Source: Streptomyces sp. NBC_01707 (GTDB taxonomy: Bacteria > Actinomycetota > Actinomycetes > Streptomycetales > Streptomycetaceae). From it: a DNA stretch of 64,000 nt. The stretch covers positions 9,424,001 through 9,488,000 of the forward strand of contig NZ_CP109190.1 in NCBI RefSeq assembly GCF_041438805.1, in the 5' to 3' direction. The translations under genes were made by a program, and so were the position numbers. Below are positions 1-64,000 of the stretch, in pieces. Each line of letters begins with the position of its first letter. Position 1 is the stretch's first letter. The notes beneath the pieces were generated by a model. That model had not been told where the DNA came from. It ran no database searches and was given only the letters and a program-made list of their open reading frames with translations.

Positions 1-522
1 CGTCGGCTCGTCGAGGAAGATGATCCGCGGGCCGCCGACCAGCGTCATCGCGAGGTCGAGGCGGCGCTTCATGCCGCCGGAGTAGGTCGAGGCGGGCTTC
101 TTCGCGGCCTCCGCCAGGTCGAAGCGCTCCAGGAGTTCGGCGGCGGTACGCCGTCCCTCCCGCTTGGAGAGGTGGTGCAGGTCCGCCATGAGGAGCATGT
201 TCTCCTCGCCGGTGATCAGGCCGTCGACGGCGGAGAACTGGCCGGTGACACCGATCGCGGCACGGACCGCCTGTGGGTCGGCGGCCAGGTCGTGGCCGCC
301 GACGTGCAGGTCACCGGCGTCGGCGGTGATGAGCGTGGACAGGATCTTCACGACGGTGGTCTTGCCGGCGCCGTTCGGCCCGAGCAGCGCGAACACGGAC
401 CCGGCCGGGATGCGCAGATCGATACCGTCGAGGACGACCTTGTCGCCGTATGACTTGCGTAGCCCGACAGCGGAAACCGCGGTCGGCGGCGGGTGACCGA
501 CACCAGGACTGGATGTGGGCAT
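1..522 (-). CDS. ABC transporter ATP-binding protein, DrrA-like (C-terminus cut by window edge)
   Basis: The first 174 residues of an ABC transporter ATPase are visible. The protein starts MPTSSPGVGH and has a Walker A motif (GPNGAGKTT), the Q-loop region, a degenerate signature (YSGGMKRRLDLA) and a Walker B region (IIFLDEPT) at the window edge. This arrangement is typical of the daunorubicin-resistance (DrrA) export family, which powers a separate membrane permease. The permease is expected beyond the left edge. The gene lies on the same strand downstream of a PadR regulator and two DUF1048 genes, a common combination in which PadR controls an efflux ABC transporter. No strong ribosome binding site stands directly before the ATG; a GGAAGGAAG run lies about 20 bases upstream. 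The substrate cannot be told. Confidence 0.9.
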   Translation of the reverse strand, partial: MPTSSPGVGHPPPTAVSAVGLRKSYGDKVVLDGIDLRIPAGSVFALLGPNGAGKTTVVKILSTLITADAGDLHVGGHDLAADPQAVRAAIGVTGQFSAVDGLITGEENMLLMADLHHLSKREGRRTAAELLERFDLAEAAKKPASTYSGGMKRRLDLAMTLVGGPRIIFLDEPT

Positions 523-846
523 GACAGGCAAAGGCAAGGTGACTTCCTTCCGGAGGCTGAAGACGCAGGGGGAGTGGAAGCTGTTTCGGCTCGAATCGAG
601 TGGTGGTCCGTGACCACGCGTCACTCGTACCGTCTTGGGGAATGGTGTCGTGCGGCCCGCCGCCGGAGACCCGCCCGCCGGGGGCGCCGGCATGGCTGAG
701 CCAGGTCTCGCCGACCGGCTCAACCACCTCGGTGGACAGGTCTCCGGCGGCTTCTGGTGGCCGGTCGGCCCGTCGCCTGTTCGCGCTGTGCCCTGGCGAA
801 CGAACCGCACGTGCGGGCTACGCCCACCGGCAGGATGCGGCGGGTG
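523..846. other. gene-free stretch
   Basis: No convincing gene, RNA or repeat is visible between the ABC ATPase and the DUF1048 genes. It may hold a second promoter for the ATPase, but none could be pinned down. Confidence 0.5.
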
Positions 847-1173
847 CTACTTCTCGGCCGTGCCGGGCTCCCCGCTGATGGACTCCTGATAGACGTCCGC
901 ATAGGTGCGTGAGTCCTTGATCAGGTCGTCGCAGAACGCGGCGACGTCCGTGCCGATGAGTGCCAAGACCCCCTTGCCCGAGGCAGCGCCCTCCTCGAAG
1001 AAGTCGACGATCCCGGGGAGCAGGGGCCCGTCAGGCAGGTCGATCGGTCCGACCTTGAACAGGTACCTCTGAATCTCCTTGTAGACGATCTGGTAGTCCG
1101 GCGGGAGCGCCTTGACCCGAGCCATGTGCGCCCGCCACTGCTTCTTGCCCTCGATGATGTCCTGGATGCCCAC
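847..1173 (-). CDS. DUF1048 domain protein (downstream copy)
   Basis: This 108-residue protein resembles the DUF1048 family, small helical proteins of unknown function usually encoded beside PadR regulators. The conserved run includes GIQDIIEGKKQWR, a central DYQIVYKEIQRYLF segment and a cysteine-containing FCDDLI helix. It starts with GTG one base after the stop of the upstream DUF1048 gene, with GGGAGG in front, so the two are almost certainly translated together. It has no signal peptide or membrane segment. It looks like a tandem duplicate of its neighbour that has diverged strongly. A role together with the PadR regulator or the ABC transporter is inferred from context only. Confidence 0.8.
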   Translation of the reverse strand: MGIQDIIEGKKQWRAHMARVKALPPDYQIVYKEIQRYLFKVGPIDLPDGPLLPGIVDFFEEGAASGKGVLALIGTDVAAFCDDLIKDSRTYADVYQESISGEPGTAEK

Positions 1174-1174
1174 G

Positions 1175-1531
1175 TCAGCCTCCCAGCCGGCTCAATTTCC
1201 TGGCGACGTTCCTGTTCAACTGCTCGCGCCACCGGTCGCGATAGGTTCGAGCCCCTTCTCCACCGGCCAGCGCCGTGCAAAAGCCTCGAATGTCGTCGCC
1301 GAGCACCTCGTGGACGCTCTGCCCGTCCGCCGCTGTTTCCTCGAGCAGCCCCAGGGCTGCGTCGAGGATCGGCATCAGGTTGCGGCCGGTGAAGCCCCCA
1401 TGGGGAAAGAGATCAACCTTGATCTGTCCCCACGCCGCCCGATATTCGTCCGGCAGGGCCTCGGCCCGGGCTTCGAACGCCTTCCATTCCCTGGTGAGAT
1501 CGCTGCCTGTGATCGTCTCCCAGAAGTTCAT
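1175..1531 (-). CDS. DUF1048 domain protein (upstream copy)
   Basis: This 118-residue DUF1048-type protein starts MNFWETITGS. It shares layout with the next gene: an N-terminal helix, a DEYRAAWGQIKVDLF segment, and an IRGFCTALAGG segment with one cysteine. Longer reading frames extend upstream, but the ATG at 1531 is preferred because GGCGGGAG stands just before it and it overlaps the PadR stop codon in an ATGA arrangement. That overlap shows translational coupling in one operon. The biochemical function of the family is not known. Confidence 0.85.
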   Translation of the reverse strand: MNFWETITGSDLTREWKAFEARAEALPDEYRAAWGQIKVDLFPHGGFTGRNLMPILDAALGLLEETAADGQSVHEVLGDDIRGFCTALAGGEGARTYRDRWREQLNRNVARKLSRLGG

Positions 1532-1854
1532 CTCCCGCCCTCCTTGAGCCTGTCGATGCGTGATGAGACGTACTGCCATTTCGCCCAGAACTTCGCGAGT
1601 TCTTCGCGTCCGGCGTCGTTGAGCGCGTAGAACTTTCGCGGCGGACCGACCCCGGATGGTCGTTTCGTCACCTGGACGAGTCCGTTCCGCTCCAGCCGCA
1701 GCAAGATGGTGTACACCGTCCCCTCGACGACGTCGGCGAAGCCGAGTTCGTTCAGTTGACGGGTGATGGCGTACCCGTAGGTCTCCTCGCCGGCGATGAT
1801 CTCGAGCACGCACCCTTCGAGCGTGCCCTTCAGCATCTCCGTCAGGTCGTCCAT
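1528..1854 (-). CDS. PadR family transcriptional regulator
   Basis: This 108-residue protein starts MDDLTEMLKG and has the PadR winged helix-turn-helix fold: a helix-turn-helix with YGYAITRQLNELGF, then EGTVYTILLRLERNGLV, then a wing with PRKFYALNDAGREEL. PadR proteins are small dimeric repressors, often of efflux pumps. The start at 1854 is chosen over a longer frame because GAGGAGG lies upstream and the fold begins there. It heads an operon with two DUF1048 genes and probably the ABC ATPase. A palindrome lies just upstream over the likely transcription start, so autorepression is likely. The inducing ligand is unknown. Confidence 0.92.
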   Translation of the reverse strand: MDDLTEMLKGTLEGCVLEIIAGEETYGYAITRQLNELGFADVVEGTVYTILLRLERNGLVQVTKRPSGVGPPRKFYALNDAGREELAKFWAKWQYVSSRIDRLKEGGR

Positions 1855-1876
1855 CGCTAGTCCTCCTCGGCCGCAT

Positions 1877-1894
1877 CGGTACTGCGTAGTACCG
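1877..1894. promoter_or_regulatory. probable PadR operator and promoter
   Basis: Perfect inverted repeat CGGTACT-GCGT-AGTACCG. A minus-strand -10-like TATAGT lies at 1901-1906, so the palindrome covers the expected transcription start of the padR operon. The size and layout fit a PadR autorepression site; binding is inferred. Confidence 0.6.
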
Positions 1895-1902
1895 AGTACC
1901 AC

Positions 1903-2521
1903 TATACGGTATCACCGAGTAGTGGAGGTTGTCAGCGATCGGCGAACACGGACCGGACTCTGCGATCTGCGATCTGCCAGCGAAGGAAGAGATCCGGTGT
2001 GACGTGGACCTCGGTCCACTGGTGTTCGAAGGGGACTTCACCGATCGCGACGCCGCGCGCCAAACCTCCGCCGGCAGTCTTGCCTTGTGCGGTCTCGGCG
2101 CCTCCCCCTGACCCCAACATGCGCAATTTGACGGACAATTGGCAGGACAGGGACGCGCATTCATCGTCACGGCCGGCGCCTGCGCCGGTGCCGTCCCTGT
2201 CGCCAATGAGCCGGAAGCCTGGATGCCGGTCCCCGCCCCTGGGCCGAGCGCGAGCCCACCACCGGCCAGCCCGTCAGCCGCCGGGGCGTGCCGGTGGTGG
2301 GGCCTCTCACGCGTGGTGACGGTGTGTGGGGGTGGGGGCAGCCTTCGGGTGCTTCAACGGGAGGGGCGGCGGTGGGGTGGCCGACATGGGGCGAGAAGGA
2401 GTGCCATCGGGACCGCGACATCCATCCCGCTGACGGCCAGGTCATGGCCCTGGCGGGCCCGTACGAGTAGTGGCGTGACCCGGATATCGACAATGACGAC
2501 GACACCCGGCCGCGTGGCTGA
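1903..2521. other. gene-free stretch
   Basis: About 620 bases between the PadR promoter and the end of the DUF429 gene. Open frames here have atypical composition and match nothing I recognise. Confidence 0.4.
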
Positions 2522-3313
2522 TCATCCGGTGGACGTCGAACGCTGCATCGGAGCCACGTCTTCGTGGTGCGGCAACAGTGCCAACGACCCCGGGACCGGC
2601 AGGTGGATCCAGCCCTCGATTCGGGCGTCGTCGAGCTGTGCCACCTCGGGGCACGCGGTCAGGCCGCAGGCCACCGCACGCGCTGTCAACGCGCATACCA
2701 GCGCGTCGAAGGCATGCTCATTCACGTCGTAGGCGCGCATCGTCGGCGCGTCGCACCGCAGCCATGGCGTGGCGGCAAGCAGGGCATCCATCCGTCGGGG
2801 GCCGTCGAGAAGCTCCCAGCGGTGCCGGGATGCCTTCGGGTACACCTCGGCGATGGGCCCACGTCCCGTCCGGTCGACACGAACGCCGCGACGGTTGAGC
2901 TCGTCCTCCAGGTGAGCCCACCGTGCCACCATGGCGCCGATCCGGTCAAAGGGAGCCGGTAGCGGCGGCTTGACCGGGTGGATCTGGTCACGCACGATCC
3001 GGTCTGTCAGTCGGTACCGTAAGCAGTCCTTCCGGTAGCGCTCGCTGTCCTGGCCACGGCCCGGCCATGGGCCCCCGACGAGATGCACCCCGACCGCGCG
3101 CACAAACTCGGCCGGCCACCCGAACGGCGTGTCGACGCCGGCCTGGTCACCGGGACGCAGCCCTGAGAGCTCGTTGAGCAGCACGTCATCAGTGCACTTG
3201 AGTGCGGGTGGCCCGACCACGGCCATTCCGTCCTCCGTCCACTCCAACACCGACATCGCCGTTTTCGAACGGTCAGCCGACAGATCGATCCCCACCGTGC
3301 GCATGCCGCCCAT
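2522..3313 (-). CDS. DUF429 domain protein
   Basis: This 263-residue protein is a DUF429 family member. The N-terminus reads RTVGIDLSADRSKTA, resembling the first nucleotide-binding strand of RNase H-like folds. Conserved pieces follow: VDTPFGWP, RYRLTDRIVRDQ, and AYDVNEHAFDALVCALTARA near the C-terminus, a typical end motif of the family. The family is thought to have a nuclease-like fold, but no enzyme activity has been established. The ATG at 3304 (MRTVG) is an equally plausible start. It stands alone between gene-free stretches. Confidence 0.8.
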   Translation of the reverse strand: MGGMRTVGIDLSADRSKTAMSVLEWTEDGMAVVGPPALKCTDDVLLNELSGLRPGDQAGVDTPFGWPAEFVRAVGVHLVGGPWPGRGQDSERYRKDCLRYRLTDRIVRDQIHPVKPPLPAPFDRIGAMVARWAHLEDELNRRGVRVDRTGRGPIAEVYPKASRHRWELLDGPRRMDALLAATPWLRCDAPTMRAYDVNEHAFDALVCALTARAVACGLTACPEVAQLDDARIEGWIHLPVPGSLALLPHHEDVAPMQRSTSTG

Positions 3314-4268
3314 GGTGGCAGGTCCTGCATGCGCGCAGTCCTTGGATGCCGCTGCCAGCCGCGGTCAACTGGATGCCACCGGGCGGAAATTGCTGGAGCA
3401 GTACTGATCACCGGCTGCCAACACCTCGTACAGGGCGGGTGGTTCCCTGCTCTGCGGGAGAACCAGTGATCCCGTTGAGCCCTGTGACCTGTGGAGATCG
3501 TGGAGCGATCCTCGCTGCCCCTTGCACGGTCCTCCGCCGCGATCAAGCCGGTTCAGGGAAGGACACCTGCCGGATTGCGCACGCTGTGACGCAGACGGGC
3601 GGCGTCCCGGCTGGGAGGCGCGCCGAACTGGCGGCGGTACTCCCGGCTGACCAGGCGTTCGCCTGCAGCCCCACGAATCTCCCACCCTTCGAGTACGTGA
3701 CGGGCATCAGCAGGGCGTGACACGGCGCCGGCGAGCAGGAGAGTGCGATCTCCAACCTTGGAGCGCCTGCGGTTGGTCGGGAAGACGGTTCCGCCGAAGT
3801 CGGCTCTTGCTCTTCTGCGCTGGTCTCGTCCTCGATCAGGCCGTAGAGGAGGTCGGTCTTCGTGGGCGCTGCCCGCGGCCGGCCCGGTGGCCGGGGCGCG
3901 GGTCACCGGGGGGCAGATGCAGATCTGCTCGGCGAAGGCCTCCACCTCGAAGTGGTCCGTATCGTTGCCGCCAGTCCTTCCCCCGGTGACAGTCCCGGAG
4001 CGGCCGCCCGGGCGTCCGGGCTCGGCTACCGGGTGCAGAAGCGGTCCGGGATTGATCTTGTGTTCCGGCCGCCGGGGAGCGGTCTAGGGCTTGGCGGCTC
4101 TGCACGCACGGGTCGCCTCGCTGGTCGCGGCGGCTCAAGGTCGAGACTGGGAGGGCGGGCCTGTGGACAGCGTCCGGTGCCGGCCGGGGAGAAATCTGCT
4201 CCGGGCCGTTCTCCGGCAGTGAACTAGGAACGTCCGCCATCGAAGTCGGACCGGCTGTGACGAGTGAG
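3314..4268. other. stretch without a recognisable gene
   Basis: Several frames of 90-130 codons run through this 950-base stretch on both strands, but none has a recognisable domain or a convincing start. A minus-strand frame (3553-3945) has one protein-like segment around GDRTLLLAGAVSRP. It may be the remnant of a decayed gene, without identification. Confidence 0.35.
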
Positions 4269-4817
4269 TCAGGCTCCGGAGAGTTCTGATCGAGATGGGC
4301 GCGCCCCAGGGCTGGGTCCGAGGACTGTGTTGTCCTCGGTATCCGGCGGCTTCGGCAGCAGGCTGTGCATCAGCGCGCAGTCGTGCGAGCCCTCCAGGCC
4401 CTTGATGGCTCGGGTGACGGCTTCGGCCAGCGCGCCGGAGGCTTCTCGAAGGAGCTGCTGTGCCTTTTCGGTGAGCGTCACCTGGATGCCCCGTCGGTCG
4501 CCGCAGGCGGTGCTGCGGGTGATCAGTCCGGCGTGCTGGAGGCAGGCGACCTGGTAGGTGAGCCGAGTCTTGGGGCGGCCGAGGCGTTCGGCGATCTGCG
4601 TCATGCGCAGGCCGGTGGCAGGCCCGTCGGCCAGAAGGCACAGCACGAGGAACTCGTCGTGGGAAACCCCGAGCGTCTCCTTCACGCGGGAACGCAGTTG
4701 CTGCTCGATCGCGCCGGCCGCGGCCAGCAGCCCCATCCAGGCCCGCAGTTCGGGCGGCAGCAAGGCGGACTCGCCGGTCGCGTCACGTCCGGGCAGGTCG
4801 GCGGGGAGGGTGGCCAT
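4269..4817 (-). CDS. MarR family transcriptional regulator
   Basis: This 182-residue protein has a MarR winged helix fold at about residues 25-150. Features are an LLAAAGAIEQQL dimerisation helix, HDEFLVLCLLADGP, a recognition region LRMTQIAERLGRPKTRLTYQVACLQHAGLI and a wing with DRRGIQVTLTEKAQQLL. The last 30 residues are a disordered tail. MarR proteins are dimeric repressors that often sense phenolic or oxidising compounds. It is divergent from a YceI gene, with two near-identical palindromes between them, so it probably represses both itself and YceI. Confidence 0.92.
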   Translation of the reverse strand: MATLPADLPGRDATGESALLPPELRAWMGLLAAAGAIEQQLRSRVKETLGVSHDEFLVLCLLADGPATGLRMTQIAERLGRPKTRLTYQVACLQHAGLITRSTACGDRRGIQVTLTEKAQQLLREASGALAEAVTRAIKGLEGSHDCALMHSLLPKPPDTEDNTVLGPSPGARPSRSELSGA

Positions 4818-4838
4818 GGTGCCCCAGTGTACCTGTTG

Positions 4839-4850
4839 TTCAAATTTGGA
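4839..4850. promoter_or_regulatory. MarR operator, copy 1
   Basis: TTCAAATTTGGA, one mismatch from the perfect palindrome 33 bases further right. It lies 22 bases upstream of the MarR start codon. The sites are about three helical turns apart, so two dimers could bind the same face of the DNA. Confidence 0.65.
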
Positions 4851-4871
4851 GTATCGGCTAGCCTCCAGTCA

Positions 4872-4883
4872 TCCAAATTTGGA
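4872..4883. promoter_or_regulatory. MarR operator, copy 2
   Basis: TCCAAATTTGGA, a perfect 12-base palindrome in the intergenic space between the MarR and YceI genes. It is an AT-rich island in GC-rich DNA, as expected for an operator. Confidence 0.65.
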
Positions 4884-4952
4884 CGACTGGAGGGAAGGCA
4901 TCGCGCCCCGCCCCCGTTCCACCCAGCTCAGGCATCCCATCAGGGGGACCGC

Positions 4953-5468
4953 ATGTCCATGGCAGTCGAAACCGGAACCTGGCAGCTCGACCCCACCCGT
5001 TCCACCGTCGGCGTCCGGCACAAGACGATGTGGGGCATGGTCACCGTGAAGGGCACCTTCACCGGTCTCACAGGCGGGGGCGAGGTGGGCCCCGACGGTT
5101 CCGCCAGCGGTTCGATCACCCTGGACGCCACCTCCCTGGACACCAAGAACGCCAAGCGCGACACGCACCTGCGGTCCGCCGACTTCTTCGATGCGGATCG
5201 GCACCCCGAGCTCACCTTCGCCGTGCACAGCGCGACTCCGGCGGACGACAGGACGGTCCAGGTCGCCGGTCAGCTGACCGCGCGGGGCATCAGCCGCCCA
5301 CAGTCCTTGACCGCGCACCTCACCGAGGCGAGCACCGAAGCAGTCACGCTCACGGCGGAGTTCACCGTGGACCGGGAACAGTTCGGCATGGGCTGGAACC
5401 AGCTGGGCATGATACGCGGCGCAACCACCGTCACCGCATCCCTCCACTTCGTCCGCGCGACGTCATGA
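4953..5468 (+). CDS. YceI family protein
   Basis: This 171-residue protein is a YceI-like lipocalin-fold protein. It shows the family pattern: GTWQLDPTRSTVGVRHKTMWGMVTV at the start, a central KRDTHLRSADFFDADRHPELTF block, and the GLTLxG-like strands to the end. Family members bind isoprenoid quinones or other amphiphiles in a beta-barrel. There is no signal peptide, so it is probably cytoplasmic, like many actinobacterial copies. The start at 4953 is set by AGGGGG seven bases upstream, although the frame stays open to 4365. The divergent MarR gene and shared operators suggest regulation by that protein. Confidence 0.93.
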   Translation: MSMAVETGTWQLDPTRSTVGVRHKTMWGMVTVKGTFTGLTGGGEVGPDGSASGSITLDATSLDTKNAKRDTHLRSADFFDADRHPELTFAVHSATPADDRTVQVAGQLTARGISRPQSLTAHLTEASTEAVTLTAEFTVDREQFGMGWNQLGMIRGATTVTASLHFVRATS

Positions 5469-5677
5469 GGGGGGCCCGCTCAAAGGGCGTGCCTCTTTGA
5501 TGTGTCGGCCAGCCGATCGGATAAGCCTGTTCGTTTAGTGATCACTGATGCGATGTGAGATCGGATCGAGCCGTCGATGCCGGCCGATCCGGTCCGCGGA
5601 AGGCGGTGGGCCGAACACCGCCGCAGGTTTCGTCCAGCCCCGCATGACGACACCGGCGATCACGAGGAAGCGGATGC

Positions 5678-6046
5678 ATGAGACCCCTCTCGGAAATGAC
5701 CGAACGCGAGTACTTCGCCAGCGTCGGCCAACGTCCCGGCATGTTCGTCGGCAAGACCTCCTTCCACATGCTGACGGCATTCTTGACTGGCTATGACCAG
5801 CACGCCCTACGGCACGGCGGCCACGGACTCGCCGGCTGTCACGACTGGCTCGTTTCCCGCCGCGGGAGCGACTGCAATCACGCCTGGCCCGGCCAGGTCC
5901 TCCACATCGCTCTCCCGAACGGCTGGGACGACATCTGGAACCTCCCGCATGAGGACGACCAAGGCGCGATCAAGGTTCTGTTCGAGCTCCTCGACGAGTT
6001 CGCGGCCGAGCGCGAAGCAGCACAGGGCGCACAATCCTCGGATTGA
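5678..6046 (+). CDS. conserved hypothetical protein
   Basis: This 122-residue acidic protein starts MRPLSEMTEREYFASVGQRP. It has the segments GMFVGKTSFHMLTAFLTGYDQHALRHGG and WDDIWNLPHEDDQGAIKVLFELLDEFAAE. I believe similar small proteins occur widely in Streptomyces, but no function is known to me. There is no signal peptide or membrane helix. Codon use has the strong G/C third-position bias of real genes. A further small gene follows 97 bases downstream on the same strand and may be co-transcribed. Confidence 0.65.
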   Translation: MRPLSEMTEREYFASVGQRPGMFVGKTSFHMLTAFLTGYDQHALRHGGHGLAGCHDWLVSRRGSDCNHAWPGQVLHIALPNGWDDIWNLPHEDDQGAIKVLFELLDEFAAEREAAQGAQSSD

Positions 6047-6143
6047 CTGAGGCACCTGGCCGCACCGCGCCTCGGTCAGGACGACCCACTGCTGGACATG
6101 GCCACGACGTGGTTCACCTTCACCGAGACGGGACAGACGACCG

Positions 6144-6579
6144 GTGACGGCCGCCGTGGGCGCAGACGAAAACGACCACGTCTCCTACGCCGGTGCGCTG
6201 CTCGATGCCCTCGTCGCCGACCCAGGACTCCAGCGCCTCAGTCAGTGGCGCGCACCGGAGTTCCCCGAGGCATCGGAAGCCGAGATCGATTCCCTCGTCG
6301 CGAAATCCACCGAGATCGCCGACAGCTACGGCGTCGGGCTCACCTTGGCCACCGACCTGATGATGATCGCGCTCGGCGCCGCGATGGCCTGGAATGCCAC
6401 AGCTGAACGCATCCGCAACCCGCTCGGCGAACCCGAAGAGCAGCGCACCGCCGTCCGCTGTGCCGCCCGTGGACCCGGTGCCCTCGCTGTCGACGCTTCT
6501 GCGCACGGTGCGCCGGGACCTGATCACGGGGGAGTGGGACGGCCTGACCGCGGGCCCGGATGACCGCTCGAGCTCATGA
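6144..6579 (+). pseudogene. small hypothetical gene with a probable frameshift
   Basis: Translation from GTG at 6144 gives a coherent helical protein with DHVSYAGALLDALVADPGL and EAEIDSLVAKSTEIADSYG as far as about 6455. From there the frame with normal codon use is the next one, ending STLLRTVRRDLITGEWDGL with a stop at 6579. The original gene was therefore probably about 144 codons and has lost or gained a base near 6455-6465. I do not recognise the family. If the shift is not real the product would simply be 139 residues with an odd tail. Confidence 0.45.
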
Positions 6580-6693
6580 TGTGTTCGGCACACGACCTGC
6601 GAAATGGCCCCTGTCCCGTCCGGCCTGCACCGTCACAGTAGTTCGGAACGGCCGACCGACAGCCTGCCCACCGGACTGCACCCCGCACTCACC

Positions 6694-6707
6694 TACGATC
6701 GACCGCG
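6694..6707 (+). promoter_or_regulatory. -10 box for a leaderless transcript
   Basis: TACGAT at 6694-6699 is followed seven bases later by the GTG start of the response regulator gene. That places the predicted transcription start on the start codon, so the mRNA would be leaderless, a common arrangement in actinobacteria. Confidence 0.55.
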
Positions 6708-7444
6708 TGTGCGCAAACGTCATCGTCGCCGAAGACGACAAGAAGCAGGCTGAACTCGTACGCCGTTACCTCGAACGCGAGGGCCACGCGGTCACGGTCG
6801 TCGGGGACGGTCTCGCCGCCCTCGACGAGGTGCGGCACGGTCAGCCCGACCTGCTCGTCCTCGATGTGATGATGCCGCGGGCGGACGGGCTCGATGTGGT
6901 GCGTGTCCTGCGCGCCGAGCACCGGGAGCTGGCGGTGCTGATGCTGACGGCCCGGACCACCGAGGACGATCTGTTGCTGGGCCTCGACCTGGGCGCGGAC
7001 GACTACATGAGCAAGCCGTACAGCCCGCGCGAACTGATGGCCCGGGTCCGTACGCTTCTGCGCCGCACGAATCGGCCGGAACAGGCGAACCCCGCCCCGG
7101 AAGCCGTGGATGAGGTGCTCAGCGTAGGCGCAATCAGGGTGGACACCGCCCGGCACGAGATATCGGTCGACGGCACGGCGGTGGAATGCACGCCGGGCGA
7201 ATTCCGTATTCTCGCCGCGATGGCCGCCGAGCCCGAGCGCGTTTTCAGCAGACAGCGGCTCCTCGCGGAGCTGCACGGCTTCGACCGGTACATCAGCACC
7301 CGCACGGTCGACGTGCACATCATGAACCTGCGCAAGAAGATCGAGCCCGCGCCGCGCAAGCCGACCCGGCTGCTCACCGTCTTCGGCGTGGGTTACAAGC
7401 TGACCGACCCTGCCGCCACGAGGGCGTCCCGTGCCTCGTCGTAG
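6707..7444 (+). CDS. OmpR/PhoB family response regulator
   Basis: This 245-residue regulator has a receiver domain and a winged helix DNA-binding domain. Receiver residues are E9 and D10 in the acid pocket, the phosphoacceptor D53 (LLVLDVMMP), T81 and K103 (SKPYSP). The output domain spans about 140-235 and contains TPGEFRILAAMAAEP and TVDVHIMNLRKKIEP. The open frame reaches back to 6560, but the GTG at 6707 is preferred because the receiver domain begins there and a -10 box sits at leaderless spacing. The gene overlaps the sensor kinase gene by 14 bases. Its targets may be the surface protein and sortase genes just downstream. Confidence 0.93.
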   Translation: MCANVIVAEDDKKQAELVRRYLEREGHAVTVVGDGLAALDEVRHGQPDLLVLDVMMPRADGLDVVRVLRAEHRELAVLMLTARTTEDDLLLGLDLGADDYMSKPYSPRELMARVRTLLRRTNRPEQANPAPEAVDEVLSVGAIRVDTARHEISVDGTAVECTPGEFRILAAMAAEPERVFSRQRLLAELHGFDRYISTRTVDVHIMNLRKKIEPAPRKPTRLLTVFGVGYKLTDPAATRASRASS

Positions 7445-9425
7445 TCGACAGGGTCTGCGGGACCCGCAGCGTCTGCCGCTGCGCAAGAGCCTGCTCGGCC
7501 GACTGCTCGCCGTATCGGCACTGGTGGCGGCCTGTTCGGTGGCGGCCACGGCATGGCTCGCCGTACAGACCACCTCGGGTGCGATCAAGCAGGAACAGGG
7601 CCAGAACCTCACGGCGGACGCCCGTATCTACAACAAGTTGCTCGGCTACGCGGCGGGCCATCCCCGGTGGGACGGCGTCGCGGAGACCGTGCGTGATCTG
7701 GCTCGCCAGTCGGATCGCCGGATCGCGCTGACCAGCCAGAACCGGGAAGTCATTGCCGACTCCGCGACCGGCTCGTCCCCGCCGTCGTTGCCCACGCAGG
7801 CCTCGGCGATCGTCGACCCGCTGTCCGTGGACACGGCGCTGGCAGCGCAGACCGCCGGTACGAACGACACAGTGGCCGACCGCGTCGACCCGCGAGCCGT
7901 CGGGCCGTTCCGGTTGCCGACGGCGGAGCGTACGCAGTTGCGCCGCGCCGCCGACGAAGGCGTGTCGTGTCTCAATGACGCAGGGATCGCCTCGGACGTC
8001 GTCGAGGGGCCGAGCGGGCGCCCTCACATCCAGATCGTGGGCAACGATCCCGACCGCATCCTGGGCACCAGATGCGCCACCGACGCACTGGACGAGCCCA
8101 CCAGGACCGAGAAGAAGGCGCTCGGCACGCTCAACAAGCTGGCCAATGCCTGTCTGGCCCGACAGGGCCGGACGGTCGTCCACCTACGCCTGGACCTCTC
8201 CTGGGACCAGGGAAGCAAGCCTGAGCCGAGCGCGGCTCCGGCCCGCAGGTCCTCCGCCCCCACACCCGTACCGGCCGTCCGGAGCAGTGACGCCGACCGG
8301 GCGATCGCGTCGTGCGTGGGCACCGCCCGCCACGAGCAGCTGAGCTCGTATGTCGCCTCGCCCGCGCTGCTGTTCATCGGGGACGCGAACGGCGCCACCG
8401 TGCCCGGGTTCGACCTCTCACCGGCGAACACTGCTCGGATCGCAGGCGTCGCCGCGCTCGTCCTCGCCCTCACCGTCGGCGCTTCGGTGCTGGCCGGCGC
8501 CCGGCTCGTACGTCCGCTGCGGGCGCTCACGGGGGCCGCCCAGCGGATGCGGGACGGTGAGGAGTCGGCGGCCGTACTGGTCGCCGACGACAACGAGATC
8601 GGGCGCCTGGCCGCAGCCTTCAACGACATGACGGCACACCGTGCGCGCCTGGAGGAACAGCGGAAGATGATGGTCAGCGACGTCGCCCACGAGCTGCGTA
8701 CCCCGCTGAGCAACATCCGCGGCTGGCTGGAGGCCGCGCAGGACGGCCTGGCCGACCCCGAGCCGGCGTTCATCTCCTCGCTCCTGGAGGAAGCGGTCCA
8801 GCTGCAGCACATCATCGACGACCTCCAGGACCTGGCCGCGGCCGACGCGGGCGCGCTCCGCCTGCACCCGGAACCGGTTCGGATCCTCGACCTCCTCGGA
8901 CAGATCACCGCGGCGCATCGGGCCCGGGCCGAAACGGCCGGTGTCACCCTGGTGGTAGGCATGCCGCCGTCCGGATCGCCGTCCCCCGAACTGACCGCCG
9001 ACCCGGTGCGACTGCGGCAGGCCATCGACAACCTGGTGTCCAACGCGGTGCGTCACACGCCGTCGGGGGGACACGTGACGTTGCGCGCGTACCGGACCGA
9101 TTCGGGGGACGAGGTGGTCGTGGACGTCACCGATACGGGCACCGGCATTTCGGCCGAGGACCTCCCGTACGTGTTCGACCGCTTCTGGCGAGCCGAGAAA
9201 TCCCGGAATCGCCGAACCGGCGGCAGCGGTCTCGGTCTGGCGATCGTCAGGAAGCTCGCCGAGGCGCATGGTGGCGGGGCGAGCGTGGCGAGTACGGAAG
9301 GGAAGGGCTCGGTCTTCACGCTACGGCTGCCGTCGGGCCGGGCGGCGAGCGAGCCGGGGCAGGTCCCAGGCCGGCGAGCAGAGGGCGCGGACCGTCGCGG
9401 ATCGTCCACCGGTCATCAGGGCTGA
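7431..9425 (+). CDS. sensor histidine kinase
   Basis: This 664-residue membrane kinase has a first membrane helix at about 22-44, an extracellular region of about 290 residues, and a second helix at about 337-358. A HAMP linker follows, then a HisKA domain with phosphoacceptor H420 (DVAHELRTPL) and an ATPase domain with N, G1, F and G2 boxes (NLVSNAVRHTP, DTGTGIS, FDRFWR, GGSGLGLAIV). The sensor region has four spaced cysteines and a proline/alanine-rich stretch near 265-285 and matches no domain I can name. The GTG start overlaps the regulator gene, so the two form a single two-component system. The signal is unknown but is sensed outside the membrane. Confidence 0.93.
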   Translation: MPRRSRQGLRDPQRLPLRKSLLGRLLAVSALVAACSVAATAWLAVQTTSGAIKQEQGQNLTADARIYNKLLGYAAGHPRWDGVAETVRDLARQSDRRIALTSQNREVIADSATGSSPPSLPTQASAIVDPLSVDTALAAQTAGTNDTVADRVDPRAVGPFRLPTAERTQLRRAADEGVSCLNDAGIASDVVEGPSGRPHIQIVGNDPDRILGTRCATDALDEPTRTEKKALGTLNKLANACLARQGRTVVHLRLDLSWDQGSKPEPSAAPARRSSAPTPVPAVRSSDADRAIASCVGTARHEQLSSYVASPALLFIGDANGATVPGFDLSPANTARIAGVAALVLALTVGASVLAGARLVRPLRALTGAAQRMRDGEESAAVLVADDNEIGRLAAAFNDMTAHRARLEEQRKMMVSDVAHELRTPLSNIRGWLEAAQDGLADPEPAFISSLLEEAVQLQHIIDDLQDLAAADAGALRLHPEPVRILDLLGQITAAHRARAETAGVTLVVGMPPSGSPSPELTADPVRLRQAIDNLVSNAVRHTPSGGHVTLRAYRTDSGDEVVVDVTDTGTGISAEDLPYVFDRFWRAEKSRNRRTGGSGLGLAIVRKLAEAHGGGASVASTEGKGSVFTLRLPSGRAASEPGQVPGRRAEGADRRGSSTGHQG

Positions 9426-9547
9426 TGCGATGACCACAGCGCTCTGACAGCTTCTTCACAAGGTCCCGCCAGGCTGACGGCATGTCCGGCGCCTGGTCCG
9501 AATCGGCATCCAGGCACCACCAAAGCCGGCTGGAACTGGAGTCACGT

Positions 9548-9991
9548 ATGTCCCACCGTCCCCGAATGTCCTTGCGAACTGCCGTCCTGACCGCTGTCGC
9601 GGCGGGCGCGGTACTCGTCCCGTCGGCCACGGCCGACGCATCGGTCGCCTCCGACGCAAAGCCCAAGCCTTCGGTGGCCGCCACCGAGCGGACCCCGGCG
9701 CCTGCCAGGGGAACCGATGCGAGCAAGCCCGCCCGGGGCGAGGCGCCCTCGGCGGCGCCCCGTGGCGGCGTGGCCGCGGGCGACCGGCCCAGCGCGGTCC
9801 CGGCCCCGGCCCGCCCCTCGAAGCGCGACGCCACCGAGCCCCGTGGCGGGGTGGCCGCGGGCGAGCGCCCGATGGGTACGACGAGCGACAACACCACTGC
9901 CCTCGCGGGCTCGGCCGCTGCCGCGTTCGTCCTGGCGGGCGCGGGCACCCTCCTCCTGCGCCGCCGCGTGGCCGTGCACCGCAACGGCTGA
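9548..9991 (+). CDS. secreted surface protein with C-terminal membrane anchor
   Basis: This 147-residue protein starts MSHRPRMSLR. It has a signal peptide (to about residue 30), a proline/alanine-rich middle containing two near-identical repeats (PRGGVAAGDRP and PRGGVAAGERP), then a C-terminal hydrophobic helix followed by RRR. The C-terminal layout is that of a sortase substrate, yet no LPXTG-type motif precedes the helix. A GGAG stands upstream of the ATG at 9548; an earlier ATG at 9482 is less likely. It lies between a two-component system and a class F sortase gene, suggesting a cell-envelope function. It could be anchored by the membrane helix alone. Confidence 0.75.
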   Translation: MSHRPRMSLRTAVLTAVAAGAVLVPSATADASVASDAKPKPSVAATERTPAPARGTDASKPARGEAPSAAPRGGVAAGDRPSAVPAPARPSKRDATEPRGGVAAGERPMGTTSDNTTALAGSAAAAFVLAGAGTLLLRRRVAVHRNG

Positions 9992-9997
9992 CCACCA

Positions 9998-10033
9998 GCA
10001 GTGGCGCCGCCCCAGCTGGGGCGGCGCCACTGC
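9998..10033. terminator. 36-base perfect palindrome between surface protein and sortase genes
   Basis: A perfect inverted repeat begins six bases after the stop codon of the surface protein gene. The 16-base arms start GCAGTGGCGCC, with AGCT at the centre. It would form a very stable hairpin, so it probably terminates or attenuates transcription and lowers sortase expression relative to the surface protein. No T-run follows, as is usual in this group. Confidence 0.75.
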
Positions 10034-10064
10034 CTGTTGCCGCACCTTCTCGACTGGAACCCAC

Positions 10065-10700
10065 ATGCCCCGTACTCACCACCGGCTGCGGCGATCCGCC
10101 GCACACCCGACGCATGTCTGCCTTGCCCTCATCCTCGCTCTCGCTCCACTCGCCGGCTGCATGACCCACGCCGCGGAGAAGCCGCCGCCCGCCCCCTCGC
10201 ACCACTCCGCCAGGACGCCGTCGTATCGCTCCTCCGCCGCCCCCGAGGCCGAACAACCCGCGGCCCCCACCCAAGTGGCCATCCCCTCGATCGGCGTGAC
10301 GAGTTCCCTGATGCGACTCGGCCTCAACGCGGACGGCACCGTAGAAGTCCCACCGGCGGAGAAGGGTATGACAGCAGGTTGGTACACGGGAGGCGCGATC
10401 CCCGGCGAGCGCGGAGCAGCCGTGGTCATCGGGCACAACGACACCCGATTCGGCAGGGCTGTCTTCCACGATCTCAAAAAGATCGGCAAGGGCGCGGACA
10501 TCGTCATCCGCAACGAGCGAGGTCAGGTGGCCCACTTCACCGTCACCGGCACGGAATCCGTGAGCAAGAAGGCATTTCCCACGAAGAAGGTGTACGGCAC
10601 GACCAACGGCCGGGTTCTCCGTCTCGTCACCTGCGACGGCACCTTCGACGCCCAGGGCCACCCGGTGAACAACCTGATCGTCTACGCGACGCTGCGATGA
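10065..10700 (+). CDS. class F sortase, predicted lipoprotein
   Basis: This 211-residue protein starts MPRTHHRLRR and has a signal sequence ending in a lipobox (LAPLAGC, Cys32). A sortase domain covers about 70-211. Catalytic His124 (VIGHND) and Cys190 (RLVTCDG) are present. The arginine usually found about a dozen residues after the cysteine in this class is not at its usual place; GHPVNNLIVYA stands there. Class F sortases are small extracellular transpeptidases of actinobacteria with poorly known substrates. The gene follows a surface protein gene and may act on it, although that protein lacks an obvious sorting motif. Confidence 0.88.
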   Translation: MPRTHHRLRRSAAHPTHVCLALILALAPLAGCMTHAAEKPPPAPSHHSARTPSYRSSAAPEAEQPAAPTQVAIPSIGVTSSLMRLGLNADGTVEVPPAEKGMTAGWYTGGAIPGERGAAVVIGHNDTRFGRAVFHDLKKIGKGADIVIRNERGQVAHFTVTGTESVSKKAFPTKKVYGTTNGRVLRLVTCDGTFDAQGHPVNNLIVYATLR

Positions 10701-11037
10701 CGGAGGGCAATCGGCAGGCCCTGTGGGCCGGTTGGTCAGAAGAAGCCGACTGCCCCCTTGAGGAGACGCCTGGTTTGCGGTGCACACCTCCGCACGCCGC
10801 TTGCTGAGCGAAGAGACACATGGCCCTCGCACAGCGGAGCCGGCACCGCCCACATCCGATCGAATGGCTCGCCTCCGAAGACGCGTTCAGTCGAGCGACC
10901 TGCACCGCCCTCAGCCGCACCGGCTGATCCGAACGAAACGGCCTGGTTCCGCGCCACGGCGGCCGCCTGCGGATCGGACGCGCGTCGCGCCGATCTGCCG
11001 CGGCCGTCGTGGTTCTGGGCAGAGGCGGTTGCAGCTT
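10701..11037. other. gene-free stretch between convergent genes
   Basis: It lies between the ends of the sortase and GH31 genes. An imperfect GC-rich inverted repeat at about 10970-11001 could terminate either. Nothing else is seen. Confidence 0.4.
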
Positions 11038-14000
11038 CTACTGGTAGGTCACCGTGATCGGGGCGTGGACAGTGTGCCGTGGAGCGGTGATGTTCAGAGT
11101 TCCCGAGGCCGCGTCCCAGCGGTAAGCGTGCGGGGACAAATGTACGCCCGTGGCTGTGACGCGGGTGGGCTCGCTTCCCCCAATGATCGAAAGGGTCCAC
11201 TGACGGTCTTTCACCTGACCGTGGAAGGAGCCCTTTGTGGGGCTGATCGACACCGTGTGGCGCCCGCCGGACTCCTTGTACCGGATCTCAGTGGTGGCAC
11301 TGTGACCCGTGCCCGTGGTGGTCCCGTCGTCCTCGTACAGGCTGGCGGACCCCGAGGCGCCAGCAGCGATGGTGAGTGTGACGTCGGTGAGCGCGCTCCG
11401 GTCGTCATGGGCGACGTCGTGGCTTCGGGTGGGCATGATGCCACCGGCCTTGATGAACACCGGCATTGAGCCCAAGTCGGTGGTGACATCCTGGGTGGTG
11501 CCACCGGTGTAGGTCCTGCCGGTGAAGTAGTCGGTCCACCGGCCGGGTGGGAACCAGACCGAGGTCGTGGTGGAGGTCCCGGGAGTGGTGACGGGAGCGA
11601 CCAGGACGTCGGGGCCGTAGAAGTACTCGCTGCCGGCGTTCGCGTACGCCTGCTGCTCGTCCGGGTACTCCAGGTACATGGGCCGGACGATCGGTACGCC
11701 GGTTCGGTTCGCCTCCTCGGCAAGCGTGTAGGTGTAGGGGACGAGGTTCTCGCGGAGATCGAGGAACTTCTCCGCCGACTCCTTGGCTGCCGCGCCGTAC
11801 TGCCAGGGCAGCCGGTCGCTGTGGTTGCTGTGCAGGCGGTCGACGGGCTGGAAGGTACCGAACTGGACCCAGCGTGCGTACAGGTCGTCGGGCAGCTTGG
11901 TCGTGGTGCGGGTCTGCCCGCCGACGGTGTAGGTCTCCGAGCCCATCAGCCCCGTGGTGTCGTTGTGTCCGCCGATGTCATGGGTGATGGCGGCCATCCC
12001 TGTTGCGGCCGACTCGCTGGGCGTGTAGCCGACTTCGAGCTTCAGTGTTCCCCAGGTGGAGGAGGTGTCGCCGGTGAAGTGCACGGTGGTGCGCTTGTCC
12101 GCCCAAGGACCGGTGGGAAGCGCCTGCTGGCCGCTGTATCCGCCGGCCTGAAGGGAGCCGTAGGCGCGCGAGAGAACGAACCCGCGACCGAGGGTCTTGC
12201 CGGTGGCAGTGGCGTACTGCTGGTTGATCCACGCGTCCGGAGTCACCCCCGGCAGCGAGGACTGCGTTGCGTCACAGCACCAGTCCAGCCACCAGAAGTC
12301 GTTGCCCTGCTGGTCCATGGTCCGATGCAGGTCCATGTATGCCTTGAGCTGGTCGGGGTCGGCGAAGTCGAAGGTGTAGCAGTCGTGTGTGACGCCGGCG
12401 TCCCCAGCACAACCCCCCTTGGTCAGCTTGCCCTTGGCGGTCGACATCGCCTGGGCGAACTGAGGATCGGAGGCGAGGATGCTCGGGTGGACGTTGAGCG
12501 TGTTGTGCAGGCCCTGGGAAGCGGACCAGTCGAAGAAGCCCTTCGGGTCGGGGTACTTGGTGGAGTCCATCTCCCAGCCGCTCCAGGAGTTCACGGCCTT
12601 GAAGTCGGTGTCCGTGACCAGAACGTCGAGCGGGACGCCCTCGGACCGGAACTTCGGCAGGATTGTGTTCTCGTAGTCTGCAGCGGTGCGGTCGATGTAC
12701 TCCGAGTACCAGACGCCGTACGCCCAGCGGGGGAGCAGCGCGGGTGGCCCGGTGAGAGTGGCCAGGTCGGTGAGCCCCTGCTTGTAGTCGTGTCCGTAAC
12801 CGAAGATGTAACCGTCGCGGTACGGCGTGCCGTCGTGGTCGGGGCGTTGGGTGATCTTCTGTGAGGCGGTGTCGTAGAGCGCCGACGGGGTGTCGTCCAG
12901 CAGGTACCAGCCGTCCTGGTTGAGCACGCCGGGCGTGGTCACGGGGGCATCGCCGTTGCCCGTGACGCCGTCGAGTCCGCGGCGATACCCGCCGAGTGCC
13001 ACGTGCGGCGGCGGAGCGGCGGACGTGGGCGCGGCCAGGGAGACGGTGTCCGCGTTCACGTGGCAGCTCGCCGCGTCAGGGCAGTTCAGGGTGATGTCGT
13101 TGGCTCCCGCTTTCAGCGTGATGGGCAGGGAGGCGGCTTCCCACGTGTCCCAGTTCGTCGTCGCGGGGAACGACAGGGTGTCGGAGACGCCGCCGGCGGA
13201 CACAGAGGCGGTACGCGTCTCGTGCTTGCCGTCGCCGCCGACGCCGTTGGCATAGCGGACCCGGAGGGTGTATGTGCCGTCTGCGGGAACTCCCACCACG
13301 TGGGTGGTGAGGCTCGACCCCTTGTCGAGTTCGGCGACGAACCCGCTGCCGGCGTATCCCTTGTGGTCGGTGGCGCCGACTGCGGTTCCGCCGATTCGTG
13401 CGGCCTCCGTCTCGCAGCTCACGCCGAATCGGCAGTCCGTGATCGCGGTGCTGGAGACGGGCGGGTACGCGGCGCCGGCCTGGACCAGCGCGACACTGTC
13501 GATGTTGACGTTGCCCGAGTCCGACGCGGTACGGGTCAGTGTGAGCGTGTGGTGGCCCGCGCCGAGTTGGACGCCTGCGGAGGCAAGGCTCCAGGTGTCC
13601 CAGTTCGTCGTCGCCGGCAGGCTCACCTTCTGCTGCGCGCCGCCGTCCACGGAGAGGGTCAGGGTACGGGTCTGGGCCTGACCGTCGCCGCCGAGGGAAT
13701 TGGCGTACCGAAGGTCGAACCGGTAACTACCGGCGCTGGTGACATCGATGTCAGCGGATACCGAGCTTCCGGTGCCCGTGAATCCGGCGGCGAAGCCGGT
13801 CCCGGTGTAGCCACGGTGATCGGATGCCACGGCGACTCCGCCGGCCTGCAGGCCCTCGGCCTCGCACAGGGCCCCCGGCGCACAGTTCAGGTGCTGCCAG
13901 GGGGTGGCGGTCACCGGGGTGCCGCCGGCCGCCAGTTGCACCGAGAGGTTCTGCGCGTCGAACTGGCCCGAGCCGACCTTGTACCGCAGGGTCATGGCTG

Positions 14001-14319
14001 TGGTTCTGATGGTGAGCCAGCCGCCGGACTCCCGGGCTGTGTAGGCGGCCGGGGTGAAACCGTCGCGGCCGATGGCGTTGAATGTCGGGGCGTCGGTGAA
14101 CTTCCTGTCGCCCGCGTACTCGGAGCGAATCAGCGTCGGCGAGAGAATCTCGAAGCGGGCGTCGCCGGATGAGACGGTCGGAATTCGATGGCTGTGCGTG
14201 CCGTGTGCTGATGCGGATCCCGCACCGGCCAACGTCATGGCGGCGGTGCTCAGTACGGCGGCGAGACCGATCCACTTCCGCAGGGATCTCGATCGTCGCC
14301 TCGCCTGCCGAGGTCTCAT
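11038..14319 (-). CDS. secreted GH31 family glycoside hydrolase with two CBM-like domains
   Basis: This 1093-residue enzyme has a signal peptide (about 1-38), a GH31 N-terminal beta-sandwich and two carbohydrate-binding-like modules of the CBM6/CBM35 type (about 143-282 and 293-428). These are inserted before the catalytic barrel and share the PATTNWDTW strand. The likely nucleophile is D679 (DFWWLDW) and the acid/base D751 (HFTGDTSSTW). A C-terminal GH31 sheet region follows. GH31 enzymes remove alpha-linked glucose, xylose, galactose or GalNAc; the specificity here is not evident. The ATG at 14319 has GGAG upstream; the frame stays open to 14469. It is a neighbour of the GH92 gene and probably part of the same secreted degradation set. 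Confidence 0.92.
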   Translation of the reverse strand: MRPRQARRRSRSLRKWIGLAAVLSTAAMTLAGAGSASAHGTHSHRIPTVSSGDARFEILSPTLIRSEYAGDRKFTDAPTFNAIGRDGFTPAAYTARESGGWLTIRTTAMTLRYKVGSGQFDAQNLSVQLAAGGTPVTATPWQHLNCAPGALCEAEGLQAGGVAVASDHRGYTGTGFAAGFTGTGSSVSADIDVTSAGSYRFDLRYANSLGGDGQAQTRTLTLSVDGGAQQKVSLPATTNWDTWSLASAGVQLGAGHHTLTLTRTASDSGNVNIDSVALVQAGAAYPPVSSTAITDCRFGVSCETEAARIGGTAVGATDHKGYAGSGFVAELDKGSSLTTHVVGVPADGTYTLRVRYANGVGGDGKHETRTASVSAGGVSDTLSFPATTNWDTWEAASLPITLKAGANDITLNCPDAASCHVNADTVSLAAPTSAAPPPHVALGGYRRGLDGVTGNGDAPVTTPGVLNQDGWYLLDDTPSALYDTASQKITQRPDHDGTPYRDGYIFGYGHDYKQGLTDLATLTGPPALLPRWAYGVWYSEYIDRTAADYENTILPKFRSEGVPLDVLVTDTDFKAVNSWSGWEMDSTKYPDPKGFFDWSASQGLHNTLNVHPSILASDPQFAQAMSTAKGKLTKGGCAGDAGVTHDCYTFDFADPDQLKAYMDLHRTMDQQGNDFWWLDWCCDATQSSLPGVTPDAWINQQYATATGKTLGRGFVLSRAYGSLQAGGYSGQQALPTGPWADKRTTVHFTGDTSSTWGTLKLEVGYTPSESAATGMAAITHDIGGHNDTTGLMGSETYTVGGQTRTTTKLPDDLYARWVQFGTFQPVDRLHSNHSDRLPWQYGAAAKESAEKFLDLRENLVPYTYTLAEEANRTGVPIVRPMYLEYPDEQQAYANAGSEYFYGPDVLVAPVTTPGTSTTTSVWFPPGRWTDYFTGRTYTGGTTQDVTTDLGSMPVFIKAGGIMPTRSHDVAHDDRSALTDVTLTIAAGASGSASLYEDDGTTTGTGHSATTEIRYKESGGRHTVSISPTKGSFHGQVKDRQWTLSIIGGSEPTRVTATGVHLSPHAYRWDAASGTLNITAPRHTVHAPITVTYQ

Positions 14320-14417
14320 GGGCAACTCCGTTCTCACGTCGGCCGGGTGGCTTGTCCAGGCCGCACCGGTTGCAGAACGCTGGAGCCGACAGCGTGCTGC
14401 AGTCCACGGCTTTCTAT

Positions 14418-14429
14418 CGTTGAAAATCG
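14418..14429. repeat. CGTTGAAAATCG direct repeat, copy 1
   Basis: First of two identical 12-base elements upstream of the GH31 start codon, 99 bases from it. Possible regulator-binding site; see the second copy. Confidence 0.45.
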
Positions 14430-14484
14430 TGCTTGCGGCATCACAACACGTCCACCGCGCCATGTACATGGGGGTGACTCACAA

Positions 14485-14496
14485 CGTTGAAAATCG
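14485..14496. repeat. CGTTGAAAATCG direct repeat, copy 2
   Basis: Second copy, 67 bases from the first. Together with the bases before it this copy reads CACAACGTTGAAAA, which shares the ACAACGTTG core of the palindrome upstream of the GH92 gene. Confidence 0.45.
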
Positions 14497-14910
14497 CATG
14501 GAGTCTGCTGTCGGCGAGACCGATCCGGCGAACCGTCGAGCCCTGCTCGTCGGTGATCTGTCGCCACACCCCATCTGCATGTCGGCGCTGGACACAGGGG
14601 CATCAAGTGCCGTGCTCGTTGCTCCGGCGACAAGCCGGAGGCGTCGAGCGCCCCCTGATGTCGAGTGGTTCGCCAACGTCGCCAGGCTCAATCTTCGTGG
14701 TGACTGTCTGAAGCCGAGCAGTCTCGATATCGGCACCGGCCTTGGTACGGTGGCCTGCGCGTGAGTGGATGAGTGCCAGCACCCGCCAGGGGGCCGGGTC
14801 CGGAGTGCGTCGCTGGTCAGGTGGTGGGGGCCTTGGAGACCGGGCTCCCCGACCGGCCGCGTCGGCACCCGGTGATGGAACGCCGTGAACGGCCACGCCG
14901 TCACGCCGAC

Positions 14911-14951
14911 GGCCCCTCCGGGTGAACAGCAGTGGTTCACCCGGAGGGGCC
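14911..14951 (-). terminator. terminator of the GH92-PAP2 gene
   Basis: Perfect 17-base inverted repeat (arm GGCCCCTCCGGGTGAAC) with a 7-base loop, about 90 bases after the stop codon of the GH92-PAP2 gene. It is a strong hairpin without a T-run. Confidence 0.8.
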
Positions 14952-15039
14952 GGCCGCCAATGGTGGTGCACCTCCCGACAGTCAGCGGGATCCTGCCGCG
15001 GTCGCACAGGGCACGGCTGGTCCGACGGTCATGTGTGCG

Positions 15040-18000
15040 CTATCCGCGAGGGATCCACATGGGCTGCCTCCACTCCGTCGCAGGCGCCCAGAATCCGGCG
15101 CCGCCGGCGAACCCTGCTCCGTTGCCTACGCGGTTCCACAGGTCGGATGCTCCGCTGGTGCGGTCACCGCCGTTGCCGCCGGCCGCGACCGGCCGGGCAT
15201 CGTGGTCCGTGGGCTGGAACCCGACCGTGTAGGTCCGGGTGGCCGAACCGTTGGCCGAGGTCACCTTGATGGTGCGGGTGGTGAACCGGGACCCGGTCGA
15301 CGAGAGGATCGAACTGCCCTCGGTGACCTTGACCCGCGCGCCGGGCTGGGCCGGTGTGGCGGAGAGGGCCGGGACATTCTTGTTCTTCGGCCAGTCCACG
15401 ACGTACGTGGACACGGCCGGGTCGAACCCGTCGATCGAAACGCCTCCGACGGTGATCGCCTTGGCGTCGGCGACACCGGCCTTGGTGGCGTCCGAGAAGT
15501 TCTTCACCGTGACCGACCCGTCGGTGTTGACGACGACCTTCGCCGCCAACGCGGCCGCCAGGTTGATGCGTTCCCAGCTCGCTCCGCCGTCCGCGGTGAC
15601 GTCGAGCGGGTACCCGGAGTCCGTCGCGGTCTGCTCGAGGATCTGGGTGCGCTGCTCGGTGGTGAAGCCCGGGAAGGCCGTGATCAGCAGGGCTGCCGCG
15701 TCGGCCGGCGTCTTGAGAGCCTGCCCGGACTTCCCGACCTGGGAGAACCCGTAGGTCAGGCGGCGCGTGTACAGGTCGACGTGCTGCGCCGTGCTCAGAC
15801 CGGCGTAGGAGTCGCCCGCGCAGGCCGCGAGCGTGTCGCCGTATCCCTCCTTCTCGCACTGCGCGAGCAGCACGTTCTCCATTTCGGTGTGGGCCTGCGT
15901 CAGCAGCTTCTCGAAGTCGGGGTCGGCCCACCGGTGTGCCACGGTGGCCTGTGCGCCGATGCGTCCGCCCATGACGTCGAGCGGGTAGTGGAACCCGAGG
16001 ACGATCCGGTTGTTCCCGTACTCCGAGGTGCGGGCGAGGATCGACGGTGCAAGCTCCGGCAGGAGCGTGGCGAGGATGGTCCCGGCTTCGTAGCCGCCGT
16101 AGGTGTGGCCGCTGGGGTACGAGCCGCTGGTGGTGAGGCTGCCGTAGGAGCCGTCCTGCGACTCGTAGATCTCGCCGCCGTCGCCGACGAACCCGAGCCG
16201 CACGTACGGGCGCAGGTAGCCGAAGTGGTCCTTCGCCGCTCCGCCCTTGTCGAGGCCCTTCGTGACGCGGGAGAACAGGGCACTGGTCTTCGGCAGCCGG
16301 CCGCCGCTCAGGGCGTCGTTGTAGATCTGGCCGAGCCGGGAGCCGAGGCCGTCGGCCATCGTGACGGTGGAACTGTTCGTGGCGTCGACCTCGGCCCGGT
16401 CCACCTCCTTCTGCGTCGCCGCGTTGTTGATGCGCACGGCGATCCGGTCGTTCTCAGCAGTGAGCGCGGTGCCGTGCGGCACTTTGGTGTTGGCGCCGAG
16501 GATGCCGGAGCCGAGGTCGTCGAAACCGTTGAGCAGGTCGTAGAAGTAGTCGCTCCCGTCGCCGGTCCCCGGCCACGTGTCCGAAGCGTAGGTCGCGTTC
16601 AACGTGTCGTCCGGGAAGGGGGACGGCTCGTACGCCGGGTCGGAGGCGTCCGCCGCGGCGGACGCCGAGGCGATCGCTGCGGAGTCGTCCGAGGTTCCGG
16701 CCAGGGTCACCGCGGTCACGGTGGCCGTGTGCGTCTTGGCCTTGCCCGCGGTCGTGAGCAGCGCCGTGTCCGTCGTGGCGGGAACGTGCGCGGTGGTTCC
16801 GTCGCCGAGGGCGACGGTGTAGCCGATGACCGGGAAACCGCCGTCGCCGGCCGCCCGCCAGGTCACGCGGACCTGCTTGCCGTCGGTGATCACATCCGTC
16901 ACGGCCGGCTTCTGCGGCGTGCCGCCACCGATCACCACGGGTGCCGTGGCGGCGCTCTGCCGGGAGGTGCCGACCGCGTTCACCGCCTGGACGCGTGCCG
17001 TGTACGACCTGCCGGCCCGCAGCCAGGTGAACGTCGTGCTGCGGCTGTCCGGATCGCCGATCTTGATCTGGTGGCCGTCGCTGAGGGTGATCTTGTAGCC
17101 GGTGACCGGCGAGCCGCCGGTGTCCTCCGGTGCGGACCAGGCGACGGTCAGGCTCGTGCCTGACGAGGTCGCCGACACCGCGTCAGGAGCGGCCGGCACC
17201 GTCCTGGGCTTTGTGATGAGTGCGGACAGGGCATGGTGAAGCGTGTCGTACCGTGCGGTGAGGGTCGCGTCCGTCGACGTGCCGTCCGCGACCGCGGTCT
17301 TCGCCGCGGCGAGTGCCGCGGTGAACTCCCTCCACGACGCGTCCGTGTAGCGGTCGTCAGCGAGGGCCGACGCGGTCGCGACCAGGTCCTCCAGCTTCAG
17401 TCTCGGCAGAGGAACCAGCTGGTTGGCGGCCAGGGTGAGGCTGCGCGTCTGTGTGTCGACCTCGACCTGCGTGGCGTCCTCGGCGTCGGCGAGGGTGCGT
17501 GCGGCGTCGAGTTCGCGCCGGTACACACCGAAGTCGATCGCGTCGTACCGCTCCGCGTCGCCGGAGAGCCCTTCGTACTGGCCGATCGCTTTCCGCAGGG
17601 CGGCCTTGTCCGTGACGGCGGGCGTCTCGACGTGCTTGAAGGTGATCCGGCCCAGGTTCGCGACGTACGGGTGCGAGGAGTCCGGGTTCGTCGTCAGCCG
17701 CAGGTGGACGGCGTGCGTGCCGGTGATCGCCTTGGGCAGCGTCAGGCTCGTCGTCCCTCCTGAGGACCACGCGCTACCCGTGACCGGCAGCGGCACGGTC
17801 GCATACGGCGTGCCGGGGTCGGCCGCGTCGAAGGAGTCCAGGTAGAGCTGGACGGCTGACCCGGTTCCGCAGCGTGCGGAGTTGTTGACGTAGGTGATCG
17901 TGACGGTGCTCTTCGGGGAGTCACCGAAATCGATGTCCCCGTAGTCGACCCACGCTCCGTCGTAGGTGCCGCCGAGGTCGGTGGTGGAACCCGAGCCGGT

Positions 18001-21000
18001 CCAACCGACCGGCTCGCTCTTGAGGCCGCCGCCGCTGTGGGACCGGAACGCGGTGGCGTCGAACCCCACGGGGGCGCCCGCGTCCTGCGACAGCGTCAGC
18101 GAGTAGACATTGCCCACGTAGGGCTGGGCGGCGGTGTGCGTGCCGGAGACGAAGGCCGCGTACACGTCCTGGACGCCGGTGAAGACGTTCGGGTCGAGCT
18201 GCACGGTCGTGGTGGCGATGGTGCCCCAGCCCGATCCGGTGTAGTCGAGAGGGATGTCGACCTTCTTCGCGCCGTCCTTCGAGCCGAGGTGCAGTTCGAT
18301 GTGCGAGTCCGACGCCGCGCGCGACTGGGGCTTGTCGTAGCGGACGGTGACGGTCTCGGCGCCGTTGCGGAGGTCGGTGTCCTTCCACTGCGCCCACGCG
18401 CCGTTCGTCACGTTCTCGAAGATGCCGCTCGTGAGCTTGAGCGGGAGCGAGCCGTCGCCGGTCACGGTGGTGTTCACCGCGGTCAGCGTGGTGAGCGTGG
18501 TCGAGGGCGACGAGGAGACCTCGTACGGCGAGAACTGGTGCCAGTCGAAGTTGGACACCCACTGCTGGCCGGCCGGGGCGTGGAACACGAACGTCGCGCT
18601 CTTCGCGTCCAGCAGGGCGTCCGGGTCGGTGACGGCGGCCTGCACCGTGGTGTAGTACTGCCAGCCGCCGGTTCCGGGGAGCTGGACGGTGGCGACGACA
18701 GGGCCGTCGGCGGCGCCGGCGTGGATGTCGACACTGCTCGGCTTCGCGTTCGTCGCCTGCGAGTTCGCGTAGCGGACGGAGATGCTGCGCGGGGCGACGC
18801 CGCCGAAGTCCAGCTTGGTGAACCGCTCCCACGATCCCTCGGTGACGCCGCCGAGGTCGCCGTCCGAGTTGTTCCGCTCGCTGACGAGGCTGGGGCCCTC
18901 CTTCTCGTCGGGGTCCTCGGCCTGCAGGACGGCGTAACCGCCCTCGTCGATGGTCAGCGCGTCGATGGCGGAGTGCAGCGCGTCGTCCGCGGCCATGATC
19001 GTGCCCGTCGCCGAGGTGGTGTCCGCGAGGACGGTCCGCGCGCGTTCGAGCGCCGACCGGAACAGACTCCAGGAGCCGTCGGAGTAGTTGCCACTGCGCA
19101 CCAGGGACGCCTGGTCGACGAGCGCGCCCAGGGCCTTGCGGTGCGCTGCGGCGGCGGAGATGACGAGCGGGTCGGTCGGGGATATCCCGGTGCCGCTCAC
19201 CGTCGAGGCCCGCACGCCGTGGGCGAAGGCCGCGTCGTGGAACGTGATGCCGAAGCGTGCGTCGACCTTCGCGGTGCCGGTGAGCGACAGCGTCGCCGTG
19301 CGTGAGCCGCTGACGCGCAGGTCCGCCGTGACACCGCCTGGCAGGCCGGTCACGGTCGCCGCCCCGGTCTTGGTGAGGCTGGTTCCCTTGCGGGCGGCGA
19401 AGGACGCCGGTCCGTCCAGGGTGAGTTTCACGCTGTCGTCGAGGGTGCCGTTCTCGGCGGTGGCGACGGTGCCCGGGTGGGCGGAGACGACGGTGTCGCC
19501 CTTGCCCGTTCCCGCGTCACCGTCACCCGTGTCGCCGCCGTCGGTGTTCAGCGAGTACGCGGGCTCCGTGTGGGCGCCCCACTGGGAGGGCTTGGAACCC
19601 ATGGTGAAGTCCAGGGTCCCGCCGGAGATGATCTGGGAGTAGTCGAGCCACGTGTTGTCGAACCGCTTGCCGTTGAGGGTCGCGCTCTGCACGTAGTAGT
19701 TGCTCGGAGACACGCCGTCGGCCTTCACCGTGAACCGGCTGCCGTTGGCGTAGGTGATCGTCGTGGAGTCGAAGAACGGGCTGCCGATCTGGAACTGGCT
19801 GGAACCGGCAGTCACCGGGAACAGGCCCAGGGCGGCACCGACGAACATGGTCGACATGGTGCCGGCGTCGTTGTCCATGGTCGGCAGGAAGCCGTTCGGG
19901 GAGAGCTTGTAGACCTGGGTCTTGACCGGCGGGGTGAACTGGCCACCGGAGCTGGGCGCCTCGTTCGTGGAGCCCGTCGCGATGTAGCGGTTCCAGGTCG
20001 TGCCGGTGTAGATGGCACGTACCCACTTCTGCGTCAGGCTCGGCTCACCGACGTAGTTGAAGAGGTACGGGGCCTGCAGGTCGATCTCGTTCGCGTTGGA
20101 GTGCAGCATGGTCGATCCGTCGTCGACACTGGAGTCCTCGCCGAACATGTGCCTGACCGCGGCCTTGCCGGCCTTCTCGCCGCCCATGGCCTCGATGAGG
20201 CCGCCCATGTTGTACGCGTCGTACCAGTGGTACTGCCAGAGCGTGCCCTGGTAGAGGCCTGCCGCCTCGAACTTCTCGTAATCGGCGCTCTGCCAGTCGC
20301 CGTTCGCGGCGCGCGGGGTGAGCAGACCGACCTCGGTGCCGTCGGCCGCGGTCCAGGCGCCGGACTTCACGAGGTTGTCGATCGCCATCGTCGACCGGGT
20401 GCGGAGCTTCTTCGCGTCGTCCCTCTTGCCGAGCGCGTCGGCGATGACGGACAGCGCCCACTGGTCGTAGCCGCGCTGGACGGTCGTACCGGGATCCCCG
20501 GTGACGTATCCCTGTCGCAACTGCGCCCCCGTGTAGTAACCGGAGTAGGACAGCAGTGCCGGGTACGCCTCGTCCAGCCGGTCGAAGTTCTTGAAGCCCT
20601 TCGACAGCGCGTCGGCGACCAGCACGGCCGAGCGCTCCCAGCGCACGGTCGGCACGGAATGGGTGATGCCGCCGAGGCTCTTGCCTGAGGTACGCGTGTC
20701 GGCGAAGAGCTCGATCAGCGACTGGATCATGTCCCGGTAGGTGGCCGGGTCGATGTAGGCCTCGACGGAGTACTTACGGAAGTCGTCCCAGGTGGACCAG
20801 CCGTCGTAGTACGTGAACCCGTTCGCCTTGTGCACCGCACCATCGGCGCCGCGGTACGTGCCGCTGGTGCTGGTGGCGTTCACCGGCAGGGCGTACATGC
20901 GGTACAGGTGCGTGTAGAACTCCTTGGTGAGCGTCGACCCGGGGTCGGACTTCGCCGAGGAGCGCACCGCGACAGCGCCGAGCGCGCGGTTCCAGTCCGC

Positions 21001-22032
21001 CTTCGTCTGCGCGCGCGCCTGGTCGAAGGTGAGGTCGCCCACCTCGTTTTGCTGGTCGGTCGCGGCCTGTTCCGCGCTGATCGGCGACAGCGTGATGCGC
21101 AGTTCGATGTCGTTCCCGGCAGACTTGTCGAACCCGAGGACGGCGCCGGTGTCGGACCCGTCCTGCGTGGTCGCGTCGCTGAGCTTGCCGTCGTTGCCCC
21201 AGCTCTTCAGAGAGGTCACGGGGGCGTTCGTGGTGGCGTTGTAGTACAGCTGGTACGAGGCGCCGTTGAACGATCCTGCGATGAGCCCGGCGATCGAGGT
21301 GGTCCCGTCCGGGAGCGTCGTCGCCTTCATGGTCGAGCGGGTGCGGCTGGTGAAGTTGTTCGCGAGGTCGAGGACGAGCTCGGGATCCGACCCGGAGGGG
21401 AAGCTGTAGCGCTGCAGTGCCGTGCGCGTTGTCGCAGTCATCTCCGCGTCGATGGTCCCGGAGTCCTGCTTCACCGACGACCCGGTTCCGGAGACGGCGC
21501 CGAGCCCCACCCCGTAGTGGCCGGGCGTCGCGGTCTCGTCGTCGTGGCTGTACGCGTGCGCGTACGTGCTGGGGGCAGGGCGCTTGTCGTACTGCACGGA
21601 GGTCGGGACGACCAACAGGTCGCCACCGCCTCCCGAGCCGCCGACGCCGTCGAGGTTCGTCGCGGTGAACCCGGCGATGTGGTCCTCGTTGTAGTCGTAC
21701 CCGGTGTGGTTGCGGTTCGGAGTTGTCAGCGGGTTGACCTTGGCCAGACCGTGGGGCGCCTGCGCGCCCGGCAGGTCGTTGCCGTCGTCGCCGGCGGTCG
21801 ATACGAACGGGTCGACGAGCTTCGTGTAGTCCGCGCCGCCGGATGTCCCTGCGGACCCCGCGGATGTGGTCGGGACGGGCAGTGCTGCGGCTGTCACGCC
21901 ACCGGCCAGTGTGGCGAAGCCGAGCGCGCCGGCGAGCAGCGTGGCGACTGCCGTGCGCAGTTGCCGACGATGCCTGCGGGCGGGTCTCGGAAGGATCACG
22001 CGAGGCGTGAGGACATGGGATCTGATGGGCAC
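15040..22032 (-). CDS. secreted GH92 alpha-mannosidase fused to PAP2 acid phosphatase
   Basis: This giant secreted protein has about 2330 residues. Domains in order: signal peptide (to about 52); GH92 alpha-mannosidase (about 70-825) with WDDFRK, ANEIDLQAPYLF and DNDAGTMSTMFV motifs, where E649 aligns with the catalytic acid; a FIVAR helix repeat (about 960-1025); three CBM-like sandwich modules (about 1030-1460); two FIVAR repeats; two fibronectin type III domains (about 1612-1790); a PAP2 phosphatase domain (about 1805-2060) with KDHFGYLRP, SYPSGHTY and NRIVLGFHYPLD; and a Cadherin-like tail. The PAP2 triad K-RP, PSGH, R-H-D is complete. The GTG at 22032 has GGAG seven bases upstream; an in-frame ATG at 22047 has none. 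It probably removes mannose and phosphate from glycans. Confidence 0.92.
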   Translation of the reverse strand: MPIRSHVLTPRVILPRPARRHRRQLRTAVATLLAGALGFATLAGGVTAAALPVPTTSAGSAGTSGGADYTKLVDPFVSTAGDDGNDLPGAQAPHGLAKVNPLTTPNRNHTGYDYNEDHIAGFTATNLDGVGGSGGGGDLLVVPTSVQYDKRPAPSTYAHAYSHDDETATPGHYGVGLGAVSGTGSSVKQDSGTIDAEMTATTRTALQRYSFPSGSDPELVLDLANNFTSRTRSTMKATTLPDGTTSIAGLIAGSFNGASYQLYYNATTNAPVTSLKSWGNDGKLSDATTQDGSDTGAVLGFDKSAGNDIELRITLSPISAEQAATDQQNEVGDLTFDQARAQTKADWNRALGAVAVRSSAKSDPGSTLTKEFYTHLYRMYALPVNATSTSGTYRGADGAVHKANGFTYYDGWSTWDDFRKYSVEAYIDPATYRDMIQSLIELFADTRTSGKSLGGITHSVPTVRWERSAVLVADALSKGFKNFDRLDEAYPALLSYSGYYTGAQLRQGYVTGDPGTTVQRGYDQWALSVIADALGKRDDAKKLRTRSTMAIDNLVKSGAWTAADGTEVGLLTPRAANGDWQSADYEKFEAAGLYQGTLWQYHWYDAYNMGGLIEAMGGEKAGKAAVRHMFGEDSSVDDGSTMLHSNANEIDLQAPYLFNYVGEPSLTQKWVRAIYTGTTWNRYIATGSTNEAPSSGGQFTPPVKTQVYKLSPNGFLPTMDNDAGTMSTMFVGAALGLFPVTAGSSQFQIGSPFFDSTTITYANGSRFTVKADGVSPSNYYVQSATLNGKRFDNTWLDYSQIISGGTLDFTMGSKPSQWGAHTEPAYSLNTDGGDTGDGDAGTGKGDTVVSAHPGTVATAENGTLDDSVKLTLDGPASFAARKGTSLTKTGAATVTGLPGGVTADLRVSGSRTATLSLTGTAKVDARFGITFHDAAFAHGVRASTVSGTGISPTDPLVISAAAAHRKALGALVDQASLVRSGNYSDGSWSLFRSALERARTVLADTTSATGTIMAADDALHSAIDALTIDEGGYAVLQAEDPDEKEGPSLVSERNNSDGDLGGVTEGSWERFTKLDFGGVAPRSISVRYANSQATNAKPSSVDIHAGAADGPVVATVQLPGTGGWQYYTTVQAAVTDPDALLDAKSATFVFHAPAGQQWVSNFDWHQFSPYEVSSSPSTTLTTLTAVNTTVTGDGSLPLKLTSGIFENVTNGAWAQWKDTDLRNGAETVTVRYDKPQSRAASDSHIELHLGSKDGAKKVDIPLDYTGSGWGTIATTTVQLDPNVFTGVQDVYAAFVSGTHTAAQPYVGNVYSLTLSQDAGAPVGFDATAFRSHSGGGLKSEPVGWTGSGSTTDLGGTYDGAWVDYGDIDFGDSPKSTVTITYVNNSARCGTGSAVQLYLDSFDAADPGTPYATVPLPVTGSAWSSGGTTSLTLPKAITGTHAVHLRLTTNPDSSHPYVANLGRITFKHVETPAVTDKAALRKAIGQYEGLSGDAERYDAIDFGVYRRELDAARTLADAEDATQVEVDTQTRSLTLAANQLVPLPRLKLEDLVATASALADDRYTDASWREFTAALAAAKTAVADGTSTDATLTARYDTLHHALSALITKPRTVPAAPDAVSATSSGTSLTVAWSAPEDTGGSPVTGYKITLSDGHQIKIGDPDSRSTTFTWLRAGRSYTARVQAVNAVGTSRQSAATAPVVIGGGTPQKPAVTDVITDGKQVRVTWRAAGDGGFPVIGYTVALGDGTTAHVPATTDTALLTTAGKAKTHTATVTAVTLAGTSDDSAAIASASAAADASDPAYEPSPFPDDTLNATYASDTWPGTGDGSDYFYDLLNGFDDLGSGILGANTKVPHGTALTAENDRIAVRINNAATQKEVDRAEVDATNSSTVTMADGLGSRLGQIYNDALSGGRLPKTSALFSRVTKGLDKGGAAKDHFGYLRPYVRLGFVGDGGEIYESQDGSYGSLTTSGSYPSGHTYGGYEAGTILATLLPELAPSILARTSEYGNNRIVLGFHYPLDVMGGRIGAQATVAHRWADPDFEKLLTQAHTEMENVLLAQCEKEGYGDTLAACAGDSYAGLSTAQHVDLYTRRLTYGFSQVGKSGQALKTPADAAALLITAFPGFTTEQRTQILEQTATDSGYPLDVTADGGASWERINLAAALAAKVVVNTDGSVTVKNFSDATKAGVADAKAITVGGVSIDGFDPAVSTYVVDWPKNKNVPALSATPAQPGARVKVTEGSSILSSTGSRFTTRTIKVTSANGSATRTYTVGFQPTDHDARPVAAGGNGGDRTSGASDLWNRVGNGAGFAGGAGFWAPATEWRQPMWIPRG

Positions 22033-22075
22033 AAACGTCTCCAGCATCGTGATAAGCACGCACCGTCGAGGGAAA

Positions 22076-22087
22076 GACAACGTTGTC
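22076..22087. promoter_or_regulatory. palindromic operator upstream of GH92-PAP2
   Basis: GACAACGTTGTC, a perfect palindrome 44 bases upstream of the GTG start. It has the size and CG centre of LacI-family operators that control sugar genes in actinobacteria. No LacI gene is in the window, so the regulator would be encoded elsewhere. Confidence 0.5.
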
Positions 22088-22575
22088 AAAGTGCGGGAGC
22101 ATGCAAACGGCGGTGGGCATACGGGATCGCACCCGCCACGCTCACAGCCGTCCGCCATGAGACATGGAGAAGGCGTACAGGCGGCAAACAGACTTCGTAC
22201 AGAAGGTACGGGGTCCCGGTCGCTGCCCGCCCGCGGAGCTCCTCAATCACCCTGACTCCCCGTTGGGGTTGGCGAACGGTAACAGGAAGGGTGCCGGATC
22301 GTCCGCACCCGGCTCAAGGCAATGTGTGGCGCGAGCTGATGAGCGTTGCAGCGAAACGTCATCACAGGGCCCCCTCCCGGCGCGTCGCCCGAGCGCCGCA
22401 GCCGGGCCCGCGTTTCCCTTGCAGGCAGCATGATCACCTGCCCCGAGGTCGACGATCCGCAGCGCCCTTGGCGGCACGCTTGCCGTCCGCCCTGCGGACC
22501 CTGCTGGCGACTCGGCGCCGGCAGGCCCGGCGCCTCGTCCAAGGGTACTGTCACGTGACGGTGTAACTGATCGTT
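22088..22575. other. gene-free stretch
   Basis: Upstream region of the GH92-PAP2 gene running into an IS remnant. Apart from the operator at its left end I see no gene or structure. Confidence 0.45.
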
Positions 22576-22915
22576 TCAGAATGAGGTTCGAAGTCGTCTC
22601 AAACAGAGGATGGTGCAGGCGAGTTGGAGCAGGGCTCGGTGGAGGTCGGTGCGTGTCTCGTAGCGGATGCGGAGTCGTTTGAACTGGTGGAGCCGGGCGA
22701 AGGTGCGCTTGTCGACCCACCCGGGTCTTTCCCGGCCCGGAGCGGTGCGGGGTACCGCTCCGGGCGATCATCGGGGTGATCCCACGGGTGCGGATGAGAC
22801 GGCGGTACTTGTCGAAGTCGTAGCCGCGATCGACCCGCGGGCCGCGAATGCGGGCACAGCGTTCAGGAGCGGCATGAGTTGGGTGACGTCGTGACGGCTT
22901 CCGCTGGTGCACCTT
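22576..22915 (-). pseudogene. IS5 family transposase remnant
   Basis: Pieces of an IS5-type transposase C-terminal half can be read in three different minus-strand frames. In order they are HDVTQLMPLLNAVPAF, then VDRGYDFDKYRRLIRTRGI with TPMIARSGTPH, then TFARLHQFKRLRIRYETRTD with a natural-looking C-terminus ending at 22576. At least two frameshifts separate them and the N-terminal half is missing. It is inactive. It lies between the GH92-PAP2 promoter and the LuxR-type regulator gene. Confidence 0.75.
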
Positions 22916-23225
22916 CCGCATGCCAGCCCTACGACACCACCTGACAAAGCCCTACTGGTGCCGCATCAGGCCGGGTTCGTGCCGCAGCCCGTACTCGGCC
23001 ATAGCCGTGCCCCAGCGGCAGCACCAGTACCTACTGCATGACGTAATGCTGGGACGGGGCCGGGCGACACCGCCCCGACGCCCCAGGCGGACGGACAAGG
23101 CCGACGACGGATCCGGGCAGGTCTTCGGCCATGGCCTGATGGGCGGTCACGGCGACACCGCCCCGCGCGCCGGTGCGGCTACAGTTCAGCACTGGCGTAG
23201 CGGTGATCGACCGAGGGGGCGCGCG

Positions 23226-26153
23226 TTGGTCAGACGGGCCAGTACCGATGCCAGTCCGATTCCAGCGCTTTCCGTACCGCGGTTCGTGGGGCGGGACCGG
23301 GAGGTCGCCGCGCTCGGCGCAGCGCTCGGGAAACCGCCCGCCGTGGTCCTGATCGACGGTGAGGCGGGCATCGGGAAGTCCCGGCTGTTGCGGGAGTTCC
23401 TGGAGTCCCAGGCCGAGCGCGGGTGCCGCGCGATGGTCGGTGCCTGCCCGGAGTTGCGCGTGCCGTACACGCTGGGCGCGGTCGTGGATGCCGTGCGCGA
23501 CGGCGTCGGCAGCGTGTCCGGGCTGCGGCTCAGCGGCCTGGGCGGTGCGCTGAGGCCGTTGTTCCCCGAGTGGGCGGACGACCTGCCTCCGGCGCCGGAG
23601 CCGCTGGAGGATGCGACCGCGGCCCGGCACCGGCTGTTCCGCGCCTTCGTCGAGGTGTTCAGCCGACTCGACGTGGGGGTGCTGGTACTTGAGGACGTGC
23701 ACTGGGCCGACGAGGCGACCCTGGAGTTCCTGCTGTTCCTGGTCTCACGCCGGCCCCAGCCCGTGAGCGTGGTGGTGACGTACCGCCGGGAGGAGGTGCC
23801 GCCCGATTCGCTGCTGTTGCGGCTCACCTCCCGGTTGCCGGCCGACGCGCACCTGGTCAGGCTGACGCTGAAGCCGCTGGGGATCGCCGAAACCGCCGCC
23901 TTCGTCTCCTCGATGCTGGCCGACGACCATGTATCGGCCGAGTTCGCGGCCTTCCTGCATGCACGAACGGAAGGCATACCACTGGCGGTGGAGGAGTCCG
24001 TGCGGTTGATGCACGACCGGGCCGACCTGATTCGCCAGGACGGCGGGTGGGCGCGGCGCCGGTTGGACCGCATCGAGGTGCCGCCCACGATCCGCGACGC
24101 CATGCTTGAACGCGTCGGGCGGCTCCCGCACGATACCCGGACGGTCCTTTACGCGGTGTCGGTACTCTCCGGCCCGGCTGACTACGTGACCCTGAAAGCG
24201 GTGACCGGCCTGCCCGAAGACCGGTTCACTGCGCAGGCGGCCGACGCACTGGGCTGCGGCCTGCTGCATGAGGCCGGGCCGGGGCAGTGGTCGTTCCGTC
24301 ATTCCCTTGCGTGCCACGCCGTGTACGAGGCCATGCCGGCCCATGAACGGCGTGCCATGCACCTGCGTGCCGGCCGGGCGCTGGAGGGCCGACCGCTGCA
24401 GCCGGTGGCGCAGTTGGCGAGGCACTTCCGGCTGGCGGGCGACGTCGAGGCGTCGTGCCGGTACACCGAGCAGGCGGCCGATCTCTCCACGCAGTCCGGT
24501 GACGTGGCCACTGCGGCACTGTTGCTGCACAGCCTGGTCACGAGCGTCGCCCTGCCGGCGGAGCCGCTGGTACGACTGGTGATGAAGATTCAGTTCCAGG
24601 CGCTGTCCGGCTCCGACCCGTACTCGAAGATCATCAATTCGTTGCAGTCGGCCCTCGGGATCCAGGCGCTGACGCCGGAACAGCAGGCACTGGTCCGCTT
24701 CCAGATCGGCCGGGTGCTCATGGTGGCGGGAGAAATCGAAGCGGGCCGGCTCGAGATATTGAGAGCCGTGCCCCACCTCGCCCCGGACGCACTGGAGGCG
24801 GCGCGAGCGCGTACCCTCCTCGCCCTGCCCCTCGGGAACGCACGGCCGGTCTCGGAGCATCTGCGGTGGCTGCACGAGGCACCCGCAGTGGCAATGTCGA
24901 TCGCGCCCCACCACCGGCTGCTCCTGTCCGTGGAGCGCGCCTTCGCGCTGCTCATGCTCGGCGAGGAGGCCGGGTGGACCGCGGCATTGCAGATCCCGGA
25001 CGAACCCGTCGATCCCCGGGCGGCGTCCATCGTCGCGGCGGGCCACACGAACGTCGGCGAGGAGGCGATGCGGTGGGGACGGTACGACGAGGCGGGGGAA
25101 CGACTGGCCAAGGCTTTGGCACTCGCCGAGCGCTACGAGCTCCTGGACAGCTTCGACAGCATCGCCTCGTCCCAGGCCCACCTCGACTGGTTCACCGGTG
25201 CCTGGGCTGGACTGGCCGATCGGGCGGCACGGCTGGTCAACGATGACGACAGGGTGCGGCTGAAGGACCGTTGCGAGGCAGCCCTCGTGGCGGGCCTGCT
25301 GCAGGCCGCCGCCGGTGACCGGGAGGAAGCACAGGAGCGACTGCGCTTCGCAGGGCGAGACGACCAGCAACGCATCGAGGCCGCGGCTGCGCTGGCGCAA
25401 CTGTGTCTGCGCGACGGCGACGTCGACGAGGCGCTCCGCCTCACCGAGGGGCCGAGCGAGAGCACCGTCGGCACCGGAATCTGGCCCCGCGCCGTCGAGG
25501 TCACCCCGGTCCGGGTCGCGGCTCTGGTGGCCGCAGGCCGGCTCGGCCCCGCCGCCGACCTGGTGACCGCCTTCGAGCATGCCGTGGGCGACAAGGACGC
25601 TAAGGCGCCGCAGGCGTCCCTGGTCCTGTGCCGCGCGATCCTGGCCCAAGCCGAGGGCCGGCTCGCCGACGCCGCGGTGCTGTTCGCCGGCGCGGCCACC
25701 GCATGGGAGGGTCTGCCGCGCCCGTACGACGCTTTGCTCGCCCGGGAGCACCACGCCCACTGCCTGCTCGCCGACGGTCGGCACGAGGTCGGCCTGCCCG
25801 TACTGTCCGACGTCTTGCGGGGGTTGTCGGCCCTCGGCGCCCACAATGACGCCGACCGGGTGGCGCGGTTCCTGAACGGGCGAGGGTGGGAGACCCAGGC
25901 ACGAGGCCGGGGCCGGCCAAGCTACGGCGACCGGCTCTCCCCGCGCGAACTGGCGGTGGCCCGCCTGCTGGTCGGTGGCCGGACGAACCGGGAGATCGCC
26001 GAGGTGCTGGTGGTGTCGACACAGACCGTGGCCAGCCAGCTGAAGTCAGCCATGCGCAAGCTGCGCGTGACGTCGCGGACCGCGCTCGCCATCAGAGTCG
26101 TGGAGTTGGGCCTCACCGGCGAGCAGGGGCGATCGCCGGCGGCCGACGAGTAA
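23226..26153 (+). CDS. LAL-type LuxR family regulator with N-terminal ATPase
   Basis: This large regulator has about 975 residues. The N-terminus (about 20-190) is an AAA/NACHT-like ATPase with Walker A (DGEAGIGKSRLL) and Walker B (LVLEDVHWAD). A long helical, TPR-like middle follows. The C-terminal 65 residues form a LuxR helix-turn-helix (LSPRELAVARLL, NREIAEVLVVSTQTVASQLKSAMRKL). LAL regulators such as MalT bind ATP and often a sugar to activate genes. The frame is open back to 22920, where it overlaps IS remnant sequence. TTG at 23226 is chosen for its GAGGGGG and a TACAGT -10-like box upstream. It lies between the glycosidases and a subtilase and may control them. Confidence 0.88.
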   Translation: MVRRASTDASPIPALSVPRFVGRDREVAALGAALGKPPAVVLIDGEAGIGKSRLLREFLESQAERGCRAMVGACPELRVPYTLGAVVDAVRDGVGSVSGLRLSGLGGALRPLFPEWADDLPPAPEPLEDATAARHRLFRAFVEVFSRLDVGVLVLEDVHWADEATLEFLLFLVSRRPQPVSVVVTYRREEVPPDSLLLRLTSRLPADAHLVRLTLKPLGIAETAAFVSSMLADDHVSAEFAAFLHARTEGIPLAVEESVRLMHDRADLIRQDGGWARRRLDRIEVPPTIRDAMLERVGRLPHDTRTVLYAVSVLSGPADYVTLKAVTGLPEDRFTAQAADALGCGLLHEAGPGQWSFRHSLACHAVYEAMPAHERRAMHLRAGRALEGRPLQPVAQLARHFRLAGDVEASCRYTEQAADLSTQSGDVATAALLLHSLVTSVALPAEPLVRLVMKIQFQALSGSDPYSKIINSLQSALGIQALTPEQQALVRFQIGRVLMVAGEIEAGRLEILRAVPHLAPDALEAARARTLLALPLGNARPVSEHLRWLHEAPAVAMSIAPHHRLLLSVERAFALLMLGEEAGWTAALQIPDEPVDPRAASIVAAGHTNVGEEAMRWGRYDEAGERLAKALALAERYELLDSFDSIASSQAHLDWFTGAWAGLADRAARLVNDDDRVRLKDRCEAALVAGLLQAAAGDREEAQERLRFAGRDDQQRIEAAAALAQLCLRDGDVDEALRLTEGPSESTVGTGIWPRAVEVTPVRVAALVAAGRLGPAADLVTAFEHAVGDKDAKAPQASLVLCRAILAQAEGRLADAAVLFAGAATAWEGLPRPYDALLAREHHAHCLLADGRHEVGLPVLSDVLRGLSALGAHNDADRVARFLNGRGWETQARGRGRPSYGDRLSPRELAVARLLVGGRTNREIAEVLVVSTQTVASQLKSAMRKLRVTSRTALAIRVVELGLTGEQGRSPAADE

Positions 26154-26610
26154 ATTCCACCGCCGTCGCCCGCGGACGAAGAAAAGCGCCTGCCCGAGCG
26201 AGCGAATAATTCCCGCATCTGACCAATCGAGCCGGAACCCGGCTCGATTGCACACTCGTGCCCATGTTGCCCGCAGAACCGCTGACGCCCGAACCGGCAG
26301 ATGGCCCGGCCGTTTCGGCATGCCGTGCGAAGGACGAACCGGTACCGGCAGGACCGCAGGCCGGCCCGGCAGACGCCCCGACCACCGAGGACGCGGGTGA
26401 TGCCGCCGCTGTCGGCGAGTACGAACCGCTCTAGCGCGGAGGCCCAGGTCAGACCGTGATCGCCGGTGGCACGAGGCGCCACCCGACCCAGTCCGCTGGA
26501 GAGGGCAAGGGGCCCTCGCGCGTACCGGGAATCCGATCGCCGACGTTCTGCACGCCTCCACGTCGAACATCCCCCGATATTCCACTCATTCATTCACAGG
26601 AGACCCATAG
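26154..26610. other. intergenic region with the subtilase promoter
   Basis: No gene is seen between the LuxR-type regulator and the subtilase. It carries a terminator hairpin at 26224-26250 and must hold the subtilase promoter, which could not be placed exactly. AGGAG lies 9 bases before the subtilase ATG. Confidence 0.5.
26224..26250 (+). terminator. terminator hairpin after the LuxR-type regulator
   Basis: Perfect 11-base inverted repeat CAATCGAGCCG with a 5-base loop, 70 bases after the stop of the regulator gene. Confidence 0.6.
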
Positions 26611-29600
26611 ATGAGGCGAAGCGCAAGGAAGCGTCTCGGTAGACGCTTGGGCGCGGTGACCGTTGGTCTGACCGTCTTCGGGATGGTCGCGTCCACCACG
26701 GCGACATACGCTGCCGAGCCGACCCGGCAGATGCCGCTTTCCGGTGTCGTACAGACGAAGAGCCCGACGGTGATCGCCGACCACGACCTGGCGCGGATCG
26801 TCTCCGCGTCCGGCGGGTCCGTCCCGGTGACCCTGATAACCGGCGACAAGGTGCACGTCGGCGTCGACGACCACGGCAAGCCGGTTGTCCGCGACATCGA
26901 GAGCGCGGCGCGGCCCGATGGACCGCCGGTCGCATTCCACACCATCACCCGCCAGGGCCAGATGTACCTCGTGCCCGACGACGCCCTCGCGATGGTCGGC
27001 AAGGGACTGCTCGACTGGGGTCTCTTCGACCTGACCCAGCTGGTGACGCTCGTCGCGGCGGGCAAGGGAGACGCGGTGCCGGTGCTCGTCACCTACACCG
27101 ACGCGGCCGGGGCCGACAAGACGCGGAAGGTCGCCGGGGCGACGGGCGGAAGGTCGCTCCCGAGCATCAACGGCCGCTCGATGAACATCGCCGACAGCGG
27201 ACGGTGGTGGCAGGGGGTACGGGGCAAGACGGACTCCAAGTCCGCCGCCGCCCGGTCCGCCGGCTCCCTGGCCGGGGTCAAGAAGGTCTGGCTCAACGGC
27301 CTTTCCAAGGTCGACCTCGAGCAGTCGGTGCCGCAGATCGGCGCGCCTGTCGCCTGGGAACGCGGCTACGACGGCACCGGCGTGACCGTGGCGGTGCTGG
27401 ACACCGGTATCGACGCCACCCACCCGGACGTGTCCGGAAGCATCGCCGGGCAGGTCGACTTCACCGGCAGTCCCACGGGCGCCAAGGACGGGCACGGACA
27501 CGGCACCCATGTGGCGTCCACGGTCCTCGGCAGCGGCGCCGCGTCCAAGGGGCTGCGCAAGGGAGTCGCCCCCGGGGCCAAGCTCCTGGTCGGCAAGGTC
27601 TGCGACGACAAGGGGCAGTGCCCCGACGACGGGATCATCGCGGCCATGGACTGGGCCGCCCACTCGGGGGCCAAGGTCGTCAACATGAGCCTCGGCGGTG
27701 AGCCCACCGACGGCACCGACCCGATGAGCCAGGCGCTCAATGAGCTCAGCCGCGCCACCGGGACCCTGTTCGTGGTCGCGGCCGGGAACTCCGGCTTCGT
27801 CCCCCAGAAGGTCGTCGCTCCGGGCTCCGCCGACGATGCCCTGACCGTGGCGGCCGTCGACAAGAACGGCGAGATGGCCGACTTCTCCAACCGCGGACCA
27901 CGGATCGGGGACGGCGCCGCCAAGCCGGACATCGCGGCTCCGGGCGTCGACATCGTCGCGGCACGCGCCGCAGGCACGACCATGGGCACGCCGGTCGACC
28001 AGTACTACACCTCGGCCGACGGGACCTCGATGGCCACACCCCACGTGGCCGGCGCCGCAGCCATCGTCGCCCAGCAGCATCCGGAGCTGACCGGTCAGCA
28101 GATCAAGGCGCTGCTGATGGACACCGCCACGGACCTGGGGCACGACATGTACGCCCAGGGCACCGGCCGAGTGGACCTCGCGACCGCGACCAATCCGCGG
28201 ATCGTCCCGAAGGGGAACCTGAACTTCGGCCGCCTGGCCTTCCCGCACTCGCCGGTGACGAAGAAGATCACGTACACCAACCGCGGCGACGAGCCGCTCA
28301 CGTTGCATCTCACGATGCCGGTCTCCTTCGCTGACGGCCGGCCTGCTGCGGCCGGCCTGTTCACCCTCGGTGCGGACAAGGTGGTCGTCCCGGCCAACGG
28401 GTCCGCCGAGGTATCGGTGACGCTCGACGGCAGGGTGCTCGGCAGCGCCGACGGGGCTTTCGGCGGCTACAACGGGCTGCTGACCGCCCGGGACGATGCG
28501 GGCGCGGTGCGGCTGAGCTCGGGGATCCACACCTTCCTCGAAGCCCAGAAGTTCCCGCTGACCCTGAACGTCGTCGCGCCGGCGGGTGCCACCGAAGTCC
28601 GTTACGGCACCGCCACGTTCATGCCGGTCGACAACAAAGTCCACCTGCACGCGGGCCCGGTGGTCGAATCCGGTACGGACACCATGACCAAGTCGCTCTT
28701 CCGTGGCACCTATGCGGTGCAGATGCCCGTCAGCTGGCGGGACGCGGCCGGCGAGTGGCAGCAAGCCGCCCCGATGACACCGGAGGTGAGCCTCACCAAG
28801 GCGACCACGGTGACGCTGGACCTGCGCAAGGCCAAGCCGCTGCGCGTGCAGTACCCGGAGTCCACCGAAACCTACAACGCGACGGACGTCGTCGACCGGG
28901 TCTCTGCGACCGGGGCATGGGGGATGAGCACCACGCTCTCGGCCGACTACAAGGCCGGCGAGCCGAACTGGTGGGTGCTGTCCACGGGCAAGGTGAGTGA
29001 GGGCACCTTCACTCACGACTTCTACAGCTCGCGAACGACTCCCGTCGTCACCATGCAGGCCATCGGCGGCGGTGCCCCCTCCAGCCTCTCGGCCCGCTAT
29101 GTGACTCCGGACGCCGCGCTCACCGAGACGCAGATGTGGCTGAACGACGACGGGGATCCGAGCTTCCGCGAAGCCGCGATTCCGGTTCCCCGGCTGCCGA
29201 TCAAGGGACACCTGCCGGTGGTCCACGCGGGCACCGGATCCGCCGCCGAACTCGCAGACGTCGACGCCCGGGGCAAGCTCGTACTCCTGACACCGACCGA
29301 CATCTGCCAGGACACCTGCGACTTCACGAAGCTCCGGGACGAGCGGGTGGCTGCCGCTGCCGCGGCCGGCGCCGTCGGCGTGCTGGTCGCGGCGCCGGGC
29401 CTCACCTCGCTGGGACGCCCCTCGACGTTGGACCAGTGTGCGGACGGCCCGCAGAGCTGCCCGGCGGTCCAGCGGTACGCCGCACTGCCCATCGTGACCG
29501 TGCCCTACGCTCAGGCCGAAGGCCTGATCAAGCGGATCAAGGCCGACCGGTCGCACGTCGGGATCAGTCTCGGCGGCAGCGTCGTGCCGAGGGCGTACGC

Positions 29601-30276
29601 CGCCAGGTACCACGACGACGGACAGATCCGGCCGAACGCCTACCAGGTCGAGAAGGGCGATCTCGACCGGGTCGACCTCTCCTTCCACGCGGCACGGCCC
29701 GGGGAGGTCCACCAGCTGAGCTGGATGCAGCAATTCCGGGCCACCCCCACCACGTCACAGGTGTCTCTGCCGCACCCTTCCACGCGGCAGACCATGACCA
29801 CCTTCGTCAAGCGGCAGGACGACGCGATCAGCCGGTTCACCGCCTCCTGGGCCGACCACGGAGCGGACTCCTTCCTGGCGCACAACCGCACCGAGGTGAA
29901 CGACATGGTCCTCACCGGCAGGAACCAGATCCACTGGAACGCGGGGCCGGCCGTACCGGGGGCCGTGCCGCAGGTGCGGACCAAGTCCGGCTTCACGGTC
30001 AAGGCCGGACCGTGCTCGGGGTGCCGACAGGGCGACACCTTCTACCCCACGGTCTATCTGACGGGCAGTGGCGGCGGCCGCCAGGCGCTGATCGGCATCG
30101 TCGACGACGAGCTCATCTCGCACGACTTCGCCGATGTCCCGGCCTGCGGGCCGGTTGCCTCGCCCACCCTGCCGAACCTCGACTCCACCTGCGACTTCAG
30201 GCTGCTGAACGCGTCCGGTGACGAAATCGAGCGTCGCACGGAGCACCTCGCCGACTTCAGCTACGCGACCCAGTGA
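26611..30276 (+). CDS. secreted subtilisin-like serine protease (S8) with PA domain
   Basis: This 1221-residue secreted protease has a signal peptide (to about 34), a propeptide and an S8 catalytic domain. The triad is D264 (VAVLDTGID), H297 (HGHGTHVAS) and S473 (GTSMATPHVAG). A beta-rich region follows, and a protease-associated (PA) domain at about 868-983. The C-terminal 230 residues have four CxxC-like or paired cysteines and no domain I can name. Such large subtilases are extracellular and degrade proteins for nutrition. The start is set by CAGGAG nine bases upstream. A lipoprotein gene follows 32 bases after the stop and is probably co-transcribed. A second protease with matching triad spacing lies at 46-50 kb. 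Confidence 0.94.
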   Translation: MRRSARKRLGRRLGAVTVGLTVFGMVASTTATYAAEPTRQMPLSGVVQTKSPTVIADHDLARIVSASGGSVPVTLITGDKVHVGVDDHGKPVVRDIESAARPDGPPVAFHTITRQGQMYLVPDDALAMVGKGLLDWGLFDLTQLVTLVAAGKGDAVPVLVTYTDAAGADKTRKVAGATGGRSLPSINGRSMNIADSGRWWQGVRGKTDSKSAAARSAGSLAGVKKVWLNGLSKVDLEQSVPQIGAPVAWERGYDGTGVTVAVLDTGIDATHPDVSGSIAGQVDFTGSPTGAKDGHGHGTHVASTVLGSGAASKGLRKGVAPGAKLLVGKVCDDKGQCPDDGIIAAMDWAAHSGAKVVNMSLGGEPTDGTDPMSQALNELSRATGTLFVVAAGNSGFVPQKVVAPGSADDALTVAAVDKNGEMADFSNRGPRIGDGAAKPDIAAPGVDIVAARAAGTTMGTPVDQYYTSADGTSMATPHVAGAAAIVAQQHPELTGQQIKALLMDTATDLGHDMYAQGTGRVDLATATNPRIVPKGNLNFGRLAFPHSPVTKKITYTNRGDEPLTLHLTMPVSFADGRPAAAGLFTLGADKVVVPANGSAEVSVTLDGRVLGSADGAFGGYNGLLTARDDAGAVRLSSGIHTFLEAQKFPLTLNVVAPAGATEVRYGTATFMPVDNKVHLHAGPVVESGTDTMTKSLFRGTYAVQMPVSWRDAAGEWQQAAPMTPEVSLTKATTVTLDLRKAKPLRVQYPESTETYNATDVVDRVSATGAWGMSTTLSADYKAGEPNWWVLSTGKVSEGTFTHDFYSSRTTPVVTMQAIGGGAPSSLSARYVTPDAALTETQMWLNDDGDPSFREAAIPVPRLPIKGHLPVVHAGTGSAAELADVDARGKLVLLTPTDICQDTCDFTKLRDERVAAAAAAGAVGVLVAAPGLTSLGRPSTLDQCADGPQSCPAVQRYAALPIVTVPYAQAEGLIKRIKADRSHVGISLGGSVVPRAYAARYHDDGQIRPNAYQVEKGDLDRVDLSFHAARPGEVHQLSWMQQFRATPTTSQVSLPHPSTRQTMTTFVKRQDDAISRFTASWADHGADSFLAHNRTEVNDMVLTGRNQIHWNAGPAVPGAVPQVRTKSGFTVKAGPCSGCRQGDTFYPTVYLTGSGGGRQALIGIVDDELISHDFADVPACGPVASPTLPNLDSTCDFRLLNASGDEIERRTEHLADFSYATQ

Positions 30277-30308
30277 AGGCACTCGAAACCGCTAAGGAGA
30301 CCAACACG

Positions 30309-30917
30309 ATGAACACCGGTGTGCCATCGGCACGGCGCCGCAGGGGGGCCCTCATGGTGCTCGCAGCCGCAGGGATGCTGGCGCTCTCCGGCTGTAAGGG
30401 CGGTGACCTCGTCTCCTACGACCTGCCGGCGAAGTCGGCCCGGTACACGTTCGAGGCGAAGACCAACGACGTCAGGACGGTGTGGGAGTACACCTCCGCC
30501 AAGCCGGCCAAGGGTGACGCCCCGGAGTTGAGCCCGTGCATGGGTGACGTGGTCGGCAGCAACAAGGAGGCGTGCCGGCCGGAGCCGCTCATCTTCCTGC
30601 GCTACGACTTCGATCTCGCCCTGGACAACACCGCCAAGGCCGGGGAAACCCACGAGATCACCGTCGTCGGCTACTACCAGGAGCGCATCACCACCGCGCC
30701 CGAGGTGAGCTCCTTGAAGGCGGAGACCAGCTTCGACGGGGGCAGGACCTGGCGCCCGGCGACCACCAGGGCAACCGGAAGGAGCACCTTCACCACGACG
30801 ATCAAGAACCCTCGGCGGGACCAGGCCGCCAAGGGCGTCGGGCTGCGGATCAGCGCGACCGACAGCGAGGGCAACACTGTGAGGCAGACCCTCCCCACGG
30901 CGTACACGCTGCGCTGA
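30309..30917 (+). CDS. lipoprotein of unknown function
   Basis: This 202-residue protein starts MNTGVPSARR and has a lipoprotein signal with lipobox LALSGC (Cys at about 31). The mature part is beta-rich: ATYTFEAK-like strands, VVGYYQERITTAPEV, SFDGGRTWRPA and GLRISATDSEGNTVRQTLP. The last part resembles the C-terminal beta domain often seen after subtilase domains. AAGGAG lies nine bases before the ATG. It follows the subtilase gene closely and ends in a strong terminator, so the two form an operon. It may help fold or hold the protease at the membrane; this is inferred from position only. Confidence 0.8.
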   Translation: MNTGVPSARRRRGALMVLAAAGMLALSGCKGGDLVSYDLPAKSARYTFEAKTNDVRTVWEYTSAKPAKGDAPELSPCMGDVVGSNKEACRPEPLIFLRYDFDLALDNTAKAGETHEITVVGYYQERITTAPEVSSLKAETSFDGGRTWRPATTRATGRSTFTTTIKNPRRDQAAKGVGLRISATDSEGNTVRQTLPTAYTLR

Positions 30918-30957
30918 CAGGTGCCGCCGCAAGCGGCGAACCGACCGTAAGGTCACA

Positions 30958-30989
30958 GGCCGGGGCGAGGCTGAGTTCTCGCCCCGGCC
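30958..30989 (+). terminator. terminator of the subtilase-lipoprotein operon
   Basis: Perfect 12-base inverted repeat GGCCGGGGCGAG with an 8-base loop, 41 bases after the lipoprotein stop codon. Confidence 0.75.
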
Positions 30990-31426
30990 GTCCGCGCTCC
31001 CTGGACGGGCCAGGGGCCGGTGACCGGGAATGTGCGACGAGTCGGATGGGCTGAACGCCCGAGGCGGTTTGCAGTCCTGGGGTCGTCGAGCCGGCGCCGT
31101 ACCCGGATGCGGCATCGGTGCTTGTGTCGACAAGGCGGCGGCCAAGGCGGACGGGCGCTCGGAGGATGCCCGTCTGCTCGATGGCGCCCCCGCCCCATCC
31201 TCGCGGTCAGGGCAGCGAACCTGCTGCACCGGTCGCGACCAGCGGGGAGCGAGGGGCCCTGGAGCCGCCACTCCGTATGTCCCCACGCCGGCCGCCCTCG
31301 GCTACGAGAACGCCGACGACGGCTTCCGCCACCCGGTCTTGAGGCTCCAAGAGCCGTCCCGCATCGTGCGCCCTCGATCACCGGGTTGCCAACGGTCCCT
31401 GTGGGAGGTGTCACCCTCCGAAGTTG

Positions 31427-31442
31427 TTGACCTAGCGGTCCA
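31427..31442. promoter_or_regulatory. TetR operator, copy 1
   Basis: TTGACCTAGCGGTCCA, an inverted repeat of the form TTGACC-N4-GGTCCA. The same element recurs at 31455 and, with one change in the right half, just upstream of the TetR gene at 33015. Confidence 0.65.
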
Positions 31443-31454
31443 TATCTCCTTTAG

Positions 31455-31470
31455 TTGACCGTGCGGTCCA
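31455..31470. promoter_or_regulatory. TetR operator, copy 2
   Basis: TTGACCGTGCGGTCCA, 28 bases from copy 1 and 131 bases upstream of the SnoaL-like gene. It is the second of a pair likely to control that gene. Confidence 0.65.
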
Positions 31471-31601
31471 AAACGTTTCGGGGCGTCGCCGCCGCCCCTT
31501 CTTATTCCGTGTGTGTCGTTCCCGCGCTGCAGATGCGGCGTGCGGTTCTGTGCACTCCCCGGGATTACTAGCCCCTATCCCCGCTTCGGAGGGTACTGAT
31601 C

Positions 31602-32000
31602 ATGACCACGCGTGACACCGTTGAGCGATTCTTCGGCCTACTGGCCGGAGGGGACCCGGACAAGGTCGCAGAGGTCTTCGCCGACGACATCGACTGGTAT
31701 GTCCCCGGATCGGAGTCCCTCCCTTGGACCGGGCGGCGCTCCAAGGGCAGCGAGGTGGCCGACTATCTGCGGACGCTGGGGTCGAACATCGTTCCCGAGA
31801 AGAACGTCGACGAGGTCGAAGCGCTACTCGTCGACGGTGACCGCGCGGTCATGCTCGGGCACTTCACGCGTGTCGCGAAGAGCACGGGCAGGACGTACCG
31901 CATGCCCGTAGCCATGTACTTCCAGGTAGCGGGCGACAAGATCGTCAAGTTGTACCTGTACGAGGACACGCTCAAGGTCGCCCAGGCGTACTCCGAGTGA
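31602..32000 (+). CDS. SnoaL-like / NTF2-fold protein
   Basis: This 132-residue protein has the cone-shaped NTF2/SnoaL fold: TRDTVERFFGLLAGGDPDKVAEVFADDIDWYVPG at the start, then KGSEVADYLRTL, and final strands MPVAMYFQVAGDKIVKLYLYEDTLKVAQAY. Members act as small-molecule isomerases, cyclases or binding proteins; the W and D residues fit, but no reaction can be assigned. GGAGGG lies upstream of the ATG. Two TetR operators lie in its upstream region and the matching TetR gene is encoded about 400 bases downstream on the other strand, so it is probably a repressed, inducible gene. Confidence 0.9.
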   Translation: MTTRDTVERFFGLLAGGDPDKVAEVFADDIDWYVPGSESLPWTGRRSKGSEVADYLRTLGSNIVPEKNVDEVEALLVDGDRAVMLGHFTRVAKSTGRTYRMPVAMYFQVAGDKIVKLYLYEDTLKVAQAYSE

Positions 32001-32407
32001 TCGGACCAGGCACGTCGAATTGACGCGGCAAGGCGGGGGCGGTGCCTGACGCACCGCAGCAATTCGCCCGGACGGTCACGTGTGGTGGCTGCCGACCACG
32101 CGTCGGGCGATGATGCGATCGCAGCTTCTGTCCGACTTGGCTGCCCTCTTCAACCGGGCATGGCCTTTACGAAAGCCATTGCGGAAGACCTTGGACACCC
32201 GGGAACCGCGCTGCGGGCCGCCCAGCAGCTGGCGCTACGACAGCAGTGCCGACCCGACAGGCCAGGCCGCTCGACAGCGGGCTGCCGCGGTGGGTGCTGC
32301 CGAGGAAGGGCGTCGTTCCAATCCCCCTGGGGCTGGTGTTTGCCAGTCATCGCCGACGGGATTGAATGCACCGCAATCGCGCCTCGCGTCGACTCGGCTG
32401 TTGTGAG
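32001..32407. other. gene-free stretch between convergent genes
   Basis: It separates the ends of the SnoaL-like and TetR genes. No terminator hairpin or gene fragment was recognised. Confidence 0.45.
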
Positions 32408-32995
32408 TCAGGGCCGGGGAAGGTTCAACAGCGCGGAACGGCCGATCTGTACGAGGGCCGAGGTATCCATGTCGGTCTTGGCGAGGAACTCGATGCCTTG
32501 CAGAACCGCGAGCAGTAGGTTGCCCACCTCCTGTGGATCGGCACCTGTGGCCAAAACACCCTCGCGTTGCGCATCCTTCACGCAAGCAGCCAGAAGGTCC
32601 TGTATCTCCTGATACGTTGCCCGGGCCCGGGAGACTACTTCGGACTCCTGGCCGTGTAGTTCGGAGGTGCTGTTGGCGAGGAAGCAGCCGCGCCGACAGG
32701 GGTCGTTCGCGTAACCGGCGGCGGCGCCGTCGAGGAGGCGGCCCAAGCGCTCCAGCCCCGAACCCGGTCCGGCGAGTATCTGCCGGACGCTGTCGAGCTG
32801 CTCGTTGCGGTAGTCGTCGAGTGTGCGCAGGAAAAGCTGACGCTTGTCGCCGAACGCCCCGTACAGACTTCCCTTGCCCAGTCCGGTGGCCGACATGAGG
32901 TCGTCCATCGATGTGGCCGAGTAGCCCCGGTTCCAGAACTGTTCGCGCGCGTCTTGCAGAACCTGCTTCTCGTCAAAGCTTCGGGGACGCGCCAT
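32408..32995 (-). CDS. TetR family transcriptional regulator
   Basis: This 195-residue repressor starts MARPRSFDEKQVL and has a TetR helix-turn-helix at about 10-55 (FWNRGYSATSMDDLMSATGLGKGSLYGAF). The ligand domain has the C-terminal pattern of the AcrR-like branch, with FLANSTSELHGQE and a conserved cysteine pair (CRRGC) as in NemR-like or organic-hydroperoxide sensing members. Similar proteins respond to electrophiles. Its operator lies 20 bases upstream of the start, and two more lie before the SnoaL-like gene, so it likely represses both. The redox-sensing idea rests on the cysteines alone. Confidence 0.92.
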   Translation of the reverse strand: MARPRSFDEKQVLQDAREQFWNRGYSATSMDDLMSATGLGKGSLYGAFGDKRQLFLRTLDDYRNEQLDSVRQILAGPGSGLERLGRLLDGAAAGYANDPCRRGCFLANSTSELHGQESEVVSRARATYQEIQDLLAACVKDAQREGVLATGADPQEVGNLLLAVLQGIEFLAKTDMDTSALVQIGRSALLNLPRP

Positions 32996-33014
32996 GTGTC
33001 CACGGTAAGGGTTC

Positions 33015-33030
33015 TTGACCTTTCAGTCCA
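33015..33030. promoter_or_regulatory. TetR operator, copy 3
   Basis: TTGACCTTTCAGTCCA, the third copy of the 16-base element, directly upstream of the TetR gene. Its right half differs by one base from the other two copies. It indicates autoregulation. Confidence 0.65.
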
Positions 33031-33204
33031 CATACGAGGCGATCGAGGGTTTCGGTTGGGTGCCTGCCGGCTGCCGCGCACGGCTGATGACGTGGCGCAC
33101 CGTGGAGTCCTGGAATTGGTGCGCCCTGCGTGCCGGTGGTGCACCCCGGCGGTCGGCGCCGAGGGGCTGTACCGATCGCCCGCTCTTGTCCCGACACCCC
33201 CACG

Positions 33205-33411
33205 GCGCCCGGGACAAGGCCCTGGTGCTCACCGGTTTCCACTATGCCTTGCGCCCTCAGGATCCCGCCGGACCGCTGACCGGCGACATCACCTTGCACC
33301 CGCGTGGCCTGGTCATCGCGGTGCTCACCCGCAAGACCAGCACTCGGAACGCAACGCGAAGCTCGCCTATGCGCAGGACCGGAGGCCTGCCCGGTACAGG
33401 CCTGGACAGAC
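33205..33411 (+). pseudogene. tyrosine recombinase (integrase) remnant
   Basis: A fragment reads RDKALVLTGFHYALRPQDP followed by GDITLHPRGLVIAVLTRKTS, then in other frames RNAKLAYAQD and GPEACPVQAWTD. This is the core-domain N-terminal part of phage-type tyrosine recombinases of actinobacteria, broken by at least two frameshifts. The arm-binding part and the catalytic R-H-R-Y end are missing, so it is inactive. It suggests that a mobile element was once integrated here. Confidence 0.65.
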
Positions 33412-33510
33412 ACCCTCATAGGCATCGTCGCATGCGGCGTCATCATCGCCGGCTTCGTCCATAGCCCCCTGCCACTTGTCGCGCCGCGAGAGGAAGAAGA
33501 GGACCAGCCC

Positions 33511-33885
33511 ATGCCTGAACCCACTGCCGCGCTCACTGAGTTCATCCGCATCTACGAGCAGGCCACCAACAGCCACGACATCACCCGGCTTGTCCCGCTG
33601 ATCGCTCGCGATGCCGTCTACTGGTTCTCCGACGGATCGCATCGCGGCCGCGAAGCCGTCCTCTCCGCTATCTCCAAGACCTTCGCCACCATCCGTGATG
33701 AGATCTACCGGATCGACGACCTGGAGTGGATCGCCCACGGCAATGACCACGCGGTATGCCGCTACCGGTTCACCTGGACCGGAGCCATCGACGGCCAGCC
33801 GCGATCAGGAAGCGGCCGCGGCACCAACGTGCTCGTCAGTAACGCCGGAACCTGGCAGATGCTCCACGAACACCTCAGCGCATAA
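33511..33885 (+). CDS. NTF2-like / SnoaL-like protein
   Basis: This 124-residue protein has the NTF2-like fold of the SnoaL/DUF4440 type: TEFIRIYEQATNSHDITRLVPLIARDAVYWF, then SHRGREAVLSAISKTFATI, then strands AVCRYRFTWTGAIDGQ and GRGTNVLVSNAGTWQMLHEHLS. Members bind or convert small molecules, and no substrate can be assigned. The ATG at 33511 is chosen over the longer frame because the fold begins there and GAGGAAGAAGAGG lies upstream. It follows an integrase remnant. It is not close in sequence to the other SnoaL-like gene at 31.6 kb. Confidence 0.85.
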   Translation: MPEPTAALTEFIRIYEQATNSHDITRLVPLIARDAVYWFSDGSHRGREAVLSAISKTFATIRDEIYRIDDLEWIAHGNDHAVCRYRFTWTGAIDGQPRSGSGRGTNVLVSNAGTWQMLHEHLSA

Positions 33886-34687
33886 CCAGGCGGCAGTACC
33901 GATCCACCGGAATTGACAATTACTCGCCGGCGCGCACCGCCGGCAGCGGTGCGGCGAAGAGCCGCGCGTCCACGTCCGGGAGTACATGGCCGGCACCTCC
34001 CGCCACAACGGCGGCATGCGCTCGATCAGCGCCGCGTTCCGGATGACCGAACCGACCGACGCCGGGGCGATGGAGTGGATGACCGCGACCATGCGCCACG
34101 CACTGCGCTGGGGCGGTTTGCCCCCGATCCCAGCCTGACGACCGCAGGCCCTCGGGGAAGCTTGCCCGCCCTGGCCTGTTTGGACGCCGGAGGGGCCGGT
34201 CGGGGGTCGCACCCAAGGGCGGCTGGACAGTCCGAGTAGCCACACCTGGGCACTCCACCGCTGGGGGCGCTGGAGTTCCGTTGGGCCGGGGATCCAGCTG
34301 CTCCGGACACCCAGGGTGGGTGGATCGGTCACGCCGTGACGTGTGGTTCGGCCGATGGCTTCGATCAGATCGGTCACACGTTCGGTCGCCGGTCACGGCC
34401 GCGGAATGACCGGTCACGCGTGCCGGGCAAGCCCGACAGGACCCTGGGCAAGCTCACCGTGCGGCAGGCTTGCCCAGTCCTGGAACACGGTGGCCAGGAC
34501 GCGACGTCAGCGACGACGGTGTCCCACGTTTCCGCTCGTCGACTGGTCTGCCGCCGACCGGCTTGCCTGGGCCTGCCCCTCACTGCGCCGTGTTTCCACC
34601 GTCGGGCCGAGGGGCGCGCACCGTGGGGGAGGGGGTGTCCTGTGACAGCGAGCCTTGAGTGTTTGTCATCGAAGTTTGAGGGCGTGA
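33886..34687. other. stretch without a clear gene
   Basis: A 50-codon plus-strand frame at 33986-34138, with GGGAG before its ATG, reads like the C-terminal end of an unrecognised protein (GGMRSISAAFRMTEPTDAG). Nothing else in these 800 bases is recognisable. Confidence 0.35.
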
Positions 34688-35603
34688 TCAGCGGCGGGCC
34701 GTTGCGATGAGGCGTCGCAGCGTGGCGTGGGCGGGTGGGCCCCAGGTGGGCTTGCCGCGGGGGCGGCCGTGAACGTCGGCATCTCCGATGAGGATGCAGG
34801 CGAGGGCCTTCCGCCGCCCAGCCGCGGGCGCGACGCAGGGTCGCTGCGTCCGGGGGTCGGCTCGTAGGCCCCATAGAAGCGGTCGGTGGCGCCGTCCGGA
34901 AGCAGGATCCATGCGGCAGCGAGGTCGCAGGCGGGATCACCTGCAAAGAGATCACCGAAGTCGATCACACCGCAGAAGGTGCCGTCCGCAGTGAGAACGT
35001 TGGCCGGATGCAGGTCGCCGTGGAGCCACAGCGCAGGGCCCGCCCAGTCGGGCGCCGCGGTGGCTCTTCCCAGACCGGGCGGACGCCGTCCGGGTCGGGC
35101 ACCAGTCGCAGCTCCGTGGCCGAGGCGAGCATCTTGCCGAACCCCTCGGCACTGTCGGTCAGCGGTCCTCCGCGGTCACGACCGTCCGGCGCCCCGCTGG
35201 GAGCGGGTCGATGCAGAGCCGTCAGGAAGGCGGCCAAGGTATCGGCTGCCTCCACAGCGTGCGTGGCGGGGGCGCGGTCGGCGGGCTTGCCCGGCACCCA
35301 GGTGGTGACGATCCAGGGCCGCGGAAACCGTTCGGAGGGCTCACCGAGGCGCTGCGGGACAGGCACGGGCAGCGGAAGGTGCGGGGCGAGATCGGGCAGC
35401 CAGGCGTGTTCCTTGCGCAGCAGCGCGTCCGCGGTCTGCGTCGCCCAGGGCAACCGGACGGCGAGGTCGTCGCCGAGCCGCCACAGCTGGTTGTCCCAAC
35501 CACGCGCGCCGAGCTTCAAGGGGTGATCGGTCGGGTCAGGGTGCTGGTCGCGCCGCAGGTCCCGGACCAACTCCGCCGTGATCTCGATGTCGGTGTGGGT
35601 CAT
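34688..35603 (-). pseudogene. aminoglycoside phosphotransferase family gene with three frameshifts
   Basis: Four consecutive pieces of one APH-fold kinase lie in order on the minus strand but in different frames. The first runs from MTHTDIEITAELV to VRPVWEE. The second holds the catalytic loop WLHGDLHPANVLT and the metal-binding GVIDFGDLFAGDP. The third is DAATLRRARGWAA. The fourth is ALACILIGDADVHG to the stop at 34688. Each shift is a single-base type change, at about 35065, 34852 and 34825. All catalytic residues remain, so the decay is recent or partly a sequence error. The product would have been a roughly 300-residue phosphotransferase, perhaps of small alcohols rather than drugs. Confidence 0.8.
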
Positions 35604-35612
35604 GCGGGGCAA

Positions 35613-36030
35613 CGGTAGCCGGACGGTGATCCGCCGTTTGTGACGCCCAGTACTCCGTGCCGCTCCACTCTCGATGGCGCGAACTCACGATCATCAACCT
35701 TCGATCGGCCCGGCTCGGGAATCCACAGCCGGTACGTCAGTGGGGTGAGCCGTGCGCGGATGGGCTGGTGAAGCGCTACCTGCCGTAAGTTCGCCACGGC
35801 CGCGCGGAACTGCACCGCCTTGAAGCTGGTGTTCCAGGTCGGCCTGCGGGTGAGCGGGGTTGTCCAGTGTGTTCTCCGCACCCGCCCGGCCTGTGGCGGA
35901 ATGAGCGGGAATGGAGTGGTCGGGTCGGCTGTTACACCTCACATAGCTGGCATGATCGGGTCAATCCCGCTGTGTTGGTGGGAGGAGGACTTCATGGCGC
36001 GTAGTGGTGTGCGACCCGTCGTCACGCTCA
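35613..36030. other. gene-free stretch
   Basis: Upstream region of both the APH remnant and the ribosomal protein genes. No gene was recognised, and no clear zinc-regulator box was found. Confidence 0.4.
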
Positions 36031-36276
36031 GGTCGTCATTCGGGACCGTGGCGTGGACGTCGCCTTCCTGACGCGTTCGGCCGCGGACCCGGCCAGGTCG
36101 ATTGAGTGGGAGGACGGCAACACCTGTCCGGAGACCGGCGTCGGGATCACGTCGGCAGCCCACCCGTTCCGCACCGGGACTTTGGGGGTCGTCGCCCCTA
36201 CGGCCGCGGGGCATTCGCCCACTACTGAAGCAACAGGCCGGCGTCCGGACAGGATCCGGCACGAGGAAAGCAGAGT
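36031..36276 (+). pseudogene. degenerate alternative ribosomal protein L31 gene
   Basis: The translation shows [32 protein letters not shown] and [20 protein letters not shown]. These match the core of zinc-independent (type B) L31, in which VVFRD, FLTRST, IEWEDG and SASHPFYTG-like motifs occur. The N-terminal part lies in another frame: the ATG at 35994, with GGAGGAGG before it, leads into a stop after 25 codons. The C-terminal part after VVAPTAAG no longer resembles L31. It stands directly before an intact L36 gene. It is probably a decayed partner of that gene. Confidence 0.55.
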
Positions 36277-36278
36277 TA

Positions 36279-36401
36279 TGAAGGTACGTAAGTCGCTGCG
36301 CTCGTTGAAGTCCATGCCGGGGGCACAGATAGTCCGCCGGCGGGGCGTGGCCTTTGTGATCAACAAGAAGAATCCGCGCTACAAGGCCCGCCAGGGCTGA
36401 C
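36279..36401 (+). CDS. rpmJ: 50S ribosomal protein L36, alternative form
   Basis: This 40-residue protein starts [19 protein letters not shown] and continues [22 protein letters not shown]. It is L36 of the kind that lacks the four zinc-ligand cysteines/histidine, which in Streptomyces is usually made under zinc shortage alongside alternative L31, L33 and S14. It binds 23S rRNA in the large subunit. GAGGAAA lies upstream of the ATG, and a strong hairpin follows the gene. It is too short for most gene finders. The usual L31 partner upstream is damaged. Confidence 0.9.
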
Positions 36402-36425
36402 GGCGCAGAGGGAAGCCGGCGGCCC

Positions 36426-36456
36426 GGCCCGGCCCGCGCAGCGCGCGGGCCGGGCC
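36426..36456 (+). terminator. terminator after rpmJ
   Basis: Perfect 14-base GC-only inverted repeat (arm GGCCCGGCCCGCGC) with a 3-base loop, 25 bases after the L36 stop codon. Confidence 0.75.
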
Positions 36457-36521
36457 ACACGTCTCTGGATGAGGTGGCGTGCCGTTGCCAGGCGGATGAG
36501 ATCCGGCCGGAGGACCTACCG

Positions 36522-36961
36522 ATGATTGCTGCCGAGGCACTCGCGGCAGGGCTGGACACCCCGATGTTGCGCGAGCTTGCCGGTCTGCCTCGCAACGCGG
36601 ATACCCGCGATATCCGCGACCTCGCAACGCGGATACCCGCGATATCCGCGACGCGTTCACGCAAGCACTCTCCGAGGCCGGAATCGAGTTGCCTGATCCG
36701 GGCCTGGCACGGCGCCACGCGCTGCGTCGGCTGGCGGCGAGGCTGATCAACGGGGAAATCGATCCCGCCGACCTGGCGACGGATGACTGGTGGGAGACGG
36801 AGGTCGAAACCGTTGAGGAGCAATCGTTCGTAGGGCTGATCCCGCAATGTGGGTGCTGCATTGAGTACACGTTGGGGTCTGACCAGCGGACGTGGGCGGC
36901 CGAGCTGCGGATCGCCGCGCTCGCCCTGACATCGTCTCCGCCGATCGGCCCCGGCTGCTGA
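36522..36961 (+). pseudogene. hypothetical gene broken by a 32-base tandem duplication
   Basis: The first part, from ATG 36522 (GGAGG upstream), reads MIAAEALAAGLDTPMLRELAGLPRNADTRDIRD-type sequence. The rest, in the frame ending at 36961, reads from about AFTQALSEAGIELPDPG to DDWWETEVETVEEQSF and IPQCGCCIEYTLGSDQ. The two frames differ by the 32 bases of a perfect tandem duplication. Taking one copy away joins them into one frame of about 135 residues. The family is not recognised; the layout recalls small immunity-type proteins of Streptomyces, which is a guess. Confidence 0.7.
36588..36651. repeat. perfect tandem duplication, 2 x 32 bases
   Basis: Unit starts CCTCGCAACGCGGATACCCG. Copies are 36588-36619 and 36620-36651 without a mismatch. 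The unit length is not a multiple of three, so one extra copy shifts the frame of the surrounding gene. The identity of the copies points to a recent event. Confidence 0.9.
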
Positions 36962-37014
36962 ATCTGCCCTGACGGCATGCTCCCCATCAAAGGCGTGTAC
37001 GAGCCAAGCAGACT

Positions 37015-37258
37015 TCACCGAAGTCGCTGTTCGGCGGCTTGGTTCAGCAGGGCCCGTGCGGAGTCCGCATAGCGGATGGCGGTCTTCTCGTCGATGCCGA
37101 AGACGAGCGCGAGGTGAATCGGGTCGGCGTCGTGAGGCAGGGCCTCTTCGAGCTGTCGGTCGACGCGGAGCCGTTCCAGGGTGGCGGTGAGGTTGCGGGT
37201 GGTTCGGGTGGTCCAGAGCCTGCCGGCCGGGCCGAGCCCGACCGGCCGTGAGGCCGCC
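37015..37258 (-). pseudogene. C-terminal fragment of an unrecognised protein
   Basis: A minus-strand frame without a start reads TRTTRNLTATLERLRVDRQLEE, then LPHDADPIHLALVFGID, then EKTAIRYADSARALLNQAAEQRL with a stop at 37015. The helix pattern is that of a helix-turn-helix at the C-terminus of larger Streptomyces proteins often linked to mobile elements; this link is from memory and weak. The upstream part of the gene is missing. Confidence 0.45.
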
Positions 37259-37615
37259 GAGTAATTCCTCTGGCGGGTTAAGAGGCTTCCTCTTGCTTCA
37301 GGTCGGAGGAGTGCACGCGCTCGAGGTTGACGCCCGCGACCAGGGTCAGGTGGCAGAGGGACGTCAGCGTCACCACGGTCCTGGTTGGCCAGCTCGCCAG
37401 TGTCTGAGGAACGTCATCGCGAGGCGAGGGGCAGGCGATCGGCATCCCTGCTGTCGCCGCCGACACCGCGATGACCGGGGCGAGGCGTAGTGGTCGTCGG
37501 CGCAAGAGAGACCGTTGAAGGCTTGAGCAAAGGGGCCGTGCGGGCAGACCATGAACTCGGGCTGGCCAGGCAGCGGTTGGGGTGCGGGGTCGGCCGAGGG
37601 GCGAGGGGAGACATT
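37259..37615. other. gene-free stretch
   Basis: No gene, repeat or clear promoter was recognised apart from the ribosome binding site GAGGGGAG just before 37616. Confidence 0.4.
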
Positions 37616-38176
37616 ATGCGGCACCGGCCGTTCTTTCGTTGGGTACTGACGCTCGGCGTTTTGGTGAGCGCTGTCCCCGTCGCGCGACTGTTCAAGGAAG
37701 TGTCGGTCAGTCGGGCGGTGCGGGATGTGGAGGCGGCCGGCGCCCGCACCGCGCGCGATGTACTCGACGCCGGAGTGTCGGGTCTGGGGCACATGGACAT
37801 GGACCGCAGCTCGGCCGAACACGCCCACACCGCCGCCCGCCGTCTCGCCGACAACATGGAGGCCACCCTGTCGGTGCGCGTCGATCCTGTCGCCCCCGGA
37901 CCGCCCACTGTCGCCCTGCTCGTCGCGCTGCAAGTCCTGCTGGATGCCGGGGCCGAGGTCCACCAGACCGCACGCGCCGGCGAGGAACTCGCCGGCGAGT
38001 TCGAACGGGTCCTCACTGAGGCCGAACCCGCATCCGGGTACTTGAGCATGCTGCGCGTGCCAGACGACCGGAACCTCGGCCTGTCAGCACGGGCGGACTT
38101 CGAGAGCCGCACCAGTCAGTACTACGGATTGCTGGCGCAGGTCGTGGACTCAGAGAACGCCCTTGCAGATCACTGA
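37616..38176 (+). CDS. hypothetical protein with N-terminal membrane segment
   Basis: This 186-residue protein starts MRHRPFFRWVLTLGVLVSAV. The N-terminal hydrophobic stretch is a signal anchor or weak signal peptide. A charged helical region follows (SRAVRDVEAAGARTARDVLDAG, EHAHTAARRLADNMEATL). The end has alternating acidic helices and LLAQVVDSENALADH. The ATG at 37616 is chosen because GAGGGGAG lies upstream; the frame is open back to 37490. No family is recognised. Codon bias supports a real gene. Confidence 0.55.
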   Translation: MRHRPFFRWVLTLGVLVSAVPVARLFKEVSVSRAVRDVEAAGARTARDVLDAGVSGLGHMDMDRSSAEHAHTAARRLADNMEATLSVRVDPVAPGPPTVALLVALQVLLDAGAEVHQTARAGEELAGEFERVLTEAEPASGYLSMLRVPDDRNLGLSARADFESRTSQYYGLLAQVVDSENALADH

Positions 38177-39095
38177 CCCAACCGGGCAACGCCGCGGAAG
38201 CGCTGTCTTCGACTGGCACCTCCGACCTCGGTGCCACCGTGACCTCCTGGCCCTCCTCGGCCTCCAACGCGCCCGCGTAATCTCGCTCCGCAGTGAACAA
38301 CTGTTCCCGGCCGAGCGGGCCGTTCGCCAGCTCAGCCTCGGCACTCGGGACGACAAAGCATGCGACCTTGAAGCCGCCCTCGATCGGGCCTGCGGCCGCT
38401 ACGGATCCGCGTTGGCGGAGCCGCAACTGCCCCTCGCCACACGGCATAGAGCGAAGGGGGCTGCGGACAAGCGGAGGGCCGATTGGGCTGACGAGTATCC
38501 GAGCGCCGTTCGTATGCCGTGATGTTGCGGTGCAGCAGGTGCTCGACGACACCCCCACCGCACAGGAACCGGGCAACTGGGCCGCCAGGACCCGTGTCCA
38601 GGGCAGGGGGAAGGGATGCGTGCGTCGTGCGCATCGTTTCCCCTCGGTCACAGCGTTGGGCGCGGCGTGCGCAGGGAAACTTCGGACGCGGGGCTACGTG
38701 TGTGGGCCGTACCCGCACTCCCGCCGACCCGTACGCAGTGAAGTGAAAGGAAACCCCACAAGTCGTCTGGCAATGCGCGCCGGCCATGCGGTGAGAACAG
38801 CCATCGGTCAGAGAAGCCACAGATGATTCCTGGGCAGACGGCGCCGTCGCCGGGTGCGTACTTGGTCCGGTTGTGACCGCCGGAACACCGACGGCCGGCA
38901 ACCGCTAGCGGCGTTCTTGGGACCGGCCTCGGCCAGGTCGCTCACCACGGAGGCAACCCCAGGACGTACCCGCGCACGGAGGGGCCGGTCGATCTGCCCT
39001 GCGGGTCCTGGGGGCACCAGAGGCAACGCTATTCGCGCCGGGACAGTCCGGGGGCGAGGGACCGGCGGACTGGACCATGCGCTCGCGCTCGGCAA
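38177..39095. other. gene-free stretch
   Basis: About 920 bases with short open frames on both strands, none with a recognisable domain or convincing start. It may be remnant DNA between decayed genes. Confidence 0.4.
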
Positions 39096-40256
39096 TCAGG
39101 AAGACTGGACCTCGTCGAAGAGAGCGAGGGCTTCGGAGGGGTCCGTGCTCACGAGGCGTTCCAGACCAGCCATCGTGATGTTCGCCCACTTGCCGGCCCG
39201 TGCCCACATCTGTTCCTCGAAGGCGCGGACGGCCTCGTCCAGATCTCCAGGGCCGGGGGCCGCGGCAATGGACTCGGCGAGTTCGGCGCCTTCCAGCATC
39301 GCGAGGTTCGCGCCGGCCCCCAATGGGGGCATCAGGTGGGCGGCGTCGCCCAGTAGCGTCACCCCGGAGACGTGGGCCCAGGTGTGGGACACGGGAAGGG
39401 CGTAGAGGGGGCGGTGGACGAAAGCTGTGCCGTGGCGGAGGAGGTCGAGGACGGGAGCGGCCCAGCCGTCGAACAGAGCCAGCAGGCTTGATCGCACGGC
39501 CTCGACGTCGGCCAGGCCAAGGCCCGCGTGCTGGTTGAGGCCCACATGCCGGTCCGGGGTCGTGTGCCAGTCCAGTGGGACGCGGAACTGGGCGTATACC
39601 TTGACGTGGCCGCCGCTGTTGCGCTGGGCGACGAGCGCGCGGTTCACGCCGTACACGGCCACGGAACCGTCGCCGACCAGCCGGGCGAGGTCGGGGTGGC
39701 GGGTGTCCACGTCGTCCAGTGAGGTCTCGACCAAGGTGACGCCGGTGTACTGCGGCGTCGCGGACGAGACCGCCGGGCGGACCCGGGACCATGCACCGTC
39801 CGCGCCGATCACGAGGTCGAACGTCTCCCGTCGCCCGTGCGCGAAATTGACCAGCACGCCATCCCGGCTCTCCGGCACCACCTCCGTCACGACGCGCCCC
39901 CACTGAACGTCCAGGGGCCCGAGCAACAGGTCACGGAGTTGCCCGCGGTCGATTTCGGGGTTGGCCCGGTCACCCGGACGAGGTTGCCAGTCGCGGAGGA
40001 CGGTCCCGTCCGCGTCCAGGATGCGCATGGCCTGCCCCTCGGGACGGGACAGCGCCTGGAACTCCGCCAGCACCCCCGCCTTCTCCAGCGCCAGCTGGCC
40101 CAGCCCCTCGTGCAGGTCCAGCGTGCCGCCCGCTGGGCGGGCGTCGCGGGCGGGATCGCGTTCGAGGACGGTGACAGGGTGACCATGACGGTGCAGGACG
40201 CGGGCGAAGGTAAGGCCGGCGGGGCCGCTGCCGATCACGGCGATACGGGGTCTCAT
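39096..40256 (-). CDS. FAD-dependent monooxygenase, TetX-like
   Basis: This 386-residue flavoprotein belongs to the PHBH-fold class A monooxygenases. It has the FAD dinucleotide motif at residues 9-14 (VIGSGPAGL), a middle DG motif (IGADGAWSRVRP) and the GD motif (GVTLLGDAAHLMPPLGAGAN). These enzymes use NAD(P)H and O2 to hydroxylate aromatic or polyketide-like substrates. The closest pattern I know is the TetX-type tetracycline-inactivating or related group, but substrate cannot be assigned from sequence. No membrane segment. It stands alone on its strand. Confidence 0.9.
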   Translation of the reverse strand: MRPRIAVIGSGPAGLTFARVLHRHGHPVTVLERDPARDARPAGGTLDLHEGLGQLALEKAGVLAEFQALSRPEGQAMRILDADGTVLRDWQPRPGDRANPEIDRGQLRDLLLGPLDVQWGRVVTEVVPESRDGVLVNFAHGRRETFDLVIGADGAWSRVRPAVSSATPQYTGVTLVETSLDDVDTRHPDLARLVGDGSVAVYGVNRALVAQRNSGGHVKVYAQFRVPLDWHTTPDRHVGLNQHAGLGLADVEAVRSSLLALFDGWAAPVLDLLRHGTAFVHRPLYALPVSHTWAHVSGVTLLGDAAHLMPPLGAGANLAMLEGAELAESIAAAPGPGDLDEAVRAFEEQMWARAGKWANITMAGLERLVSTDPSEALALFDEVQSS

Positions 40257-40685
40257 GTCGATACAACGTACGGCCCCTCACCAAGCCGGTCCCGCCCCGT
40301 CACCGAACCGAGACGAGGGCGTGAACCAGCGGATGGATGTTTCGCTTCATGCTCAGTTGCGGGGCAGTAGGGCGCGTGGTCGTACGGGGCAGCCGAGGAG
40401 TTGGAACACGAGCAGCGGTTCCCGGTGGTCGACACCGACAGACACGAGCACCAACAGCCTTCGCCGACGCCCCAGACCTCCAGGACACCCTCCTCAGCAC
40501 CGACTTCAGAGGTGAACGAGGTGAGGAGGATAGGAACCCTGCACCGATCATTTGCGGGACAGCCCTTAGGTCGGTTCGGCAGGTAGGCCACACCGCGCCA
40601 GTAAGGGGCGTTGTTCCGGTGCCGCCGCGCTGGGCGGGATGTCGACGACAGGAAGATGAGACCACCGTCGGGTTAGCGTCTTGGT
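40257..40685. other. gene-free stretch between divergent genes
   Basis: It must hold the promoters of the monooxygenase and DUF402 genes. TTAGCGT at about 40674 could be the -10 of the DUF402 gene, whose mRNA would then be nearly leaderless. Confidence 0.4.
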
Positions 40686-41204
40686 GTGATCACAGAGAGC
40701 ACCTCCGTGCTGGTCGACATCCGGAAGTACGACGGCAGCCTGAGCGCCCAGTGGACTGCTACCCGGCTCGGTGAGGACGAGCACGGCGTGTGGCTGGGCA
40801 CGGCTCAGGGTGTCCCTATCAGTTCGGATACGGGCGGCTGGAGAAGCCGGTTCGCGTACGTGATGTTGGTCCCGCGCGGTGAGTGGTGGACGGCCACGTT
40901 CTGTGTGGACCCGGGCCCCGAGATGTATTGCGACGTGTGCACGGTGTCTGAGTGGAACGCGGACGGGACCGTCGTGCGCACGGTGGACCTCGATCTCGAT
41001 GTCGTGCGGCCTCGTGCCGGCGAGGTCCATGTCGAGGACGAGGACGAGTTTGCCCAACACCAAGTGCGCTATGGCTATACCGATAGCGTCATCGACGAGG
41101 CCCGGCGGACCTGCGCGTGGTTGATGGAGGCGAGCCGTCGCGGTGGTGATGGCATCGAACCCTTCGCCTCCGTGTACCGCCACTGGCTCGGCCTCATCGG
41201 GTAG
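40686..41204 (+). CDS. DUF402 domain protein
   Basis: This 172-residue protein has a DUF402 domain: VLVDIRKYDGSLSAQWTATRLGEDEHGVWLG, then an EWWTATFCVDPG strand, then CDVCTVSEWNADGTVVRTVDLDLDVV and VEDEDEFAQHQVRYGY. Family members are nucleoside phosphatase-like proteins or fluoroacetate-related; this one has the acidic DLDLDVV and EDEDEF runs that hold metal ions in the family. GTG at 40686 is taken as the start, with a likely leaderless promoter. The neighbours give no hint of its role. Confidence 0.8.
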   Translation: MITESTSVLVDIRKYDGSLSAQWTATRLGEDEHGVWLGTAQGVPISSDTGGWRSRFAYVMLVPRGEWWTATFCVDPGPEMYCDVCTVSEWNADGTVVRTVDLDLDVVRPRAGEVHVEDEDEFAQHQVRYGYTDSVIDEARRTCAWLMEASRRGGDGIEPFASVYRHWLGLIG

Positions 41205-41496
41205 CCAAGGGGCTACCGACCGATGCCCTGCTCCGCACGCCGAACACCCTCTCCTACCGGGGCTTTCCGGGGGGACTCTGAGCCGCGCAGCCCACGCACG
41301 TAGTCACCGCGCTCGGCGCGCTGGTCGGAGGTGAGACTGTCGTCGGCGTCGACGTCGGAGATACCGGTCCGGTCGCCGGGCTTCAGTGTTTCCTGAAGCA
41401 GCCATGACGACAAGCTCCGGGTTGGACCGATTGCGTGGCATCATCGATGTGGCTTGAGGGCGGCGGGGAACGCCGTAGCTGATCTCTACGGGAACT

Positions 41497-41664
41497 GTGA
41501 CGGCGCTATACCGGCATCCGGTGAAGTCCATGCGCGGTCAGGCTCGGGTGCCGGTGGGGGTCACTCGAGCGGGACTGTCCGGGGATCCGACCCACGCTGT
41601 ACTCGACGAGACGGGCGCGATCGGGAGTGCCGAGCACCCACGTAAGTGGCCCGGCATTCTTCGG
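41497..41664 (+). pseudogene. N-terminal fragment of a MOSC domain protein
   Basis: From GTG 41497 the frame reads VTALYRHPVKSMRGQARVP, then GLSGDPTHAVLDETGAIGSAEHPRKWPG. This is the N-terminal MOSC beta-barrel of molybdenum-cofactor sulfurase-like proteins. It stops matching at about 41664 and then runs into the tail of the convergent oxidoreductase gene. The molybdenum-binding C-terminal MOSC domain with its cysteine is missing, so the fragment cannot be functional. Confidence 0.65.
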
Positions 41665-41705
41665 CCACCAGCCCGGCGACCGCCCGGCCGTGCGCGCTCA
41701 AGCCG

Positions 41706-42551
41706 TCACAGGACATCGGCGAGGCGGTCTACCTGGTTCGGGTCGAGGCCGTAGCAGTAGAGCATGACTTCGTCGGCGCCGAGGTCGGCGAAGCGGGCGA
41801 TCGCATCGCGGATCTCAGTGGGTGTGGTGAGCAATCCGGCGACCATCTGGTCGGCCATGCCGGTGAAGGTGTAGTACGCGTGCATGTTGGCCTGGGCGTC
41901 GTCGATCACGTCTTGAGGGCCGAGGGCGACATTGATCTGCGCGACAATGCGCGGTTCGCCGTCGCGGCCGTACTCCTTCCAGAAGGTGCGGACGGTGTCG
42001 AACAGGCCGCCCGCCCACGAGGGCGCCGCGGCTGCGAGGAAGCCGTCCCCCCAGCGAGCAACGCGTTCGAGCGCGACGGGCTTGAAGCCACCGAAGAGCA
42101 CCTCGGGGCCGCCGGGCCGGGCTGGCGCGGGTCCGATCGGGCCGACGCCGTCGCGGTACGGCTCGCCGGACCAGAGGCGGCGCATCACCGCCATCTGCTC
42201 GTCGAGGCGTCGGCCTCGGGTGCGCTTGTCGATCCCCGTGACCTGGTGGTCGTCGTCCCGGCCGCCGATGCCCAGGCCGAGGACCAGGCGGCCACCGGTC
42301 ATACGGTCCAAGGTGGCGGCCTGCTTGGCGAGGAGAGAGGTATCGCGCAGCGGGGCGAGCAGCACTTCGGTCTGGACGCGGATGCGGGAGGTAGCGCCCG
42401 CGAGGATGGCGAGCGCGACCAGGGGTTCGGGGTTGTGGTACACGAGCCGGTCGAGCAGGCCGAGTGTGCTGAAGGGCCCGGCGTCGGCGCGCCGGGCCCA
42501 GGTGAGCAGGGTGGTCGGGTCGCCGATGGGTAGGCCGATACCGACATTCAT
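41706..42551 (-). CDS. LLM-class F420-dependent oxidoreductase
   Basis: This 281-residue protein starts [12 protein letters not shown] and is a luciferase-like TIM-barrel oxidoreductase. Markers are [65 protein letters not shown] sequence, and [24 protein letters not shown]. Such proteins use F420 or FMN and reduce or oxidise diverse substrates. The ATG at 42551 has GGAGG upstream; the open frame extends to 43415 through IS21 remnant sequence, which is not part of the gene. The 3' end meets the MOSC fragment. Confidence 0.88.
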
Positions 42552-42756
42552 GAAGGAGACCTCCGAAAGGAAGGGTCGACAAAGACTGCTGCCGCCCCTT
42601 CGGCACCTCAGCGAGGTGGGACGCTCCCGCTCTGCGGCGTGTTTCTGGGGAACGTGTCGTCGAAGTGATCTGACCTTAGGGCGAGCTGTGTTCGTGGCAC
42701 AAGCCAATTTGGTCCGCCCCTGCCCCCAGCAGTTACAGGCAGGACCTCTGGAATCG

Positions 42757-43041
42757 CTTTCGCGCAGAGAAGGGACGGGAACGAAGTGATTGCGGCGGAA
42801 GTAGCCGATCATCCCTTCGACCCCGCCCTTCTCGTGGGCGCCTTCGATGCCGGGCCGGCAGTAGAAGCTTTCGATGCCGAGGTGCGAACGGAACGCGATC
42901 CACCGGTCAGCCTCGACTCTTCCCGGCCTTGCCCCGGCACCCTGGCAACGGCGGCTTTCAGGTTGTTGTGACGGACATTGGTCCTCGGCGCCCCGCCCAA
43001 AGTCCGCAGTGCGTGAACGTGGCCTTCGAAGAAGGCTTCCT
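42757..43041 (-). pseudogene. IS21 family transposase (IstA) remnant
   Basis: One frame reads [19 protein letters not shown] and [16 protein letters not shown]. The next frame continues [19 protein letters not shown], then [20 protein letters not shown] and VPVPSL. This is the middle of the IS21-type IstA integrase core, including the EKGGVEG motif with the catalytic glutamate. One frameshift lies at about 42905. Both ends and the istB helper gene are missing, so the element is dead. Confidence 0.75.
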
Positions 43042-43143
43042 GGCCGCAGGAGGCGAACGCGCTTCTCTGCACTTGGCACGGTGCCGTGCCTGGCAGCGCG
43101 AAACCTGTGGCCCGAGAGCTGGAGGTTCCGTAGCGTGTCGGTC

Positions 43144-44022
43144 ATGCCGATGCCTGTCCTGTACTGCCGTGATTCGTTGAAACCCCGATGTGTAGACGAA
43201 CACTTCGCACCGGAAGCACAGGAGGTGCGTGCCTTTGGCGGGGCAGTCGGGCTGATCGACCACGACGCGCTGTTGCAGGGCGACGCGCAGCAGGCTGTTG
43301 CACAAGTACCGGCTGGGCTTGGAAACGCCTGGTACCGAGGCTGGATGCTTCCCAGCGATCGATATGCCGCGTTGGCTGAGGCGCTGAGCCGACGCGGCAC
43401 CGAGTTGCTGGTCACACCGGAGCAATACCGGACCGCTCACGAACTGCCGGGCTGGTATCCGATGTTCGTCGACATCACGCCCGAGAGCGTGTGGCGCCGC
43501 ACCGAACCCGGTGAGATGTTGACCGCCGACGAGCTGGCTGCTCTTGCCGAGCCTCTGCTTCCAGGCTCGGGAATCGTGAAGGACTACGTCAAATCCCGCA
43601 AGCACGAGTGGGAGCAGGCGTGCTTCATTCCCGATCTCGCCGACGTCGTGGAGCTGACACGGGTCGTGCAGCGCTTTGTAGAGCTGCAGGAGGAGTTCCT
43701 GGCCGGCGGAGTCGTTCTCCGCGCCTTCGAGGTGTTCTCGAAGCTTGAGTCCGTCGCGGCTGAAGTGCGCGTGTGGTGGGTGGATGGTGAACCCAGGCTG
43801 CTGACGCCCCATCCGGACAGCCCGTTTGGGCGCGGGCTGGTGCCCAACCTTGATCACATCGAGCCTGCAGTGCAGCGCCTGGGGTGCCGGTTCGTCACAA
43901 CCGATGTGGCCCTTCGCTCGGACGGGGTGTGGCGGGTCGTCGAAGTCGGTGACGGCCAAGTCAGTGATCTGCACCAGTCGAGCGGGCGAGGCGAATTGGC
44001 CGCACTGCTGGTCGGTCTGTAG
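43144..44022 (+). CDS. ATP-grasp domain protein
   Basis: This 292-residue protein starts [25 protein letters not shown]. It is an ATP-grasp type protein of the actinobacterial DUF4343 kind, as shown by [16 protein letters not shown], the [19 protein letters not shown] motif with ATP-contacting lysines, and the C-terminal [26 protein letters not shown], which carries the metal ligands. The enzymes join a carboxylate to an amine or thiol using ATP, but the substrate is unknown. A -10-like TAGCGT seven bases before the ATG suggests a leaderless mRNA; a GTG nine bases upstream is an alternative start. Confidence 0.8.
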
Positions 44023-44139
44023 CACTTGACGGAAGTATCGGGGTGCGGCATCTGCCGTTCCCCATGCCAGGTCGAACTCGGGGAACCGTTCAACCGCACC
44101 GTCGACAGCTTGATGCGCCCCCGAAGTAGTGCACGGCAT

Positions 44140-44361
44140 TCAGCGATGCCACCAACTCTGCAGCTTCGGCCACTCTTCAACCAGATCTGCGAACTCGACG
44201 AATCGCTCGCAGCACCGTCCAGCCTCATCTTCGGGGACTGAATCGTCATCGTCTTGGACGATCTCCAGCGCCAAGATCTCCTTCCGCCACGAGTGGCTGC
44301 ACAGTGGTTGGAAAGGGATCGTGGCCAGCTTGCGACGCAGGCGGGGTATGCGGGGATCCAT
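44140..44361 (-). CDS. small conserved-looking hypothetical protein
   Basis: This 73-residue acidic protein starts MDPRIPRLRRKLATIPFQPLC. It continues SHSWRKEILALEIVQDDDDSV and RCCERFVEFADLVEEWPKLQSWW. It has a helical pattern with a CC pair and aromatic residues and reads like a real protein rather than a shadow frame. It has no strong ribosome binding site. The function is unknown. Confidence 0.5.
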   Translation of the reverse strand: MDPRIPRLRRKLATIPFQPLCSHSWRKEILALEIVQDDDDSVPEDEAGRCCERFVEFADLVEEWPKLQSWWHR

Positions 44362-44388
44362 GGGGGATCTGCTCTCGTTTCCGTCACC

Positions 44389-44790
44389 CTATGGGTGGCT
44401 GTAGTCGGCTGGCCAGAAGAACCCTCTTCCGCAGTAGAGCGAAGCCTGCCCGGCCGAATATCTGGCGCTTGAGCATCTTGATCCGATTGACGTGCCCTTC
44501 GACGACGCCGGAGCTCCAGGGCAGCGTGAGGCCGGCAATGACCGCATCGAGGTCACGGTCGATGCCCGCCGCAAGGGTGTGGAGGCGGGGGAGGTCGTCT
44601 CACCGGACGGCGTCGAGCCACTGCGGCAGCCGTTCGCCCTGGCGCTCGGCGAGCATCTGACCGAAAGACCGGACGTGGCCGGTGAGAGCATCGAGTTCGC
44701 GGCAGTGGACCCGAACGGCCTTGAGCCGAAGGTGCTCGATCTCGGTGAGGGTCTCCGGCCGACGGAGGATCCACCCAGCGCCGATGCGGG
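44389..44790 (-). pseudogene. ISL3 family transposase remnant with internal stop
   Basis: The minus-strand frame reads WILRRPETLTEIEHLRLKAV, then GHVRSFGQMLAERQGERLPQW and LDAVR. An in-frame TGA follows at 44600-44602, and then the same frame goes on to LPWSSGVVEGHVNRIKMLKR and GRAGFALLRKRVLLAS. This is the C-terminal third of an ISL3 transposase with one nonsense change. The N-terminal part is cut off at about 44790, where an IS5-type remnant on the other strand begins. The element is dead. Confidence 0.75.
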
Positions 44791-44830
44791 GTGCCGGTGG
44801 TCGAGCTGCGACCGGGCCCGGTGAGAGGCC

Positions 44831-45330
44831 CGTGCTGTGGCGCGAGGGTGCGGACGCGGTCCGCAAGGGGCGGCCGTGGGGCCTGCCCCTGGAGGACCGG
44901 GCGCTACTGGTCGCGGCGTACTGGCGCACCAACCTGACGATGCGCCAGCTCGCGCCGTTGCTCGGGCTGTCGAAATCCGCGGTGGCCCGCGTGATCTACC
45001 ATCTCGGACCGATGCTCGCGCTTCAGCCCCGCAAGCGGTTCGCCAAGGACACCGTGCTCATCGTGGACGGCACCCTGGTGCCCACCCGCCACACCATCGC
45101 CAAGCAGTCCAAGAACTACCGGAACTCCACCAACCACCAGGTCGTCATCGACGCCGACACCGGCTCGTCGTCATGGTCGGCCAACCGCTGCTCGGGAACC
45201 GCAATGACTGCAAGACGTGGAAGGAATCCGGCGCCAAGGCCGCCATCGGCAGGGCACTCACAATCGCCGACGGCGGCTATCCCGGCACGGGACTCGTAGC
45301 GAAGGACGGCAGCAACGGGGCGGCCGGCTC
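44831..45330 (+). pseudogene. IS5 family (DDE_4) transposase remnant
   Basis: The frame starts near RPVLWREGADAVRKGRPWGL and contains a helix-turn-helix (RTNLTMRQLAPLLGLSKSAV) and the DDE core start FAKDTVLIVDGTLVPTRHTI, YRNSTNHQVVIDADT. After about 45165 the matching sequence is in the next frame: GQPLLGNRNDCKTWKESGAK and LTIADGGYPGTGLV. The rest of the catalytic domain, with the final E, is missing. One frameshift and a truncation make it inactive. It abuts the ISL3 remnant, so one element probably landed in the other. Confidence 0.78.
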
Positions 45331-45420
45331 CCAGAGTTCATCAGGAACCAGACGCTTCGATAGATCAGCACCCACGACCGGCATCATGCCGCACGAACAT
45401 CAAGTCACGTGAGGCAACCC

Positions 45421-46005
45421 CTAAGCCTTGATTGGTGCGGCCGACCTGGCTGCCTGCTCGATCTTCGCGCAGTAGGCTGCACGGGCTTCCTCGTCGATCT
45501 GTTTCTCGTGTTCGGCGCGCAGCCCGGTCCGGCCGTCGAGGCCCTCGCGGAGGATATCGGCGTGCCCGGCATGCCTGATGGACTCGCCGAGGACATGGAC
45601 CATGACGGCGAACAGGTTCGTGTAGGGATAAGGCTCCGGCCACCATGGCACGTGGCCGGGGGCGTCGAGGGGAAGCTCGTTGATCGTCGCGTCCGAGTGT
45701 TCCCACGTGCGCCGGTAGAACCCGATGATCTGATCGCGGGTCTCGTCCTCGGTCGCCCACTGATCGCTGCCGTCGGAGTCCTGCCACCGGGGCAGCGGTT
45801 CCGGGGAAGGGCGGTCGAAGATCTCGCCGAAGTACCTGGCCTCGACGGTGGCCACGTGTTTGACCAGGCCGAGGAGGTTGGTCCCGGTCGCTGTCAAAGG
45901 TCGGCGGGCGTCGTATTCGGACAGGCCGTCGAGTTTCCAGAGCAGCGCCTTGCGGTCCCGCCGCAGTCTCCCGTGCAGGTTGTCTTTCGCGAATTCATCG
46001 ATCAT
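45421..46005 (-). CDS. DinB family protein (DUF664-like)
   Basis: This 194-residue protein starts MIDEFAKDNLHGRLRRDRKA and has the DinB/YfiT four-helix-bundle layout. It has NLLGLVKHVATVEARYFGEIF with the first metal histidine, and FAVMVHVLGESIRHAGHADILRE with the H-x(3)-H pair that would bind a divalent metal. Some family members are mycothiol- or bacillithiol-dependent thiol transferases; no reaction is assigned here. A longer frame starts at 46023; the later ATG fits the family start better. It lies next to IS remnants. Confidence 0.85.
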   Translation of the reverse strand: MIDEFAKDNLHGRLRRDRKALLWKLDGLSEYDARRPLTATGTNLLGLVKHVATVEARYFGEIFDRPSPEPLPRWQDSDGSDQWATEDETRDQIIGFYRRTWEHSDATINELPLDAPGHVPWWPEPYPYTNLFAVMVHVLGESIRHAGHADILREGLDGRTGLRAEHEKQIDEEARAAYCAKIEQAARSAAPIKA

Positions 46006-46158
46006 GCGGCACGAGCCTGCCATGGGTTGCTCGTGGTCTCAAGATCCCGTACGCGGTCCGCAACGACCGGCAGAGCCGAGGCCTGGCCATGGCCACTGCC
46101 CTGACCTGCTACAAGAAGCTCGCGAAACTTGCCACGTGAGACACCAAGGGGATCCGGC

Positions 46159-46208
46159 AGAGCAGCCGGTGCCCGGTGCCATCGAAGGCGTGGGGCGCCG
46201 GCTGCTCT
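46159..46208 (-). terminator. possible weak terminator of the second subtilase
   Basis: An 11-base perfect inverted repeat AGAGCAGCCGG flanks a 28-base loop immediately after the subtilase gene. The long loop makes its role uncertain. Confidence 0.35.
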
Positions 46209-46214
46209 CGACGG

Positions 46215-49200
46215 TCACTTGAGGCCGAAGGCCCGGGTGATGGTCTGGGTGATGCCGCCGCCGTTGCGCTGCTTGGCGGTGACCCGGATGGACACGTAAC
46301 CAGCCCGGGAGGGCGCGTTGACGGTCGTCTGCCAGGTGCCCTTGTTCTCCTTCAGGTCCTGCGGCCGCCAGGACGCCCCATCGTCGTAGGAGACCTCGAG
46401 CTCGAGGGAGGAGATCGCGTCCTTCGCGGCGTCACTGCCGAGGACGACGGGCGTGATGGAGAAGGCCGACTTGCGCTTCGCGCGCCCCGCGAGGTCCAGG
46501 TCCGTTCCGTAGTCGAGTTGGGCCAGCGGGATGGCCTGGTTGTCGGCGGTGCCGGAGAGGAAGCTCCACTCGGTGTGCGTGGTGGTGGAGTAAGGAATGA
46601 AGTCGGTGTTCCCCTTCGTGTCGACGACGAGCCGGTACGGGAGTTTCTTCGGTTCCAGGTCGCCCACTCCGAACTCGGGCCGTGCCCCGTTCTGCATCAG
46701 GAGTTTGTCTCCCTGGTGGAGCGAGAAGCTCCGCGACATCACGCCGGTGTCACCACTGTGGGCGGATCCTCCGTCGCCGAATCCGGCGATCATTCCGCCC
46801 ATGGCGTTGTCGAAACGGTGCGGGACCTCGAAGCTGACCATGCGCGGCCGGGTGATGGGCCCGAACCAGTGTTCGCTCTGCACGCTGCGCGGACGGTAGC
46901 TCACGACGTCGGTGAAGGTGGACCAGCCGTCGATGGATGCGTACTGCTGCCACTTGACGCCGTTTCCGGCGGAGACCCAGTCGGTACGGTGCCCCGCGGC
47001 GACCGGCTCCCTCGGGAACGGCGGGACGCGCGTCATCCCGTAGCCGGCATAGGGATAGGCGGCCGGCCAGTACTCGTACGAGGGGCTGTCCTCCCGGCTC
47101 TCCTTGACCTGCTTGCCGGGGGGCGGGGCGAAGTCGTTGTCGATGCGGGCGAGGCTGCCGGGATCCGTTGCCGCGGAGGGGTCGTCCGGCACGCCGCCAC
47201 GGTGGTAATCGGCCAGGTCGTACAAGTACTGCGGTGTGGGATGAGCTTCGACTGCCAGCTTGGTCCCGGAATTTCCTGCGGACCCGATCCTCTTGATCAG
47301 ATCCTCGCCCTCATCCATGGTGAGCGAGGCGACCGGGATCCGGCCGGTCGTCGTTCCGTCCGCGTCGCCGTACCAGTCGCTGCTGCGGCCGTCGCCGTCG
47401 TTGACCACCAGGAGCATCGCCGCACCCGCGGCGCGCGCCGCGGCTGCCTGGCCCGTCGGGACCACGGCGCCGCCGCTGCGAACGACTACCGCCTTGCCGC
47501 GGGCGGACAGACCGGCGTAGTCGGCGGGCTTGCCGGTACCGGCGAAGACGGCGTTGACGTGCGCGGTGCCGTCGCGGAACTGAGCGGATCCCGGCTGCAC
47601 CAGCAGGGTGTCGTCGAGGCTGTGGCCGCCGTAGGTGATTTTCAGTGGGGTCTGCTTGGCACGGATGCGGGTGGTGAAGACGAAGCTGCCGTTCTTCACC
47701 TTGCCCTTGGACGGAAGCGCCCACAGGCTGTCGTACTCGGCGGATGGCAGGAGGATCTGGTGCAGAGCCTGCCCATCGCTGGGTGTGGGCTCACTTGAGG
47801 TGAAGGAGCGGAAGAGGTCGATCCTGCTGGTGGTGACGGCCGTGGGCTTGGAGGTGGCCACCTTGATCCGGCGGATGCGCGACGCGTCGAGTTCCACCTG
47901 CCGGTCGGACCTCAGGTCGAGTTCGGGAACGGTCAGTACCGCGTATCCGAGGGAGTGCGGACCGTGGCGGCCTTCCACGTCCAGTGTGGAGACGACGGTG
48001 TAGGAGCCGGGGGCCCAGCGGCTGGTGAGCGTACCGTCCGGGGCCCACATGATGGTGGTATTCCCGTCGGCACCTGTGATCTCGACGTCGCCGCTGACGG
48101 GCTTGCCGGATCGGTCCTTCAGGTGGACGGTCAGGTCATACTTCTCGGACTCGACGGAGAGTCCCACGGCCGTGTGCACGGCACCGGCCTCGGAGCGTGC
48201 GGTGACCTGGGCCGCGTACTGGCCCGGCGCGAGGTCCTTCGGGTCCGCCACGAGGTCGACCGTCGAGGTTCCGCGCGCGGGTACCGTGACGCGGTCGGCG
48301 GCCGACGTGAACACCCCTGCGGGCGAGTCTCCGCGGTCCACCGAGAGCTGCAACGTGATGGGGCGGTCGGTGGTGTTGGTGTAGGTGATCTTCCGCTTGA
48401 CCGGCTTCCGCTTCTGGTCCGCCGACCACCGCACAAGTCCCGCGTCCACCGATCCGCTCGCGATCACCCGGTCCTTCAGGTAGGCGGCGGCGACGTCCAA
48501 GCGACCGGTGCCGGCCTGGTAAGGGGTATAGGCGGGGGTCGGCGCGCTGGTGCTCATCAGAGCGTCCTTGATTTGCTGTCCGCTCCACTTCGGGTGCTTC
48601 TGAGCCAGCAGGGCCGCCGCCCCGGCGACATGGGGAGCCGCCATGGAGGTGCCGCTCTCCGTGCGGTAGTAGCCTTCACCCCCGCCGTCCATGTACTGCG
48701 ACCGCGCCGCCAGCACGTCCACACCGGGGGCTGTCAGATCGGGCTTGAGGGCGTCGTCCATGAGGCGTGGCCCGGCGCTGGAGAACGGGGCGAGTTGGTC
48801 GGACGAGTCGACCGCGCCAACGGTGAGTGCGGCGTCCGCGGTTCCCGGCGCGCTCACGCTGTGGGAGCTGTTCCCGGAGTTGCCCGCGGCGATGACGAAG
48901 AGCGCACCCGTCTCGGCACTCAGTTGGTTGACCGCCCGGCTCAGGGGATCGTCTTGGGTGTGCCACGCCGGCGTGCCCAGACTCATGTTGATCACCTTGG
49001 CGTGCTCGGTCCGCGCCGCCCACTCCATGCCGGCGATGATCCCCGAGATGGGCCCTGATCCGTTGTCGCCGAGGACCTTGCCCACCAGCAGATCCGCGCC
49101 AGGAGCTACACCCCGTTCCGTGCCGTCGGAGGCAGCGCCGGTTCCGGCGACGGTGGACGCGGTGTGCGTTCCGTGGCCGTTCCGGTCGATGACGTCCTCG

Positions 49201-50063
49201 CCGGCGACGAAACTGCGGGACGCCACGATGCGCTTGGCGAGGTCCGGGTGGGTGGTGTCCGCCCCGGAGTCCAGTACTGCGACCCGTACCCCGGCACCCG
49301 TGCCCCCTGCCCCCCATGCCTGCGGGGCACCGATCTGCGCCGTGGTGTCGGCCAGTGCCGCCTCCGCCTTGCCGTCGAGCCACACCTTGTCGACACCGGC
49401 GGTGAAGGACGGCGCGGCCGCGCCGTTGTCCGGGCCTGGACCGGTGCGCGCCGTCGACCGCGAGGTGTCCTGCCCGCTGAGGCCGGTGAGGGCCGACCAA
49501 AAGGCTGCGGCCTTCGAGCGTTGGGCTTCGACGGCCGCTCCGCGGACGGACGGAAGGCCCAGGGTGGCCTTCGCCCCCGGCAGCGCGGCCGCGGACGGCA
49601 GTCCGTCGTCGGACGCGCCGCTCTTGTGGGCGGACACACCATCGGACCGGGTGATGATCAGAGGGAGCGCGCCTGTGTGGGCGTCGTCGTAGTCCTGGGC
49701 CACCAACTGTGTGACGTTGAAGAGTTGCTTGTCGAGTCGGCCGGAGGCGATGTAGGGCATGGCCTCATCGGGGTACACAAAGGTGTCACCGCCCTCGGTG
49801 GCGACGCGAACCGACCCCTTGGCTCCCGGTGCGCGCTCCACGTCCACCAGAGGGCTACGACCATTGCCCTGAGTCACCGTCACCTTGTCACCCGTGATCA
49901 GCGTCACCGTGAGCGGCGCACTCTGAGGGCCGCCGTGTCCCTCATGAGCCGCATGGGTTCCGGGGGCAGGGGCGGCACCGTGGGCGGTCGCGGGGGTGAT
50001 AAGGGTAGCGACAAGAACAGCGGCAACTGACGCTGCGGATCTTCGGGTAGTGGGAAGTCGCAC
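46215..50063 (-). CDS. secreted subtilisin-like serine protease (S8) with PA domain, second copy
   Basis: This 1282-residue secreted protease has a signal peptide (to about 32), a propeptide and an S8 domain. The triad is D265 (VAVLDSGAD), H297 (NGHGTHTAS) and S473 (GTSMAAPHVAG). A PA-like domain lies at about 824-931. The order and spacing of domains closely match the protease at 26.6-30.3 kb, so the two are distant paralogues. The GTG at 50063 is chosen because GGAGG lies six bases upstream; the frame is open to 50165. The upstream AT-rich stretch (50064-50160) probably holds the promoter. It would digest extracellular protein. Confidence 0.94.
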   Translation of the reverse strand: MRLPTTRRSAASVAAVLVATLITPATAHGAAPAPGTHAAHEGHGGPQSAPLTVTLITGDKVTVTQGNGRSPLVDVERAPGAKGSVRVATEGGDTFVYPDEAMPYIASGRLDKQLFNVTQLVAQDYDDAHTGALPLIITRSDGVSAHKSGASDDGLPSAAALPGAKATLGLPSVRGAAVEAQRSKAAAFWSALTGLSGQDTSRSTARTGPGPDNGAAAPSFTAGVDKVWLDGKAEAALADTTAQIGAPQAWGAGGTGAGVRVAVLDSGADTTHPDLAKRIVASRSFVAGEDVIDRNGHGTHTASTVAGTGAASDGTERGVAPGADLLVGKVLGDNGSGPISGIIAGMEWAARTEHAKVINMSLGTPAWHTQDDPLSRAVNQLSAETGALFVIAAGNSGNSSHSVSAPGTADAALTVGAVDSSDQLAPFSSAGPRLMDDALKPDLTAPGVDVLAARSQYMDGGGEGYYRTESGTSMAAPHVAGAAALLAQKHPKWSGQQIKDALMSTSAPTPAYTPYQAGTGRLDVAAAYLKDRVIASGSVDAGLVRWSADQKRKPVKRKITYTNTTDRPITLQLSVDRGDSPAGVFTSAADRVTVPARGTSTVDLVADPKDLAPGQYAAQVTARSEAGAVHTAVGLSVESEKYDLTVHLKDRSGKPVSGDVEITGADGNTTIMWAPDGTLTSRWAPGSYTVVSTLDVEGRHGPHSLGYAVLTVPELDLRSDRQVELDASRIRRIKVATSKPTAVTTSRIDLFRSFTSSEPTPSDGQALHQILLPSAEYDSLWALPSKGKVKNGSFVFTTRIRAKQTPLKITYGGHSLDDTLLVQPGSAQFRDGTAHVNAVFAGTGKPADYAGLSARGKAVVVRSGGAVVPTGQAAAARAAGAAMLLVVNDGDGRSSDWYGDADGTTTGRIPVASLTMDEGEDLIKRIGSAGNSGTKLAVEAHPTPQYLYDLADYHRGGVPDDPSAATDPGSLARIDNDFAPPPGKQVKESREDSPSYEYWPAAYPYAGYGMTRVPPFPREPVAAGHRTDWVSAGNGVKWQQYASIDGWSTFTDVVSYRPRSVQSEHWFGPITRPRMVSFEVPHRFDNAMGGMIAGFGDGGSAHSGDTGVMSRSFSLHQGDKLLMQNGARPEFGVGDLEPKKLPYRLVVDTKGNTDFIPYSTTTHTEWSFLSGTADNQAIPLAQLDYGTDLDLAGRAKRKSAFSITPVVLGSDAAKDAISSLELEVSYDDGASWRPQDLKENKGTWQTTVNAPSRAGYVSIRVTAKQRNGGGITQTITRAFGLK

Positions 50064-50165
50064 ATTGCCTCCAGAGTCGACGATTGATCGAATCCGACCA
50101 TCTCTGAAGAGAAAATGTAAAGTACTTGAACTAATACCTAACCTCGCTGTAACGTGCCGCCTCAT

Positions 50166-51087
50166 GGGGCCTTGGCCGAGCAGCCGATCTCACCGACAGG
50201 CCCCCACCTCAACGGCATTGACCGTCGGACGGGACAACCCACCGCCACAGGTGCCGTTTCTGCCGAGACGCCCATCACCGCTCACTTGCGTGCGAGAAGC
50301 TCACGGAGTGCGCCTTGGTGTTACGACGGAGAGAAGCCGCGGGAGTGTTGACCGCGAACGTTTCCGGGCGCCGGCGATCCGCCGATCGATGCTCGCGGTG
50401 CTCGTTGTGTAGGCCTCATCTTCGATGTCGCCGTGATCGCTGTTGAGGGTGAGGGTGACGATGGCAGCGGCCGGTCAGGGCACGGCGATTGAGCGATGCA
50501 AAAGGGCAGAGGCTGAGGGCACACGCCGGCGACTACAGCTCCAACGGCTGCATCAAGTTCGCACCCACCGACCTCGAGGACCTCTTCACCCAACCGGGCC
50601 GGCTGGCCCAACAATCTGACACTCCACGTCAGCGGACCAACACCCCAGGCCGCGCAACACGTTTGACCTGCAAGTCCCCGAACAGCAGGGAGGCCTGAGC
50701 CGCGACGGTTCGGGCCTCCCCGAGGTGTCCCCGGGGGCTGAAGTTCATACACGCGGTTCCAGGTCCAATAACAGGCAGGGAGCGGGGCGCCGGTGGGTGA
50801 CCATGACGCGGTGAGTCTTGACTTGAGCAACTACGAACTCCTGTGGCCCACGTGCCGTTGTCGGTCCGGCAGAAGTAACTGTCGTCTGCGCAGCTCCAGT
50901 CGGTAGCGTCGGTCCCGATAGCCTGCACGTAGAAAGTGCGCCCCTCCTGAACCGACAGGACCGCGCGGCAAGGTTCATCGTCCAGGTCAGGGAGCCATGG
51001 TGTTCGCGGCCGGGCGATCGCTGGCGGCGGCGATGGCGGGCTCGGTGCGACCGGCATGGGAGTGTCTACCCAACGCCACGGCATCAG
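50166..51087. other. gene-poor stretch upstream of the S1 protease fragment
   Basis: No clear gene. A minus-strand frame at about 50830-51000 has protein-like sequence (AVLSVQEGRTFYVQAIGTD and DDSYFCRTDNGTW) but no recognisable family. The missing first part of the S1 protease is not found in any frame. Confidence 0.4.
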
Positions 51088-51489
51088 GTGACGACACATC
51101 AGGCAGCAGACGGCTCCGACATCAACCCGCTCGGGACCCTCCGTTATTGGGGTGGTGAGTACCACCAGATCGATAATTCCCGCTACCCGATGGAGCAGGA
51201 AAGCATCGACCGGATCGGGGTCAACGGTCAGGACACGACGGGCAACATCACCAAAGCGAGTGTGACCGTCAGTATCGAAGGCAAGACTCTGTACGGCATG
51301 TTCGGGTCGAACGTCTGCGCTCTGGGCGGCGACAGCGGAGGCCCGGCGCTCAACGGAACAACAGCCCTGGGCCTTCTCTCTGGCGGCACCAGCGAGACCG
51401 TGTGCGACTCCTCCTCCAGTGGCACCTACCGAAACTACTTTACGAAGGTGCAGACCGTGCTGGACGAACGCGGGCTTCACGTCTACTGA
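51088..51489 (+). pseudogene. chymotrypsin-fold (S1) protease, C-terminal fragment
   Basis: This 133-residue frame starts with GTG and reads THQAADGSDINPLGTLRYWG, DNSRYPMEQESIDRI and CALGGDSGGPALNGT, with a normal C-terminus. GDSGGP holds the catalytic serine of streptogrisin-like secreted proteases. The N-terminal half with the signal peptide, propeptide and catalytic His and Asp is missing, and no other frame upstream supplies them. It is probably a truncated gene. Confidence 0.75.
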
Positions 51490-51783
51490 CGGCGCCGCTC
51501 CATCCAGCTGCCGCAACCGTTGAACCTGTCCGGACCCAGCCACGTCACACGGACTCGGCTACCACGGCCACCGGTAGAGGAGCCAGGCCGCATCGTAGAG
51601 GTGGTCGCCGTGCCGTGCGCTGCCATGGTCCATCACGGCGGTGGCGGAGTCGTCGGCAGCGAGGACGGATCTCGCTCATCTCCTCAGGTGTCACATCTGA
51701 TACAAGTTCACGCGCTACCCGGCTGGCGGCAGTTTGGGTACCTGACGAAGCTCTACTAGTAACTCGTAATTTAGGAATTATTA

Positions 51784-51812
51784 TTGACACGCGCCGGTAA
51801 CCGCTGCAAGAT
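51784..51812 (+). promoter_or_regulatory. promoter of the GH27 gene
   Basis: TTGACA (51784-51789), then 17 bases, then CAAGAT (51807-51812). The -35 is a perfect match and the spacing ideal. It would give a leader of about 120 bases before the GH27 start codon. Confidence 0.6.
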
Positions 51813-51864
51813 CCTGGAAACCGACCGCAGGCGCGCGGGCATTGACTGGTCCGAAGGCCGACCG

Positions 51865-51887
51865 CCGCACCCTCCACGAGGGTGCGG
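51865..51887 (+). promoter_or_regulatory. leader hairpin before the GH27 gene
   Basis: Perfect 9-base inverted repeat (CCGCACCCT, 5-base loop, AGGGTGCGG) inside the predicted 5' leader, 53 bases before the GTG start. It may attenuate or stabilise the mRNA. Confidence 0.45.
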
Positions 51888-51940
51888 TACCTCAGACACA
51901 CGACCAGGACGGGTCGGCACGCCTGATCGAAGGATCCGAT

Positions 51941-54022
51941 GTGAAACGACATATCACCGTCCTCCTCGCCCTCCTGACCGGCTTGCTGGTCGTGGCAGCA
52001 CCCGCCCACGCCGGGCCGGCGGCCGGCACTGTCGCCGTCGCGGCGCCAGCACCTCAGCAGGTGCTGAGCCCGACGCCGTACATGGGCTGGAACACCTACT
52101 ACGCGCTGGGTGGCGATCCGACCGAGGCAGAGGTCAAGTCAGTAGCCGACTTCCTGGTCAGCAGCGGTCTGCGTGACGCCGGCTACCAGTACGTCTGGAT
52201 CGACGGCAATTGGGCGGCGCCGACCCCACGCAGCTCGGCCGGCGACCTGGTGGCCAACCCCGACCAATTTCCGAACGGGCTGAAGCCGCTGGTCGACTAC
52301 ATCCATGCCAAGGGCCTGAAGGCCGGCATCTACACCGACGCCGGCCCGTACATCCCGGGCAAGTGCGGACTCGGCAGCCACGGCTACTATCAGCGCGACG
52401 CGGACCAGTTCGCCGCCTGGGAGTTCGACGCGGTCAAGGTGGACTACCTCTGCGGGATCGCCGCGGACCTCGACCCGAAGACCGTCTACACCGAGTTCGC
52501 GCAGGCGTTGCGGAACAACGCCAGCGGGCGACCCATGATCTTCAACCTCTGCAACCCGGTGACCTCCCCGGACTGGGGCAACTACCCGGATGAGCAGCAG
52601 TCGACGCACTCCTGGACCTACGCGCCGGCCATCGCGCAGTCCTGGCGGACGTACACGGATGTGGGTTTCGTCGGCGAGATCAAGTTCAAGGACGTGTTGC
52701 GGAACTACGACGCGAACGCGCGGCACCCAGAGGCCGCCGGGCCGGGGCACTTCAACGACCCGGACTACCTGGGACCTGAGCTGGGGATGACCGACGAGGA
52801 GTTCCGTACCCAGATGACGCTCTGGTCGGTGGCGGCCGCGCCGCTGCTGATCGGCAGCGACGTCCGTAAGCTCAGCCAGACCTCGCTCAGCATTCTCGCG
52901 GACCCCGATGTACTCGCGATCAACCAGGACACCGCCGGCATCCAGGCCGTCCGCGTCGGCCCCGCCGGTACGACGGAGACCTGGGTGAAGCGGCTGGCCA
53001 ACGGTGACCGTGCCGTGATGCTGCTGAACCGGGGCGACAGCCCGGCGACCCTGACCACGAAGGCGTCGTCGGTCGGGCTGTCCGGGGATCGGTTCACCCT
53101 GAAGAACGCCTGGACCAACCAGGTCACCGAGAGCGCCGGCACCATCAGTGCCGCTGTCCCGGCCCACGGCGCGGCGCTGTTCCGGGTCCGCCCGGCCACG
53201 GGCAAGCCCGGTGTTCCGCACGTCGTCGCCGGCCTGCCGCAGGTGACGCAGGTCGGTGGCGACGCGGTGCCGGCCGGGGCCGCCCCGCTGGTCGCCGGCG
53301 GCGACCAGGCCCGGGTCGAGGTCGCCGTCCGTAACGACGGTGCGCAGCCGGTCTTCGCGCCGCAGGTCGAGCTGACGGTGCCCGCCGGCTGGACGGCCCG
53401 TCCGCTCGGCAAAGCGCCGAAGCTGCTGCGCTCCAACCATTCCACGACCTTCGCCTTCACGGTGACCCTGCCGGCCACGGCCGCGCCGGGCAGCACCGCG
53501 CTGACCGGCAAGACGTCGTACAAGGTGATCGGCAAGGGACGCCTGCGGCAGGAGACGGCCACGGCGGTAGTCGTCGCACCGGCAGCGCCGGACGGCGAGG
53601 TCGTACTGTCGCACCACAAGTGGATCAGTGCCACCAGCGGGTGGATGAGCCCGACGGTCGACCTGAGCGTCGGTGGCTCGTCACCGATCAGCATGCTCGG
53701 CCAGGTCCACCCGACCGGTATCGGGGTCGCCTCGCCCTCCGAGGTCCGCTACTACCTCGGCGACAAGTGCAGCCGGCTGACCGCGACCGTCGGCATCGAC
53801 GATGCGGTGCGCAACGTCGGCCCGGACGGCGGCACGTCGACCTTCCAGGTGATCGGTGACGGCCGGGTGCTGTTCGACAGCGGTGTGCTGACCCGCGACG
53901 ACACCCGCCAGGCCGACATCGACCTGACCGGCGTCCGCGTGCTCGACCTGGTGGTCGGCGACGGCGGCGACGGCGGCTACAACGACCGCGCCGACTGGGC
54001 CGGTCTGAACGCCACCTGCTGA
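51941..54022 (+). CDS. secreted GH27 alpha-galactosidase with NPCBM domain
   Basis: This 693-residue enzyme has a signal peptide (to about 26), a GH27 barrel (about 45-340) and a beta-sandwich behind it. Then come an NPCBM-associated NEW3-type domain (about 434-545) and a C-terminal NPCBM sugar-binding domain (about 555-693). The nucleophile is D168 (FDAVKVDYLCG) and the acid/base is one of the aspartates in HFNDPDYL (D273 or D275). Family members cleave alpha-galactose from plant galactomannans, oligosaccharides or glycoproteins. GTG at 51941 has GAAGGAT upstream; the frame is open back to 51842. It has its own strong promoter and a strong terminator. Confidence 0.93.
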   Translation: MKRHITVLLALLTGLLVVAAPAHAGPAAGTVAVAAPAPQQVLSPTPYMGWNTYYALGGDPTEAEVKSVADFLVSSGLRDAGYQYVWIDGNWAAPTPRSSAGDLVANPDQFPNGLKPLVDYIHAKGLKAGIYTDAGPYIPGKCGLGSHGYYQRDADQFAAWEFDAVKVDYLCGIAADLDPKTVYTEFAQALRNNASGRPMIFNLCNPVTSPDWGNYPDEQQSTHSWTYAPAIAQSWRTYTDVGFVGEIKFKDVLRNYDANARHPEAAGPGHFNDPDYLGPELGMTDEEFRTQMTLWSVAAAPLLIGSDVRKLSQTSLSILADPDVLAINQDTAGIQAVRVGPAGTTETWVKRLANGDRAVMLLNRGDSPATLTTKASSVGLSGDRFTLKNAWTNQVTESAGTISAAVPAHGAALFRVRPATGKPGVPHVVAGLPQVTQVGGDAVPAGAAPLVAGGDQARVEVAVRNDGAQPVFAPQVELTVPAGWTARPLGKAPKLLRSNHSTTFAFTVTLPATAAPGSTALTGKTSYKVIGKGRLRQETATAVVVAPAAPDGEVVLSHHKWISATSGWMSPTVDLSVGGSSPISMLGQVHPTGIGVASPSEVRYYLGDKCSRLTATVGIDDAVRNVGPDGGTSTFQVIGDGRVLFDSGVLTRDDTRQADIDLTGVRVLDLVVGDGGDGGYNDRADWAGLNATC

Positions 54023-54029
54023 TTCGGCT

Positions 54030-54067
54030 CGGCCGCACCCAGGTGACACCTCACCTGGGTGCGGCCG
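54030..54067 (+). terminator. terminator of the GH27 gene
   Basis: Perfect 17-base inverted repeat (arm CGGCCGCACCCAGGTGA) with a 4-base loop, starting 7 bases after the GH27 stop codon. Confidence 0.8.
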
Positions 54068-54574
54068 ATTCGCCAAGACTTTGAGACGCCGTGGCGTGGC
54101 GACGCGCCACGGCGTCGTGATGTTGGGCCGGCCCGCATGGGGAGCGGACGGCGTCAGGCGCGCCGCAGCACAACGAGTACGGATTCCCTTGATGACTATG
54201 AGGTCGCATTCCCTGAGCTTGATGCGGACCTGGGAGCAGAACGTCGACAACCGCCACCTGCACGTCATGAGGGAACGCGGCGCGGAGGACACCGACAGCG
54301 ACGCACTCGACGAAGCAAGAACGCGCACCGTGATCGATACTCCGAAGCACAGATGATCGCCCCCGAAGAAGTACTCATGCGAGCGAGTGTCGTCAACCAA
54401 GCCCTGAACAAGGTCTACGGCCAGGTCAAGTGCCCCGAAGGCGGTGCCCCCGGACCAGGCGAAACGACGGAGACCGCGGCTCAGGCCCAGTACGAGGTCC
54501 GGGACATGCTCCGCACCATGAGAACCGGTATGCGTCACGACCTCGGTGTGTCGCATGAAGATTGAGAGCTGGCA
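54068..54574. other. stretch without a clear gene
   Basis: A 70-codon frame from ATG 54353 (MIAPEEVLMRASVVNQALNK) ends at 54565. It is protein-like but has no ribosome binding site or known family. Otherwise nothing is seen. Confidence 0.35.
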
Positions 54575-54815
54575 CTCAGCTCCGTGCTGCCCTCCGCTTT
54601 GCGATGCATTGCATCCGCCGCCCGCTACCGCGACCGCTGGGCGGTCGCCCGCCGTAAATCTGGCCACCTGGACGCCATGGTCCTGGCCAACGTGTTGCGG
54701 ACCGGCGCCTCGGCCCATCGGCAGTTGCAGCGTGATTCCGAACTGGCCCAAGCCATCGCGGTCCTGGCCCGCGCCCAGCAGGACGCGGTGTCCGCGGGTG
54801 ATCGGCGGTCGCCCA
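54575..54815 (+). pseudogene. IS110 family transposase remnant
   Basis: The frame reads LPSALRCIASAARYRDRWAV, then ARRKSGHLDAMVLANVLRTG and ELAQAIAVLARAQQDAV. This is a middle segment of the IS110 DEDD-type transposase (HLDAMVLANVLRT with the conserved D). Start and end are missing, and the sequence ends abruptly at the IS3 remnant on the other strand. Confidence 0.72.
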
Positions 54816-55310
54816 GCTGACCACGCGGCGGGAGGCGATGTCGATGACGGTGGCCAGGTAGGCCAGCCCTCTGCGGTCGGAATGTATGTGTTGTCGCCGC
54901 ACCAGTTGGTGTCGGTCGCCGTGATATCGGGGGTGAAGTCCCGAAGGACAAGGTCGGGTCGGTAGGCGGCTCGCGGATCGTGCTCAGGTGCCGCCTCTGC
55001 GATGGCGGCCTTGCAGGCCGGCCGCCCGCATCAGCTTGGCGACCCTGCGGCGGCCGCAGCCGGAACCTTTGTGTTGCTGGGCTGCGTGGATGCGCGGGGC
55101 TCCGTAGGTGCCGCGCGAGTGCTGGTGGACCGTGGCGATCTGATTGGTCAGTTCGGCATCACGGACCGCCCGCGGACCGGGCTCTCCGGTTCGGCGGGCG
55201 TAGAAGGCGGTTCGGGAGATCTTCAGCAGTTTCTTGATGGCGAGGCTGGTGCCTCCACGATGTCGGCCGACACCGCGACGGCGCTTCTGGCTCGCGATGC
55301 CCCTTCGCAT
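54813..55310 (-). pseudogene. IS3 family transposase (OrfB) remnant
   Basis: Pieces of an IS3 OrfB are readable on the minus strand: LLKISRTAFYARRTGEPGPR, RGTYGAPRIHAAQQHKGSG, CGRRRVAKLMRAAGLQGRHR. Further on are NWCGDNTYIPTAEGW and, in another frame, GLAYLATVIDIASRRVVSWA with the first catalytic aspartates. At least two frameshifts are present and the C-terminal third is absent. It joins the IS110 remnant directly. Confidence 0.75.
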
Positions 55311-55635
55311 GCCGGCATAGAGCCGTGGCGACTCCCGGGACCGAGCACCACTGCTTGCCGATAGAGGCTCGGACTCGTCGGCGCTCGGTCTCCGCTCTCA
55401 GCGACTGACTGGGTGCAACGGGCGTGACGACGCGAAGTTCTGACGAGTTGCGATCGTCGTCGGCCAGGACGCGGAGTCACTGGCATGGTGCGGACCCGTC
55501 GGCTGTCTGTACAGCGTTCGTGTCCGGCTGCCACGCAGACGAGATTTTCGGCCCGCCCTCCGCGTGGATGGCGGGCCGACACAGTCGGACATCCGATACT
55601 GATGAGGAGCTACCGCAGCCTTCGAACTCGCCAGC
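55311..55635. other. gene-free stretch
   Basis: Downstream of the E2 gene and up to the IS3 remnant. No terminator or gene was recognised. Confidence 0.4.
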
Positions 55636-56835
55636 TCAGGAATTTGCACCCGGGGACAGATCGCCGGCGAATGCAGCGGTCTCCAGGATCGCCTTGACGG
55701 CGGTCAGATACCTGGCGGCGTCTGCTCCATCCACCAGGCGGTGGTCGTAGGACAGCGTCAAATGCACCACGTCGCGAATGCCGACGACGCTGCCCCCGTC
55801 AGCTTCGACGACTGCCGGCCGCTTGACCGTGGCACCGACGCCCAAGATGGCAGCGTGGCCGGGCGGCACGATGACCGTGTCGAACAGGGCGCCGCGTGAA
55901 CCGGTGTCGGAGATGGTGAACGTCGCGCCTGACACCTCGTCCGGACTGAGGCCGCCGCGCCGGGCCTTGTCGGCCAGTTCGAAAGTCGCCCGCGCGATAC
56001 CGGCGATGTTCAAGTCCCCCGCGGCCTTGATGACTGGTGTCGTCAGTCCCCTTTCGGTGTCAACCGCGATACCGACGTTCCTTTCGTCGAAGTAGGTGAT
56101 GGTGCCTTCGCCCTCGTTGATTCGAGCATTGATGACAGGGTGGGCCTTCAACGCCTGGGTGGCCGCTTTGACGAAGAAGGGCATGGGGGAGAGCTTGATG
56201 CCTTCCCTCGCCACGAAGTCCTCACTGGACCGGTCCAGCAGCCGGCTGAGGTTGGTGACATCGACCTCCACCACGCTGGTGAGTTGAGCCTGTTCGAGCA
56301 GTGCCATCCTCAGACTCTCGCCAATGAACTTGCGGATTCGCGTCATCGCGACCGTCTGGCCTCGCAGCGTCGACAGCTCGGCCGGGACGGAGGCAGGGGG
56401 CACGGCGGGAGAAAGGGCGGAAGGTTTGGACTCCGGCGCGGGAGCGGGAGTCGGTGCAGGCGCTGGTGCGGCTTCCGGAGCGGGCGCAGCCGGAACAGGC
56501 GCTACCGGGGCAGCCGGAGCCACAGGCTGCTCGGCGACAGGTGCAACTGCTGCAGGCGGTTCCGCTCCCGGGGGAGTTGTCTCCACCGGCACAGCATCCG
56601 GGGCGCCGATGACGGCGAGTGTCGCTCCGATCTCTGCGGTGTCGTCCTCGGCCACCATGATGGACATCAATACGCCTGAAACGGGAGAGGGAATCTCGGT
56701 ATCCACCTTGTCGGTGGATACCTCGAGCAGGGGCTCATCGGCCTCGACCGCCTCGCCCACTTGCTTGAGCCACCGGGTGACGGTTCCCTCGGTCACGCTC
56801 TCGCCGAGGGGAGGCAGGGTTACATCAACAGCCAT
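55636..56835 (-). CDS. dihydrolipoamide acyltransferase (E2), without a visible subunit-binding domain
   Basis: This 399-residue E2 has one N-terminal lipoyl domain (about 1-78; lipoylated K43 in STDKVDTEI) and an alanine/proline-rich linker (about 80-155). The acyltransferase domain (about 160-390) has H365 and D369 in SYDHRLVDG. The catalytic trimer transfers acyl groups to CoA in a 2-oxoacid dehydrogenase. The small peripheral subunit-binding domain, usually between lipoyl and catalytic domains, is not visible; the linker runs straight into GQTVAMTRIRKFIG. AAGGAG lies 13 bases before the ATG. It is the second gene of an operon after aceE, so its E1 partner is probably pyruvate dehydrogenase. 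Confidence 0.92.
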   Translation of the reverse strand: MAVDVTLPPLGESVTEGTVTRWLKQVGEAVEADEPLLEVSTDKVDTEIPSPVSGVLMSIMVAEDDTAEIGATLAVIGAPDAVPVETTPPGAEPPAAVAPVAEQPVAPAAPVAPVPAAPAPEAAPAPAPTPAPAPESKPSALSPAVPPASVPAELSTLRGQTVAMTRIRKFIGESLRMALLEQAQLTSVVEVDVTNLSRLLDRSSEDFVAREGIKLSPMPFFVKAATQALKAHPVINARINEGEGTITYFDERNVGIAVDTERGLTTPVIKAAGDLNIAGIARATFELADKARRGGLSPDEVSGATFTISDTGSRGALFDTVIVPPGHAAILGVGATVKRPAVVEADGGSVVGIRDVVHLTLSYDHRLVDGADAARYLTAVKAILETAAFAGDLSPGANS

Positions 56836-56916
56836 AAGTATCGGTCACTCCTTAAAACTCCGCAGGGTGTCGGCAAACTCCCGGTTCCGGGTGGGCGTGA
56901 TTGCCGCAGGCTTGGT

Positions 56917-59604
56917 TCATCCCTGCCAGTGGTAACGGACGCGGGCCTGCGCCACCCTCTCCGGGGCGACCTCGCCGGCACGGGCCAGCTGGTCCAGGGC
57001 GGCCACCACGATGGACTCGGCGTCCACGCGGAAGTAGCGGCGTACAGCATCTCGGGCGTCCGACAGACCGAATCCATCCGTTCCCAGCGAGGAGTAATCC
57101 TGCTCGACCCACTGGCTGATCTGGTCGGGTACCTGCCGCATCCAGTCGCTGACCGCGAGGACCGGCCCCTGCGCCTCCGCCAGCGCGCTGGTCACGTACG
57201 GGATGCGCTCCTCGCCGCGAAGCCGTTCCCGGTCTGCTTCCAGCGCGTCACGGCGCAGCTCGGTCCACGACGTCACCGACCAGACGTCAGCGTGCACATT
57301 CCAATGTGTCCGCAGTAGCTCCTGGGCCTCGAGCGCCCAGTGGATCGCGGTGCCGGAACTCAGCAGTTGGATCCGCGGTCCGGCAGCGCTGGCGTCCGCC
57401 TGCCGGAACCGATAGATGCCCCGCCTGATTCCCTCCTCGATGAAGGGTCCGGAAGGCATGCGGGGCTGCAGCTTCGGCTCGTTGTAGACCGTCAGGTAGT
57501 AGAACACGTTCTCAGGCTGGTCGCCGTACATGCGCCGTAGCCCATCCCGGACGATGACCGCGATCTCGTAGGCGAAGGCCGGGTCGTAGCTGATCGCTGC
57601 CGGATTTGTGGAAGCCAGTAGGTGAGAGTGCCCATCGGCGTGCTGCAAGCCCTCGCCGGTCATCGTCGTTCGGCCGGCCGTAGCCCCGATGACGAATCCT
57701 CGTCCCATCTGGTCCGCAAGCGCCCAGAACTGGTCACCGGTCCGCTGGAATCCGAACATCGCGTAGAAGATGTAGAACGGGATCATGGGCTCGCCATGTG
57801 TGGCGTATGACGTTGCCGCAGCGGTGAATTCGGCCATCGAACCGGCTTCGGTGATGCCTTCGTCGATGAGCTGACCGCTCTTGGACTCCTTGTAGTGCAG
57901 TAGCTGGTCCGCGTCGACCGGGTCGTAGTTCTGTCCGTCCGGGGAGTAGATCCCGGCTGTTGGGAAGAGAGACTCCAGACCGAAAGTCCGGGCTTCGTCG
58001 GGAATGATCGGCACCCAACGCTGACCCGTCTCCTTGTCGCGTATCAGGTCCTTGACCAGGCGGACGAGAGCCGTGGTGGTGGCCACCTCCTGGTTGCCGA
58101 AGCCCTTCTCCAGCGCCTCGAAGGGGCGGGCAGGAGGCTTATTCAACGGCTTTGCTACCACCTTGCGCACCGGGGCGGGGCCTCCCAGAGCCGCCCGGCG
58201 ATTGCGCATGTATTGCACCTCTGGCGAGCTCTCACCGGGGTGCCAGAACGGCACGAGGTCGCCGCTCAACGAGCTGTCGGGGATGGGGAGTTCCAGCAGG
58301 TCCCGCATCTGGCGGAACTGCTCCATGCTCAGCTTCTTCATCTGATGGTTTGCGTTGCGCGACTCGAAGTCCGGCCCCAGAGTGTGGCCCTTGACCGTTT
58401 GGGCGAGGATTACGGTGGGCGAGCCCCGGTGCTCTGTGGCAGCCCGGTAGGCGGCGTAGACCTTGAGAGGTTCGTGCCCGCCACGGGAGTTCTCGAACAG
58501 GTCAGTGAGCTGAACATCGCTCAGCCCGGCCGCGATGCCGGAGAGAGCGTCGCCGGTGAAGAAGCTTTTGCGGATGTAGGCGGCGTCCCGCGCGGCGAGC
58601 GTCTGCATCTGGGCGTCGGGAACTTCCCCGAGGCGATGGACGAGTGCGCCGGTGGTGTCCTGCCGTAGCACCGGGTCCCAAGCCTCGCCCCAGAGCGTCT
58701 TCACAACATTCCAGCCAGCACCGCGGAACCGGGTCTCAAGCTCCTGCACGATCTTGGAGTTCGACCGTACGGGGCCGTCCAGACGCTGCAGGTTGCAGTT
58801 GACGACAAAGGTCAGGTTGTCGAGGCCCTCGCGGGCAGCGAGCGCCAGGGCGGCCATCGACTCAGGCTCGTCCATCTCCCCGTCCCCGAGGAATGCCCAC
58901 ACCCGCGACGCGGAGGTGTCCTTGATGCCTCGCGCATGCAGGTAGCGGTTGAAGCGCGCCTGGTAGATGGCGCCGAGCGGCCCCAGCCCCATGGACACAG
59001 TCGGGAACTCCCAAAGCCACGGCAGACGCCGCGGATGGGGGTATGACGGCAGACCGTGACCGGTAGCCTCCCGCCGAAAGGCATCCAACTGCGCCTCACT
59101 GAGGCGTCCTTCGAGAAAGACACGGGCATAGATGCCAGGCGAAGCATGCCCCTGGACGTACAGCTGGTCGCCCGAGCCGTCGCCCTCCTTGCCCTTGAAA
59201 AAGTGGTTGAATCCGATCTCATAGAGCCATGCCGCGGAAGCATAGGTGGAGATGTGGCCACCGAGACCGTCGTGCGAACCGCGCGTCACCATCGCGGCTG
59301 CGTTCCACCTGTTCAGAGCCGTGATCCGGGACTCCATGGCCACGTCACCGTCGAAGGCGGGCTGTGACGACGACGGAATCGAGTTGATGTAGTCCGACGA
59401 CAGCAGCCCGGGCAGGCTCACCCCCGACCTCGCGGCGTGCTCGTGCACACGTCGCATCAGGTATACCGCCCGCTCAGGCCCGGCGTTCCTCACGACAGCG
59501 TCGAGAGACGCCTGCCATTCGGCCGTCTCCTCGGTGTCACGGTCGTATAGCTGATCGAGCTCACTCGTCGCACTGGACTCAGTGGGTTGTGCCGGATTAC
59601 TCAT
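56917..59604 (-). CDS. aceE: pyruvate dehydrogenase E1 component, homodimeric type
   Basis: This 895-residue protein has the length and motifs of homodimeric AceE. It starts [11 protein letters not shown] and carries the thiamine diphosphate motif [10 protein letters not shown] followed by [13 protein letters not shown]. Other markers are [21 protein letters not shown] sequence and a conserved C-terminal region with [21 protein letters not shown]. It decarboxylates pyruvate and acetylates the lipoyl group of E2. The ATG at 59604 has AAAGG upstream; the frame is open to 59874. The E2 gene follows 81 bases downstream. This probably is a second copy of the pathway, since the main Streptomyces genes lie in core regions; that is inferred. 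Confidence 0.95.
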
Positions 59605-59890
59605 GGCGGCCTTTCTGTCATGATCTGGGGCGGCTGCCAGGCGCGAGCGACGTGCTGTTGGCGGCCGGTAGGAAATGCGCGGGGCGTCGGATGTCACCCA
59701 ATGAGTTACCGCCGCGCGAGCCACTGAGCGACGGTTTCGTGGGTCAGGTGCGCCCGGGCTCAGGAAGCAATGTCCGCTCCCCGAGCACAACGGCGAAAAT
59801 AGGCGCGCGCGGGTAGTGACCACTTCACGCAGGTCCCGCGGGCTGTCAGTGGTGTGGCCTGGCTGCCGGGTCACGTTGCCATGACCAGCC

Positions 59891-60300
59891 TTATGGCTGA
59901 GAAACCTGTAGATGCCGTCGTTCGGCCAGCTCCTCCGGGCTGACCAGGGTCAGAACCGGGGCACCCGGAGGCGCGAGCATGGTCAATATCAGCTGGGACT
60001 GCGCGTCCGGAAGGTTGTTGGGGCCCTGGTAGTGAATTACGTCGCCCTGGGCTCGAAAAGAGCGTCGCCGACCTTGACTACCCGGGGCGGTTGCCCCTCC
60101 AGCTCGAAGAGGATCTCGCCCTCGGCCACGAAACCGAAGATCGGCCCAGGGTAGCGGTGCGGAGGCGTGCCGGGTTCACCGGGTGGAAGGGCGACTCGGA
60201 TGCGCCTGGCCTCGGCGCCAGCTGGGATCAGTGCCGCCGCGTCCGGCCGGATCGTGATCAACTCAACGCCAGGAGGTAGGTGTGCGTACTCTGAGCTCAT
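59891..60300 (-). pseudogene. cupin domain protein gene with a frameshift
   Basis: From ATG 60300 (GGAG upstream) the frame reads MSSEYAHLPPGVELITIRPD, then LPPGEPGTPPHRYPGPIFGF and VKVGDALFEP, then ends at a stop at 60037. The next frame carries on exactly as a cupin would: [40 protein letters not shown], ending at 59891. A one-base loss in a run of G at about 60044 explains it. The intact protein would be a small single-domain cupin of about 135 residues, of unknown role. It lies upstream of aceE on the same strand. Confidence 0.7.
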
Positions 60301-60491
60301 ATGTTTCTCCGTACATAGATCTTTCACAGGATTGACCAGCCGCCCTCCCCGTTTGTGACACGGCTACGGCCTCGCTACCGGCCTGATGTTGTCCTGGCAG
60401 ACACGCCTATACATCCCGTATGTACCGCCTTTACCTGCGAAGATGCGGGATCCGACACCCATCCCAGAACGTCTCGACCCGCGCAGACACT

Positions 60492-60684
60492 GGCAGAATC
60501 GAGGTTCTCGAGGCGGCCGGCCCGCCGGTTTCGACAGCGAATGCTACGAGAAATGCAACACCGTCGAACGCGCCATCAACTGCCTCAAAGTCTTCCGGGC
60601 CGTCGCCACCCGCTACGAGAAACGCGCCTAGATCTGTCTCGGCATCGTCACACCCGCAGCCCTCGTCATCTGGCTCCGAACATG
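60492..60684 (+). pseudogene. IS5 family transposase C-terminal remnant
   Basis: The frame reads GGRPAGFDSECYEKCNTVER, then AINCLKVFRAVATRYEKRA, then an in-frame TAG at 60629-60631 followed by ICLGIVTPAALVIWLR. This is the typical C-terminal end of IS5-type transposases (NxVER, R-A-V-A-T-R-Y-D-K). Everything before it is missing and a stop has arisen in the tail. Confidence 0.75.
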
Positions 60685-60964
60685 ATCCGCGAAACAGTGC
60701 CCAGAGCGCAGCGGTAGGTGGGCGAGTCGATCATGACTCCACTTAATTGATCACTGACTTGACGGGCCAACTAAAAAGAACCACCGAATAACAATGTGCA
60801 GGGACGCCGTGTTGCTCCCCACCGAAGTTGGGTGCGGAGTAGACCCCCCATTCATGTGGGCTGTTCGACATCAGCCTCGCCACCATAGGCCAGGGTGAAC
60901 GCGGTGAGGGATCGTACGCGTCCGGCCGAACCGTTCATGTTCGGCCGGACGCGTACGCCGTGGC
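60685..60964. other. intergenic region
   Basis: Contains only the terminator at 60914-60956. Otherwise no gene or repeat is seen. Confidence 0.5.
60914..60956 (-). terminator. terminator of the AhpD-like gene
   Basis: Perfect 18-base inverted repeat (arm GTACGCGTCCGGCCGAAC) with a 7-base loop, nine bases after the stop codon of the AhpD-like gene. Confidence 0.8.
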
Positions 60965-61438
60965 TCAGCCGAACTGGCCGACCCGGTAGCTGCCGGCGGG
61001 CTGCTGGTTGATGATGTTGATGCGGTTGTAGCTGTTGATGATGGCGATGAGAGACATCAGTGCGACGAGCTGGTCCTCATCGAAGTGCTTGGCGGCGTTC
61101 GCCCAGGCTGTGTCGGTGACCCCACCGGCTGCGTCAGCGATCCGGGTGCCCTGTTCGGTCAGCTCCAGTGCGGCGCGCTCGGCCTCGGTGAAGACCGTTG
61201 CTTCGCGCCAGGCGGCGATCAGGTTGAGTCGCACCGAGGTCTCCCCGGCGTGGGTGGCCTCCTTGGTGTGCATGTCGGTGCAGAAGCCGCAGCCGTTGAC
61301 CTGGCTGGCCCGGATCTCCACCAGATGTTGAATGGTGTCCGGCAGCGTCGAGTCCGCCAACACTTTGCTGGCCGAGACGAGGTGCTTCAGCACCTTGGCC
61401 GCGAGGGGACTGCTGTAGTAGTCGAGACGCGATTCCAT
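60965..61438 (-). CDS. AhpD-like carboxymuconolactone decarboxylase family protein
   Basis: This 157-residue protein starts MESRLDYYSSPLAAKVLKHL. It has the AhpD/CMD helical fold with redox motif C50-x-x-C53 and H57 (NGCGFCTDMH), a TLPDTIQHLVEIRASQVN helix before it and AGETSVRLNLIAAWREATVF-type sequence after it. Such proteins act in peroxide defence or as thiol-dependent reductases. The ATG at 61438 has TAGGAG upstream; longer frames exist but lack it. A perfect terminator follows. The gene stands alone. Confidence 0.9.
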   Translation of the reverse strand: MESRLDYYSSPLAAKVLKHLVSASKVLADSTLPDTIQHLVEIRASQVNGCGFCTDMHTKEATHAGETSVRLNLIAAWREATVFTEAERAALELTEQGTRIADAAGGVTDTAWANAAKHFDEDQLVALMSLIAIINSYNRINIINQQPAGSYRVGQFG

Positions 61439-61867
61439 GGGAACTCCTAACCCAGTCGCAGGTACACAGCGAAGACCGGGCAGCCCGGCAAGGTGTGACG
61501 CCAAGGGCTGTGTGATGTGGGTCTCCGTGACCATGCCATCGCCGTACCTCCAAGTGAGAGCCCCTGCTGTGCGACGGATGCTGATCACCTGGTCAGTACG
61601 TGTTGGAAGGGGGGTCAGGTTCGCTCGTTCAGCCGTTTCATCAAAGGGCTGCTTCTCCTCGAATTCGATGGGCTGAGCCAGCCGAGCCGTTGCCGGATGC
61701 GCCGGCCAAAGGCTGTCCCGTAATCCCTGGTGGATCAGCGCGCGGCGTCAGATTCGGTGCATCGCAAGGCGGAGGGACGTCCTCTCGGGCGTTCCGGCAA
61801 TGCGGCGAGGTGCCGTAGCTGTCGTCGTGCGCCCGCCAGGGATTGCGGGACAGCCCTCAGAAGCCGT
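61439..61867. other. gene-free stretch
   Basis: It holds the upstream region of the AhpD-like gene. No gene or clear promoter was recognised. Confidence 0.4.
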
Positions 61868-62155
61868 CGATGTGCTCGAAGGGCGCGAGGTTCGCCTCGG
61901 CCCGGGTGGCGCAGGGGCGCGCTGGGCCAGGTCCGGCCAGGGTGGCCTTCGGGTCGTGGCGCGTGAAGTCCTTGCGACGCGGGTTCACCCCCACCGGCTC
62001 GGCCTCGCGCATCCGTTGCTCGACCCGCTTGCGGCCCGCCGCCACCCGTCGCGCTTGAGAGCAGCGTGCACCGCGAGGAGCCGTAGATCCCGACAGGCTC
62101 GGCGTGGATCCGCCGGATCTGCACCGTACGCTCATCTAACTTCTGCGCGTACTCT
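61868..62155 (-). pseudogene. IS3 family transposase (OrfB) N-terminal remnant
   Basis: The minus strand reads TVQIRRIHAEPVGIYGSSR in one frame and GRKRVEQRMREAEPVGVNPR, then KDFTRHDPKATLAGP in another. This is the start of an IS3 OrfB (HTH_21 region) with at least one frameshift. The DDE domain is absent. It differs in sequence from the IS3 remnant at 54.8 kb. Confidence 0.7.
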
Positions 62156-62414
62156 CGGCAGCCATGGCCAGAGGTCACCTCATTCGCCGTCTAATGCTCC
62201 CCCCTTTGCTCCCCGACGAGGACAGCGATCTGAACGACCTGTCGCCGCTGCAGACCGTGCCCTACGCCGAACGCGCCCCCTCGGCGTCTTGCGCCTCGAA
62301 CACAGCGGCCTGGCTGAGACCGGCACGATGGACACCGCTCCGGGGCGTCGATCGTGCCGGTCGGCGAGGAGGCACTGACGGAGAGTGGCCCGCCGGGCGG
62401 CCATCACCCCTCGA
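62156..62414. other. gene-free stretch
   Basis: Between the IS3 remnant and the end of the nitroreductase gene. Nothing recognised. Confidence 0.4.
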
Positions 62415-63482
62415 TCAGACGGTACTGACCACTTGCTCGTACGCCAGACGGGGGGAGCGTGTGAACCACGCATTCTCGCCCGGCCTGCCGATGTTGACGA
62501 CGGCGAGAACCGCGTGCTCGCCATCGCCGAAGAACTCCTTGTCGATGCCCTCGGCGTCGAAGCCGGTCATCGGGCCTGCGGCCAGGCCGGCGGCGCGGAC
62601 GCCGATGATGAAGTAACCGACCTGGATGAGCGCGTTGAGTTTCGCGGACCGCTCACGGACCGCACGCTCGGCGAAGAGATCCTTGGCCTGTGGGAAGTGC
62701 GGGAACTGGATGGGCAGTTCCTCGTGGAACTCATTGTCCGCGGCGAGGATGGCGACGAGCGGGGCGGCGGCGGTCTTTTTGCGGTTGGCCTCGGACATGT
62801 GCTCGAGCAGGCGCTCGCGCGCCTCGGCGGAACGGACCAGAACGATACGCAGCGGCTGCTGGTTCATCGAGGTGGGGCCGTATTTGACCAGGTCGTAAAT
62901 GGCCTCGATCTGGTCATCCGTCACTGGCTCGTCGGTGAAGGTGTTGGCGGTCCGTGCCTCCCGGAACAGAAGATCCTGGGCTGCGGGGTCGAGCACTGGA
63001 GACATGGTGAACCTCTCAGGGGGAAGTGTCTGTGGCTTCTCGGTGACTCGGCGAACTGCAAAGCAGAGGAACTGGGCGCTGACACCCAGCAGGTAGACGG
63101 CGGTCGTAGTTGTCCCGACGAGCCCCCACAGCAGCGGCCCTGAACAACATCGTGCGAGTAACAGGCTGACCAGTGCGGCGAGAGCCGCCATGGGCAGATG
63201 GAAGGCGGCCCATGGCCGCGTGTTGGCGGCGGACCTGTCCGGTGCCATGGGGGCGCCGCTGTAGGCGAGGGCACTCAACGCGACGAAGGTGAGTGTCGCA
63301 CCGGTGAGGAACGCCAGGACTTCGGCCGCCCCGGGGGCACCCCGATCGGACGACGTCACCGCTGTGGCGGTCCACAGTGCCAGGGTGTATCCGTGCGGGG
63401 CCGCGCTCACGGCCACGGTGGCGCGGAGTTGGCCGCGGTATCGGTGTTCCGGGCCCGTGTGCGCACCGGGCCGGACCGTCAT
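62415..63482 (-). CDS. membrane domain fused to a nitroreductase
   Basis: The C-terminal 196 residues (starting MSPVLDPAAQDLL at 63005) form a nitroreductase-fold flavoenzyme of the RutE/malonic-semialdehyde-reductase type, with TFTDEPVTDDQIEAIYDLVKYGPTS, NQQPLRIVLVRS and GPMTGFDAEGIDKEFF. The same frame continues upstream without a stop into about 160 residues with three or four membrane helices (VLAFLTGATLTFVALSALAYSG, LPMAALAALVSLLLARCCSG, VYLLGVSAQFLCFAVRR). GAGAGG stands before the ATG at 63005, so the nitroreductase can also be made alone. Either a membrane-protein gene has lost its stop and fused to the nitroreductase, or the two are simply in one frame. Starts at 63482 and 63512 are possible. 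Confidence 0.7.
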   Translation of the reverse strand: MTVRPGAHTGPEHRYRGQLRATVAVSAAPHGYTLALWTATAVTSSDRGAPGAAEVLAFLTGATLTFVALSALAYSGAPMAPDRSAANTRPWAAFHLPMAALAALVSLLLARCCSGPLLWGLVGTTTTAVYLLGVSAQFLCFAVRRVTEKPQTLPPERFTMSPVLDPAAQDLLFREARTANTFTDEPVTDDQIEAIYDLVKYGPTSMNQQPLRIVLVRSAEARERLLEHMSEANRKKTAAAPLVAILAADNEFHEELPIQFPHFPQAKDLFAERAVRERSAKLNALIQVGYFIIGVRAAGLAAGPMTGFDAEGIDKEFFGDGEHAVLAVVNIGRPGENAWFTRSPRLAYEQVVSTV

Positions 63483-63514
63483 GGGCCGCTGTTGACTATC
63501 CGTCCGCGACATGG

Positions 63515-63906
63515 ATGACGACCTGCCATGCCGGTGTTGCATCTCCCGCGCCACGTCCGCGGCGCGGGTCCGTGCGAGGGGAACGGCCCTGCCGGTCTCC
63601 GGGCTCAGCCGTCCGCTCGTGGTCAACTCGCTGATGGAGTCGAGTCTGTCGCGGGCAGGTTCGACGACGGAGAACACTACGGTTGTGGGGCGTGTTGCCG
63701 GGTCGCGCCGAGGTCGTTCGGTGCCGCGATGCTGACATGGACGTCACCTCGCCCGGCGAGGCGGCGAGCTGTACGGCGAACGAGAAGGCGATCCGTACCA
63801 TGCCGACGACATCGCCGGACCCTGGCTCAGGGCGCGGAGCGGCCTGGCGGATCAGCCGTTCAGGGCCTTTGTGTTGGTGTGCGCGTACTGCGCGCATGGT
63901 TCTCAT
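63515..63906 (-). pseudogene. zinc-type NADP-dependent oxidoreductase with internal deletion
   Basis: The first piece (from about 63906) reads MRAVRAHQHKGPERLIRQAA and PRPEPGSGDVV, the typical start of medium-chain quinone oxidoreductases. In another frame the second piece reads VVFSVVEPARDRLDSISEL, then TTSGRLSPETGRAVPLART and ADVAREMQHRHG, the typical C-terminal end. The nucleotide-binding middle of some 200 residues is missing. A deletion has removed it. It runs into the start of the membrane-nitroreductase ORF. Confidence 0.6.
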
Positions 63907-64000
63907 GAGGCGGTCACTTCCTGATGAAGGACGGGTGCCGTGCCGGTGGCCACGCCGTCGCGACCAGCATCACCCGTACGGCCGGAGCCAGGCATCGCCC

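Follow-up and report, generated by a model that had tools for sequence, protein, structure and literature searches.

GH92 enzymes of the CcMan5 type recurrently have a phosphatase as partner, either on the same chain or encoded close by, and these partners come from two families that are unrelated to each other. In the Streptomyces genome described here the two activities are predicted to reside on one chain of 2330 residues that begins with a GH92 enzyme and ends with a PAP2 acid phosphatase. The gene lies within a stretch of 64,000 nucleotides (C1:9424001-9488000 of the 9.9 Mb genome), hereafter the window, to which all coordinates without a prefix refer. The protein is probably a secreted, carbohydrate-binding enzyme that would process phosphorylated mannan in two steps, a reading to which we assign a probability of about 0.7 and in which both activities are predicted from sequence. 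The fusion occurs in many actinobacteria, and no earlier account of a GH92-phosphatase pairing was found in the literature covered by full-text searches, which were judged on titles and the openings of abstracts and had most subscription journals outside their scope.

The fusion gene occupies positions 15040..22032 of the minus strand, as do all its features given below, and translation from the GTG at 22032 yields 2330 codons with zero internal stops; the open reading frame scan showed that the frame is open further, over 15040-22158, with a first ATG at 22158 that corresponds to 2372 codons. Residues 1-50 (21883..22032), read directly from the translation, are Arg-rich and then hydrophobic and form a putative export signal, and the protein is probably secreted. 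Every domain named here lies above its Pfam gathering cut-off, and the scores are given as bits/cut-off. The GH92 part comprises the N-terminal domain PF17678 (residues 72-316, 21085..21819, 171/34.5) and the catalytic domain PF07971 (residues 322 to approx. 830, 19543..21069, 288/24.6), whose end was taken from the alignment with CcMan5. Then come FIVAR (residues 966-1027, 18952..19137, 41/29.2), three stretches of CBM6 (CBM_6; the best at residues 1037-1168, 18529..18924, 153/28.9), two CBM35-like stretches (CBM_35_2; the best at residues 1206-1288, 18169..18417, 52/23) and two of fibronectin III (fn3; the best at residues 1615-1696, 16945..17190, 68/25). The PAP2 acid phosphatase region covers residues 1800-2100 (15733..16635), with the PF01569 core at 15946-16242 (36.5/27.2). 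The open frame and these matches bear out what a first-pass annotation had read from the letters, i.e., GH92 and PAP2 on a single chain, linking domains of the FIVAR, carbohydrate-binding-like and fibronectin III kinds, and a PAP2 phosphatase at the C-terminal end. An assembly join as the origin of the fusion was rejected, because the GH92-then-PAP2 order recurs in many independent records. The genome contains six GH92 loci; those outside the window comprise four full-length genes and one in pieces (G000:C1:8465737-8466332), and a PAP2 match in the same frame was obtained only for the GH92 of the window. The neighbours of the fusion gene are a GH31 enzyme with carbohydrate-binding modules, a LuxR-type regulator and subtilases; the GH31 enzyme, with CBM6/CBM35 domains, adjoins the gene at 11038-14469. 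These neighbours were not conserved, at the threshold used, among the 78 CcMan5-type loci presented below: the LuxR-type neighbour recurred in one other locus only (L055), and the GH31 neighbour in none of the others.

The GH92 half also exceeds the cut-off of the TIGR01180 model (279.5 vs 249.55 bits) and matches the two-domain fold of solved GH92 enzymes. The nearest of these, and the nearest known system to this half, is CcMan5 (CcGH92_5) from Cellulosimicrobium cellulans (PDB 2xsg, 4aq0), which acts on yeast-type Man-P-Man and is active with Gln at the acid position (PMC5930347). In the alignment of the two proteins, the general-acid column of the window enzyme is residue 595 (20248..20250), where the codon CAG specifies Gln and ordinary GH92 mannosidases have Glu; it stands opposite Gln536 (chain position) of CcMan5, a letter read in the same alignment. 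The story of Gln536 reportedly comes from Tiels et al. in 2012. The GH92 half is classed as a CcMan5-type enzyme with a natural Glu-to-Gln change. Glu649 (20086..20088), which had at first been taken as the normal catalytic acid, turned out to be the wrong residue: the acid column is that of Gln595, and at the column of Glu649, 32 of the 66 GH92 genes from control loci have Gln. The GH92 base is assigned to two conserved Asp columns, which fall on Asp720-Asn-Asp722 (19867..19875); both Asp residues are conserved across the CcMan5-type loci and, judging by the D-x-D spacing, they would be equivalent to Asp642/Asp644, the base pair of Bt3990 (PMC10167667). Gln occupies the acid position in all 78 CcMan5-type loci and, among the matches listed, in all 190 GH92-bearing collected proteins. 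As a sufficient mark of an uncapping enzyme it was nevertheless rejected, and alone it is no proof of uncapping, because 4 of the 66 control GH92 genes carry it too, with neither phosphatase near by. These four genes (L143, L145, L168 and L170), from the genus of the window, are not of the CcMan5 type and show the motif FAQGTSATY, once FDQATGYQY.

With regard to the PAP2 half, its phosphatase signature (residues 1934-2019, 15976..16233) has the full spacing K-x6-RP-x30-PSGH-x31-NR-x5-H-x3-D. All residues of what we take to be the class A/PAP2 signature (K-x6-RP, PSGH, SR-x5-H-x3-D) are kept, except that Asn stands before Arg where the class A enzymes have Ser, and the signature is present in 168 of the 169 PAP2-bearing collected proteins among the matches listed. 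A five-sequence profile of this half matched solved acid phosphatases at 1e-19 to 1e-9 (9qcj, 1iw8 and 1d2t at approx. 1e-19, PhoN at 1e-10). On these grounds the domain is assigned as a relative of the class A non-specific acid phosphatases (PhoN, PhoC and the E. blattae enzyme; PDB 1d2t, 9qcj, 2akc), with which it has the PAP2 superfamily and, Ser excepted, the signature residues in common; these are free enzymes of about 250 residues, whereas the window PAP2 is a domain of a 2330-residue protein. Its score with the PhoC equivalog NF045654 was 56.7 bits, under the cut-off of 430, and Foldseek returned no fold match at E <= 0.001 for a poor AF2 model of the PAP2 and C-terminal part (22-sequence alignment, pLDDT 60). 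P0295, a protein of 1113 residues and possibly another phosphoglycan enzyme, joins a PAP2 domain of this subfamily to GH97 domains (PF10566, PF14508).

The spread of the fusion was followed by scanning genome contigs for CcMan5-like GH92 genes, which gave 78 loci from the best 80 among 91 relatives; the choice rested on CcMan5-like peptides, irrespective of phosphatases, and the flanks are short in some. GH92 is followed by PAP2 in a single frame in 38 of them (Streptomyces, Actinacidiphila, Kitasatospora and Mycetocola), one further locus (L071) has the same order with a broken frame, and in L068, from Bifidobacterium jacchi, PAP2 lies ahead of GH92N in one frame and the remaining GH92 follows in another. 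Broken frames, either real or assembly errors, were seen in the CcMan5-type genes of L068, L070, L071 and L101. A count of such fusions, which the first-pass annotation had proposed, revealed that the window protein is no one-off: the 192 collected proteins, the window's included, comprise 165 with GH92 and then PAP2, two intact ones in the reversed order (P0124 of B. fermentum, and P0123), 23 with GH92 and no PAP2, and two with PAP2 and no GH92. This set joins the best 120 of 196 and the best 120 of 346 matches, which overlap, to the protein of the window, and 165 of 192 is no frequency since similarity to the PAP2 of the window or to a GH92 from Bifidobacterium was the basis of selection; both PAP2-only proteins and some of the GH92-only ones come from short contigs. 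Hosts of the fusion among the matches listed include Micromonospora, Kribbella, Actinoplanes, Leifsonia, Schumannella and Cellulomonas soli. The CcMan5 type was found in 16 of 392 Streptomyces genomes; in the class sample the count was 6 of 394. Fourteen of the 16 Streptomyces frames have at least 2218 residues, one has 1890 near a contig end and one only 1411; four of these genomes showed PAP2 itself, and for the rest its presence was deduced from frame length. The PAP2 part is absent in a few Streptomyces, i.e., the genome with the 1411-residue frame, in which no PAP2-subfamily gene was detected at E <= 1e-20, and two proteins; therefore, the phosphatase is dispensable there.

A second pairing, with the purple acid phosphatases, was observed in the unfused loci. 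In 20 of the 38 unfused CcMan5-type loci a purple acid phosphatase gene lies upstream on the same strand (Microbacterium 7/8, Promicromonospora 2/2, Paenibacillus 8/8, plus Cohnella, Gracilibacillus and Bacillus), whereas none was detected beside the 38 single-frame fused loci within the available flanking bases. The six purple acid phosphatases that were scanned all contain PF16656 and PF00149, with CBM6 or PA14 besides, and CBM6 was present on the phosphatase itself in the two Microbacterium members and the one Promicromonospora member scanned. As in the fusion, a phosphatase accompanies a CcMan5-type GH92, but its family is unrelated and its gene stands by itself on the same strand. Among Paenibacillaceae, 46 of 394 genomes have a CcMan5-type GH92, and a purple acid phosphatase gene was upstream on the same strand in 40 of 40 further loci, a number that excludes five genomes of the earlier set and one partial match and in which three loci repeat earlier contigs. 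Between the two genes, L084:7660-9375 and similar Paenibacillus and Cohnella loci contain an S-layer homology gene of about 570 residues (a conserved cluster of seven loci, one of which was scanned for domains), whose product may attach the system to the surface of the cell.

By comparison, either phosphatase was near other GH92 genes in 2 of 59 control loci, both from Cellulosimicrobium and both with a PAP2 gene that comes after ordinary GH92 genes; the accompanying Fisher p of 6e-20 ignores relatedness. The controls were hand-picked for room on the contig and started as 60 loci (47 from the genus of the window, 6 Cellulosimicrobium, 2 Isoptericola, 2 Promicromonospora, 3 Bacillota and no Microbacterium), from which L181, with no phosphatase match, was dropped as it also holds a CcMan5-type gene. 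The E thresholds were 1e-3 for PAP2 in the 78 loci, 1e-10 for the purple acid phosphatase, whose model was built from CcMan5-type loci, and 1e-5 for the controls. Neither partner was found within the flanks of 18 of the 78 loci, 12 of them from Cellulosimicrobium and close kin; 13 of these 18 genomes were checked, and a separate PAP2-subfamily gene was present in 5 and absent in 8. At E <= 1e-40, 6 of the 24 actinobacterial genomes with an unfused gene have such a separate gene, half of these 6 being Cellulosimicrobium, versus 5 of 388 class-sample genomes lacking the CcMan5 type, for which six candidates per genome only were scored. The CcMan5-type protein of Cellulosimicrobium has no phosphatase domain, in contrast with the window fusion; some genomes of this genus carry a PAP2-subfamily gene elsewhere, directly beside ordinary GH92 genes and at a distance from the CcMan5-type gene that these genomes also have (L183:4686-14305 and L186), and in L183 two ordinary GH92 genes stand in tandem next to it.

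The trees bear on how these arrangements arose. In the PAP2 tree the C-terminal fusions form one group (90/93) and the N-terminal fusions another (100/98), the two being joined at 81/98, and under a midpoint root 17 stand-alone domains fall outside the fused groups. The GH92 tree, obtained with a quick method, places the Bifidobacterium forms among unfused ones, and the branch separating them from the C-terminal fusions has a support of 81. Three Streptomyces rows without PAP2 are nested in the fused group, which makes a loss of PAP2 likely there; two rows from short contigs, perhaps cut, are nested in it as well. It is certain that two fusion arrangements exist, with PAP2 at the C-terminal or at the N-terminal end, and they represent either two fusions or one fusion that was later rearranged. 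The pairing with purple acid phosphatases is a separate, non-homologous solution.

By extension from CcMan5, the GH92 domain of the fusion would first remove the terminal mannose from Man-alpha-1-phosphate-6-Man. Gln595 in the place of the acid would avoid repelling the phosphate, and a Glu acid would not be needed, as phosphate is by nature a good leaving group. The C-terminal PAP2 domain would then remove the phosphate, now exposed as a 6-phosphomonoester, and the neutral chain could be trimmed by ordinary alpha-mannosidases. The CBM6/35 domains may retain the two active sites on one and the same glycan, and in general the fusion, the operon-like gene order and the carbohydrate-binding domains would keep both steps on one substrate. 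The idea of uncapping Man-P-Man and then dephosphorylating it was put forward in the first-pass annotation, and it gains from the Gln of the CcMan5-type GH92 and from the repeated phosphatase pairing, while its choice of E649 as the acid had to be abandoned. Three forms can be recognized: Gln-GH92 with a C-terminal PAP2 (Streptomyces, Micromonospora, Kribbella, Leifsonia and others), with an N-terminal PAP2 (Bifidobacterium), or with a purple acid phosphatase beside it (Paenibacillaceae, Microbacterium and Promicromonospora). With less assurance than for the two-step reading itself, we favor the view that a dedicated system to uncap and strip mannose-phosphate-mannose has been built more than once, and that the window protein would perform both reactions on one chain without releasing a Man-6-P glycan. 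A related design is that of NnGH92 from Neobacillus novalis (PDB 7nsn), a multi-domain GH92 alpha-1,2-mannosidase with carbohydrate-binding modules that is active on yeast mannan; unlike the window protein it is an ordinary mannosidase with Glu944 as the acid and has no phosphatase among its named domains (PMC10167667).

Two steps could also be directed at another mannose-1-phosphodiester, such as bacterial or GPI-like polymers or Man-P-Ser, instead of yeast phosphomannan. CcMan5 chemistry would require only a mannose-1-phosphate phosphodiester, the hosts are varied, and the genes near the fusion give no hint of the substrate. Relatives occur, however, in Rarobacter and Cellulosimicrobium, both of which are yeast-lysing bacteria. 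The sole characterized relative acts on yeast-type Man-P-Man (PMC5930347); we consider this substrate choice unlikely. Another view regards the PAP2 domain as a secreted acid phosphatase of general use, which scavenges phosphate from many phosphomonoesters and is no partner of the GH92 reaction. Class A acid phosphatases have a broad substrate range, stand-alone members of the PAP2 subfamily are common in Streptomyces, Clavibacter, Microbacterium and others (among the best 120 of 230 matches), and in P0295 a member is joined to GH97 instead. Against this, a comparison across 41 Streptomyces genomes, which covered the window-type PAP2 subfamily only, found it in one frame with just two CcMan5-type genes and with none of approx. 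85 other GH92 genes, and other lineages pair the same GH92 type with a different phosphatase family. As weaker evidence, the 900 bases upstream of the fusion gene contain no PHO-box-like repeat matching at 14 of 18 positions what we take to be the consensus, while the whole window contains 18 such sites. Scavenging is thus a rather improbable account of the PAP2 domain. An ordinary alpha-mannosidase in the GH92 half, which E649 had suggested, is very hard to sustain: the GH92 Pfam and TIGR01180 models score above their cut-offs, but this reading was rejected because the acid position holds Gln595, the E649 column varies among other GH92 genes, and 7fe2 is, by its title, the solved E494Q mutant of another GH92, E494 being presumably the acid. 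Acid Gln variants of ordinary GH92 enzymes lose most of their activity (PMC10167667). Equally remote is a catalytically dead half that serves as a binding domain, which an acid-position Gln could also mark, given that CcMan5 is active with the same Gln (PMC5930347), that the Asp pair is conserved and that the phosphatase signature is nearly invariant among the matches listed.

The two-step reading touches on a reaction of practical interest. Uncapping of Man-P-Man is a route to mannose-6-phosphate glycans on yeast-made lysosomal enzymes, according to a report that cites Tiels et al. (PMC5992200). No description of a natural remover of the exposed phosphate was found in the literature searched, and a directly testable answer to what removes it is offered by phosphatases of two unrelated families, which recur as partners of the GH92 enzyme. 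Among the named proteins in the matches listed, many are currently called "glycoside hydrolase domain-containing protein" and some "acid phosphatase"; a function is now suggested for at least 190 collected GH92 proteins. The collected proteins are also new candidate uncapping enzymes, and for use in enzyme therapy the phosphatase half would be the part to omit.
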